DNA of 35,630 nucleotides, taken from the IMG/VR virus record IMGVR_UViG_3300025864_000034, positions 1-35,630 of that record. One strand, given 5' to 3'. A program made the translations under genes and the position numbers. The first letter of the stretch is position 1; each line of letters starts with the position of its first letter. Positions 1 through 35,630 of this stretch are shown piece by piece. The notes beneath the pieces are model-generated. The model saw only the letters and a list, made by a program, of their open reading frames with translations, searched no databases and was not told the origin of the DNA. The stretch comes from a virus.

Positions 1-2
1 AT

Positions 3-1178
3 AAACCTCATGAAAAACAACTTTTATTTCATAACTCCGAGGCAAGATGGAGGATTTTAAACTGTGGTAGAAGATGGGGTAAAACTCAATGCGCTATTGC
101 AGAGGGATTAAAATTAAGTTTTAAAGAACCTAAACAAAGAGGCTGGATTGTTGCTCCGACTTATCCATTATCGCAAGAGGACTGGAGAACATTAAAAGAT
201 TTAACACCGGATAAGTTGATAAGTGAGGAACTTAAGGCAGAGCGTAAATTTGTTTTTATAAATGGATCAGAAATAGAGTTTAAGAGTGCAGACCACGAAG
301 GTGGATTAAGAGGTGCTGGACTTAATTGGTGTATTTTAGATGAAGCATCAAGGATAAAAGAAGATTCATGGAATGCTTTACGACCTGCATTATCTGATAA
401 GTTAGGCAAGGGAATTTTTATATCTACACCTAAAGGAAAGAACTGGTTTTATAGGTTATTCCTTAAAGGTAGAGATGGAACAGATAAATACGAAAGTTGG
501 CATTTCCCATCGTATACCAATCCTTATTTTCCAGAAGAAGAATGGCTTGAAGCTAAAGAAAGTTATCCGGCTGATTGGTTTAGTCAGGAATACGAAGCTA
601 ACTTTTTAGAGGATGCAGCGGCAGTGTTTAGAAATGTTGAAGGCAGAATTGATGGAGAACTTGAAGAACCACAGGCAGATAAGAAATATTTCTGCGGTGT
701 TGATGTAGCGAAGTATCAGGATTTCACAGTTATTATTGTTTTGGATCAGAATAGACACCTTTGTTATTTTGAAAGATTTAATAGGTTAAATTGGGATATT
801 CAGAAAATAAAGATTGCCAATGTATTTATAAAATATAATGCAGTTGGTTTTATCGATAGCACAGGCGTTGGTGATCCGATTTTTGAAGACTTAGCAAGAC
901 AGTTACCACGTCAAGTTTATAGTTTTAAGTTTACCAATGAAAGCAAAATGAATCTTATTACAAGTTTGCAGGTTGCATTTGAACAAGGGCAGATAACCTT
1001 TCCAAGAATACCAATAATGATTGATGAGTTACAGGCCTTTGAGTATGAAATGCTTACATCGGGGAAATTCAGGTATAACGCTCCAGATGGCTACCACGAT
1101 GACACGGTCATTTCCCTGGGTTTGGCTAATTGGGGTATAGAGCATTTGATAATAAAACAAAGTCACAATGTATGGTAG
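3..1178 (+). CDS. terL: Terminase large subunit (5' end outside window)
   Basis: This is the ATPase/nuclease motor that packages phage DNA into the prohead and cuts the concatemer. The reading frame is open from base 3 with no start codon, so the N-terminus is missing. A Walker A motif GRRWGKT lies at visible residues 22-28 (nt 66-86). A Walker B segment WCILDEAS has its DE pair at residues 113-114. The C-terminal half looks like an RNase H-type nuclease: FCGVDVAKYQD, then IDSTGVGD, then HDDTVISLGLA, supplying the usual acidic residues. An internal ATG at 216 is not the start because Walker A lies upstream of it. The portal gene follows after 16 bases, the standard late-operon order. Confidence 0.95.
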   Translation, partial: KPHEKQLLFHNSEARWRILNCGRRWGKTQCAIAEGLKLSFKEPKQRGWIVAPTYPLSQEDWRTLKDLTPDKLISEELKAERKFVFINGSEIEFKSADHEGGLRGAGLNWCILDEASRIKEDSWNALRPALSDKLGKGIFISTPKGKNWFYRLFLKGRDGTDKYESWHFPSYTNPYFPEEEWLEAKESYPADWFSQEYEANFLEDAAAVFRNVEGRIDGELEEPQADKKYFCGVDVAKYQDFTVIIVLDQNRHLCYFERFNRLNWDIQKIKIANVFIKYNAVGFIDSTGVGDPIFEDLARQLPRQVYSFKFTNESKMNLITSLQVAFEQGQITFPRIPIMIDELQAFEYEMLTSGKFRYNAPDGYHDDTVISLGLANWGIEHLIIKQSHNVW

Positions 1179-1194
1179 AAAATAAAGGAAAATT

Positions 1195-2718
1195 ATGGTT
1201 AACGATCTAAACAATATTGTTAAGTTGGCAAAGATAACAGAGCCTACGATCTTCACCGATTCACAGCTTGACACGATTAACGAATTAATAAGGTATGACG
1301 ATTATTATAAAAATCGCAGTTTTAAATATATTTGCGAAGAGTATCCGGAGTTTCGACACGGGGTAACAGAGGGCAACCCATATAAGCCAGCGCATATCCC
1401 ACTAAACTATTGCAAACTAATTGTGGACAAACTTGCCGCTTGGCAATTTGAGGAAAGTATTGATTTCAACTGCACGTCAGTTTTAACTGACTCTGATAAG
1501 CCGGATGCTAAAAACAGATCATCTGAAATCGAAAAGGATTTATACGATATTCACAAACAGAACTTAATGGATATTAAACTATTGCAATCAGCAATAGAAT
1601 CCAATATATCCGGCGGACTTGCTGTTAAGTTAAAATATGATGAGGTTAAGAAATATCCACGTATTCTAATTAGAAACAGGATTGAAACATTTGTCGTAAC
1701 AGAATTCGATGACTATGAGAAAATAATCCGTATCCATTTTATAGCGTTCCAGGATGATAAGACAATCTGGAAGCAAACTTATGAATTAATAAGAGGTAAG
1801 GATAAAGATGTATGTTTTATATCCGAAGCATTATATGATACGCAAGATATTAAGACTCCTAAAAAGGTTATCATCCCTTATCAGCCACTAAATGTTAATG
1901 GTAAAACGTTAGACTTCATGCCGGTTTATATTATAGCAAACATGGCTCAATTAGGCGAGGTTTGGGGTGTAAGTGAACTTAGAGATTTAATACCTATTGT
2001 TGATGAAATAAACAAAAAGTATTCTGACAGTTCCGATGCGTTAAAGTTTGATATGTTTGCAATTACAGTATTTTTAAATGCTGAAATGCCAGTTGATGAG
2101 TTTGGTAAACCATCACTAAAGAATAAAGCCGGCGCAGCATGGAATGTAATGGGATTAAACCCGCTAATAACTACTGTAAAGCCGGATGTATTCAAGTTAC
2201 AAGGAACTTTCAATTATAAGGATGTTCTAAACTCTCATGTCAATTCTTTAGTATCGTGCTTATTTGAGTTTGCAGAGTGTATTAACATATCACCTGACAC
2301 TGTAAAAGGCTTACCTGCATTATCAGGTATAGCATTGAAGTTGTTATTTGCTTCTATAATAAGCAAGACCGCAAGAAAGAACATTATATGGAAAGCTAAG
2401 TTAGAGGAAATCTATCGAGGCGCTTTAAAATTAAAGCAAATATACGAGGGCAATTATGATATACCAGAAGATTTACAAATAGAAATAATTATGCATATGC
2501 CCATCCCCAGTAATGACCTGGAAGAAACGACTATTTTAATTGAAAAAATGGCAGCAGGGCTTATAAGTTTAACAACCGCAATGAATGCTGAGGGGATAGA
2601 AAATCCGGAAGAAGAACTTGCTAAGATATTGGCTGAAAAGGTGCAATTTGATAAGGTTATGAATGTCAACCAGATTAACAATACTGATAATAAACCAGTA
2701 GATACTAATGTCAAATGA
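1195..2718 (+). CDS. Portal protein (SPP1 gp6-like)
   Basis: A 507-residue protein directly after the terminase, with the length and character of SPP1-type portals. Portals form the dodecameric ring at the special capsid vertex through which DNA enters and leaves. The call rests on size, position between the terminase and the MuF-type head protein, and acidic/aromatic-rich text such as EYPEFRHGVTEGNPYKPAHI near the N-terminus. No catalytic motif is expected. A GGAAAA stretch precedes the ATG. The last 11 bases overlap the next gene, suggesting translational coupling. Confidence 0.88.
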   Translation: MVNDLNNIVKLAKITEPTIFTDSQLDTINELIRYDDYYKNRSFKYICEEYPEFRHGVTEGNPYKPAHIPLNYCKLIVDKLAAWQFEESIDFNCTSVLTDSDKPDAKNRSSEIEKDLYDIHKQNLMDIKLLQSAIESNISGGLAVKLKYDEVKKYPRILIRNRIETFVVTEFDDYEKIIRIHFIAFQDDKTIWKQTYELIRGKDKDVCFISEALYDTQDIKTPKKVIIPYQPLNVNGKTLDFMPVYIIANMAQLGEVWGVSELRDLIPIVDEINKKYSDSSDALKFDMFAITVFLNAEMPVDEFGKPSLKNKAGAAWNVMGLNPLITTVKPDVFKLQGTFNYKDVLNSHVNSLVSCLFEFAECINISPDTVKGLPALSGIALKLLFASIISKTARKNIIWKAKLEEIYRGALKLKQIYEGNYDIPEDLQIEIIMHMPIPSNDLEETTILIEKMAAGLISLTTAMNAEGIENPEEELAKILAEKVQFDKVMNVNQINNTDNKPVDTNVK

Positions 2719-4264
2719 ATATCTTGAATACATTAAAAAACATAGATTAGACTTTGTAAAATTAACCGATAAGCAGGATGCACAGTTAGCACGATTATAT
2801 ATACAGGTTGCCGGTAATATCAAGGCACAGGCAACATCGATTCTTGACAAAGAAGGTTTAACTTATGCCGCTGCTAAGATAAGAGTCAATTCGCTGTTAA
2901 TTGAGGCTGACAGGTTATCAGATGGCTTTAAGGGAATACTCAATCAGGGCTTAATCGACGCTTCGAATCTCGGTATGGAAGCTGACAAGATTATGATGTC
3001 AAAGTATCAGTCAAGTTTAGCTGACAATGGTATAAAGACTGACATGATGAGGATACTGCAAAAGGTTAATCCCGAAGCGGTAAAAGCTGTATTTAATAGA
3101 ATTTATACTGACGGTTTAAAACTAAGTGATAGAGTCTGGCTTTTAGATAGAAGAACAAAACAAGAAATAGAGCGGATTGTCTTACAGAATGTTATTAGTG
3201 GAGGCTCTGCAAGTAATAAAGCGACACTTTCCGCATTAGAAAATCTATTGAATCCAAATTCTAAGGTGGCAAAATTAACCTCACTTCATGGCCGCAAAGT
3301 TGGATATGAATCATCAAGACTTTTAAGAACATCAATGAGCGAGGCTTTTAATGAGGGTGCAAGGTTATCTAATTTAAAGAATCCAGGCTCAACGGGTATG
3401 AAACTGTTGAACGCATCCGGCCCATGTGAAGTATGTGCGGCTCTTGATTTGTTACCAGTAGAACAAACTGGACTGCCGCCGATTCATCCAAATTGTCGTT
3501 GTACTACTTTAGAAGATGTTCAAAGTGTAGAAGATTTTACAGATAGGTATATAAAATTCATGGACGATCCATCCAGTGATAAACAACTCGGTGATTGGGT
3601 TTTAAATGTTTATGGCAAGGGTGGAGAAAAGACACTTACTGCGGTTAAAGATGTTACACAAACAAGAGGACATTTACCAGAACAATCTAAAGATAAAGCA
3701 ATCAACACTATAATAAATGATGCTAAAAATAAGGGTATTGATTTAAGCCAAAAAGAAGCTGATAAACTCTATAAAGCTGTTGATTATTGGGTAAATCAAG
3801 ATTCATCAGGCATTAAGGCTTTTCAAACAAATAAACTTTCATATTTTGAACCGCAAGCTGGTATAAGGTCAGACTTGGAAGCGTGTAAACAAGCATCTGT
3901 TGGTGTTGAGAAGTTTATAGAAATATCCCCTGCCTATACTAAAAATGAAACAATATTTAGGGGTGTATCAAACGGAAAAGATATTTACCAAAATCTACCC
4001 AAGAGTACTATTATTGATTTAAAAGGAACTTCTTCTTTTACAACAGATATGAAAAGAGCATCAGAAAGATTTAGTGATAAGGAGAAGGGTTTAATTTGGG
4101 ATTTTGCTGGTGGAACTGATAAGAGTGCATCAATTCAATATTTATCTCCTATGGCACAGGAACAGGAAATAATTTTGTCAAAAGATGTTATATATAAATT
4201 TACAGGTGAAAAATATATCGATACTAAAGGTTATTTGCACATGGTTTTAGAGGAGTCTTTATAA
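2708..4264 (+). CDS. MuF-type minor head protein fused to a C-terminal ADP-ribosyltransferase domain
   Basis: The N-terminal ~265 residues are a phage head morphogenesis (MuF/SPP1 gp7) protein. They end in the family's cysteine/histidine signature: CEVC at about residue 240, then IHPNCRC about 20 residues later. This protein sits with the portal and is often injected. The C-terminal ~190 residues look like a mono-ADP-ribosyltransferase of the C3/VIP2 type: an arginine in TIFRG near residue 415, an STS-like block TSSFTT near residue 440, and a biglutamate E485-Q-E487 followed by IIL. MuF proteins with toxin tails are known, so the fold assignment is reasonable. The target is unknown. The gene overlaps the portal by 11 bases. 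Confidence 0.85.
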   Translation: MSNEYLEYIKKHRLDFVKLTDKQDAQLARLYIQVAGNIKAQATSILDKEGLTYAAAKIRVNSLLIEADRLSDGFKGILNQGLIDASNLGMEADKIMMSKYQSSLADNGIKTDMMRILQKVNPEAVKAVFNRIYTDGLKLSDRVWLLDRRTKQEIERIVLQNVISGGSASNKATLSALENLLNPNSKVAKLTSLHGRKVGYESSRLLRTSMSEAFNEGARLSNLKNPGSTGMKLLNASGPCEVCAALDLLPVEQTGLPPIHPNCRCTTLEDVQSVEDFTDRYIKFMDDPSSDKQLGDWVLNVYGKGGEKTLTAVKDVTQTRGHLPEQSKDKAINTIINDAKNKGIDLSQKEADKLYKAVDYWVNQDSSGIKAFQTNKLSYFEPQAGIRSDLEACKQASVGVEKFIEISPAYTKNETIFRGVSNGKDIYQNLPKSTIIDLKGTSSFTTDMKRASERFSDKEKGLIWDFAGGTDKSASIQYLSPMAQEQEIILSKDVIYKFTGEKYIDTKGYLHMVLEESL

Positions 4265-4265
4265 A

Positions 4266-4379
4266 ATGGATAAACAAGAAAAGTATAGATTAGAAGAAGA
4301 TTGGAAAATTGATGCATGGGATAAAGACGGTAACTTAATTATTAAAGACGGTAAACCAGTAGGTAGGAAAGCAGCATAA
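4266..4379 (+). CDS. Small hypothetical protein (37 aa)
   Basis: An ATG one base after the MuF-ART stop opens a 37-codon frame (MDKQEKYRLEEDWKI...) that ends at 4379. The product is charged, soluble and has no recognisable motif. Tight packing between the MuF-ART stop and the next ATG at 4380 supports it being real. An immunity partner for the ART domain is one possibility given the position, but nothing in the residues shows that. Confidence 0.55.
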   Translation: MDKQEKYRLEEDWKIDAWDKDGNLIIKDGKPVGRKAA

Positions 4380-4550
4380 ATGGTAATTTTAAATCAATGG
4401 CAACAAAAACACCTATTAGAATGGTGTGATAATCTCCCAGAAGGAGAAATGAAGAAGTCAATAGAGATAGATGTTAATCTAGTTAAGGATTTTCTAAAAG
4501 ATAAACAAACTTTAGAAGATTTAAGAAAACTTATGAAGATAAACAAATAA
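4380..4550 (+). CDS. Small hypothetical protein (56 aa), paralogue of the 10633 gene
   Basis: The ATG directly abuts the previous stop. The protein starts MVILNQWQQKHLLEW. The 43-residue product at 10633-10764 starts MVILNLWQQKDFKEY and keeps a similar C-terminal DFLKDKQ/KFLKENK stretch, so the two are paralogues carried at different places in the genome. Both are short helical proteins with no known motif. It is followed by a terminator at 4588-4610, before the scaffold gene. Confidence 0.6.
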   Translation: MVILNQWQQKHLLEWCDNLPEGEMKKSIEIDVNLVKDFLKDKQTLEDLRKLMKINK

Positions 4551-4587
4551 TTTTTAACTAAACAATTTTTATAAATAGCAATATCTG

Positions 4588-4610
4588 ACCGCTCTGATGG
4601 GCGGTTTTTT
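4588..4610 (+). terminator. Intrinsic terminator between MuF-ART unit and scaffold
   Basis: A 7-bp stem, ACCGCTC with GGGCGGT, has a 4-base TGAT loop and is followed by a run of T. It lies between the small gene ending at 4550 and the scaffold start at 4636. A terminator inside the head operon implies late antitermination, or relative weakness, or that it closes an upstream accessory unit. Confidence 0.8.
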
Positions 4611-4635
4611 ATTTGCAGATTTAAGGAGAAACAAA

Positions 4636-5184
4636 ATGACTGATGTCATTGAAGCCGCAGCTGATGCTGCAAAAACTGTAACTGATGTTACAAATCAAGA
4701 AGGCCAGAAAGTTTATACAGAGGAATATGTAAACACTGTTAAGGCCTCCGATATCGCAAGGGGAAAACAAATAAAGGAATTAGAAACTAAACTTAAAAAG
4801 TTTGAGGATGAGAAGCTAACAGATTCAGAAAAGAAAGAGAAACGAATCGCTGAACTGGAAGCTGAAAAAGCCTCAATTTTAAGCGGTCAAAAAGATAAGG
4901 ATATTGATAACTTAATCCTCAAAAAGTCAAACGGTAAAAACGTTATAGACATTGACGCTCTTATGATGTTTGCAAAAAAGGAACTTGCAACAATTGAAGA
5001 CGTTGATGACAAGGCTGTTGAGTCTGTTGTTAATAAAATCTTGAAAGAGAAATCTTATCTAATTTCTACTTCTAATATCGCACCTTCTCCAGGCAATTTT
5101 AAAAAACAGGATAACGAAGTTAGTAAAAAACCGTTAGAAATGCTGAATGCTTTTATAACTGGGAAGACCGACAAGTTATCTTAA
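4636..5184 (+). CDS. Probable capsid scaffolding protein
   Basis: A 182-residue, highly charged, helical protein immediately before the major capsid gene. Residues ~45-85 are an uninterrupted coiled-coil-like stretch rich in K and E (KQIKELETKLKKFEDEKL), as expected for phage scaffolds of the GP20/DUF4355 type that template procapsid assembly and then leave. An upstream in-frame ATG at 4597 lies inside the terminator hairpin. The ATG at 4636 has an AAGGAG site seven bases before it and is chosen as the start. Function is inferred from position and composition. Confidence 0.78.
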   Translation: MTDVIEAAADAAKTVTDVTNQEGQKVYTEEYVNTVKASDIARGKQIKELETKLKKFEDEKLTDSEKKEKRIAELEAEKASILSGQKDKDIDNLILKKSNGKNVIDIDALMMFAKKELATIEDVDDKAVESVVNKILKEKSYLISTSNIAPSPGNFKKQDNEVSKKPLEMLNAFITGKTDKLS

Positions 5185-5207
5185 ATTAACTTGGAAGGAA
5201 AATTAAG

Positions 5208-6095
5208 ATGGTAGATTTAAATTATCAAAACACTATTAACTTAGATGAGGGTGGATACCTCCAAACAGAAGGTTACTCTGCCAGAATCTTAGCGTTAGTG
5301 CAGAGCAAGTCGGTTGTTGAGCCGTTTTTAAATGTATGGCCAATGAATCACAAAGTAGAGAATGTTAACACAATAGCTTCTAATGCATCTGCTTATTTTG
5401 TAGCACAAGAAGCCGCTGTAAAACAGAAATCTAAAATTACGTTCGGAACATTTAAGATGGAATTGCAGGAAATCGCTACAATAATTCCATTCTCTGAAGA
5501 TTGGGTAAAGTTTGCTAATGCACAGACTGCCGCTTTACTGGAACAGTCTATTGTTGACGCTATAACTAAACTGATAGACCAGTCTATGCTCGGCTACGTT
5601 TCTAATCCTTGGCTCAACACAATCAGTGGATGTATACCAGCAGGAAACATTATAACTACTGGCGCTGATTTGTTAATCAAGTTGTCAAACGCTATGGGTG
5701 CAGTTGAAGAAGGGGACTATGTTCCTGACGGATTCATTGCTCCATTATCAGTAAAGGCTTCTCTTAGAAACTTAAGAGACTTAGACGGCCAGCCAATATT
5801 CCAGCCTGCTAATGCAGATAATCCAGCAACACTGTACGGGTTACCTATTAGATTCTCTAGCAATATGATTGCTTCTGGTTCACCTGCTGCAAAAGAAATT
5901 ATAGTAGGCGACTTTAAACAAGCATACAAGGGTAATGACGCAGCTATCGAGTTTAAGATGTTAGATCAGGCTACGATTAATGTTGGTGGCACGTTAATAA
6001 ACTTGGCTGAGCAGGATATGTTGGCACTGAGAGCTAAAATTTGGAAAGCTTTTAATGTTTTGAGACCTTTAGCATTCGCTAAGGTGCTGCTTTAG
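5208..6095 (+). CDS. Major capsid protein (HK97-fold)
   Basis: A 295-residue protein directly after the scaffold with a GGAAGG ribosome site. Length, position and text fit HK97-fold capsid proteins: an N-terminal arm, then IIPFSEDWVKFANA where the spine helix is expected, then a P-domain/A-domain region containing DGFIAPLSVKASLRNL and DLDGQPIFQP. The latter strings resemble the conserved C-terminal part of this family. It forms the icosahedral shell. No protease or Ig-like decoration domain is visible in the gene. A hairpin terminator follows at 6113. Confidence 0.88.
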   Translation: MVDLNYQNTINLDEGGYLQTEGYSARILALVQSKSVVEPFLNVWPMNHKVENVNTIASNASAYFVAQEAAVKQKSKITFGTFKMELQEIATIIPFSEDWVKFANAQTAALLEQSIVDAITKLIDQSMLGYVSNPWLNTISGCIPAGNIITTGADLLIKLSNAMGAVEEGDYVPDGFIAPLSVKASLRNLRDLDGQPIFQPANADNPATLYGLPIRFSSNMIASGSPAAKEIIVGDFKQAYKGNDAAIEFKMLDQATINVGGTLINLAEQDMLALRAKIWKAFNVLRPLAFAKVLL

Positions 6096-6112
6096 AAGTT
6101 AAGTAAGTGGAT

Positions 6113-6148
6113 GGGGGCATCCTGAATATAAGTAAGGGTGCCTCCTTT
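6113..6148 (+). terminator. Terminator after the capsid gene
   Basis: An 11-bp stem (GGGGGCATCCT with AGGGTGCCTCC, two G-U pairs), an 11-base AT-rich loop and a short TTTAT tail. It closes the head transcript immediately after the major capsid gene and marks the left border of the accessory island. Confidence 0.7.
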
Positions 6149-6160
6149 ATATTGTGATAG
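6145..6160 (+). promoter_or_regulatory. Decayed copy of the moron promoter -10 region
   Basis: The 16 bases CTTTATATTGTGATAG differ by one base from the -10 block shared by the five moron promoters. The -10 hexamer reads TGTGAT instead of TATGAT, and no TTGACA lies 17 bases upstream, because the terminator hairpin occupies that place. It is probably a relic of a sixth cassette at the island edge; activity is doubtful. Confidence 0.4.
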
Positions 6161-6166
6161 TAAAAT

Positions 6167-6673
6167 ATGAAAATAGATAGAATTTGGGCTATGCCCAATA
6201 AGTGGACGTTTAAAATAAAACCAATAAAGCAACTTTTAAAAGAAGAAATATCCGGTTTATGTATAGACCCATTTTGTGGTGAAAACAGCCCAGCACAAAT
6301 TAAAAATGATTTGAATCCTGATAATATGTATGCACAGACACATTTAGATGCTTTAGATTTTCTTAAATCTTTACCTGATAATTATGCAGATGTGGTAATT
6401 TTAGACCCTCCATATTCATCAAGGCAAATATCAGAACATTATAAAAGTGTAGGTGTTAAAATTACTGGTTGGGGGAAGGTGTTAAAGGATGAATCTGCAA
6501 GGGTATTAAAAATTAACGGCAAGGTTATTTGTTTTGGTTGGAACTCTATGGGATTGGGTAAAAACAGAGGTTTTGAAATGACAAGGTTATTGCTTGTTCC
6601 TCATGGTGGCAGTAAAAATGACACAATTGTAACAGTAGAAATAAAGAGATTAAACCAAGAAGTATTAACTTGA
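6167..6673 (+). CDS. DNA (adenine or N4-cytosine) methyltransferase, short phage type
   Basis: A 168-residue methyltransferase. The catalytic DPPY motif is at residues 80-83 (VVILDPPYSSRQ). IDPFCGENSPAQIKNDLNPD upstream resembles the SAM-binding FxGxG block, placing motif I before motif IV. KVICFGWNSMGLGKNRGFEM follows as in other short phage MTases. It lacks an obvious separate target-recognition domain, and no matching nuclease is present, so protection from host restriction or epigenetic marking is likely. No good ribosome site precedes the ATG. The stop codon overlaps the -35 element of the next promoter. Confidence 0.82.
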   Translation: MKIDRIWAMPNKWTFKIKPIKQLLKEEISGLCIDPFCGENSPAQIKNDLNPDNMYAQTHLDALDFLKSLPDNYADVVILDPPYSSRQISEHYKSVGVKITGWGKVLKDESARVLKINGKVICFGWNSMGLGKNRGFEMTRLLLVPHGGSKNDTIVTVEIKRLNQEVLT

Positions 6674-6698
6674 CAAACTGACATCTTTATATTATGAT
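6670..6698 (+). promoter_or_regulatory. Moron promoter 1 (TTGACA-N17-TATGAT)
   Basis: TTGACA at 6670-6675 and TATGAT at 6693-6698 are separated by exactly 17 bases, a near-consensus sigma-70 type promoter. The -35 overlaps the TGA of the methyltransferase gene. It shares a ~30-base block with the promoter at 10821. It drives the 89-residue gene at 6733. The downstream operator-like palindrome seen in sister copies is degenerate here. Confidence 0.88.
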
Positions 6699-6732
6699 AG
6701 ATTCACTATAATCAATATAAAGGAGTTGGTTT

Positions 6733-7002
6733 ATGAATAAGAGTGAACCAATTATGAAAGTTAGAAATGCAGATTATCTGGAATGGCAAACTAAAATTCA
6801 ACAACTTAAAGAAGACAACTTAACTCTTAAATCCAAACTTGCTAATCAGAAATATCTGGATAGGGATGAAGTGGAGAAGATAGTTTATGCACTTACTGAT
6901 GAATACGAAATTCAGGAAGATATTAATACAAAAGAATTACTGTTAGTAGGAAAAGAAATTGAGGATTTTATTACTGCCATCTGTCAGTTAGTTATAAAAT
7001 AA
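6733..7002 (+). CDS. Hypothetical moron protein (89 aa)
   Basis: The sole gene of cassette 1, with its own promoter 34 bases upstream, an AAAGGAG site and a terminator behind it. The protein is acidic and helical. Its C-terminal part (DEVEKIV... then EDFITAICQL) matches the pattern of the cassette 3 protein at 10883 (AVEEILRS... then DALITAICNL), so the two share a module. No known family is recognised. A strongly promoted tiny gene in a late region suggests a host-takeover or anti-defence role, which is inference. Confidence 0.75.
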   Translation: MNKSEPIMKVRNADYLEWQTKIQQLKEDNLTLKSKLANQKYLDRDEVEKIVYALTDEYEIQEDINTKELLLVGKEIEDFITAICQLVIK

Positions 7003-7023
7003 AATTTAATTAAATTTTTAATT

Positions 7024-7050
7024 AAGCACTCTTAACAGGGTGCTTTTTTT
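7024..7050 (+). terminator. Moron terminator 1
   Basis: Stem AAGCACTC/GGGTGCTT with loop TTAACA and a T-run. The same hairpin recurs at 9040, 12101 and 13330. It closes cassette 1, and the next gene starts 14 bases after the T-run. Confidence 0.9.
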
Positions 7051-7063
7051 ATTGGAGATAATA

Positions 7064-7360
7064 TTGAAAATAATTATAAACGCAACAAACATTACAGAGG
7101 ATAGACCACTTAGGGAAGCTGACCGTCTTATCACTATGGGCTTGGCTCACTTACCAGAAGTTAAACCTGTACCTGTTAAAACTTATAATGGCTATGTCCA
7201 AAGTGAACAGCCGGAAATAACTTTCGAAGATTTAAATGATATAGCAATATTTAGTGAACCAGTTACAGAGGTTGATGTTATCGAACCTATTCCAGTAGAT
7301 AAATATGTAGATTTTGATGAACCTAAAAAAGCCAAGAAAAAACAATTCTGGAATAAATGA
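7064..7360 (+). CDS. Small hypothetical protein sharing the N-terminal module of the adjacent glycosyltransferase
   Basis: The start is taken as TTG at 7064, four bases after a GGAGA site; this gives a 98-residue protein beginning MKIIINATNITEDRPLREAD. That parallels the next gene's start, MKIILNVDANIFPDRKKAGD, including the following LITMGLAHLPE versus FRWINSGRAHYPG. The rest is acidic and proline-rich with a lysine-rich end. The shared ~40-residue module may be a binding or docking domain resembling those in phage structural proteins. It overlaps the glycosyltransferase by 4 bases, implying coupled expression. Confidence 0.7.
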   Translation: MKIIINATNITEDRPLREADRLITMGLAHLPEVKPVPVKTYNGYVQSEQPEITFEDLNDIAIFSEPVTEVDVIEPIPVDKYVDFDEPKKAKKKQFWNK

Positions 7361-8664
7361 AAATAATTTTAAATGTTGATGCTAATATCTTTCCAGACCG
7401 CAAGAAGGCCGGAGATGAAGTTGACATTCCGGACAATTTAGCTTTTAGGTGGATAAATTCCGGTCGTGCACATTACCCTGGCTATTGGGAATTTAGAAAA
7501 ACCAGTGAATTTAAGCATATCTCTAAACAACGTCAGTCTGAGGCATTAAATCTAAACGTAATCTGCTCCGGTCTGATGTTTGGTTACTCTGGTTTTGCCG
7601 AAGCTATGAGAAATATAGCGTATTCGTTATACATGAAAGGTTGCTATGTTTCAGTACAACCGCACGACCATGTTAGCAGTGATATTCTAAATACTGAAAA
7701 GGGTAGAGTTATAAATATGTTGCAAACTTCTACTCTTAAAAATGACTATAAATCTGTACGCATTACAATGACATCTCCTTTAGGTGTCGTGCATAAAAGT
7801 AATGAATATCGTATCGGTTATGTAATGTTTGAAACACAGGAGACTCCGAAAGTCTTTATTGATTCATTGATGATAAACACAGATGAATTGTGGGTTCCTT
7901 CAACTTTTAACTTAAATAATTTTACTAAGGCAGGTTATACACACCCGATATTTTGTATGCCTTTAGGTGTTGACATTGACAGGTTCAACACTGATACAGT
8001 GAAGCCTCTAAACATAGGAGTAGACGGTAAATTTACATTCTTATCCATTATGGGTTGGAGTGCAAGAAAAGGTGTAGATATCCTCATGGAGGCTTATTTA
8101 AGAGAATTTAGCAGCGCAGATAATACCGTTTTATATATGAAAGGCGGCTGGTATACACCTGAGAAAGCAAGGAACGAAGTTAATCAGATAATATCTAAAA
8201 TAGGCAAGAAAGACCCTCCCGAAATTAAGATTGATTTTAACCTTTATAATGACTCGCAATTACCAGGATTATATAAAAGCGCTAACTGTTTTGTTCTACC
8301 TTCGTTAGGTGAAGGCTGGGGCTTGGATTATACAGAGGCTATGGCTATGGCACTTCCTACTATTGGAACAAGAGCAACAAGTCAGTTAGATTTTATGAAT
8401 GATAAGAACAGTTTTTTAATCGATGTTGCAGAGTATAGACCTGAAGAACGCTGTGATTGGATATGTCCGCAGTATCGTGGAGGCGACTTTGCAATCCCTT
8501 CAATGGAACACTTACAGAAATTAATGAGGCAAGTTTACAGCGAGCCTGAATTAGCTAAGAAAATTGGAGCGCAGGCAAGAAAAGATATGATTAAAAAATG
8601 GCAGTGGAAACACGCAGCTAATAAATGGTATAAACGACTGAAAGAATTAGAGATTAATTTATAG
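7357..8664 (+). CDS. Glycosyltransferase, GT4-like (GT-B fold), with N-terminal extra module
   Basis: A 435-residue enzyme predicted to move a sugar from an activated donor. The C-terminal Rossmann-like half carries the GT4 signature SLGEGWGLDYTEAMAMALPT near residue 320, i.e. the donor-binding E-x7-E. Before it, FTFLSIMGWSARKGVDILMEA is the typical start of the second GT-B domain. Residues 1-45 form the module shared with the preceding small protein. Acceptor and donor cannot be read from sequence. Placed between a head gene cluster and an epimerase, it probably acts in a late-expressed glycan modification. Confidence 0.88.
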   Translation: MKIILNVDANIFPDRKKAGDEVDIPDNLAFRWINSGRAHYPGYWEFRKTSEFKHISKQRQSEALNLNVICSGLMFGYSGFAEAMRNIAYSLYMKGCYVSVQPHDHVSSDILNTEKGRVINMLQTSTLKNDYKSVRITMTSPLGVVHKSNEYRIGYVMFETQETPKVFIDSLMINTDELWVPSTFNLNNFTKAGYTHPIFCMPLGVDIDRFNTDTVKPLNIGVDGKFTFLSIMGWSARKGVDILMEAYLREFSSADNTVLYMKGGWYTPEKARNEVNQIISKIGKKDPPEIKIDFNLYNDSQLPGLYKSANCFVLPSLGEGWGLDYTEAMAMALPTIGTRATSQLDFMNDKNSFLIDVAEYRPEERCDWICPQYRGGDFAIPSMEHLQKLMRQVYSEPELAKKIGAQARKDMIKKWQWKHAANKWYKRLKELEINL

Positions 8665-8665
8665 C

Positions 8666-8694
8666 TTGACATATTGCAGTCTTTATATTATGAT
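8666..8694 (+). promoter_or_regulatory. Moron promoter 2
   Basis: TTGACA at 8666-8671, a 17-base spacer and TATGAT at 8689-8694. It begins two bases after the glycosyltransferase stop codon. It drives the gene at 8725 and is followed by a perfect 16-bp palindrome. Confidence 0.9.
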
Positions 8695-8697
8695 AGA

Positions 8698-8713
8698 TAT
8701 ATTAATTAATATA
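8698..8713. promoter_or_regulatory. Candidate operator palindrome (cassette 2)
   Basis: TATATTAATTAATATA is a perfect inverted repeat between the -10 and the AAAGG ribosome site, covering the expected transcription start. An identical 16-mer stands at 12787. Its position fits a repressor site. Confidence 0.55.
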
Positions 8714-8724
8714 AAGGGGCTATC

Positions 8725-9015
8725 ATGGATAATGAAATAATTAAAAGGTTGGATAAAAATGGAGTGACAATAGTTTTATGGGATTTGTTAAAAGAAACCA
8801 ACCTTACAGGGGCAGCGGTAACGGTAGAAGTTGATAAGGCAGTTGCATCCATTTGTAATCTTTCACATAATAAGGATAAGATTGTAGAAGATATTATCAA
8901 TAAAATAGTTATAGTCTCACATGATATACATTATAATGGGAATCATTATAAATATGTTTTAGACGATATAAATCTTGAAGATATAAAACAATATTTAGAA
9001 AATGTTATAAGTTAA
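8725..9015 (+). CDS. Hypothetical moron protein (96 aa)
   Basis: The sole gene of cassette 2, preceded by AAAGGGG and its own promoter, followed by a near-identical terminator. The product is soluble, with a probable alpha/beta pattern and a C-terminal KYVLDDINLEDIKQYLENVI stretch. No known family is recognised, and it does not clearly match the other moron proteins. Confidence 0.72.
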   Translation: MDNEIIKRLDKNGVTIVLWDLLKETNLTGAAVTVEVDKAVASICNLSHNKDKIVEDIINKIVIVSHDIHYNGNHYKYVLDDINLEDIKQYLENVIS

Positions 9016-9039
9016 ACAATTTTTTATAAATCAATAATT

Positions 9040-9066
9040 AGCACTCTTAAACAGGGTGCTTTTTTT
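9040..9066 (+). terminator. Moron terminator 2
   Basis: Stem AGCACTC/GGGTGCT, loop TTAAACA and a T6 run: the same hairpin as at 7024 with one extra loop A. The epimerase start lies 14 bases behind it. Confidence 0.9.
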
Positions 9067-9080
9067 ATTGGATAAACAAT

Positions 9081-9884
9081 ATGATAAATTATATCACCGG
9101 CGCAAATGGTTTCGTAGGCTCACATTTAGTTAAAGCCTTAGAAGATGTTACACCCTTGGAGGATATTGTCTGTATCCCTCATTCAGAGATAATGGATACT
9201 AAACTTCAACCGTTTGATAATCTTTATTTCTTGTCGACTTATGGCAATATGTATCTTCACACCGATGAGCGCAAGATTATGCAGGCTAATATAGATGACT
9301 TATGCCATTTATTAGATGATGCAAGAAGATATAAGTTTAAATCTTTTATTTATATGAGTTCCTCATCTGTAGAACTTCCAGTTCAGACCAGGTATTCAGA
9401 AACTAAAAAAATAGCAGAAGAAATTTTACTACCATTTATTGAAAACTATAATCTTCCTATTTGCATAATCCGCCCTTACAGTATAACCGGTGTAGGAGAG
9501 CAGAAAGAACACCTTATCCCAACACTAATCAGGTCATGTTTTACCGGTGAACTTGTAAACTTTGTGCCGGAACCTAAGCATGATTACATTGACGTAAATG
9601 ACGTTGTATCAGAAATCTTACAGTTATCAGCTTCTTGTTCTAAAGGAATATTTAGATTAGGCAATAGTTTCGGTGTATCAAACGCAGAGGTTTTGAAATT
9701 AGTAGAATCTGCAACGGCTTCTAAAGGTGGCAGGAAAGCCAATATTAATATAGTCGATAATTTGCGTCCTTACGATAGCAAAGACTGGTTTGCTAAAGAT
9801 TACATATCAAGAGAGCACTGGACTCAACGTAGACCACTAAATGACACTATAAAAGCAATGGTTAATGATTATGCTGGAACTTAA
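9081..9884 (+). CDS. NAD-dependent epimerase/dehydratase (extended SDR family)
   Basis: A 267-residue nucleotide-sugar modifying enzyme. The N-terminal TGANGFVG (residues 6-13) is the dinucleotide-binding glycine motif, and the catalytic Y105-x3-K109 is in RYSETKK. CIIRPYSITGVGEQ and HDYIDVNDVV are typical of the extended SDR core. Such enzymes act on NDP-sugars, which fits the neighbouring glycosyltransferases, but the exact reaction cannot be assigned. It is somewhat shorter than the usual ~310 residues. The 3' end overlaps the following methyltransferase by 14 bases. Confidence 0.9.
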   Translation: MINYITGANGFVGSHLVKALEDVTPLEDIVCIPHSEIMDTKLQPFDNLYFLSTYGNMYLHTDERKIMQANIDDLCHLLDDARRYKFKSFIYMSSSSVELPVQTRYSETKKIAEEILLPFIENYNLPICIIRPYSITGVGEQKEHLIPTLIRSCFTGELVNFVPEPKHDYIDVNDVVSEILQLSASCSKGIFRLGNSFGVSNAEVLKLVESATASKGGRKANINIVDNLRPYDSKDWFAKDYISREHWTQRRPLNDTIKAMVNDYAGT

Positions 9885-10629
9885 CCGTATTTATCAAGGT
9901 GATTGTCTTGAACTCATGAAGTCCATCGATGATAAATCTATAGATATGATTTTATGTGATTTACCTTATGGCACTACAGCTTGCAAATGGGATACTATAA
10001 TTCCTTTTGAGTTATTATGGACACAGTATAAAAGAATTATTAAAGATAACGGTGCAATAGTTTTAACAGCAAGTCAACCGTTTACAAGTGCATTGGTGAT
10101 GTCAAATATCAGTATGTTTAAATATTGTTGGATTTGGAACAAGGTTATCGGGAGTAATTTTATAAATGCCAAAATTATGCCCTTAAAGGCTTACGAAGAT
10201 GTCTGTGTGTTCTCAAAAAGTACCACAGTCTATAATCCACAAATGACGGTAAGGGATGAGAAAAATTCCAGAACAAATAAGCCGTCAAGAAATAATATCG
10301 CAAATTTTATGAGCATTTCTGTAAATACCAAAGGTAAAAATAAATATCCAATTAATATAATAGAAATCAATAGGCTTTCCAATGAACTAAATAGCAATAA
10401 GGTCTTACATCCTACCCAGAAACCCGTAGCATTATTTGAGTATCTTATTAAAACTTACACAAACGAGAGTGAATTAGTATTAGACAATTGCATAGGCTCA
10501 GGCACAACAGCAATAGCGTGTCTACAAACTAACAGAAATTATATTGGTATGGAATTAGAACCAAAATATGTAGAGATGGCAAACAAACGAATTAACGAAT
10601 TTACTAAACAATTAGTCTTAGAGGCTTAA
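9871..10629 (+). CDS. DNA N6-adenine/N4-cytosine methyltransferase
   Basis: A 252-residue beta-order methyltransferase: DLPYGTT (motif IV, residues 30-35) near the N-terminus and DNCIGSGTTAIA (motif I) near the C-terminus, with HPTQKPVALFEYLI between. An in-frame ATG at 9865 exists, but 9871 gives the MLELN start also used by the homologue at 15259 (MLELNKIYQGDCLELMK). The usual DPPY reads DLPY here, a tolerated variant. It overlaps the epimerase end, so it is translated with it. No cognate restriction enzyme is present. Confidence 0.88.
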   Translation: MLELNRIYQGDCLELMKSIDDKSIDMILCDLPYGTTACKWDTIIPFELLWTQYKRIIKDNGAIVLTASQPFTSALVMSNISMFKYCWIWNKVIGSNFINAKIMPLKAYEDVCVFSKSTTVYNPQMTVRDEKNSRTNKPSRNNIANFMSISVNTKGKNKYPINIIEINRLSNELNSNKVLHPTQKPVALFEYLIKTYTNESELVLDNCIGSGTTAIACLQTNRNYIGMELEPKYVEMANKRINEFTKQLVLEA

Positions 10630-10632
10630 TAA

Positions 10633-10764
10633 ATGGTAATTTTAAATTTATGGCAACAGAAAGATTTTAAAGAATATTGTCAAAAATTGATTGAGGATAA
10701 AAATTATAAACCAGCAGAGATACGACTTTTAGCTGAGAAGTTTCTAAAAGAAAACAAACTATAG
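10633..10764 (+). CDS. Small hypothetical protein (43 aa), paralogue of the 4380 gene
   Basis: Starts MVILNLWQQKDFKEY three bases after the methyltransferase stop. The related 56-residue protein is at 4380-4550. It is helical and basic with no motif. Its stop codon touches a relic of another methyltransferase C-terminus. Confidence 0.55.
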   Translation: MVILNLWQQKDFKEYCQKLIEDKNYKPAEIRLLAEKFLKENKL

Positions 10765-10820
10765 AGAAATACATAAAGATAGCAAGTAAAAGAATAGCAG
10801 ATTTTACAAAACAATTAGTA
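10764..10820 (+). pseudogene. Relic of a methyltransferase C-terminus
   Basis: Read in frame from 10764, these bases encode EKYIKIASKRIADFTKQLVL. This matches the last ~20 residues of the methyltransferases at 9871 (KYVEMANKRINEFTKQLVL) and 15259 (EYCDIANKRIEDFTKQLVL). There is no start or upstream body. It abuts moron promoter 3, so it looks like the scar left when a cassette came in joined to the tail of a third methyltransferase. Confidence 0.8.
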
Positions 10821-10849
10821 TTGACAAACTGACATCTTTATATTATGAT
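10821..10849 (+). promoter_or_regulatory. Moron promoter 3
   Basis: TTGACA at 10821-10826, 17-base spacer, TATGAT at 10844-10849. Its spacer is the same as that of promoter 1 (AACTGACATCTTTATAT). It drives the longest cassette, with six small genes and a tRNA. Confidence 0.9.
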
Positions 10850-10852
10850 GGA

Positions 10853-10868
10853 TTTATTAATTAATATA
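10853..10868. promoter_or_regulatory. Candidate operator palindrome (cassette 3)
   Basis: TTTATTAATTAATATA differs by one base from the perfect palindrome at 8698 and 12787, and sits at the same place between -10 and ribosome site. Confidence 0.5.
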
Positions 10869-10882
10869 AGGGAGTCTGTTTT

Positions 10883-11152
10883 ATGGAATATTTAATATCA
10901 GAAGATGAGTTATGGGGATTAATTGGTGAAGCAGAATATAGGGATAGAAAAGTTAAAGCAATTGAAATAAAATCCAAACAACCAGTTAAAACCCTAAACA
11001 GAGTAGCGGTTGAAGAGATATTAAGGTCTTTTGCAAAAACTGACTATAGCGAAAAGAAAGCTTTATACCTTATTATGGACGATGGGGATGAAGATGTGGA
11101 TGCTCTTATTACCGCCATCTGTAATTTAGAATTAAATGAGGTGTCCAAATGA
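10883..11152 (+). CDS. Hypothetical moron protein (89 aa)
   Basis: First gene of cassette 3. It starts MEYLISEDELWGLI, paralogous to the cassette 5 protein at 18035 (MEYLISDNELSELI); both also share an IKSK-x-PVK string. The C-terminal part resembles the cassette 1 protein (ITAICNL versus ITAICQL). It thus combines modules of two other moron proteins. Acidic, soluble, no known family. It overlaps the next gene by 4 bases. Confidence 0.75.
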   Translation: MEYLISEDELWGLIGEAEYRDRKVKAIEIKSKQPVKTLNRVAVEEILRSFAKTDYSEKKALYLIMDDGDEDVDALITAICNLELNEVSK

Positions 11153-11445
11153 ATTTTGATTATGAGATAGAAGTCTTAAAAGAGAAACTAAACAATGAAA
11201 AAGTAATTTTAGCAGGGATAAAGTTTGAAATTAATAAAAATGCAGTTAGGGATAGAATATTTGAATTCCAAGAAGCTATTAATCTATTAGGGCAGTCAGT
11301 AAAATTGTTAGCAGAGGGTGAAATTAGCACAAATATTTATAATGATGATTATTTTATAGGGAATATATCAAGCGATAAATTAACAGATATTTTAGTAGGG
11401 TATGCAGGTAAGCAAGTCAAAATTTATATCGAGGTGTCCAAGTGA
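11149..11445 (+). CDS. Hypothetical moron protein (98 aa)
   Basis: Second gene of cassette 3. The N-terminus MNFDYEIEVLKEKL and the central FEFQEAINLLGQ resemble the 49-residue cassette 4 protein at 12816 (MNFEYSGKVLKEEI ... TELQEAIKIL). Its C-terminus KIYIEVSK resembles the end of the cassette 5 protein (AAYIEVSK). Helical in the first half. The family is unknown. The stop codon overlaps the GTG start of the next gene. Confidence 0.72.
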   Translation: MNFDYEIEVLKEKLNNEKVILAGIKFEINKNAVRDRIFEFQEAINLLGQSVKLLAEGEISTNIYNDDYFIGNISSDKLTDILVGYAGKQVKIYIEVSK

Positions 11446-11555
11446 AAATCCTAACCCTCCGCCTCCCCGATGAACTATATAATAAAATATGGCAAATACA
11501 CTATGAAACACGACATAGCATAATTATAGAGTTGATAGAAAAAGGGTTGGAATGA
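11442..11555 (+). CDS. Ribbon-helix-helix protein, short (37 aa)
   Basis: A GTG start overlapping the previous stop gives MKILTLRLPDELYNKIWQIH, then ETRHSIIIELIEKGLE. This is the Arc/CopG ribbon-helix-helix pattern: a beta strand TLRLP followed by two helices. The longer paralogue at 18259 carries NNIN in place of one residue in the inter-helix turn, so this copy is three residues shorter there and may fold less well. Such proteins dimerise and bind short palindromes. The AT-rich palindromes in the moron promoters are plausible targets, by inference. Confidence 0.72.
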   Translation: MKILTLRLPDELYNKIWQIHYETRHSIIIELIEKGLE

Positions 11556-11673
11556 AAATAGGGGATACTGGTTATTATTGGATATACAAAGGAGAAAAGA
11601 TATTTTGTTGCAGCCAACATGAAACTGAATATAAAAAATTGTTAAAGGTAGGGCTGATAGAAAAAGGGTTGGA
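11533..11673 (+). repeat. 19-bp direct repeat at the ends of two neighbouring small genes
   Basis: TGATAGAAAAAGGGTTGGA occurs at 11533-11551 and 11655-11673, 122 bases apart. Both encode LIEKGLE at or near a C-terminus. It indicates a duplication or recombination inside cassette 3. Confidence 0.8.
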
Positions 11674-11680
11674 GAAGTGA
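11552..11680 (+). CDS. Small hypothetical protein (42 aa) with RHH-like tail
   Basis: An ATG overlapping the preceding TGA opens MKIGDTGYYWIYKGEKIFCC and continues to VGLIEKGLEK. The last residues copy the end of the ribbon-helix-helix gene through the 19-bp repeat, while the first part is unrelated. It may be a composite created by recombination. Packing on both sides supports translation. Confidence 0.5.
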   Translation: MKIGDTGYYWIYKGEKIFCCSQHETEYKKLLKVGLIEKGLEK

Positions 11681-11802
11681 TGCCTTTAGTTTGCTGGAGA
11701 ACTTTTGAAACAGAAGAAGAATACAGGGAACGTCATTTATTAATGCTTAGAGATTTAATATTATTTAGACCTAACGAACCTTATAAAATAAGGGAGGGTT
11801 AA
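11680..11802 (+). CDS. Small hypothetical protein (40 aa)
   Basis: The ATG overlaps the previous stop by one base. The product begins MPLVCWRTFETEEEYRERHL, is charged and helical, and has no recognisable motif. It ends in a TAATG overlap with the next gene, typical of compact phage operons. Confidence 0.5.
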   Translation: MPLVCWRTFETEEEYRERHLLMLRDLILFRPNEPYKIREG

Positions 11803-11999
11803 TGGCTGATTTAAAACAATGCGATGTTTGTAAAAACATTATTAAAGACCATTTACACGTTATAACTATTTATGAGCTTGACCTTCCAAATAATTGGTAT
11901 AAGGATAAACCCAGAAAAAAAATCGAGATATGCAGGAAATGTTTAAGTAATGGTTTTACAATGATTTATCAAAATTTTAGAAATTATCGGGACGTATAA
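11802..11999 (+). CDS. Small zinc-ribbon-like protein (65 aa)
   Basis: Starts MADLKQCDVCKNIIKDHLHV. CDVC at residues 7-10 and CRKC about 40 residues later form two CxxC knuckles that could hold one zinc. The gene has a GGGAGGG site and ends just before the tRNA. Likely a small regulatory or adaptor protein; no specific family is recognised. Confidence 0.65.
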   Translation: MADLKQCDVCKNIIKDHLHVITIYELDLPNNWYKDKPRKKIEICRKCLSNGFTMIYQNFRNYRDV

Positions 12000-12012
12000 A
12001 TAAATTTAATAT

Positions 12013-12087
12013 TGCGGTATAGTTTAACGGTAAAACCAAAGGTTCATACCCTTTAGACGAGGGTTCGACTCCTTCTACTCGCAACCA
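12013..12087 (+). tRNA. tRNA with CAT anticodon (Met- or Ile2-type), imperfect acceptor
   Basis: A cloverleaf can be drawn: D stem GTTT/AAAC, anticodon stem AAAGG/CCTTT with loop TTCATAC (anticodon CAT at 12045-12047), T stem GAGGG/CCTTC with the canonical TTCGACT loop, and an encoded CCA. The acceptor pairs only in its outer five positions (TGCGG with TCGCA), with two mismatches and one extra base near the T stem. It may be degenerate or partly functional. It closes cassette 3 before the terminator. Confidence 0.82.
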
Positions 12088-12100
12088 AATTTAACAAATT

Positions 12101-12130
12101 AAGCACTCTTAACAGGGTGCTTAATTTATT
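12101..12130 (+). terminator. Moron terminator 3 (decayed T-run)
   Basis: The same hairpin as at 7024 (AAGCACTC/GGGTGCTT, loop TTAACA), but the tail reads AATTTATT rather than a continuous T-run, so it should be weaker than its sisters. Confidence 0.75.
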
Positions 12131-12140
12131 GGAAAACACT

Positions 12141-12758
12141 ATGTTAAATAAATTTGAACGAAGGATTATAGATTTATCCTATAAACATAAACTATCACAC
12201 ATTGGAAGTTGCTTAAGCGCCGTTAATTGTCTTGATGAGATTTACGAAGTCAAGTGGAAAGATGAACCATTTATATTATCGAACGGACATAGTGGACTCG
12301 CTTTATATGTTATTTTAGAGGAACACGAGGGCAAGGATGCTGAATATCTGCTTAAGAAACACGGTACACACCCGAACAGATGTTTAGAAGACGGAATCTA
12401 CTGTTCTACTGGTTCACTAGGCATGGGGCTTAGTGTAGCTGTTGGAATGGCTATAGCAAATCGCAAGAGGAATGTGTTTGTAACTATTTCAGACGGTGAA
12501 TGTGCGGAAGGCTCAATTTGGGAAGCTTTAAGTGTAGCATCTGAATTTAAACTGACTAACTTAAAAATATTCTGTATTGGGAATGGTTACAGCGCTTTAA
12601 GGGAAGTAGATTTGAACCAATTAGAGGCCAGACTTAATGCTTTTTATCCTGTTGTAATGATAAGAGCTGATATGAGCAAATACCCTGAATGGCTACAAGG
12701 TTTAAGCGGACATTATTGTGTTTTAAATGAGGTGCAACATGCGCAGATTATTTCTTGA
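12141..12758 (+). CDS. Transketolase-like N-terminal subunit (thiamine diphosphate-binding)
   Basis: A 205-residue protein with the N-terminal (PP) transketolase domain. SNGHSGLALY near residue 46, TGSLGMGLSVAVGMA and SDGECAEGSIWEA form the ThDP/Mg-binding core, the last being the GDG-type motif, and GNGY supplies the later asparagine. The second half, the pyrimidine-binding domain, is a separate gene at 13368. Split transketolases occur in surface-sugar pathways; here the substrate is unknown. The first ATG after the terminator with a GGAAA site is used; an ATG-like start 24 bases earlier lies in the hairpin. Its stop is inside the next promoter's -35. Confidence 0.88.
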   Translation: MLNKFERRIIDLSYKHKLSHIGSCLSAVNCLDEIYEVKWKDEPFILSNGHSGLALYVILEEHEGKDAEYLLKKHGTHPNRCLEDGIYCSTGSLGMGLSVAVGMAIANRKRNVFVTISDGECAEGSIWEALSVASEFKLTNLKIFCIGNGYSALREVDLNQLEARLNAFYPVVMIRADMSKYPEWLQGLSGHYCVLNEVQHAQIIS

Positions 12759-12783
12759 CATATAGCTGTCTTTATATTATGAT
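12755..12783 (+). promoter_or_regulatory. Moron promoter 4
   Basis: TTGACA at 12755-12760 contains the TGA stop of the transketolase N-half. 17-base spacer, TATGAT at 12778-12783. It drives the genes at 12816 and 12962. Confidence 0.9.
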
Positions 12784-12786
12784 GAA

Positions 12787-12802
12787 TATATTAATTAATA
12801 TA
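12787..12802. promoter_or_regulatory. Candidate operator palindrome (cassette 4)
   Basis: A perfect 16-bp palindrome TATATTAATTAATATA, identical to the one at 8698, immediately before the AAAGGAG site. Confidence 0.55.
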
Positions 12803-12815
12803 AAGGAGTCTATAT

Positions 12816-12965
12816 ATGAATTTTGAATATTCTGGTAAGGTTCTAAAAGAAGAAATAGATAAAATGAAAGCAACAGAAGTCAGCACACCTTTAATAAAAT
12901 TTATTGTTGACGCCAATATTACTGAACTCCAAGAAGCTATTAAGATATTAGAGGTGGCAAAATGA
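12816..12965 (+). CDS. Small hypothetical moron protein (49 aa)
   Basis: First gene of cassette 4, with AAAGGAG nine bases upstream of the ATG. It starts MNFEYSGKVLKEEIDKM and ends TELQEAIKILEVAK. It is a short relative of the N-terminal half of the cassette 3 protein at 11149. It overlaps the next gene by an ATGA. Confidence 0.68.
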   Translation: MNFEYSGKVLKEEIDKMKATEVSTPLIKFIVDANITELQEAIKILEVAK

Positions 12966-13306
12966 GGGAAATTAAGTTTAGGGCTTGGCAAGACGGCAAG
13001 ATGTTATATTCTAGCGGTTCGGGTGTTTATCATACTCAAGATTTTTTAAATAGACTTTATGAAGATTGCAACCTTATGCAATTTACAGGCTTACTTGATA
13101 AAAACGGTAAGGAAATTTATGAGGGCGATATTGTAGACCATATTGCAACGCAAGGAGCTGTAATATTTGAAGATGGAATGTTTTCACTTAATATGTCAGC
13201 TAACGTTCAGTTTGGAAAATACAAACAACCTTTGTGTTGTCTTGATGTTTTACAGTGTGAAGTAACTGGCAATATCTATAATAACCCTGAGTTACTAAAG
13301 TCATAA
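12962..13306 (+). CDS. YopX-family protein
   Basis: A 114-residue protein with the hallmark text of the phage YopX family: MREIKFRAWQDGKM at the start, FTGLLDKNGKEIYEGDIV in the middle and EVTGNIYNNPELL at the end. The family is widespread in phages and prophages of Gram-positive and other bacteria, and its biochemical role is unknown. Normally it sits in early or lysogeny regions; here it rides in a promoter-driven cassette inside the late genes. Terminator 4 follows. Confidence 0.9.
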   Translation: MREIKFRAWQDGKMLYSSGSGVYHTQDFLNRLYEDCNLMQFTGLLDKNGKEIYEGDIVDHIATQGAVIFEDGMFSLNMSANVQFGKYKQPLCCLDVLQCEVTGNIYNNPELLKS

Positions 13307-13329
13307 ACATTAAATTTTAATATTATTAA

Positions 13330-13358
13330 AAGCACTCCTAACAGGGTGCTTTTTTTAT
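13330..13358 (+). terminator. Moron terminator 4
   Basis: AAGCACTC/GGGTGCTT stem with loop CTAACA and a long T-run. One loop base differs from the 7024 copy. The transketolase C-half starts 10 bases behind it. Confidence 0.9.
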
Positions 13359-13367
13359 TGGACAAAT

Positions 13368-13841
13368 ATGAGACGATTATTTGCGGCTGAATTACTAAAA
13401 TATGCCAAAGAAGATAAAAACATTGTAGTAGTGTCTTTTGACTTAGGCTATAAGATGTGGGATAAAATAGCAGAGTTGCCTGGGCAGTTTTACAACGTAG
13501 GCGCAAGCGAGCAGGCAGGCATAGGAATTGCAGTAGGACTCGTCTTGTCAGGTAAAAAGGTATTCTGTTATTCAATTACAAACTTCCTACTTTACAGACC
13601 GTTTGAGTTTATACGAAATTATATAGATTATGAGAAAATACCTGTTTGTTTAGTGGCCTCCGGCCGTGGTAAAGATTATCTGGAAGACGGGATAACTCAC
13701 CATTCAGAGGACGCTATAGATATTTTAAGCTGCTTTAAAAATATAACTCGATATTGGCCGGCTACAAAAGAAGAAATACCGGCCATGCTTAAAGATATTT
13801 TAACCAATAATAAACCAAGTTTTATATCATTAGAGAGGTAA
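13368..13841 (+). CDS. Transketolase-like C-terminal subunit (pyrimidine-binding domain)
   Basis: A 157-residue protein with the transketolase pyrimidine (PYR) domain. FYNVGASEQAGIGIAVGLVL contains the glutamate that activates the thiamine ring; DGITHHSEDAIDILSC matches the family's conserved G-x-THH region. It stops before the third, C-terminal domain found in full enzymes. It must pair with the 12141 product to make an active site. Cassette 4 lies exactly between the two genes, though they should be co-expressed. Confidence 0.87.
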   Translation: MRRLFAAELLKYAKEDKNIVVVSFDLGYKMWDKIAELPGQFYNVGASEQAGIGIAVGLVLSGKKVFCYSITNFLLYRPFEFIRNYIDYEKIPVCLVASGRGKDYLEDGITHHSEDAIDILSCFKNITRYWPATKEEIPAMLKDILTNNKPSFISLER

Positions 13842-13842
13842 T

Positions 13843-14474
13843 ATGCTATCAGCTTTATTTTATCCAGATGTTCCCTTCGAGTCTCTTTGTATACCACATA
13901 TCTATAAGGAAATATATTTAGATAGAGTTTATGCAGATGTTTTCAATGAAAACCGCAACATGACTATAGTTGATGTTGGGGCAAATTGTGGAATTGTTAC
14001 AGATATATGAGAGATTATGGCAAGGTTTATGCAATCGAGCCAGCATCAGAGCATTTTGAAGCCTTAGCCAAAAATAAGGAATATAACAATTGGGATAATG
14101 TTGAGATTTTTAATGTAGCGATAGCTGACAGCGACGGTCAAATGCAGCTTAATAAATTCGCCACTAACCGCACTATGCACTCACTCACGTCTAATTATAA
14201 TCAAGGTGGAGAAACAGTTAAGACAGTTTCAATGGATACTTTCTTTAGCGAAAACAATATTGATAACGTTGATTTTATGAAGTTTGACGTAGAGGGTGCA
14301 GAAGATTTGATACTGAGAAGCGAAGGATTTAAAAAGGTTGCCAGTAAGATTAAAGCAATTGAGGTTGAGTTTCATCCACCTGTTCAACAGGAATTAATTA
14401 ATTATATGGTAGAACTTGGATATAAGGCTAAAAGAATACCAGCAGACGCAACGATAGTGTTATTTACAAGATGA
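13843..14474 (+). pseudogene. FkbM-type SAM methyltransferase, split by a 1-base frameshift
   Basis: The first frame runs from ATG 13843 to TGA 14008-14010 and ends in TIVDVGANCGIVTDI, the SAM-binding motif I. The second frame picks up as MRDYGKVYAIEPASEHFEAL and continues through SMDTFFSENNIDNVDFMKFD and VEGAEDLILRS to 14474, the rest of an FkbM methyltransferase. Inserting one base near 14004 (GAT-TAT-ATG) restores one ~210-residue protein. It may be inactivated, a sequencing or assembly error, or rescued by frameshifting. Intact members O-methylate sugars or other small products. It overlaps the next gene by 4 bases. Confidence 0.85.
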
Positions 14475-15193
14475 CAAAAGAGAAAATAGCATTTTACACT
14501 TATGTCAGTGATGAATATTACGAAGGAATTGGAACCCCGAAACTTATCAACAGTTTTAAGTATTGGCATCCTGATATCGACCTTATAATTTTCCGGCAGG
14601 ATACAATTGAAAAAGTCTTTACCGAAAAGAATCTTTACTTTGAAAACGCTAAGCCTACTTTTGCCAAACTCTTGACTGATAAATACGATCTGATTGTAAG
14701 CATAGACGCTGACACTATCATCACGGCTCGTTTAGATGAGATTTTAAAGAATGATTACGAGGTGGGCAGTGTTACACAATTGTGCGATATATCACAGCCT
14801 AACGTTGAGAATGTAACCGCTGAAATGTATGTACAGGCTGGACTCGTTGCTTCAAGGAATAAGTTATTCTGGGATAGGTGGGAATATGCCAATAAAGATA
14901 GTGAAAAATACATCTATAAGGAACAGGATATACTTAACCTAGTCTGGTATAACGACGCGGAAGTCTCTCAAATGAGCAAGAGAATCTTCGACGCGACTAA
15001 GGATTATTACGGTACAAAGTCGTTAGGCAAGGAAAGCCAATTTTACGTAGAGTCTAATAAATTGATGTGCAACGGTGAGCAGGTGTTTTGCTATCATAAC
15101 GCAAGAGGACATTATATGCCAAAGTTACAATTTGACCAGTTGGGATTTAATGACGAGGTTATAGAATATTTGAATAAAATTACTCAGATTTAA
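14471..15193 (+). CDS. Glycosyltransferase, GT-A-type with DxD motif
   Basis: A 240-residue protein opening MTKEKIAFYTYVSDEYYEGI. The central LIVSIDADTIIT holds D79-A-D81, the metal and nucleotide-sugar binding DxD motif, preceded by FAKLLTDKYD in the arrangement of GT8-like enzymes. QAGLVASRNKLFWDRW and a late HNARGHYMPK fit an acceptor side and a final metal-binding histidine. The donor is unknown. It is coupled by ATGA overlap to the FkbM gene, implying a shared glycan product. Confidence 0.75.
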   Translation: MTKEKIAFYTYVSDEYYEGIGTPKLINSFKYWHPDIDLIIFRQDTIEKVFTEKNLYFENAKPTFAKLLTDKYDLIVSIDADTIITARLDEILKNDYEVGSVTQLCDISQPNVENVTAEMYVQAGLVASRNKLFWDRWEYANKDSEKYIYKEQDILNLVWYNDAEVSQMSKRIFDATKDYYGTKSLGKESQFYVESNKLMCNGEQVFCYHNARGHYMPKLQFDQLGFNDEVIEYLNKITQI

Positions 15194-15213
15194 GCACAAA
15201 AAGCAACAAAATG

Positions 15214-15222
15214 TGGTATAAT
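15214..15222 (+). promoter_or_regulatory. Possible extended -10 promoter
   Basis: TGGTATAAT at 15214-15222 is an extended -10. No good -35 is visible 17 bases upstream. It lies 36 bases before the methyltransferase ATG at 15259. Confidence 0.45.
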
Positions 15223-15236
15223 AAATATATATTAAT

Positions 15237-15258
15237 AACCTATGATGGAGGTTAAAAA
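15237..15258 (+). repeat. Leader repeat containing the ribosome site (copy 1)
   Basis: A 21-base sequence ending AGGTTAAAA is repeated at 15938-15958. It includes GGAGG and can fold AACCT onto AGGTT, partly covering the ribosome site. The two genes it precedes are unrelated, so the leader has been copied. Confidence 0.75.
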
Positions 15259-15906
15259 ATGTTAGAACTTAACAAGATTTATCAAGGTGACTGCCTTGAG
15301 TTAATGAAAGAAATCCCAGATAAAAGTATTGACCTTGTATTAACTGACCCTCCTTATGGTATTAAAAGAGATAAGGGCTTCGGGGGCTTCGGGGGCTTTA
15401 GTAAGCCGATATCAAGACGTCAATATATCGATTGTTGGGATAGCCAAAGACCCGACAAAATTTACTTTGATGAAATTTTAAGAATAAGCAAAAAAGCATT
15501 AATTTTTGGTGGTAATTATTTCGCTGATATTTTACCTCAAGGCAAACATTGGATTGTTTGGGAAAAATTAAATACTATGCCTACTTTTGGCGATTGTGAA
15601 TTAATCTGGACAAATATAGATAAAAATTCAATTAAGAGAATAGTAAGTCAATACAATGGTTTGTTAGGTAAAGAAAAAGAACGTTATCATCCTACACAAA
15701 AACCAGTAAGACTTCTAAAAGAATTAATAGAAAAATACGGCGGTAAAGATGATTTAATTCTTGATCCCTTTATGGGTAGTGGCTCAACAGCAATCGCTTG
15801 TATATCTACAAACAGAAATTACATAGGCATTGAAATTAGTCAGGAATATTGCGACATAGCAAATAAGAGAATAGAAGATTTTACAAAGCAATTAGTTTTA
15901 GTATAA
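15259..15906 (+). CDS. DNA N6-adenine/N4-cytosine methyltransferase
   Basis: A 215-residue beta-order methyltransferase: DPPYG at residues 30-34, then HPTQKPVRLLKELIEK, then DPFMGSGSTAIA as motif I near residue 175. It is a paralogue of the 9871 product: the first 16 residues and the FTKQLVL end are almost identical, while the middle, which should read the DNA target, differs and is shorter. Just after DPPYG lies a three-fold 9-base repeat encoding GFGGFGGFS. A GGAGG site lies ten bases before the ATG. Confidence 0.88.
   Translation: MLELNKIYQGDCLELMKEIPDKSIDLVLTDPPYGIKRDKGFGGFGGFSKPISRRQYIDCWDSQRPDKIYFDEILRISKKALIFGGNYFADILPQGKHWIVWEKLNTMPTFGDCELIWTNIDKNSIKRIVSQYNGLLGKEKERYHPTQKPVRLLKELIEKYGGKDDLILDPFMGSGSTAIACISTNRNYIGIEISQEYCDIANKRIEDFTKQLVLV
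15376..15402 (+). repeat. Three tandem 9-bp units inside the methyltransferase
   Basis: Two exact copies of GGCTTCGGG and a third, GGCTTTAGT. They encode the glycine/phenylalanine-rich loop after the catalytic motif, so gain or loss of a unit keeps the frame. Confidence 0.8.
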
Positions 15907-15907
15907 T
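15880..15907 (+). promoter_or_regulatory. Probable promoter of the HNH endonuclease gene
   Basis: TTTACA at 15880-15885, a 16-base spacer and TATAAT at 15902-15907. It overlaps the methyltransferase end and would serve the HNH gene at 15958, as free-standing homing genes often carry their own promoter. Confidence 0.5.
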
Positions 15908-15914
15908 ATAACAC

Positions 15915-15937
15915 GGGGAGTGCCATCATCACTCCCC
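15915..15937 (+). other. Perfect hairpin upstream of the HNH gene
   Basis: GGGGAGTG, a 7-base loop and CACTCCCC. The stem is strong but no T-run follows, so it is more likely an RNA stability or translation-control element than a terminator. Confidence 0.6.
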
Positions 15938-15957
15938 AACCTATGATGGAGGTTAAA

Positions 15958-16584
15958 ATGGACAGAGATGAAAAGGGAAGATTTATAAAGGGGCATAGTT
16001 TAGGAGTTAGGTTCCAAAAGGGCGATATACCATGGATGAAAGGTAAACACCCAACAGCAGAAGCCCAAGAAAAACAGAGACTTGCAATTTTAGGTTCTAA
16101 ACGTTCAGATGAAGTTAAACTTAAAATGAGTTTAGCTGGAATGGGCAGGATAGTTACAGAAGAAACAAGATTAAAAATAAGTTTGTCCAACACAGGAAAA
16201 CATCCCACGGAAGAAACGTTAATAAAATTAAGAGAATCACATCTAGGGCACCACCCATCGGAAGAATCTAAACTAAAACAAAGCGAGGCATTAAAAGGTT
16301 CTAAGTGTTATTTATGGAGAGGCGGAGTAACGGGAAGTTGTGGATATATTCTGGTTACAAAAGACAATGGTTATATTATGGAACATCGTTTTGTTATGGA
16401 AGAATATCTTGGTAGAAAATTAACGGAACATGAAGTAGTCCATCATATCAATTTTAATAAAAAAGATAATAGAATGGAAAACCTAATGTTGTTCGCAACA
16501 CACAGTAAACACATGAAATTTCATAATAATATATCGCGAGGTAAGTTAATAGATGAGTCTTGTTTGCTGCATAATAACGTATAA
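15958..16584 (+). CDS. HNH homing endonuclease with NUMOD3-like repeats
   Basis: A 208-residue site-specific nuclease of the phage homing type. Residues ~45-120 contain repeated DNA-binding NUMOD3-like units with the pattern T-E-E-T-R-x-K-I-S (VTEETRLKISLSNTGKHP, PTEETLIKLRESHLGHHP). The C-terminal nuclease has EHRFVMEEYLGRKL and EVVHHINFNKKDNRMENL, the HNH_3-type core with the paired histidines and the N-x-x-N-N region. The leader and GGAGG site duplicate those of the preceding methyltransferase. Its last 32 bases overlap the next gene, so insertion occurred at that gene's edge. Confidence 0.9.
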   Translation: MDRDEKGRFIKGHSLGVRFQKGDIPWMKGKHPTAEAQEKQRLAILGSKRSDEVKLKMSLAGMGRIVTEETRLKISLSNTGKHPTEETLIKLRESHLGHHPSEESKLKQSEALKGSKCYLWRGGVTGSCGYILVTKDNGYIMEHRFVMEEYLGRKLTEHEVVHHINFNKKDNRMENLMLFATHSKHMKFHNNISRGKLIDESCLLHNNV

Positions 16585-17170
16585 TGATTTTCCACTTATA
16601 GTCGACTGTATAGAATCAATTCAAAATCGTGTTGATAGAATTGTCGTTATAGACGGCAGGTATATAGATTTTCCTGGAGTTGAGTCTGTAGATTATAGCC
16701 TGGATGGCACGCTGGAGTATTTGAAGTCTATTCCTAAGGTTGAGTTAATGTTTTGGAAGGGTGATGAAATATCCAAGAGAAACTTCTATCTAATGCAGGT
16801 TAATGATGGCGACATAGTTCTAAACTTGGACGCTGACGAAGTCTTGATTGGCGATATTCCCGAACTCAAAGCAGATTGGGGTATCGTGAGTTTACAAGAT
16901 GGACACGGTAAGCATATTCAGCATAGAGCATCAAGGTTCTTTAAGTATAAAGACGGCATACATTATATGAATACACACTGCACACTTTATGATAAGAATG
17001 ACAAGATTATAAATAAACTTCAACAGGTTATAAATCCGTCAGTGAGTTTCGAACTCGTGACAACTTGTCACATATTACACAACTGGCATCTTCGTTCACC
17101 GGAACGTCAATATAATAAAACTTTATATTATCGCAAGCTTGTAAGAAATGAGGCTGGGCAAATTAAATGA
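16553..17170 (+). CDS. Glycosyltransferase family 2-like
   Basis: A 205-residue GT-A enzyme. MSLVCCIITYND is the usual GT2 first strand, DRIVVIDGRYID follows, and the metal-binding D93-A-D95 lies in IVLNLDADEVL. The C-terminal HNWHLRSPERQYNKT is reminiscent of small phage or bacterial GT2 proteins. It transfers a sugar to an unknown acceptor and belongs to the glycan-related group in the island. The start lies inside the HNH gene; it is out of frame with it and has no strong ribosome site. It overlaps the next gene by 4 bases. Confidence 0.82.
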   Translation: MSLVCCIITYNDFPLIVDCIESIQNRVDRIVVIDGRYIDFPGVESVDYSLDGTLEYLKSIPKVELMFWKGDEISKRNFYLMQVNDGDIVLNLDADEVLIGDIPELKADWGIVSLQDGHGKHIQHRASRFFKYKDGIHYMNTHCTLYDKNDKIINKLQQVINPSVSFELVTTCHILHNWHLRSPERQYNKTLYYRKLVRNEAGQIK

Positions 17171-17460
17171 ATATTCCATCAACAGTTAAAATTGGTGCTA
17201 TAATTTACGATGTAGTAATAGAAGAAATTGTCAACAATAGTCTATTTGAAAATAAACTATGGGGGCATATTGAATTTGATGAATGTAAGATTTATTTACA
17301 CGGTGGAGTAAACGAACAGATACTTGATGAAATTTTTATGCATGAAGTAATCCACGGCATAGAACATAACTTTTGTCTTGACTTTAAGGAATCAGAAGTT
17401 GATAGATTATCTCATGGAATAACAGCATTTTTAAAAGAAAATTTACTACTAAAGGAATAA
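17167..17460 (+). CDS. Small HExxH metallopeptidase-like protein
   Basis: A 97-residue protein with HEVIH at residues 59-63 inside IFMHEVIHGIEHNF, the zinc-binding helix of gluzincin-type peptidases. A glutamate in FKESEVDRLSHG about 15 residues later could be the third ligand. Small phage proteins of this build are common near connector genes. Substrate and activity are unproven; it may process a head protein or act on a host factor. It lies between the GT2 and connector genes, four bases from the latter. Confidence 0.75.
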   Translation: MNIPSTVKIGAIIYDVVIEEIVNNSLFENKLWGHIEFDECKIYLHGGVNEQILDEIFMHEVIHGIEHNFCLDFKESEVDRLSHGITAFLKENLLLKE

Positions 17461-17463
17461 ATT

Positions 17464-17970
17464 ATGCCTGAGCAATTAATAGGAATTATAAGAGAATATA
17501 TTGAAGATTTAACAGTACCTTACGCAGTTACTGATGCGGTTATCGAAAGGTTACTAAATAAGAGCCGCCATTATGCTGAGAATTATTATCAGATATTTGC
17601 CGAGGATTACCCGTATCACAATGTCAGCAAAGTATATTTTATCAAATATAACAACTTAATGAATGTGATCCTCAAAGATGGCGCAGATGTTGTTATAGAC
17701 TCAGCCAATTACACTATCGACGTTGAAAATGGACTGGTTACTTTTGACGTTGGTTATACAATACCAAGCGCAGTATATGCAGAGTTTAACTACTTTGATT
17801 TGATGGACACAATCGCAGAATTATGGAAGTATCGAATGGCTTTGGCGCAGATCAGTGGGGATGTAATGTTGGGGGATGAAAAACTTCCGAAAGACAAATC
17901 GTACAAAGAGTATTGCTTCGAAAAATATTGTAATTTCAAGACTTCTAAGAATATACAGATGACTCGATAG
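17464..17970 (+). CDS. Probable head-tail connector (adaptor) protein
   Basis: A 168-residue, mostly helical protein (LIGIIREYIEDLTVPYAVTD at the start, LMDTIAELWKYRMALAQISG later), the first connector-type gene of the head-tail joining block. Adaptors of the SPP1 gp15/HK97 gp6 class bind under the portal and have this size and helical pattern. Motif evidence is weak; the position, ahead of the head-closure and gp10-like genes, carries the call. Normally it follows the capsid gene directly; here 11.4 kb intervene. Confidence 0.65.
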   Translation: MPEQLIGIIREYIEDLTVPYAVTDAVIERLLNKSRHYAENYYQIFAEDYPYHNVSKVYFIKYNNLMNVILKDGADVVIDSANYTIDVENGLVTFDVGYTIPSAVYAEFNYFDLMDTIAELWKYRMALAQISGDVMLGDEKLPKDKSYKEYCFEKYCNFKTSKNIQMTR

Positions 17971-17973
17971 CTC

Positions 17974-18002
17974 TTGACATATTGATACCTTTATATTATG
18001 AT
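17974..18002 (+). promoter_or_regulatory. Moron promoter 5
   Basis: TTGACA at 17974-17979, 17-base spacer, TATGAT at 17997-18002, three bases after the adaptor stop. The region at 18006-18021 (TATATTAATAATTATA) is a broken version of the operator palindrome. Confidence 0.9.
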
Positions 18003-18034
18003 AGATATATTAATAATTATAAAGGAGTCTGGTT

Positions 18035-18262
18035 ATGGAATATTTAATATCGGATAATGAATTAAGCGAGTTAATTGAAAGCGTAAGTATTGTTAAATCA
18101 TTTGACCCTGATGGAATTAATATATCGCTTACGTATAGTAATCCAAAAGAAGAAATTACTAAGTGTGTTAATAAGATCAAATCCAAGGGGCCAGTTAAAG
18201 TAATTGGAAGAGGTGAATATATGGGTAAGAAAGTTGCTGCATATATTGAGGTGTCCAAATGA
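18035..18262 (+). CDS. Hypothetical moron protein (75 aa)
   Basis: First gene of cassette 5 with an AAAGGAG site. It starts MEYLISDNELSELI like the cassette 3 protein at 10883 and shares IKSKGPVK with its IKSKQPVK. It ends KVAAYIEVSK, like the end of the cassette 3 protein at 11149. It looks like a fusion of the two ends of a pair of cassette 3 genes, or their ancestor. No known family. It overlaps the RHH gene by 4 bases. Confidence 0.75.
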   Translation: MEYLISDNELSELIESVSIVKSFDPDGINISLTYSNPKEEITKCVNKIKSKGPVKVIGRGEYMGKKVAAYIEVSK

Positions 18263-18528
18263 AAATCCTAACCCTCCGTCTCCCTATGGAATTATATGAT
18301 AAACTATGGCAGATACATTATGAAACCCGAAACAATATCAACTCGATAATTATTGAGCTGATAGAGAAGGGGTTGAATCCAAGTTCTGTTAAACCTTATG
18401 ATAAGGAAGGATTAAAACTTAGATATGCTGTGTTAAAGGATAAACGTAAAAATAAAGATATAGCTAAATGGGAATTAGATGAATTGAAAACACTAGAAGA
18501 ATGTTGGGATAAATTAAATATTAAATAA
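18259..18528 (+). CDS. Ribbon-helix-helix DNA-binding protein (89 aa)
   Basis: Residues 1-38 (MKILTLRLPMELYDKLWQIH, then ETRNNINSIIIELIEKGL) are an Arc/CopG-type ribbon-helix-helix: strand TLRLP, helix A, turn, helix B. Residues 40-89 are a charged helical tail (LRYAVLKDKRKNKDIAKWEL). It is the longer paralogue of the cassette 3 protein at 11442. Candidate autoregulator of the moron promoters, whose start sites carry AT-rich palindromes; the linkage is inferred. Terminator 5 follows. Confidence 0.8.
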   Translation: MKILTLRLPMELYDKLWQIHYETRNNINSIIIELIEKGLNPSSVKPYDKEGLKLRYAVLKDKRKNKDIAKWELDELKTLEECWDKLNIK

Positions 18529-18546
18529 AGATTAAATAATTCAATT

Positions 18547-18576
18547 AAGAGTCTCTTAACGGAGGCTCTTTTTTAT
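18547..18576 (+). terminator. Moron terminator 5
   Basis: Stem AAGAGTCTC/GAGGCTCTT with loop TTAACG and a T-run. The architecture is the same as the other moron terminators and the loop is similar, but the stem sequence is different. Confidence 0.9.
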
Positions 18577-18586
18577 TGGAGCATAA

Positions 18587-18973
18587 ATGGAATTATATGA
18601 GTCAGTTCGACTAAGACAATCTAACATCATAGCACAAAATCCAGCGTCTATTATTATCTCACGCATAACACAAACTGATGACGGAGCAGGCGGCTGGAGT
18701 CCTACACCATCAACTTTACCCTCCCAAACTGTAAGAATCTATGACTCTACTGTTAAGGATATGGCGGTATTACTGGTTACTGATAGTGGTTATCATAAGA
18801 GCAGAATTAAGAAAATGGTGTGTCAATGGAATGCAGATGTTGAAGCGGCTAATGAGACGTTTACTGATACATTCAGCTATAACGGATCAGACTATAAAAT
18901 TGTTGATGTTAAACCTAAGAAGACACAGGATTATGTTATTTATAAAGAGGTATTTATTGAGGAGGTGGCGTAA
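18587..18973 (+). CDS. Probable head closure / head-tail joining protein
   Basis: A 128-residue beta-rich protein in the position of SPP1 gp16/HK97 gp7-type stoppers. ASIIISRITQTDDGAGGWSP at residues 21-40 is the usual opening strand of this family, and DYKIVDVKPKKTQDYVIYKE near the end is the closing strand region. It would plug the connector and offer the tail-binding face. It starts ten bases after the terminator T-run and overlaps the next gene by one base. Confidence 0.75.
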   Translation: MELYESVRLRQSNIIAQNPASIIISRITQTDDGAGGWSPTPSTLPSQTVRIYDSTVKDMAVLLVTDSGYHKSRIKKMVCQWNADVEAANETFTDTFSYNGSDYKIVDVKPKKTQDYVIYKEVFIEEVA

Positions 18974-19311
18974 TGGCTGGGAGCGGTGCAGTTATCGCTA
19001 AAATGTGGGCATGGGCTACATTAAAGCGTGCAGGTTGCGAGGCTGTTTCACTTGTTGCCTCCGCCAATGCTGTTAATTATGCCAAAACAAATTATAGATG
19101 GACACCAAGAACAGGTTATGCACATGGTAGTATTCATGGCGGTTTCTTTTGGGAAAGTCCAACGGTGTTAAAGGCTTACGTCGCACACAGCGCAGAATAT
19201 GGAATATATTTGGAACTTGCCAATGACAGGCACTATGCAATTTTGGAAGAAGCAATCAGCGAAGTTCAAGATAAATGGTATAACGGAATAAAAAAGGTGA
19301 TGGATCACTAA
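18973..19311 (+). CDS. HK97 gp10-like tail completion protein
   Basis: A 112-residue protein. RTGYAHGSIHGGFF and AHSAEYGIYLELANDRHYAI give the S-x-E-Y-x-x-Y-x-E pattern and the ensuing aromatic-proline-like region of the gp10 family, here with RHYAILEEAI in place of the usual RPFLRPA. These proteins act at the head-tail interface or tail end. Immediate overlap with both neighbours places it in the connector operon. Confidence 0.8.
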   Translation: MAGSGAVIAKMWAWATLKRAGCEAVSLVASANAVNYAKTNYRWTPRTGYAHGSIHGGFFWESPTVLKAYVAHSAEYGIYLELANDRHYAILEEAISEVQDKWYNGIKKVMDH

Positions 19312-19694
19312 TGAGAAAAGCAATAATTGTTGAACTTAAAAAAATAACAGATTTTAGCAATAGAATATATCAAGCATTCGCCGCTCCTGTTGGAGTATTA
19401 AAACCTTATCTAACCGTAAAACTAACTGGGGAAAATCCTGTTGTAAATAACAAAGTAGCCTCTGTATTAGAGTTTCAAGTTTTTATATACAATAGCCCAG
19501 GGTCGTTTATTTCACTTGATGATTTGGAACTCAAAGTTAGAAAACAATTACACGGTATTCTACTTTCAACAGATGAATCGCCGGCACGTCATTTCACTTG
19601 TTATTACGATAGAACACTCCCTGATTTTTGGGATGACATAGCTAATCTATTTCAAAAGACTATGTATTTTTATATACCAATGGCGAGAAAATAA
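19311..19694 (+). CDS. Probable tail terminator protein
   Basis: A 127-residue protein just before the major tail protein, the usual place for the tail terminator that caps the tube. LEFQVFIYNSPGSFISLDDL and the terminal TMYFYIPMARK match the beta-alpha-beta character of the family, but no diagnostic motif is visible. It overlaps the gp10-like gene by one base. Confidence 0.65.
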   Translation: MRKAIIVELKKITDFSNRIYQAFAAPVGVLKPYLTVKLTGENPVVNNKVASVLEFQVFIYNSPGSFISLDDLELKVRKQLHGILLSTDESPARHFTCYYDRTLPDFWDDIANLFQKTMYFYIPMARK

Positions 19695-19723
19695 AATTTA
19701 CTAACAATTTATTATCAACAATG

Positions 19724-19746
19724 ACACTCCTTTCGGGGTGTTTTTT
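19724..19746 (+). terminator. Terminator before the tail tube gene
   Basis: Stem ACACTCC/GGGGTGT, loop TTTC, T-run. It separates connector and tail tube genes and may limit the amount of connector relative to tube message. Confidence 0.85.
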
Positions 19747-19767
19747 ATTACAAAGAAAGGAAATATC

Positions 19768-20322
19768 ATGGCAATATTGTATGGTGTGCGCCAGATCCGT
19801 GTACTACCGGAACTGGACAGCGGCGCTGCTGATGGTTCAGCGCAAGCAATTAATTCTACTATGATTCAGCAAATGGGATTAACACCTGTTTACATTGACG
19901 GTGCTGAAGCAATTCAACGTGGTGGAGATTCAATTAAGGCAATAGTAAAAGAGGATGACAGTTTTACAGGAGTAGATTTAACACTGGATTTTGCAGCTTT
20001 AGAGCCAGCATTGAAAAAAGCAATAGCCGGTGGCAATGTAACTGGTGATAAATGGAGCGCTCCTAAAGATGACACTGAAAAGCCTTATCCATTCAGACTT
20101 AAAGTATGGCAGACAGTTGAAACAGAATCAGACAGTGAATCCGATGAAGATGGTTTTATGGAACATGAATTTAGTTTCTGTAAAGGTAGACTTGGCAGCA
20201 TTACTGGAAATCAGCAGGCTTTCACCAATGACCAGTTTACTGTTAGATGTAGAAAAAATGCGTCTAATCCATCGAGTATAGAGAGTGCGTGGACGACCGA
20301 CAAAGTTTCCGCAATAGTATAG
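19768..20322 (+). CDS. Major tail tube protein
   Basis: A 184-residue protein between tail terminator and tail chaperone. MAILYGVRQIRVLPELDSGA at the start and SFTGVDLTLDFAALEPALKK in the first third are typical of siphovirus tube proteins, which have a beta-sandwich hexamer fold. An acidic loop ESDSESDEDG near residue 125 is notable. An in-frame ATG at 19738 lies inside the terminator; 19768 has an AAAGGAAA site and is preferred. Confidence 0.82.
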   Translation: MAILYGVRQIRVLPELDSGAADGSAQAINSTMIQQMGLTPVYIDGAEAIQRGGDSIKAIVKEDDSFTGVDLTLDFAALEPALKKAIAGGNVTGDKWSAPKDDTEKPYPFRLKVWQTVETESDSESDEDGFMEHEFSFCKGRLGSITGNQQAFTNDQFTVRCRKNASNPSSIESAWTTDKVSAIV

Positions 20323-20329
20323 GGGTAAT

Positions 20330-20734
20330 ATGGATAAACTAAAAATAACCAAAATAGGCGATTTACAGAAATTCAACGAGGGTGAAATTGTAGAGTTACC
20401 GAGTTTTGATGACTCTACTCCTTTCGTTGCTAAACTTAAACGTCCATCTTTGCTTGCTTTATGTAAAGGTGGGCAGATTCCAAATACTCTATTAGGTGCT
20501 GCGCAGGAGTTGTTTGAAGGCAAGCAGAAATCAGATATTAAAAAGTATGCTGAAATATTAGATGTTGTTTTAACTGCTGCTATGGTTGAGCCGAAATATG
20601 AGGAGGTGGAGAGTCTTTTAACCGATATGCAGAAGTTATCAATCTTTGCATTTTCACAATCCGGAATAAAAGCTCTCGTCCCATTTCGTGAAATCGAACG
20701 CATTCAAAAGGGTAGTGATATTAGCAAAGAATAG
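20330..20734 (+). CDS. Tail assembly chaperone, short form (gpG-like)
   Basis: A 134-residue soluble protein between tube and tape measure, the gpG position. FVAKLKRPSLLALCKGGQIP is a recurrent feature of such chaperones. They bind the tape measure during tail assembly and usually make a longer gpGT form by ribosomal frameshifting. The frame that would supply the T part overlaps its end. Function is inferred from place and size. Confidence 0.78.
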   Translation: MDKLKITKIGDLQKFNEGEIVELPSFDDSTPFVAKLKRPSLLALCKGGQIPNTLLGAAQELFEGKQKSDIKKYAEILDVVLTAAMVEPKYEEVESLLTDMQKLSIFAFSQSGIKALVPFREIERIQKGSDISKE

Positions 20735-20894
20735 TAACAAAGTTGTGTCTGATGTTTTAGGTATAGAAGATTTATACGAGAAGTTTTGTATCGATGAAAC
20801 TTCTGACTATCTGTATTTTCACTGGAAAGACGAAGCAAAGAATAAAGAAGAATTAAAATCTTTAGTTTCAAAGCATTCCAAGAAGAAGAAGTAA
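20688..20894 (+). CDS. Tail chaperone extension (gpT-like), probably reached by frameshift
   Basis: This frame overlaps the end of the chaperone gene and is open from GTG 20688 to 20894. It has no ribosome site. The useful part after the overlap, VVSDVLGIEDLYEKF, then DYLYFHWKDEAK and a lysine-rich end, is like gpT tails. It lies in +1 (equivalently -2) relative to the chaperone frame; a -1 shift would meet TAG at 20713. Candidate slip points are CAAAAGGGT at 20705-20713 and the AAAGAATAG end. Confidence 0.65.
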   Translation: MKSNAFKRVVILAKNSNKVVSDVLGIEDLYEKFCIDETSDYLYFHWKDEAKNKEELKSLVSKHSKKKK

Positions 20895-20896
20895 GG

Positions 20897-20921
20897 TTTC
20901 CGGTTATCCTTAAAACCGGAT
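20897..20921 (+). other. Hairpin after the tail chaperone
   Basis: TCCGGTT pairs with AACCGGA around a short loop. No T-run follows. It may protect or attenuate the chaperone message before the tape-measure gene. Confidence 0.5.
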
Positions 20922-21025
20922 ATTAATTAATGATTAAACAAAACTGTAAATATTACACAAAAAAGAATTAATAGCGTAGAATAATCAACAATAGCAAATT
21001 TATTGGAGATTATATTGGAGGATTA

Positions 21026-21181
21026 ATGGACGGAGTAGCGCCGATATTCTGGATAATCTATTTTATCTTAGCGGTTATAGTTTGGATTTATGGCGGCATA
21101 ATATACCTCAGATATAAAAATAAAAAAGATATGGAGTCTGGGCATATTCTAGACGTAAAGATAAAAAAGAATTTAAAGTAA
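21026..21181 (+). CDS. Small single-pass membrane protein (51 aa)
   Basis: Starts MDGVAPIFWIIYFILAVIVW, with one hydrophobic span (residues 6-30) followed by a lysine-rich cytoplasmic-type tail ending KIKKNLK. A TTGGAGG site stands four bases before the ATG. It sits alone between the chaperone and the tape-measure terminator. It could affect superinfection or membrane events at entry, but no family is recognised. Confidence 0.6.
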   Translation: MDGVAPIFWIIYFILAVIVWIYGGIIYLRYKNKKDMESGHILDVKIKKNLK

Positions 21182-21211
21182 TAGTTAGTTAAATACAAAT
21201 TTAATATATAT

Positions 21212-21240
21212 AAAAGCATCTCATTTTGAGGTGCTTTTAT
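21212..21240 (+). terminator. Terminator before the tape measure gene
   Basis: A strong 11-bp stem AAAAGCATCTC/GAGGTGCTTTT, loop ATTTT, followed by ATTATT. The A-rich and T-rich arms allow bidirectional action. Confidence 0.8.
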
Positions 21241-21255
21241 TATTGGAGATAAATT

Positions 21256-24200
21256 ATGGCTTTTGACCTCGGTTCAATATTCGCAGAAATTGGAGTAAAT
21301 ACAGCTAAACTTGACGCCGGCCTTATGAAGGCAGAATTGAAACTTGGAAATTTTGATAAATCTATCAATTCAGTAGGGCAGAAACTTACCGCCGCTTCTA
21401 CTAAAATGATGATTGCAGGTGGCCTCATGGCTGGGAGTGTTTTAGCTGTTGGAGTAGCCGCTGTAAAAATGGCCGCAACTTTTGAAACGAGTATGCGCAA
21501 CGTAAATTCAATTAGTAAACTTTCCGAATCTGAGTTTAAAGCTTTAGGTGAGTCTGTTATTGGCATTTCCAAGAAGTTCCCACAAACAGCCAAAGAGTTA
21601 GCAGACGGTTTATATGATATTGCTTCATCAGGTTTTCAGGGTGCTGATGGACTCAAAATACTAGAGGCTTCCGCAATGGCCGCCTCCGCTGGTATGACTA
21701 CAACAGCGGTATCTGCTAAAGGTATTACGGCTGTTTTAAATGCTTATGGACTTGAAGCAAGCGACGCTGCAGGTATATCTGATACTATGTTTAGAACGGT
21801 CGACAGGGGAGTTATAACCTTTGAAGAATTATCAAGCACCGTTGGAGACTGGGTTGGGATAGGTAAGGCTGCTGGAATTTCATTTAATGAAATGTCTGGT
21901 GCTATCGCATACATGACTACTAAAGGAATTAACGCTTCCGAAGCCGGTACATCTCTTAATAGGTTAATAACTGAAATGGTTAAACCTGTTGGAGAAATGG
22001 CTGATATGTGGAAAGCCGCCGGTTATGAATCTGGCGAAGCAGCTATAAAACAACTTGGACTTGCCGGAGCAATGCAGGTTGTTAATGAAAAAACAAAAGG
22101 TGGATTAACTGCAACTCAATTATTAGTTCCTGAAATGAGAGGTGCACGTGGCGCTCTTGCATTGTTAGGTAATGGCTATGAAGAGCTTACAACATTTATG
22201 GAAGGCTTTGTAGATACCTCCGGATCGGCTGCAATTGCACTCGCAGAACAATCAAAATCACTAGAATTTCAATTAAAACTTCTTAAAAATTCCGCAACTG
22301 CAATCGGTATTGAAATAGGTAATAGATTAATACCTTCAATAACTAAATATGTTACAGCCGCAGATGGAATGACCACTGCTAATACTGAGCTTATAGCAAG
22401 CAATATTATTTTAGCTGGTAAAATAGGCGGTGCTGTTGCTGGTATTTTACTTGCTGGCGCTGCTTATGGCAAAATTACATTATTTGCTCAAGGGTTATAT
22501 AGGGTATTGATTCCATTGGCAGCTGCTGCTGGGCTTACAGTATCTGAGTTGGTTGCTGCTGCTGTTGCTTTACCCGTAGTAGCAAAAGGGTTAAACAATG
22601 TAACAATGGAAGTGGTTGATAATACAAAAGCACATAAAGACTGGTATCAAATTATTACTGATTTGGTAGGAATTATAACTCTAAGCCCAGTTGCATTAAA
22701 CAAATCAACAATGTCATTATTTGAGCAAAAAAAAGCTGTTGTAGCTTTAAAAGACCCCATGAAGGGCTATTACGAACAGATGCACACGAATACTTTTGCT
22801 ACTACTGAAGCTAAAATGGCAATTCAAGACCATGCAAATGCTGTGATAGCACTTGCGGCTCAATATCCTGGACTTACAGCAGCAGAAGTCGAAGCACAGG
22901 TAACAGCAGATGAACTGGCAGCAAGCACTGGGGGAGCCACCCAATCCCTTGAAGATTTACGCAAAGCTTTTATAAGTGGTGCTATGTCTCCAGGTATTTA
23001 TATTTCAATGCTAAATAAGTTAGGTTTAACTCTTGAGCAATTAAAAGCAGAATTTGCTAGCGTAATTAGTACAATGTTTGCAAACTATGATATGCAGAGT
23101 GGATTAACTGCCGCTACTAAAGCATACAATGAATCACTGGCAGGAACTATTTCAGGAGGCGGAGGCAGCGCAAAAGTTGCTAAAAGTCAATATGAAATAG
23201 ATAAACTATTAACACAGCAGAAATTAGCTATTGAAGATGCTACCTATAAAGTTGCAGACGCTCAGGCAAATTTAGATAAGGTTATGGAGGGCAGTGTATC
23301 CACTGACCATGAAAAATTTGATGCACAAAAACAATTAACTGAAGCAAACTTTGACCAAGTAGATGCTACTGAAAAAGTTGCACTGGCTCAAAAGAATTTA
23401 GATAAAGTAATGGCTCATGGAGTATCTACTATTAGAGATATTACCGAAGCACAATTTGACTTATCAGATGCCAATGACGCAGTTGCTACTGCTCAGAAAA
23501 ATTTAGATAAAATAATGGCGCATGGTAAGTCTACTGCAAGAGATATTACAGAAGCCAATTTTGATTTAACAGATGCTAATTATAGTTATGTAGATGCTCA
23601 AACAGAATACGATAGGGTAATGGCTGATAGTACATCTACTGAAAGAGATAAATATGAGGCACAGAAAAAATTAACTGAAGCTAACTTTAGTCAAATAGAT
23701 GCTCAGGAAGCATTAAATACAATAACTGCTGAAAGTGTATCAACTGATAAAGAGAAAAAAGATGCTCAGGAAGAATTAACCAAAGCACAGTTTGAGCAAA
23801 CCGATGCTCAGGATAAATTAAAGAAAGTAACAGATGAAAGCATATCAACTGACAAGGAAAAACTTGATGCTCAGGAAGCATTAATTACAGCGCAACTTAA
23901 CCTTACTGATGCTAATTTTAAAGTTATTGATTCTCAGGAAAATTTAAATGCAGTAATGGAAGGTGTTTCTGCTACTGAAGAAGAAATATTTAATGCACAA
24001 ATGGCATTAACTGAAGCTATGTTTGCTTTAACTGATGCTCAAAATGCTTTAAATAAATCAACTGAAACTGGCACTGGTGGCGGCGCAGGAACAGTCAAAA
24101 CATTAGATGATGAAAGGCTTGCATACGAGGCTTTAGCAGTTGAAATGCTAAATACTTATAATGCACTTGATGCGGTAACTTTCAAAACAGATGAACAAAA

Positions 24201-25131
24201 AGCGCAGATTAAAGCATTACAGGAAGAATGGGTTACTTTAGGCATTCGTGAAATGGAAAACGGTGTTATAAGCGGTGAAGAATTTGCAAAGAAATCTACT
24301 GCTTTTGGAATATCTGCGAAAGATATAATTAGTTTTGCTGAAGGAATGAACATTGATGTAAATAGACTTTTAAAGGATTCTTCAGATAAAGGTATAGAAA
24401 GTTTTATTAATCTAGCTCAAGGTTTTGGTTTAAATGGACAGGCAATAATTGATAAAGCTGGTGAAATAGGTTATGACATAAAAGGAGCTCTTCAGGATGC
24501 CGCAGATAAAGGGGCGGAAAACTTTGTTGCTCTTGCTACTAATATGGGTTTTAGTGGCTCACAAATTATAAAAATGGCTGGAGATTGGGGCATTGCGCTT
24601 GATGCAGGGCTTAGGAAAAGACTGCTAGAAGTTGATAAAACAGCAGCTGATGCAACTATTAAGATATTTGTAGCTGACCTTTTTGCTATAAAAGATAAAG
24701 AAGTCAAACTTTCTATAGAACAAACTTCGTTTAGGGCTGCACAAGGCAATATATCAAGTTTTGTAACTGACCTTGAAAAAATACAGAATAGGAGTGTAAC
24801 TATTACAACAACTTCTATTTCAAAAGCAATGGGCGGCATCGTAGGTTACGCAAACGGTGGTACAGTAGGAATGCCTACAGCTGCCTCAGGTATGGTTGTA
24901 CCTCAAACTGGGCGCGCTATTCCTATACTGGCGCATGAATACGAGGATATAGTCAATACTTCACAGCAGCGTAATTTAGCTGAATGGATTATGGGTAAGG
25001 CTAATTCCAGACCTGACGGTAAAGGAAGTGGAGGTAATACTTTTAATATTTATCCGCAAACTTCAATTGACTTTGAAAATCCTACAAATATAAGACTCAT
25101 TGAGCAGGCAGTAGCGAGGGCATTATCATGA
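21256..25131 (+). CDS. Tape measure protein (TP901 family)
   Basis: 1291 residues, setting tail length (roughly 1.5 A per residue gives about 190 nm). Residues ~55-310 are the TP901 tape-measure core: SVIGISKKFPQTAKELADGL, IASSGFQGADGLKILEASAM and GNRLIPSITKY are its hallmarks. Hydrophobic stretches at about 390-440 may insert in the membrane. Residues ~669-927 are a long coiled-coil array of seven 35- or 42-residue repeats. A further pseudo-repeat of ~30 residues (FVALATNMGFSGSQIIKMAG and relatives) follows near 1050-1120. The C-terminus NTFNIYPQTSIDFENPTNIR is typical. It overlaps the next gene by 4 bases. Confidence 0.93.
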   Translation: MAFDLGSIFAEIGVNTAKLDAGLMKAELKLGNFDKSINSVGQKLTAASTKMMIAGGLMAGSVLAVGVAAVKMAATFETSMRNVNSISKLSESEFKALGESVIGISKKFPQTAKELADGLYDIASSGFQGADGLKILEASAMAASAGMTTTAVSAKGITAVLNAYGLEASDAAGISDTMFRTVDRGVITFEELSSTVGDWVGIGKAAGISFNEMSGAIAYMTTKGINASEAGTSLNRLITEMVKPVGEMADMWKAAGYESGEAAIKQLGLAGAMQVVNEKTKGGLTATQLLVPEMRGARGALALLGNGYEELTTFMEGFVDTSGSAAIALAEQSKSLEFQLKLLKNSATAIGIEIGNRLIPSITKYVTAADGMTTANTELIASNIILAGKIGGAVAGILLAGAAYGKITLFAQGLYRVLIPLAAAAGLTVSELVAAAVALPVVAKGLNNVTMEVVDNTKAHKDWYQIITDLVGIITLSPVALNKSTMSLFEQKKAVVALKDPMKGYYEQMHTNTFATTEAKMAIQDHANAVIALAAQYPGLTAAEVEAQVTADELAASTGGATQSLEDLRKAFISGAMSPGIYISMLNKLGLTLEQLKAEFASVISTMFANYDMQSGLTAATKAYNESLAGTISGGGGSAKVAKSQYEIDKLLTQQKLAIEDATYKVADAQANLDKVMEGSVSTDHEKFDAQKQLTEANFDQVDATEKVALAQKNLDKVMAHGVSTIRDITEAQFDLSDANDAVATAQKNLDKIMAHGKSTARDITEANFDLTDANYSYVDAQTEYDRVMADSTSTERDKYEAQKKLTEANFSQIDAQEALNTITAESVSTDKEKKDAQEELTKAQFEQTDAQDKLKKVTDESISTDKEKLDAQEALITAQLNLTDANFKVIDSQENLNAVMEGVSATEEEIFNAQMALTEAMFALTDAQNALNKSTETGTGGGAGTVKTLDDERLAYEALAVEMLNTYNALDAVTFKTDEQKAQIKALQEEWVTLGIREMENGVISGEEFAKKSTAFGISAKDIISFAEGMNIDVNRLLKDSSDKGIESFINLAQGFGLNGQAIIDKAGEIGYDIKGALQDAADKGAENFVALATNMGFSGSQIIKMAGDWGIALDAGLRKRLLEVDKTAADATIKIFVADLFAIKDKEVKLSIEQTSFRAAQGNISSFVTDLEKIQNRSVTITTTSISKAMGGIVGYANGGTVGMPTAASGMVVPQTGRAIPILAHEYEDIVNTSQQRNLAEWIMGKANSRPDGKGSGGNTFNIYPQTSIDFENPTNIRLIEQAVARALS
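23260..24036 (+). repeat. Seven coiled-coil repeats of 105 or 126 bp in the tape measure gene
   Basis: The repeat starts at an AQ-x-x-L word and contains S-T-(D/E)-x-x-K-x-x-A-Q-x-x-L-T-x-A-x-F. Unit lengths in residues are 42, 35, 35, 35, 35, 42, 35, all multiples of seven. The last unit runs to AQNALNK at 24037. Confidence 0.9.
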
Positions 25132-25991
25132 TAAATTCAACTTTCGAATATAACTCACTGATTTTAAATAACATCACAGATGACATCTGGCAAACCTGGA
25201 ACTATCAGATATCTAAAGTTAAAGGACTTGATAATCCCGATGTCAGGGAAGCAAGGGAAAACAAACCTGCCGCTCATGGTCAGAATGACTATGGACAGTT
25301 TTTAGGTGCAAGACTCATTACTTTAGAAGGCAAGATAATGGGCGAAAGTGATCTTGATAAAAACACTTTAAGAGACGCTCTGGACACAGCATTTTTAAAA
25401 GATGGAATTTACAGATGGTTAAAATTTCAGGCAACCGGCGGAATTGCAAAGCAGGTATATTGTAAAGTTTTTGATAAAGATATTCCTGACGAATATCAGG
25501 GTATGGAGTTTTTCAGAGACTTTACAATCAATCTTTTAGCTGTTGACCCTCGAATATATTCACAAATTGAAACTACAAGCACAATACAGATTTCTACATC
25601 GATAGGCGGCAGAAGCTATCCAAGAACTTATCCATTAAATTTTGGAACAGCGAAGGTTGGAGGGAATGTAAGTTGTAATAACGTAGGAAATTTTGAAAGT
25701 TTACCACTGATAAAGATTTACGGACCAGTGAATGCGCCTGAAATAATGAACGTAACCGATTCAAATAAATTTATAAAAGTAAATATGGTTGTAAATTCAG
25801 GGGATTATTTAGAGATAAACTTAGATAGTAAAACAATAATGCTCAATGGAACAGCCTCACGTTATCTTTATTTGGATTCGGGTTCAGAATGGTTTTCGTT
25901 ATTGTCTGGCATTAATTCACTGACATTTAAAGACAGCGGCGGCAATGTTTTAGGTTATGCAGAAATTAAATTTAAGAGTTCATGGATATAA
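25128..25991 (+). CDS. Distal tail protein (Dit-like)
   Basis: A 287-residue protein immediately after the tape measure, where Dit forms the hub linking tube to tail tip. ARLITLEGKIMGESDLDKNT is the typical belt-domain strand-turn, followed by LDTAFLKDGIYRWLKFQATG and FFRDFTINLLAVDPRIYS, which closely recall the phage tail-family consensus. The C-terminal ~130 residues look like a galectin-type beta domain ending in a W-F-x-L-x-x-G-x-N-x-L pattern. Confidence 0.82.
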   Translation: MINSTFEYNSLILNNITDDIWQTWNYQISKVKGLDNPDVREARENKPAAHGQNDYGQFLGARLITLEGKIMGESDLDKNTLRDALDTAFLKDGIYRWLKFQATGGIAKQVYCKVFDKDIPDEYQGMEFFRDFTINLLAVDPRIYSQIETTSTIQISTSIGGRSYPRTYPLNFGTAKVGGNVSCNNVGNFESLPLIKIYGPVNAPEIMNVTDSNKFIKVNMVVNSGDYLEINLDSKTIMLNGTASRYLYLDSGSEWFSLLSGINSLTFKDSGGNVLGYAEIKFKSSWI

Positions 25992-26013
25992 AAATAATAG
26001 AAGGAGTTAAAAT

Positions 26014-26865
26014 ATGGCAGAATTAAATCCTCTTTACCTTGACGGGCTTACATACCCCGCAAAGGAAGATAGAAAAATATTAGGTGATATTTATACTGAG
26101 GGAATTTTAACAACTGGCGCATTGGCAGTTACTCAAAGCGGAACACCTGCAATGAGTGTGTCGGTTGCTGCAGGTCGTGCAGTTGTAACCAATGACGAGG
26201 GTAATTTTGGAAAATATATTATAGAAAATGACGCAGCAGTTACTAAGACTATCGCAGCATCCGATCCGTCTAATCCCAGAATTGACAGAATAATAGGACA
26301 ACTCAGAGACGCTACTGATATTAGCGGAGCAGATAATGATTGGCAATTACAGGTCTTAACAGGAACTCCGGCGGCAAGTCCAGCAGCTCCGGCCCTCCCG
26401 TCAAATGCTCTTGATATAGCTTTGGTCGCAGTCGCTGCAAATGCAGCAACAATTGTAAATGCAAATATAACAAACCAGAGAGTGCAATCAGGATTACAGA
26501 GTATATTATTATCAAAATCTAAAATAATTACTACAACAAGAGACTTGGCTGCTGCAAGTGGTGATGTCTCTTATACTGGTTTAGATTTTACACCAACGTC
26601 AATACAATGTATCGCTAATACTGACGGCAGTCTATACTTTTCAAATGGTTTTGCAGATTCTTCTAAAACAGGTTTATGTTTAACACAAATTTCTGCTGGT
26701 AATTTTCAAGGTGCTGCTGCTCTTATACAGGTTTATGCATCAGGCGGAGGAGCACAAACAGCTACTATCAAAACCTATGACGCCAATGTTGGTTTTACTT
26801 TAACATGGGCAAAATATCTTACACCTACAGGAACGATACAATTAAGATTTTTATGTATTGGATAA
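26014..26865 (+). CDS. Tail tip / receptor-binding-type protein
   Basis: A 283-residue protein with an AAGGAG site. PGxx-free but alanine/threonine-rich N-terminal half (MSVSVAAGRAVVTNDEGNFG, then PRIDRIIGQLRDATDISGAD) resembles the N-terminal part of phage upper-baseplate or fibre proteins that describe default attributes. The C-terminal third (SLYFSNGFADSSKTGLCLTQ) is a beta-rich domain of unknown type. It may bind the receptor; no enzyme motif is seen. Confidence 0.6.
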   Translation: MAELNPLYLDGLTYPAKEDRKILGDIYTEGILTTGALAVTQSGTPAMSVSVAAGRAVVTNDEGNFGKYIIENDAAVTKTIAASDPSNPRIDRIIGQLRDATDISGADNDWQLQVLTGTPAASPAAPALPSNALDIALVAVAANAATIVNANITNQRVQSGLQSILLSKSKIITTTRDLAAASGDVSYTGLDFTPTSIQCIANTDGSLYFSNGFADSSKTGLCLTQISAGNFQGAAALIQVYASGGGAQTATIKTYDANVGFTLTWAKYLTPTGTIQLRFLCIG

Positions 26866-26899
26866 CTTTTAACAGAATTATAGATATTAAAGGATAATA

Positions 26900-27913
26900 A
26901 TGTATAGTTTGCTTATTAAAAATGCCGCAGGCTCTAATATAAATGAGATAACTAACCATAAAGGATTTAATTTCAATTATGAGTTAAATCGTCCAGGGGA
27001 GTGTTCTTTTACTGCCAATATCGACTTTGCAGATAAATTTACTATGGCAAACCTATTCCCTTATATCTCATACCTTGATATTTACCGATTTAATACAAAA
27101 GTCTGGAGTGGAGTACTCTCTAAAATTCCTTCTGGTAGTGTTGGAAAAGAGACCGGAAGCATAGATTTTACTTTTAGCGGTTATCTTCATTTGCTTGAAA
27201 AAATGTTTATGGGGGCTTTAGGTGAAACATACACAGCAACCGAACAGGGTACAATCCTCTGGACAATGCTAAATAATTTTCAATCGCTTCCAAACGGTAA
27301 TTATGGAATTACTTTAGGAAATGTTTCAACAGGTATTTCAAGAGATAGAACTTACAGCGCATTTAAAAATATTTATGATGCATTTATTGAAATGACTGAG
27401 GTAATAAACGGGCCCGATATTGATATTACAATAGAAAAAGTTTTAAATGTTTACGCTCACAAAGGACACAGACTTAACCATGTTTTTGAATATGGCAAAA
27501 ATATAAGTGATTTTTCATTTAGTGTTGACGGGGATTCAATTGTCAACAACAGCATATTTTTAGGAAGTGGGGAGGGCAGCGATATGCTTTACTCTGTTGC
27601 TCACAATATGCAGAGTCAGGAAAAATACGGACTTATGCAAAACGTTACCCAAAAATCAGATGTAATAATTTTAGACACTTTAACAGGATATGCCCAGGGT
27701 GAAGTCAATGAATTTGGCGAGCCTACACAAATATTTGGACTAAACGCTATGGTACAAGATGATCCGCCAATGGGAAGTTATACGGTTGGCGACGAAATAC
27801 GATGTATCTGCAAAAAAGGATGGGTAAATTTCGACAAGTTTTTAAGAATTAAAAAAATATCAGTTGATGTCAACGAAGAGGAACTTGAAACTGTAAAGGT
27901 GGAATTTCAATGA
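26900..27913 (+). CDS. Tail-tip protein (Gp37/Tal-like baseplate hub)
   Basis: A 337-residue protein with the style of the siphovirus ReqiPepy6 Gp37-like family: YSLLIKNAAGSNINEITNHK and SYLDIYRFNTKVWSGVLSKI at the start, then a mid hub region, and VGDEIRCICKKGWVNFDKFL, then RIKKISVDVNEEE at the end, the usual closing strands of hub proteins. It likely assembles below Dit. No peptidase domain is attached. It overlaps the next gene by 4 bases. Confidence 0.7.
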   Translation: MYSLLIKNAAGSNINEITNHKGFNFNYELNRPGECSFTANIDFADKFTMANLFPYISYLDIYRFNTKVWSGVLSKIPSGSVGKETGSIDFTFSGYLHLLEKMFMGALGETYTATEQGTILWTMLNNFQSLPNGNYGITLGNVSTGISRDRTYSAFKNIYDAFIEMTEVINGPDIDITIEKVLNVYAHKGHRLNHVFEYGKNISDFSFSVDGDSIVNNSIFLGSGEGSDMLYSVAHNMQSQEKYGLMQNVTQKSDVIILDTLTGYAQGEVNEFGEPTQIFGLNAMVQDDPPMGSYTVGDEIRCICKKGWVNFDKFLRIKKISVDVNEEELETVKVEFQ

Positions 27914-28431
27914 GTATAACAAAATTTGCTTCGAACGATATTAGCGCAATAAGGGAGCGTCTGCAAAATATAGAATCCAATTTGTTATCTTTGAAGATGG
28001 AATCCAGGGTTGCAAATTCAGCAGCCTTATCCATTATTGACTCTGGAATTAACAAAGACGGCGATATTATCAAGGCTTCGTTAATTGTGCCAGTGGGTAA
28101 AAAAGTAATATTCTTTTTCTCTTTTGATTCTCTATATAAAGATTTTGCAGGAACGGTTTATGCCCAGGGTGATAATTCATCTTTTCTTTCCGCAGAGTCA
28201 AATTATCTTGTATGGCAAATTTTAGGTATTTGCAATGATACCGTTTTCAATCCAGTTCAATTATCTTTTGCTGCTGGTTCTAAAAGGACATATAAGACCA
28301 AGAGTGTTTTGACCGCAGGCACTTATTCTAATTTACAATTATATTCAAGAGTTGAAGAAGAAAATTCAACACCTCAGTATAGGTGCGGTTTATATTGGGC
28401 TGCATGGCAAGCGATACAGGTGAATATATGA
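27910..28431 (+). CDS. Hypothetical late protein (173 aa)
   Basis: Follows the hub gene with a 4-base overlap. The N-terminal ~50 residues are helical with a heptad-like pattern (AIRERLQNIESNLLSLKME); the rest is beta-rich, ending QYRCGLYWAAWQAIQVNI. A helical anchor plus beta head suggests a tail appendage, but no family is recognised. Confidence 0.65.
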   Translation: MSITKFASNDISAIRERLQNIESNLLSLKMESRVANSAALSIIDSGINKDGDIIKASLIVPVGKKVIFFFSFDSLYKDFAGTVYAQGDNSSFLSAESNYLVWQILGICNDTVFNPVQLSFAAGSKRTYKTKSVLTAGTYSNLQLYSRVEEENSTPQYRCGLYWAAWQAIQVNI

Positions 28432-28817
28432 GAGATAAAATACTACTTAATTTTTTAAATATCGATAAGCCAACGACACTGCAAATTATCGAAACTTTGA
28501 AAGTTCTAATCAAAAAGGATTTAGGTATTACTGACGACCTATTTTCTATAAATTCCATGACGGGGCAAAAGGATAAAAAGATTAGCACCGTTGCTACAAG
28601 CATAGACCTTGTAACAGATGAATCAATTATAACTAATATTGCCAAGATTGAAGCAGAAAAAGTCAAAGCTATTATACCTGACACAATTGCTATCACTGGG
28701 ATTGCCAATGTTGAGGCAGTAAAAGAGGGCAAAAAGGTTAAGACTGAAATATCAGCGGAACTTGTAACTACAGTAACAGATGAAGTTAGTAAACAATTAA
28801 ATGTAGTATCAATTTAA
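28428..28817 (+). CDS. Hypothetical late protein (129 aa)
   Basis: The ATG overlaps the preceding stop (ATGA), giving MRDKILLNFLNIDKPTTLQI. A possible upstream GTG at 28383 is less likely. The protein is helical, charged and valine/isoleucine-rich in its second half (TIAITGIANVEAVKEGKKVK). No family is recognised; it lies between tail appendage and lysis genes. Confidence 0.6.
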   Translation: MRDKILLNFLNIDKPTTLQIIETLKVLIKKDLGITDDLFSINSMTGQKDKKISTVATSIDLVTDESIITNIAKIEAEKVKAIIPDTIAITGIANVEAVKEGKKVKTEISAELVTTVTDEVSKQLNVVSI

Positions 28818-28831
28818 GGGAAGTGAATTAG

Positions 28832-29251
28832 ATGACAAAAGGTGAGATAGAAAGGTTGGCCGTCGTAGAGACCAAAATAGATGATATGTCGGATGGTCAA
28901 GTTACTTTAAAAGAATTTTTAATTACAAAGATAGATGCTCTAGAAGAATCAATGAATATAACTATGTTAGGACAAAAAGAAGCAATTGGTATCGCTATGA
29001 TTGCAAGTGAAAAAGCTATTGTCAAGGCAGAAATGGCTAATGATTTACGTTTCAATGACATGGGAAAAAGATTTAATGACACTATTGAAACTATTAATAT
29101 AAATATTAAAACACTTACAGATAATCAAAGTTTAAACACAGGCATAAAAACAGGTACAACAGAGTCAAAAGTAGATTTGACAAGGTATCTTGGTTGGATT
29201 GTTTCAATATTATCAATAGGAGCAGTTTTAGTTACACTATTTATAAGGTGA
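28832..29251 (+). CDS. XhlA-like coiled-coil membrane protein
   Basis: A 139-residue protein: residues 1-100 are helical and charged (IERLAVVETKIDDMSDGQVT at the N-terminus), and residues ~117-139 form one membrane segment (YLGWIVSILSIGAVLVTLFI) at the C-terminus with a final arginine. This is the build of XhlA/hemolysin-type lysis accessory proteins found next to lysins. It lies six bases before the lysin gene. Confidence 0.72.
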   Translation: MTKGEIERLAVVETKIDDMSDGQVTLKEFLITKIDALEESMNITMLGQKEAIGIAMIASEKAIVKAEMANDLRFNDMGKRFNDTIETININIKTLTDNQSLNTGIKTGTTESKVDLTRYLGWIVSILSIGAVLVTLFIR

Positions 29252-29256
29252 TATAA

Positions 29257-30507
29257 ATGACAGAATTTTACACAGGCATCTGCTGGCAAACTTTCAATTG
29301 TAAAAACGCAAGTCAAACCAATGAATTAAAAAACGCTGGTTTTAAAATGCTTAGAATATTCATAGATATGGCAAATATTCCTCAAGGAGAACCTACGCAA
29401 CAATATATTGCTAATTTTATGAATACTGTTGATGGGCTTCATTACTGGACTTACGAGGGTAAGCCTGGTTTATTTCAGAGTAACGCTATTGTAAAAGATA
29501 GTTTTGATTTCTGTTTAAAGAATGGATGGTTGCCAGTTTGTTGCTTCGGGTATAGAGAAGAGCAACCTCATAACTGGTTAGGGCGTGCGCCAAGTGAAGA
29601 TAAGTATGATTGGCTTGGTAAGTTTGCCAAGTCTTTTGCCATGTATCTTGCCAACATGGGATTTCCGAGAGCAGATGTTGAGATTTATAATGAACCGTCG
29701 AAACTTCAAGGATTAGGTTTTGGATGGGATAAATATTCAAAGTTAGCTTATATTATGGGTTCTAATTGGAAGTCAGTTAATCCTAATTATAAATTGCATA
29801 TATTTGCTGATGATTCATTTAGAACGCAATACCTGCTGGATATAATGAAAAATATCAGCCTGATGAATATTACTGACTACATATCAATTCACGTGGGCGT
29901 CGGAACAGAGCAGCAAGAGTGGGATGATAACCAGATTTCTAAAGTTAAACAGACCATATCTAAATATCCTCACCTAAAACTTGCAGTAACTGAAATGAGT
30001 CCGAATGGCACATGGAGTAGGTTGAATCAGTTGATTGAAGCTGGGGTGTCCATGTATGGGTTATTCTGGGCGATCAGAAAAGAAGAAGTGGGAACCTCAT
30101 TTGTTATAGATGACGTGTGGATGATACATGCAGACCAGAGTGTCCAATGCACTTCACCTACGAAGAGGGATATATTGACTGCTTTTAATCATCAATATTA
30201 TAAACCTTGTGTAATTATAGAGGAGAATTTTGATATGAAATTAGATAAATATTATAAAGCTGGCTCTCAAGGAATTGGAGTCAGACTAATTCAGATGGTT
30301 TTAAATGCTGAACTTGAGCCTGAACCTAAACTTGTTGAAGATGGTATTTTAGGCAAGAACACTACAGTAATAATTAAGCAGTTTCAAAAGAATTATAATT
30401 TAGTTCAAGACGGTATAATCGGACCACTTACAATGAAAACCATGATATTTAATAATCCTGAAATTTGGGATGAAATAGAGTATGAATATTGTATCGGTGT
30501 TAGATGA
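29257..30507 (+). CDS. Glycoside hydrolase (clan GH-A-like) with C-terminal peptidoglycan-binding domain
   Basis: A 416-residue probable lysin. Residues ~1-310 look like a TIM-barrel retaining glycosidase of clan GH-A: the acid/base glutamate is E146 in EIYNEPSKL, and the nucleophile E246 in LAVTEMSPNG, one hundred residues apart as usual. Residues ~330-405 are a PG_binding_1 domain (GVRLIQMVLNAE, DGILGKNTTVIIKQFQKNY, QDGIIGPLTMKTM). Most phage lysins use muramidase or amidase domains, so a GH-A barrel is unusual; its substrate may be a host surface polysaccharide. No signal peptide. It overlaps the second lysin by 4 bases. Confidence 0.85.
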   Translation: MTEFYTGICWQTFNCKNASQTNELKNAGFKMLRIFIDMANIPQGEPTQQYIANFMNTVDGLHYWTYEGKPGLFQSNAIVKDSFDFCLKNGWLPVCCFGYREEQPHNWLGRAPSEDKYDWLGKFAKSFAMYLANMGFPRADVEIYNEPSKLQGLGFGWDKYSKLAYIMGSNWKSVNPNYKLHIFADDSFRTQYLLDIMKNISLMNITDYISIHVGVGTEQQEWDDNQISKVKQTISKYPHLKLAVTEMSPNGTWSRLNQLIEAGVSMYGLFWAIRKEEVGTSFVIDDVWMIHADQSVQCTSPTKRDILTAFNHQYYKPCVIIEENFDMKLDKYYKAGSQGIGVRLIQMVLNAELEPEPKLVEDGILGKNTTVIIKQFQKNYNLVQDGIIGPLTMKTMIFNNPEIWDEIEYEYCIGVR

Positions 30508-31331
30508 CACAGCAAGAATTTATTGACAGTATCAAGCCTAAAGCCAAAGAACTATATACCAAATATGGTATATTCCCATCACTGACTATTGCACAGGCTT
30601 GCTTAGAATCAGCTTTTGGCAAATCTGCTCCAGGTAATAATTTATTTGGTTTTAAATGGTATGAAGGCTGTGGCTATGATTTTCAGCTGTTATGGACTAA
30701 AGAATATGTAAATGGGGCATATGTTTCAGTACAGGCTAAGTTTAGAAAATATAATTCTATATTTGATAGCTTGGATGATTACGGAAAATTAATAGGCACA
30801 ACAAAAAGATATGCTCCAGTATTATTATGCAAAGATTATTTATGTGCCTGCAAACAAGTTAAAGCCTGCGGTTATGCTACTGGCTTAAATTATGATTTAA
30901 ATCTAATTAAACTTATCGAACAATATAAATTATATGAATTGGACAATTTAATGGATAAACAACTCACAGCTAATTTTAAATATTCTGAGTTTTGGGATCA
31001 TGGAGTAGAACCTCCAACCGGATATTATATAAATATTTTGACTCTTGCAAAAGAGTTGCAGAAAGTCAGAGATGCTTGCGGTCGACCGATAACTATCAAT
31101 TCAGGCTGGCGCACAAAGCAACACAATTTAGAAGTAGGCGGCGCATCATCTTCACAACATCTAACCGGAAAGGCAGCAGATTGCAGGATTTCAGGACTTG
31201 AGCCTAAATTTGCTAATTTGTATTTTGCAAGATATGGGACAGGTCTTAACGGTCTGGGGATTGCAGTTAATTACACACATGTTGATATAAGAGACCTTGT
31301 CAATAACGCAATAATAGTTTGGACTTATTAA
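30504..31331 (+). CDS. Two-domain lysin: glucosaminidase plus M15 peptidase
   Basis: A 275-residue cell-wall enzyme. Residues 1-150 carry a FlgJ/LytG-type N-acetylglucosaminidase: PSLTIAQACLESAFGKSAPG with the catalytic glutamate in LES, then NNLFGFKWYEGCG and AKFRKYNSIFDSLDDYGKLI. Residues 160-275 are an M15 carboxy/endopeptidase: SGWRTKQHN, then the zinc ligands H219 and D226 in SQHLTGKAAD, and H259 in THVDIRD. It cuts both glycan and stem peptide. No signal peptide, so export needs a holin. It overlaps the GH lysin by 4 bases. Confidence 0.92.
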   Translation: MTQQEFIDSIKPKAKELYTKYGIFPSLTIAQACLESAFGKSAPGNNLFGFKWYEGCGYDFQLLWTKEYVNGAYVSVQAKFRKYNSIFDSLDDYGKLIGTTKRYAPVLLCKDYLCACKQVKACGYATGLNYDLNLIKLIEQYKLYELDNLMDKQLTANFKYSEFWDHGVEPPTGYYINILTLAKELQKVRDACGRPITINSGWRTKQHNLEVGGASSSQHLTGKAADCRISGLEPKFANLYFARYGTGLNGLGIAVNYTHVDIRDLVNNAIIVWTY

Positions 31332-31347
31332 TCTATTAAGGAGAGAA

Positions 31348-31602
31348 ATGTTAAACGTTCACTCACAAAAAGAAAACAATAATCTTGAAAAATGTTCTAA
31401 GTTTGATTGGTGTAGTAAAAATCTATGTCCGTTGGATTTGGATTTAGATTTAAGGTCTGGCAAGGCAAGAGATAAGTGTAAATATATGAGAAGAGACAGA
31501 GGTTCTGTAATACCAGATGAATTATTACAATATGTCCCAGATGGCAATATTAAACAACTAAATGCTGTATCTCAAAAAAGGCACTACCAAATAGCTGTAT
31601 AG
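31348..31602 (+). CDS. Small cysteine-rich hypothetical protein (84 aa)
   Basis: The first 50 residues hold four cysteines (CSKFDWC, SKNLCP, DKCKYMRR), spaced as a possible zinc knuckle, with the acidic run DLDLDLD between. The remainder is basic. An AAGGAG site precedes the ATG. It follows the lysins and ends just before the structured leader at 31607. Confidence 0.65.
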   Translation: MLNVHSQKENNNLEKCSKFDWCSKNLCPLDLDLDLRSGKARDKCKYMRRDRGSVIPDELLQYVPDGNIKQLNAVSQKRHYQIAV

Positions 31603-31606
31603 GATA

Positions 31607-31707
31607 TGCCCCAGAGCCTCAAAAAGGGGTGCCATTTGTGCTTAGCACGTTTTTAGAGGTATAAAACCATCAACTGCCCCAAATATGCCATTTTGGCACC
31701 TCTTTTT
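31607..31707 (+). promoter_or_regulatory. Structured leader or attenuator-like element upstream of the phosphoesterase gene
   Basis: A 14-bp stem (31621-31634 with 31694-31707, one G-U) closes on a T5 run. Inside are hairpin GTGC-TTA-GCAC (31638-31648) and alternative pairings: TGCCA 31686-31690 with TGGCA 31694-31698, and AGAGGT 31655-31660 with ACCTCT 31698-31703. These are mutually exclusive with the long stem. GGGG at 31626 can choose either of two CCCC blocks. This is the design of a switchable terminator, though it could be only a complex terminator. Confidence 0.65.
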
Positions 31708-31736
31708 ACATTATCATTTTATCAAGGAGATAACTA

Positions 31737-32492
31737 ACGAAAGTAATCAGAAAAAAGATAACAACAGATTTAGACCATATATATATCGTTCCGCTATCAG
31801 ACTTCCATTTAGGCGATCCGCTATTTGATAGAGAGAAATTGCAGGGTTATGTTGACTGGATTCTAAAGACACCAAACGCTTATACCTTCATCAATGGAGA
31901 CGTGTTTGATTGTGCAATCATGGGGAGCAAAGGGAATCCTTACGATGCCGTTATGACAGTTCAGGCAGCTAAGAAAATAGCCAAAGAAATATTATCACCT
32001 ATTAAAGATAGAATCCTGGGCGTTACTACTGGTAACCATGAGCGGAGGATATATAAGGCTACAGGAAATGATGTATCCGAAGATTTAGCCATGATGTTAA
32101 ACGTGGAGGATTTATATGATGCAAGTGGATTGATTCTACACATTAATATTAACGATAGAATTACCTATATCATATACATGAAGCACGGCGCTGGCGGTGG
32201 AAAAACACAAGCATATAGGTTAAAGAAGTTAAAAGAACTCTCCGATATTGTTAAGGATGTTGATATATACATAATAGGCCATGTCCACGATGTTTTAACC
32301 TTTAGTTTAAATCCATATTTTGTAGATGTAGAAACAGGGGAAAATGTGCAAAAGAAACAGACTTATGTATCTTCCGGTTCTTACTTAAATTATGGAGGGT
32401 ATGCAGAGGATTTGAATTTTGAACCTGGAAAAATGGGCAGTCCTAGGATTCGGCTAAATGTAGTAAAAAAAGATGTCCATGTATCAATTTGA
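31737..32492 (+). CDS. Calcineurin-like metallophosphoesterase, apparent ACG start
   Basis: A two-metal phosphoesterase. Counting from 31737, SDFHLGD gives D22 and H24, INGDVFD gives D55, TTGNHERR gives N100-H101, and GHVHD gives H182 and H184: a full metal centre. No ATG, GTG or TTG precedes the D22/H24 motif. The frame opens after TAA 31731 and ACG at 31737 is seven bases behind AAGGAG, giving MKVIRKKITTDLDHIYIVPL, which reads like a normal N-terminus. A TTG at 31839 would delete the first motif. It may hydrolyse a nucleotide or DNA end; the exact substrate is open. Confidence 0.82.
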   Translation, partial: TKVIRKKITTDLDHIYIVPLSDFHLGDPLFDREKLQGYVDWILKTPNAYTFINGDVFDCAIMGSKGNPYDAVMTVQAAKKIAKEILSPIKDRILGVTTGNHERRIYKATGNDVSEDLAMMLNVEDLYDASGLILHININDRITYIIYMKHGAGGGKTQAYRLKKLKELSDIVKDVDIYIIGHVHDVLTFSLNPYFVDVETGENVQKKQTYVSSGSYLNYGGYAEDLNFEPGKMGSPRIRLNVVKKDVHVSI

Positions 32493-32686
32493 ACCATCCG
32501 GAATTTCCGGTTAGTTGAGCTTGTGCATTTTTTGCACGTGTACATTTAACATACATTCAATATACAAATATACTGCTATCTAATCTTAAAGCAGTAATTT
32601 TGTATACAACAATTCCCATTTTGGGAATATAAAGCTGTATGCAAGTTATCAATAACATTGTCATAAAAGTTGTCTTAAGGAGAAAC

Positions 32687-32890
32687 ATGGAATTTATTCG
32701 CTACACAAGTAAGTCTGACATTCAGGAGTTAAAAAACCATTCGATGGATTTAAAAGATTTCATATCAAATACCGATTTTGTAAAAGATACAAAAGAAATG
32801 TATGCGTTTGATGATTCTGTTTTCCCTCAAGACTGGTCGTCTATTTATGAGGTTACAATAACCATAAAAGATGTGGATGTAACCATATAA
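32687..32890 (+). CDS. Small hypothetical protein (67 aa)
   Basis: ATG 32687 is four bases behind AAGGAG; an upstream in-frame ATG at 32639 lacks a site. The product MEFIRYTSKSDIQELKNHSM is acidic and ends in a strand-like EVTITIKDVDVTI. It resembles an antitoxin-sized or regulatory protein, but no family is recognised. Its leader (32493-32640) holds hairpins ACTGCT/AGCAGT and ATTCCC-ATTTT-GGGAAT. Confidence 0.6.
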   Translation: MEFIRYTSKSDIQELKNHSMDLKDFISNTDFVKDTKEMYAFDDSVFPQDWSSIYEVTITIKDVDVTI

Positions 32891-33326
32891 GATAGTATGC
32901 GATAACAAAGTTTATATCGTATAGTAACACTATTCAATTTAATACAATAATACACACTGGTAAACCGTAAGTATACCCTTAATATAATATTGGCAGTGTT
33001 ATATCACATTATTCATACCATAGGCGGTATATTTTTCGCCTAATTGGCAGTTAATGGGTATAAGTATCTACAATTTGTAGACGTTTCAACAGTTGCTGAA
33101 ACAATAATATTTAATGGAACTGTTAAAAAAGTTGGCTTCATGCCAATAGGACAGCAGAGATCCTAGCGGGATGCCTGCGTAGCGGGCTACCCTGCAAAAA
33201 CTGCTTATAGGTTAGCTGGTAGGATTAGAGATAACAGCGAATAATATAACTGCTAGGCGGAATACTCTAATTAAATTCCTGATATGTGGTTTCTAGCAGA
33301 ACCGAACACAAAACCATGCATACTGT
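32891..33326 (+). ncRNA. Putative large structured noncoding RNA with several pseudoknots
   Basis: There is no good reading frame in 32891-33579 apart from the tRNA. Many compensating stems are visible: ACACTG 32954/CAGTGT 32994; TATACCC 32972/GGGTATA 33056; TAGGCG 33021/CGCCTA 33037; GTTTCA 33083/TGAAAC 33097 whose loop ACAGTT pairs with AACTGT 33118; CCTGC/GCGGG at 33174-33186; ATTAGAG 33224/CTCTAAT 33265; CTGCTAG 33250/CTAGCAG 33293; TGGTTT 33287/AAACCA 33311. Several cross, making pseudoknots. A long RNA upstream of phage tRNAs recalls the GOLLD/ROOL classes. Identity is not provable by eye, and the boundaries are approximate. Confidence 0.55.
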
Positions 33327-33406
33327 GGGGGCGTAAAAGAGCGACTACTATTACATCCTAATTAGGACTTAGTAGAACAGGGGAGCGTTACCTCTCGCCT
33401 CCACCA
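33327..33406 (+). ncRNA. tRNA-like minihelix with G3-U70 and encoded CCA
   Basis: GGGGGCG (33327-33333) pairs with CGCCTCC (33396-33402) in a 7-bp acceptor with one G-U at positions 3:70, the alanine identity pair; A then CCA follow. A 5-bp T stem AGGGG/CCTCT with a 7-base loop AGCGTTA stacks below, the exact spacing of a tRNA. The T loop lacks TTCGA. Instead of D and anticodon arms there is a long arm: CTACTA/TAGTAG enclosing TCCTAATTAGGA. The 5' side (GGGGGCGTAAAAGAGCGAC) resembles a tmRNA start. It may be the 3' domain of the upstream RNA. Confidence 0.6.
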
Positions 33407-33407
33407 C

Positions 33408-33483
33408 TGCGGAATACAATTCTGGTGAATTGAGGAGTCTCATAAGCTCTTTTAGGCTGGTTCGATTCCAGTTTCCGCTACCA
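33408..33483 (+). tRNA. tRNA with CAT anticodon (Met or Ile2)
   Basis: 76 bases in regular layout: acceptor TGCGGAA/TTCCGCT with a 1:72 T-T mismatch, T8-A9, D stem CAAT/ATTG, anticodon stem GGAGT/GCTCT around CTCATAA (anticodon CAT at 33441-33443), 5-base variable loop, T stem GCTGG/CCAGT with TTCGATT, A73 and CCA. The unpaired 1:72 is an initiator-like trait, but the three G-C pairs of initiator anticodon stems are absent, so elongator Met or CAT-Ile is likelier. It begins two bases after the tRNA-like CCA. Confidence 0.9.
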
Positions 33484-33579
33484 ATTATGTTTCAAGTTAA
33501 GTCTCTAAGTTGAAATAACACCATTATTGATTTTAAGTTATTTCTCTACAATATAAAAATTTATACTATAAAGGAACAT

Positions 33580-33714
33580 ATGGCATATTATGAACGATGG
33601 AACTTGGACTTTCATGAGTTAATTAACAAAAATATTTGCCCTATTTGCGGAAATCAGTTAATACCGGAGGGCAGATGTAAATATTGTATAACGGGGGATT
33701 GGTCAGCATGTTAA
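33580..33714 (+). CDS. Small zinc-ribbon protein (44 aa)
   Basis: MAYYERWNLDFHELINKNIC begins a 44-residue protein with CPIC and CKYC, two CxxC pairs fourteen residues apart, a minimal zinc ribbon. An AAGGAA site precedes the ATG. It overlaps the following gene by 7 bases. Unknown role. Confidence 0.65.
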   Translation: MAYYERWNLDFHELINKNICPICGNQLIPEGRCKYCITGDWSAC

Positions 33715-33827
33715 TAATATATGATCCGACAGATACAGAAAAGGTTATCGACATTAAAGGTTATCCAACAGGGTGGCCTTATGATAAGGAGCAGGATATT
33801 AAGATATTAAATTTACAACACACTTAG
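33708..33827 (+). CDS. Small hypothetical protein (39 aa)
   Basis: ATG within the end of the zinc-ribbon gene opens MLIIYDPTDTEKVIDIKGYP and ends ILNLQHT. It is rich in aspartate and strands, with no motif. The position in a tight chain before the holin supports it being real. Confidence 0.5.
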   Translation: MLIIYDPTDTEKVIDIKGYPTGWPYDKEQDIKILNLQHT

Positions 33828-33836
33828 GGAGGTTAT

Positions 33837-34193
33837 ATGTTAGAAAATATTGATTGGAAGTTGATAATAATTTTAATACCTATTTGTATGGCATTAACAG
33901 AGTTTATAAAGAACCTAACTAAAGATAAATTAGGCCAATGGTCTATAGCGGTAAGTATGGGATTGGCATTTGTGACCGTATTTTTATTCGGTATGGGTGA
34001 TGCTGCGTTTGCATGGCAACCATTTGTAAAGATGAGCATAATGGTAGGCTTGGGCGCTTGTGGTCTTTACAACGGCACTACTCAGGTAGGATATGCTGTT
34101 GTAAATAATATATCTAAGGCGCAAGTTAATGTTAATACACCTAGTGGGGAAGATTCGAATATAAAGATTGATATTACAAAAGAAGTTAAATAA
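33837..34193 (+). CDS. Probable holin
   Basis: A 118-residue protein with three hydrophobic segments: residues ~10-23 (IIILIPICMALTEF), ~35-52 (WSIAVSMGLAFVTVFLFG) and ~65-85 (MSIMVGLGACGLYNGTTQVG), with short charged loops. A polar tail (VNTPSGEDSNIKIDITKEVK) ends the protein. The size and topology fit a class I-type holin that would let the two lysins reach the wall. It is apart from the lysins by about 2.5 kb. A GGAGG site precedes the ATG and a strong terminator follows. Confidence 0.72.
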   Translation: MLENIDWKLIIILIPICMALTEFIKNLTKDKLGQWSIAVSMGLAFVTVFLFGMGDAAFAWQPFVKMSIMVGLGACGLYNGTTQVGYAVVNNISKAQVNVNTPSGEDSNIKIDITKEVK

Positions 34194-34227
34194 TTTAATT
34201 CACAGTTGAGCGTTGACAACTAAGTGG

Positions 34228-34269
34228 GGGAGTTTGGTATACAAAAATATATCAGGCTCCCTTTTTTTT
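34228..34269 (+). terminator. Strong terminator after the holin
   Basis: GGGAGTTTG pairs with CAGGCTCCC (two G-U pairs), with inner AT-rich pairing, and is followed by eight T. It marks the end of the lysis/late block. Confidence 0.9.
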
Positions 34270-34283
34270 ATTGTAAAAAGTCC

Positions 34284-34313
34284 TTGACAATTAATTTAAA
34301 AGGTATATATTAT
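34284..34313 (+). promoter_or_regulatory. Promoter of the XRE regulator
   Basis: TTGACA at 34284-34289 and TATTAT at 34308-34313 with an 18-base spacer, directly after the terminator. The predicted start (~34320) makes an upstream in-frame ATG at 34318 untranslatable and favours the TTG at 34348. Confidence 0.7.
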
Positions 34314-34347
34314 AATTATGATAATAAAATTAGTTAAGGAGGCAAGA

Positions 34348-34602
34348 TTGACAAGAAAGTTTGTACCGTTTAGAGAGTTCATTTATACCAGAGGTATTAA
34401 GCAAAGTTGGATTGCAGAGCAGTTAGGTATTACACGTTCAGCAGTCAATTACTGGGCTACTGGAAGACAGATTCCAAGTTTTAAAAATATCCAGAGATTG
34501 TCAGAATTATTTGGAACAAATCTATATCAGGTTTTTTATCCTAAGGCAAAAGTTAATTTGTGGAATAAAGTTTTTAAACATGGCAAGGATGCAGAGATAT
34601 AA
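34348..34602 (+). CDS. XRE-family helix-turn-helix regulator
   Basis: An 84-residue Cro/CI-type protein. SWIAEQLGITRSAVNYWATG is a clear helix-turn-helix, followed by RQIPSFKNIQRLSELFG, the conserved closing helix. The start chosen is TTG 34348, five bases behind AAGGAGG; the promoter lies too close for ATG 34318. It begins a new transcription unit after the late genes, so it is probably a phage control protein. Which promoters it binds is unknown. Confidence 0.85.
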   Translation: MTRKFVPFREFIYTRGIKQSWIAEQLGITRSAVNYWATGRQIPSFKNIQRLSELFGTNLYQVFYPKAKVNLWNKVFKHGKDAEI

Positions 34603-34712
34603 TACCCCCAGACAATCAAAAAGGGCTATTTAAGGCAAGTTATATTAAATTGGTAGCTATGTATAGGTTTTAAATAACTTTAATTTATGATACTAATACG
34701 GAGGTATTTTAA

Positions 34713-34805
34713 ATGGTAATTAAGCAGGATAAGAGATTGCAACAAATAATTGATGAATTTTATAAAATTAGTATGAAAGCAGAAAAGAAGAAAGGAAAGA
34801 AGTAA
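34713..34805 (+). CDS. Very small basic protein (30 aa)
   Basis: ATG behind GGAGG gives MVIKQDKRLQQIIDEFYKIS and a lysine-rich end (KKKGKK). One amphipathic helix plus a charged tail. Its TAATG overlap with the next gene argues for translation. Confidence 0.5.
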   Translation: MVIKQDKRLQQIIDEFYKISMKAEKKKGKK

Positions 34806-35065
34806 TGGAAACCAAAACAGAAATAGTAGAAGAAAAAATCTATTTATGTTTAGAGCAAGAAGATATAAAAATTGATACTGAAATTAATGTTATAGAAAAC
34901 AAACTAGATAATCTTAGAGATGAAATAGAACTCTTGATACCCCCAGACCAGTATAAAACTTACATGGAAATTGTTATGAAACAAGAAAAATTAACATGGG
35001 AAAGAGACTTTTTATATTTCTCTAAGGTTTATAAAGGCGCAGTTCAGGAATATTTTAAAAAGTAG
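34805..35065 (+). CDS. Hypothetical coiled-coil protein (86 aa)
   Basis: Starts METKTEIVEEKIYLCLEQED, acidic, with a probable coiled coil in residues 20-70 (EINVIENKLDNLRDEIELLI). No family is recognised. It is coupled to the 30-residue gene by a one-base overlap and ends just before a possible promoter. Confidence 0.6.
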   Translation: METKTEIVEEKIYLCLEQEDIKIDTEINVIENKLDNLRDEIELLIPPDQYKTYMEIVMKQEKLTWERDFLYFSKVYKGAVQEYFKK

Positions 35066-35073
35066 TTGACAAA

Positions 35074-35082
35074 TGTTATAAA
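35074..35082 (+). promoter_or_regulatory. Possible extended -10 promoter
   Basis: TGTTATAAA at 35074-35082 is an extended -10. A TTGACA at 35066 is too near to serve as its -35, so the assignment is tentative. Confidence 0.35.
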
Positions 35083-35118
35083 ATGATAGAGAATAATAAA
35101 AGAAAGGAAGTGTTAAGA

Positions 35119-35268
35119 ATGGGAAAGCTAATAAGAGTTGATTTTAGGAAAGCTATCAAAATTCAGGAAGCAATGCAGAAAAATCAGTATCGATACGATA
35201 AGGATTATAAAGAACAATTAATGCCCGATAATGTAGTGCCAATGTTTTTAGAAAATCAAATAGCATAG
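35119..35268 (+). CDS. Small hypothetical protein (49 aa)
   Basis: ATG 35119 behind AGGAAG gives MGKLIRVDFRKAIKIQEAMQ; an in-frame ATG at 35083 has no site. The product is basic and helical and ends NVVPMFLENQIA. No motif is recognised. The homing gene follows ten bases later. Confidence 0.55.
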   Translation: MGKLIRVDFRKAIKIQEAMQKNQYRYDKDYKEQLMPDNVVPMFLENQIA

Positions 35269-35277
35269 GAGAAGTAA

Positions 35278-35630
35278 GTGATTATAGAAAAAGTAAAAGG
35301 TAAAAACAATAAAGGGTTTTATTGCATTTGTAAATGTGATGTTTGCGGAAAAACATTTGAGGGACCTGCTTATAGATTTAAAAATTCCAAACATCAGTAT
35401 TGCTCTCGATTATGTAGTTGGCCTTATTACAAATCTGAAGAATTTAGTAAAACCATGAGTCTTGCGGAAATAGGTGTTAAAAGATTAGGAGTTAAAAGAT
35501 CTATAGAAACAAGAAAAAAAATTGGTTTAGCAAAACAGGGTTCAAAACATTGGAATTGGAATGGAGGCAAAATAATAAAAATAGGTTATATATTAATTAA
35601 AAATCCCAATCATCCCTTTGCAAATTCAAA
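35278..35630 (+). CDS. HNH homing endonuclease (3' end outside window)
   Basis: GTG start with a GGAGAAG site. Residues 15-50 have CICKCDVCGK and YCSRLCSWPYY, a zinc-finger pair often seen at the N-terminus of phage HNH proteins. SIETRKKIGLAKQGSKHWNW is a NUMOD3-like unit followed by WNGGKIIKIGYILIKNPNHP, the lead-in to the nuclease core. The HNH residues themselves lie beyond the right edge. It is related in plan to the enzyme at 15958 but not a close copy. Confidence 0.82.
   Translation, partial: MIIEKVKGKNNKGFYCICKCDVCGKTFEGPAYRFKNSKHQYCSRLCSWPYYKSEEFSKTMSLAEIGVKRLGVKRSIETRKKIGLAKQGSKHWNWNGGKIIKIGYILIKNPNHPFANS

Follow-up and report, generated by a model that had tools for sequence, protein, structure and literature searches.

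The last 80 nucleotides of a structured non-coding region in a siphovirus-like phage (positions 33327-33406) are best explained as a diverged TLD-only tmRNA, that is, a tmRNA-derived tRNA-like domain (TLD) without message domain; judged from the sequence and by analogy with a similar phage RNA, it would have about an even chance of acting as a decoy of trans-translation. The approximately 430 nucleotides that precede it are a modular, partly conserved structured segment. The region thus combines a diverged member of a rare but known kind of RNA with an unclassified modular segment, and it is not a GOLLD or ROOL RNA. At least about 29 further distinct TLD-only tmRNAs were found in unrelated phage contigs.

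The locus and its 3' end

The window, i.e., the whole stretch of 35,630 nucleotides that was analysed, is a linear IMG/VR record with terminase, portal, capsid, tape measure, tail and lysis genes. Amid its head genes are a glycosyltransferase (7357-8664) and a nucleotide-sugar epimerase (9081-9884). The region that interests us (32891-33406) is flanked by a metallophosphoesterase and a small ORF on one side and by a holin on the other. It is non-coding: as the initial annotation had held, it contains no convincing gene, the longest stop-to-stop frame in 32891-33326 being 41 amino acids. A tRNA-Met begins directly after the TLD. This tRNA, also carried by one of the relatives described below (L124), has the unpaired U1-U72 of initiator tRNAs, but its anticodon stem lacks the three G-C pairs that initiators have. 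A second tRNA with a CAT anticodon lies in the structural-gene part (12014-12083; Rfam 53.3 bits); it was not called by ARAGORN and its acceptor stem appears one base short.

Two contigs are syntenic with the window across this region and provide the two homologues found for the upstream segment: L002, reached through a scan with the holin, and L124, reached through the downstream small protein. The holin scan retrieved only L002 and the metallophosphoesterase scan no relative. Sequence patterns derived from the conserved 5' element and from the window-type TLD matched only L002 and only L124, respectively, and blastn against phage records returned tRNA matches only. The conserved pieces are an AT-rich hairpin and the 5' element (Table 1); the 3' end and the tRNA are 90% identical to L124 over 158 nt, and the middle of the region differs among the three phages.

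Table 1 Features of the window and contigs carrying further TLD-only tmRNAs
Feature	Positions	Strand	Basis or remark
AT-rich 9-bp hairpin 3' of the upstream small ORF	32896..32923	+	Fold; conserved in L002 and L124
Conserved 5' element	32968..33080	+	79.8% to L002; three-way alignment; RNA or DNA element
TATACCC/GGGTATA helix	32972-32978/33056-33062	+	Invariant in three phages
ATACC/GGTAT hairpin	33015-33019/33026-33030	+	Three-way alignment
GTTTCA/TGAAAC hairpin	33083..33102	+	Kept in L124
Hairpin with tip GGCUUCAYGCC	33132..33146	+	Tip also present in L124 and L002, on different stems (comparison and folds)
Variable module	33210..33321	+	Closed by weak GCUGGU/ACCAUGC helix (33215-33220 with 33313-33319)
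TLD-only tmRNA	33327..33406	+	R1 model, L124 covariation, L002 slot
TLD acceptor stem	33327-33333/33396-33402	+	G3:U70 at 33329:33400
TLD H2-like stem	33345-33350/33370-33375	+	
TLD inner hairpin	33356-33359/33364-33367	+	
TLD T stem; T loop	33379-33383/33391-33395; 33384-33390	+	
TLD A73 and CCA	33403-33406	+	
tRNA-Met (CAT) with encoded CCA	33408..33483	+	ARAGORN; Rfam tRNA 40.2 bits
Exact stems	32954-59/32994-99; 32972-78/33056-62; 33088-94/33118-24		Sequence match
Exact stems	33224-30/33265-71; 33250-56/33293-99; 33287-92/33311-16		Sequence match
Contigs with TLD-only tmRNAs			L002, L003, L008, L019, L023, L032, L035, L039, L040, L044, L047, L050, L051, L058, L059, L060, L064, L071, L075, L092, L095, L096, L101, L102, L104, L111, L115, L121, L139

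The structure of the 3' 80 nucleotides is upheld by covariation. The window copy and its L124 orthologue are identical at 63 of 80 positions, and 11 of the 17 differences fall in stems, where they amount to five double compensations and a single change from C-G to U-G. None of the 22 pairs is lost in L124, an outcome that the random placement of 11 stem substitutions produced in 2 of 400,000 trials. The L124 copy retains G3:U70, A73 and CCA, and its first pair changed from G1-C72 to U-A. This covariation supports the earlier proposal of a structured phage RNA locus beside a tRNA gene. It also bears on the possibility that the sequence is what is left of a tmRNA or tRNA gene in decay: the diverged T and D loops and the position of the window copy under the Rfam threshold could suggest such a decay, but the compensatory changes and the lack of any broken pair make it very improbable.

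The same slot in L002 (4815-4894) is occupied by a canonical tmRNA TLD of 80 nt without message domain, which matches the RF00023 model over its entire length (62.9 bits, cut-off 47) and has in full the tmRNA-type D region (UUCGACRGG) and T loop (UUCRANU). In the window copy, only CGAC is kept of the D region; its T loop (AGCGUUA) and that of L124 (GGCAGUA) depart from the tmRNA form and resemble the alpha_tmRNA consensus GGCgGUA. The acceptor and the T arm, with G3:U70, A73 and CCA, are present, yet the window copy has no RF00023 match at E ≤ 5 and is therefore below the gathering threshold that L002 exceeds. The putative common descent of the window and L002 TLDs is accordingly a matter of position, acceptor and CGAC, not of overall sequence. 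An ordinary tRNA is called at this place neither by ARAGORN nor by the Rfam tRNA model: there is no D stem and no 7-nt anticodon loop, hence no four-arm cloverleaf with an anticodon. Only about 20 nt separate the strands of the H2-like stem, with no tag reading frame or pseudoknots inside the TLD, and neither RF00023 nor RF04321 matched a message domain or coding piece elsewhere in the record.

Two other origins may be considered for a lone tmRNA end. The alphaproteobacterial permuted tmRNA (RF01849) has the T loop that those of the window and L124 resemble, but it is a two-piece molecule with a coding piece, whereas the TLD has its two acceptor strands on a single piece and no partner exceeded the cut-off; a permuted tmRNA was thus rejected. 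Unannotated permuted two-piece tmRNAs were seen in two other phages, Xanthomonas phage Rb1 (L152, 1477-1782, RF04321 at 103 bits) and Xanthomonas phage XacN1 (L153, 1475-1774, 123 bits). Alternatively, the TLD could be the attachment site of a temperate phage, a tmRNA fragment that rebuilds the host gene on integration. Phages integrating into tmRNA do carry its 3' part, and Mycobacterium phage Validus has a T-arm-only fragment beside its integrase. Nevertheless, the 5' acceptor strand and the D region are also present here, making a complete TLD, and no tyrosine integrase was found in the three syntenic records, which are possibly fragments. We rejected this hypothesis as exceedingly improbable.

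TLD-only tmRNAs in other phages

IMG/VR was searched with a pattern that required the tmRNA D region and, after a short gap, the T arm. Because this pattern fixed the D region and the T loop and left the acceptor free, neither the acceptor pairs nor G3:U70 depend on the way in which the copies were retrieved, with the caveat that only copies with paired acceptors were kept. All the further copies mentioned above carry G3:U70. A model, R1, was built from nine aligned phage TLD-only tmRNAs, leaving out the three syntenic phages; in this plain MAFFT alignment 100% of the cells pair and there are 29 double changes. R1 recovers exactly 33327-33406 in the window at 39.4 bits, over its full length (positions 1-81) and with every pair standard, a score above those of all ordinary tRNAs in 410 kb (best, 34.9). 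Other TLD-only copies score 48-91 bits, and the L124 copy, with 34.2, no better than the best tRNAs. When the 30 distinct copies (29 plus the window) are aligned, G3:U70 is found in 30/30, 98.8% of the cells pair and the changes affect both sides in 113 cells, a number matched by 0 of 500 shuffles; this alignment was fitted to the model, and the nine-sequence MAFFT count is the cleaner test.

The strict TLD pattern matched 22 stretches in viral contigs versus 8 in a prokaryote genome collection of approximately 257 Gb. Most of these 8 were rejected as real TLDs, as R1 scores none of them above tRNA level with the sole exception of L135, a viral contig in a single-cell genome whose length and sequence are the same as those of the virus contig L059. 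Among 14 records searched whole with RF00023, 11 have a single match above the cut-off, which is the approximately 80-nt TLD, one (G006) has its TLD just below it, and the window and L124 have none. Neither a full tmRNA nor a permuted partner exceeded the cut-off in the records searched. No SmpB gene was found in the 10 records checked, so that the RNA would have to use the SmpB of the host. Several copies lie in tRNA clusters and others directly before structural genes. In L058, the TLD-only tmRNA (924-1005) is 30 nt upstream of a major capsid gene and may there take part in mRNA processing.

The upstream segment

The initial annotation described the whole region as one large pseudoknotted RNA, possibly GOLLD- or ROOL-like or of a new class. 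All the stems it named are present as exact Watson-Crick matches (Table 1), and their density does exceed chance, although the excess is modest: 300 dinucleotide-preserving shuffles of 32891-33406 gave 12.7±3.6 exact stems of at least 6 bp versus 22 observed (p = 0.013), and 8.5±6.3 crossing stem pairs versus 31 (p = 0.007). The folding energy of 32891-33490, tRNA included, has a z of -2.95. Not every listed stem is functional, however: the pseudoknot 33088/33118 is broken in L124, and those of 33224-33316 lie in the part that fails to align between relatives. Beyond the stems themselves, the picture of a single large RNA missed that its 3' end is a separate tRNA-shaped RNA. The suggestion of a new class was half right: that end belongs to a known, very rare kind, and what precedes it is an unclassified, modular non-coding segment.

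GOLLD and ROOL are structured non-coding RNAs found near tRNAs in phages (PMC12286853), and the size, the pseudoknot density and the adjoining tRNA of the region recall them. Yet the Rfam GOLLD, ROOL and tmRNA models have zero matches at E ≤ 5 in 32400-33700, where only the tRNA is detected, Rfam searches of L002 and L124 likewise found neither GOLLD nor ROOL, and the middle of the region is not conserved between these close relatives. A GOLLD- or ROOL-like identity of the whole region is therefore scarcely credible.

The comparison of the three phages rather points to exchangeable parts. A helix, GUUGC-UGGUU/AACCA-U-GCAAU, is common to L002 and L124, and the window has a weak counterpart. In L002 this shared helix closes off a short hairpin, in L124 a skipping-rope RNA (RF02924, 56.8 bits). 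Such an RNA was rejected in the window, which has no match to the Rfam model, and L002 has none either. The motif TTTAGGTTGCTGG is found at two places, 100 nt from each other, in L124 (5178-5290) and opens a structured module each time, the second of which encloses the skipping-rope RNA. Elsewhere, skipping-rope RNAs stand alone as phage small RNAs, as in L140 (43193-43270, minus strand) and L147 (4268-4348), each immediately preceded by a promoter-like -10 box and followed by a terminator-like hairpin and T run.

Several scenarios may explain the association of this segment with the TLD. One possibility, which we regard as unlikely, is that the approximately 515 nt form one modular phage RNA whose tmRNA-derived tRNA-like end, joined to swappable structured domains such as the skipping-rope RNA of L124 or the GGCUUCAYGCC hairpin of L002, would bring this RNA payload to SmpB, EF-Tu or stalled ribosomes. 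Another, somewhat less doubtful though still improbable, is that the TLD is a processing or end-protection module, RNase P cutting at 33327 to make the 3' end of a functional upstream RNA. The TLD does abut the tRNA-Met and follow the partly conserved segment, and other TLD-only copies are found 0-30 nt from structural genes. Nevertheless, most of those copies have no long structured segment upstream, and a plain tRNA would serve the same purpose, leaving the universal G3:U70 without need.

A candidate decoy of trans-translation

The reading that we favour, a decoy, would start from a tmRNA TLD that lost its message domain and pseudoknots and whose D and T loops diverged. It would be transcribed together with the upstream segment and the downstream tRNA-Met and cut out of the transcript by RNase P and the tRNA 3' machinery. 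It would then be charged with alanine through G3:U70 and A73 and bind SmpB and EF-Tu and, having neither resume codon nor tag, compete with the host tmRNA for SmpB and stalled ribosomes. As a result, trans-translation would be damped during the infection. The original experiment on inhibition by such a molecule is reportedly that of Mao et al. 2009, known here from later accounts.

We counted in favour of this mechanism the TLD in the L002 slot, the R1 score, the covariation with L124, the conservation of G3:U70, the lack of a full tmRNA or permuted partner above the cut-off and the absence of an SmpB gene in the records checked. Against it, we counted the failure of the Rfam tmRNA models, the tRNA-level R1 score of L124, the low overall sequence likeness to the L002 TLD and the fact that the T loop and most of the D region of the window copy are off the tmRNA consensus seen by its SmpB and EF-Tu partners. 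The decoy reading is put forward because of the precedent of phage DS6A, which, according to two accounts, carries little more than a TLD (PMC4131195; PMC11915505). A TLD-only molecule like that of DS6A, chargeable with alanine or not, is described there as strongly inhibiting tmRNA (PMC4131195; also PMC11915505), perhaps via titration of SmpB (PMC4131195). Compared by published description, both RNAs are phage tmRNAs cut to about the TLD, with no tag frame, whereas in the window copy the D and T loops have diverged; it stays below the Rfam tmRNA thresholds and follows a structured non-coding segment in a tRNA cluster.

That all copies conserve G3:U70 suggests that being charged is important to these RNAs. 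Since plain SmpB titration would not need it, an alternative stays in play, which we nonetheless judge decidedly unlikely: the TLD would be an alanine donor, or a sponge for EF-Tu and AlaRS, which would extend stalled chains by a single alanine and then release them or mark them without a tag. The presence of A73 along with G3:U70 in all copies, which titration alone would not require, and the reported independence of the inhibition from charging were counted for it. Against it, we counted the need for a release mechanism that does without a resume codon, and the diverged T loop of the window copy.

Of the 97,179 entries of the 2025 tmRNA database, nine are tmRNAs of standard form that lack a tag frame, DS6A being the named phage example (PMC11915505). 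Jakobid mitochondrial tmRNA and plastid forms of approximately 65 bp also lack the message domain (PMC11915505, PMC3985003), but they are organelle-encoded, not viral, and the jakobid ones are mostly permuted. Stripped-down tmRNAs have been reported so far from a single phage, to which at least about 29 further distinct phage copies are added here, and this recurrence is a more interesting result than the identity of the window copy, which illustrates the extent of drift that such an RNA can undergo while the TLD structure is held. The G3:U70 and the strong covariation of about 29 copies suggest that phages repeatedly block or subvert ribosome rescue, a strategy that would use an 80-nt RNA overlooked by tRNA finders.
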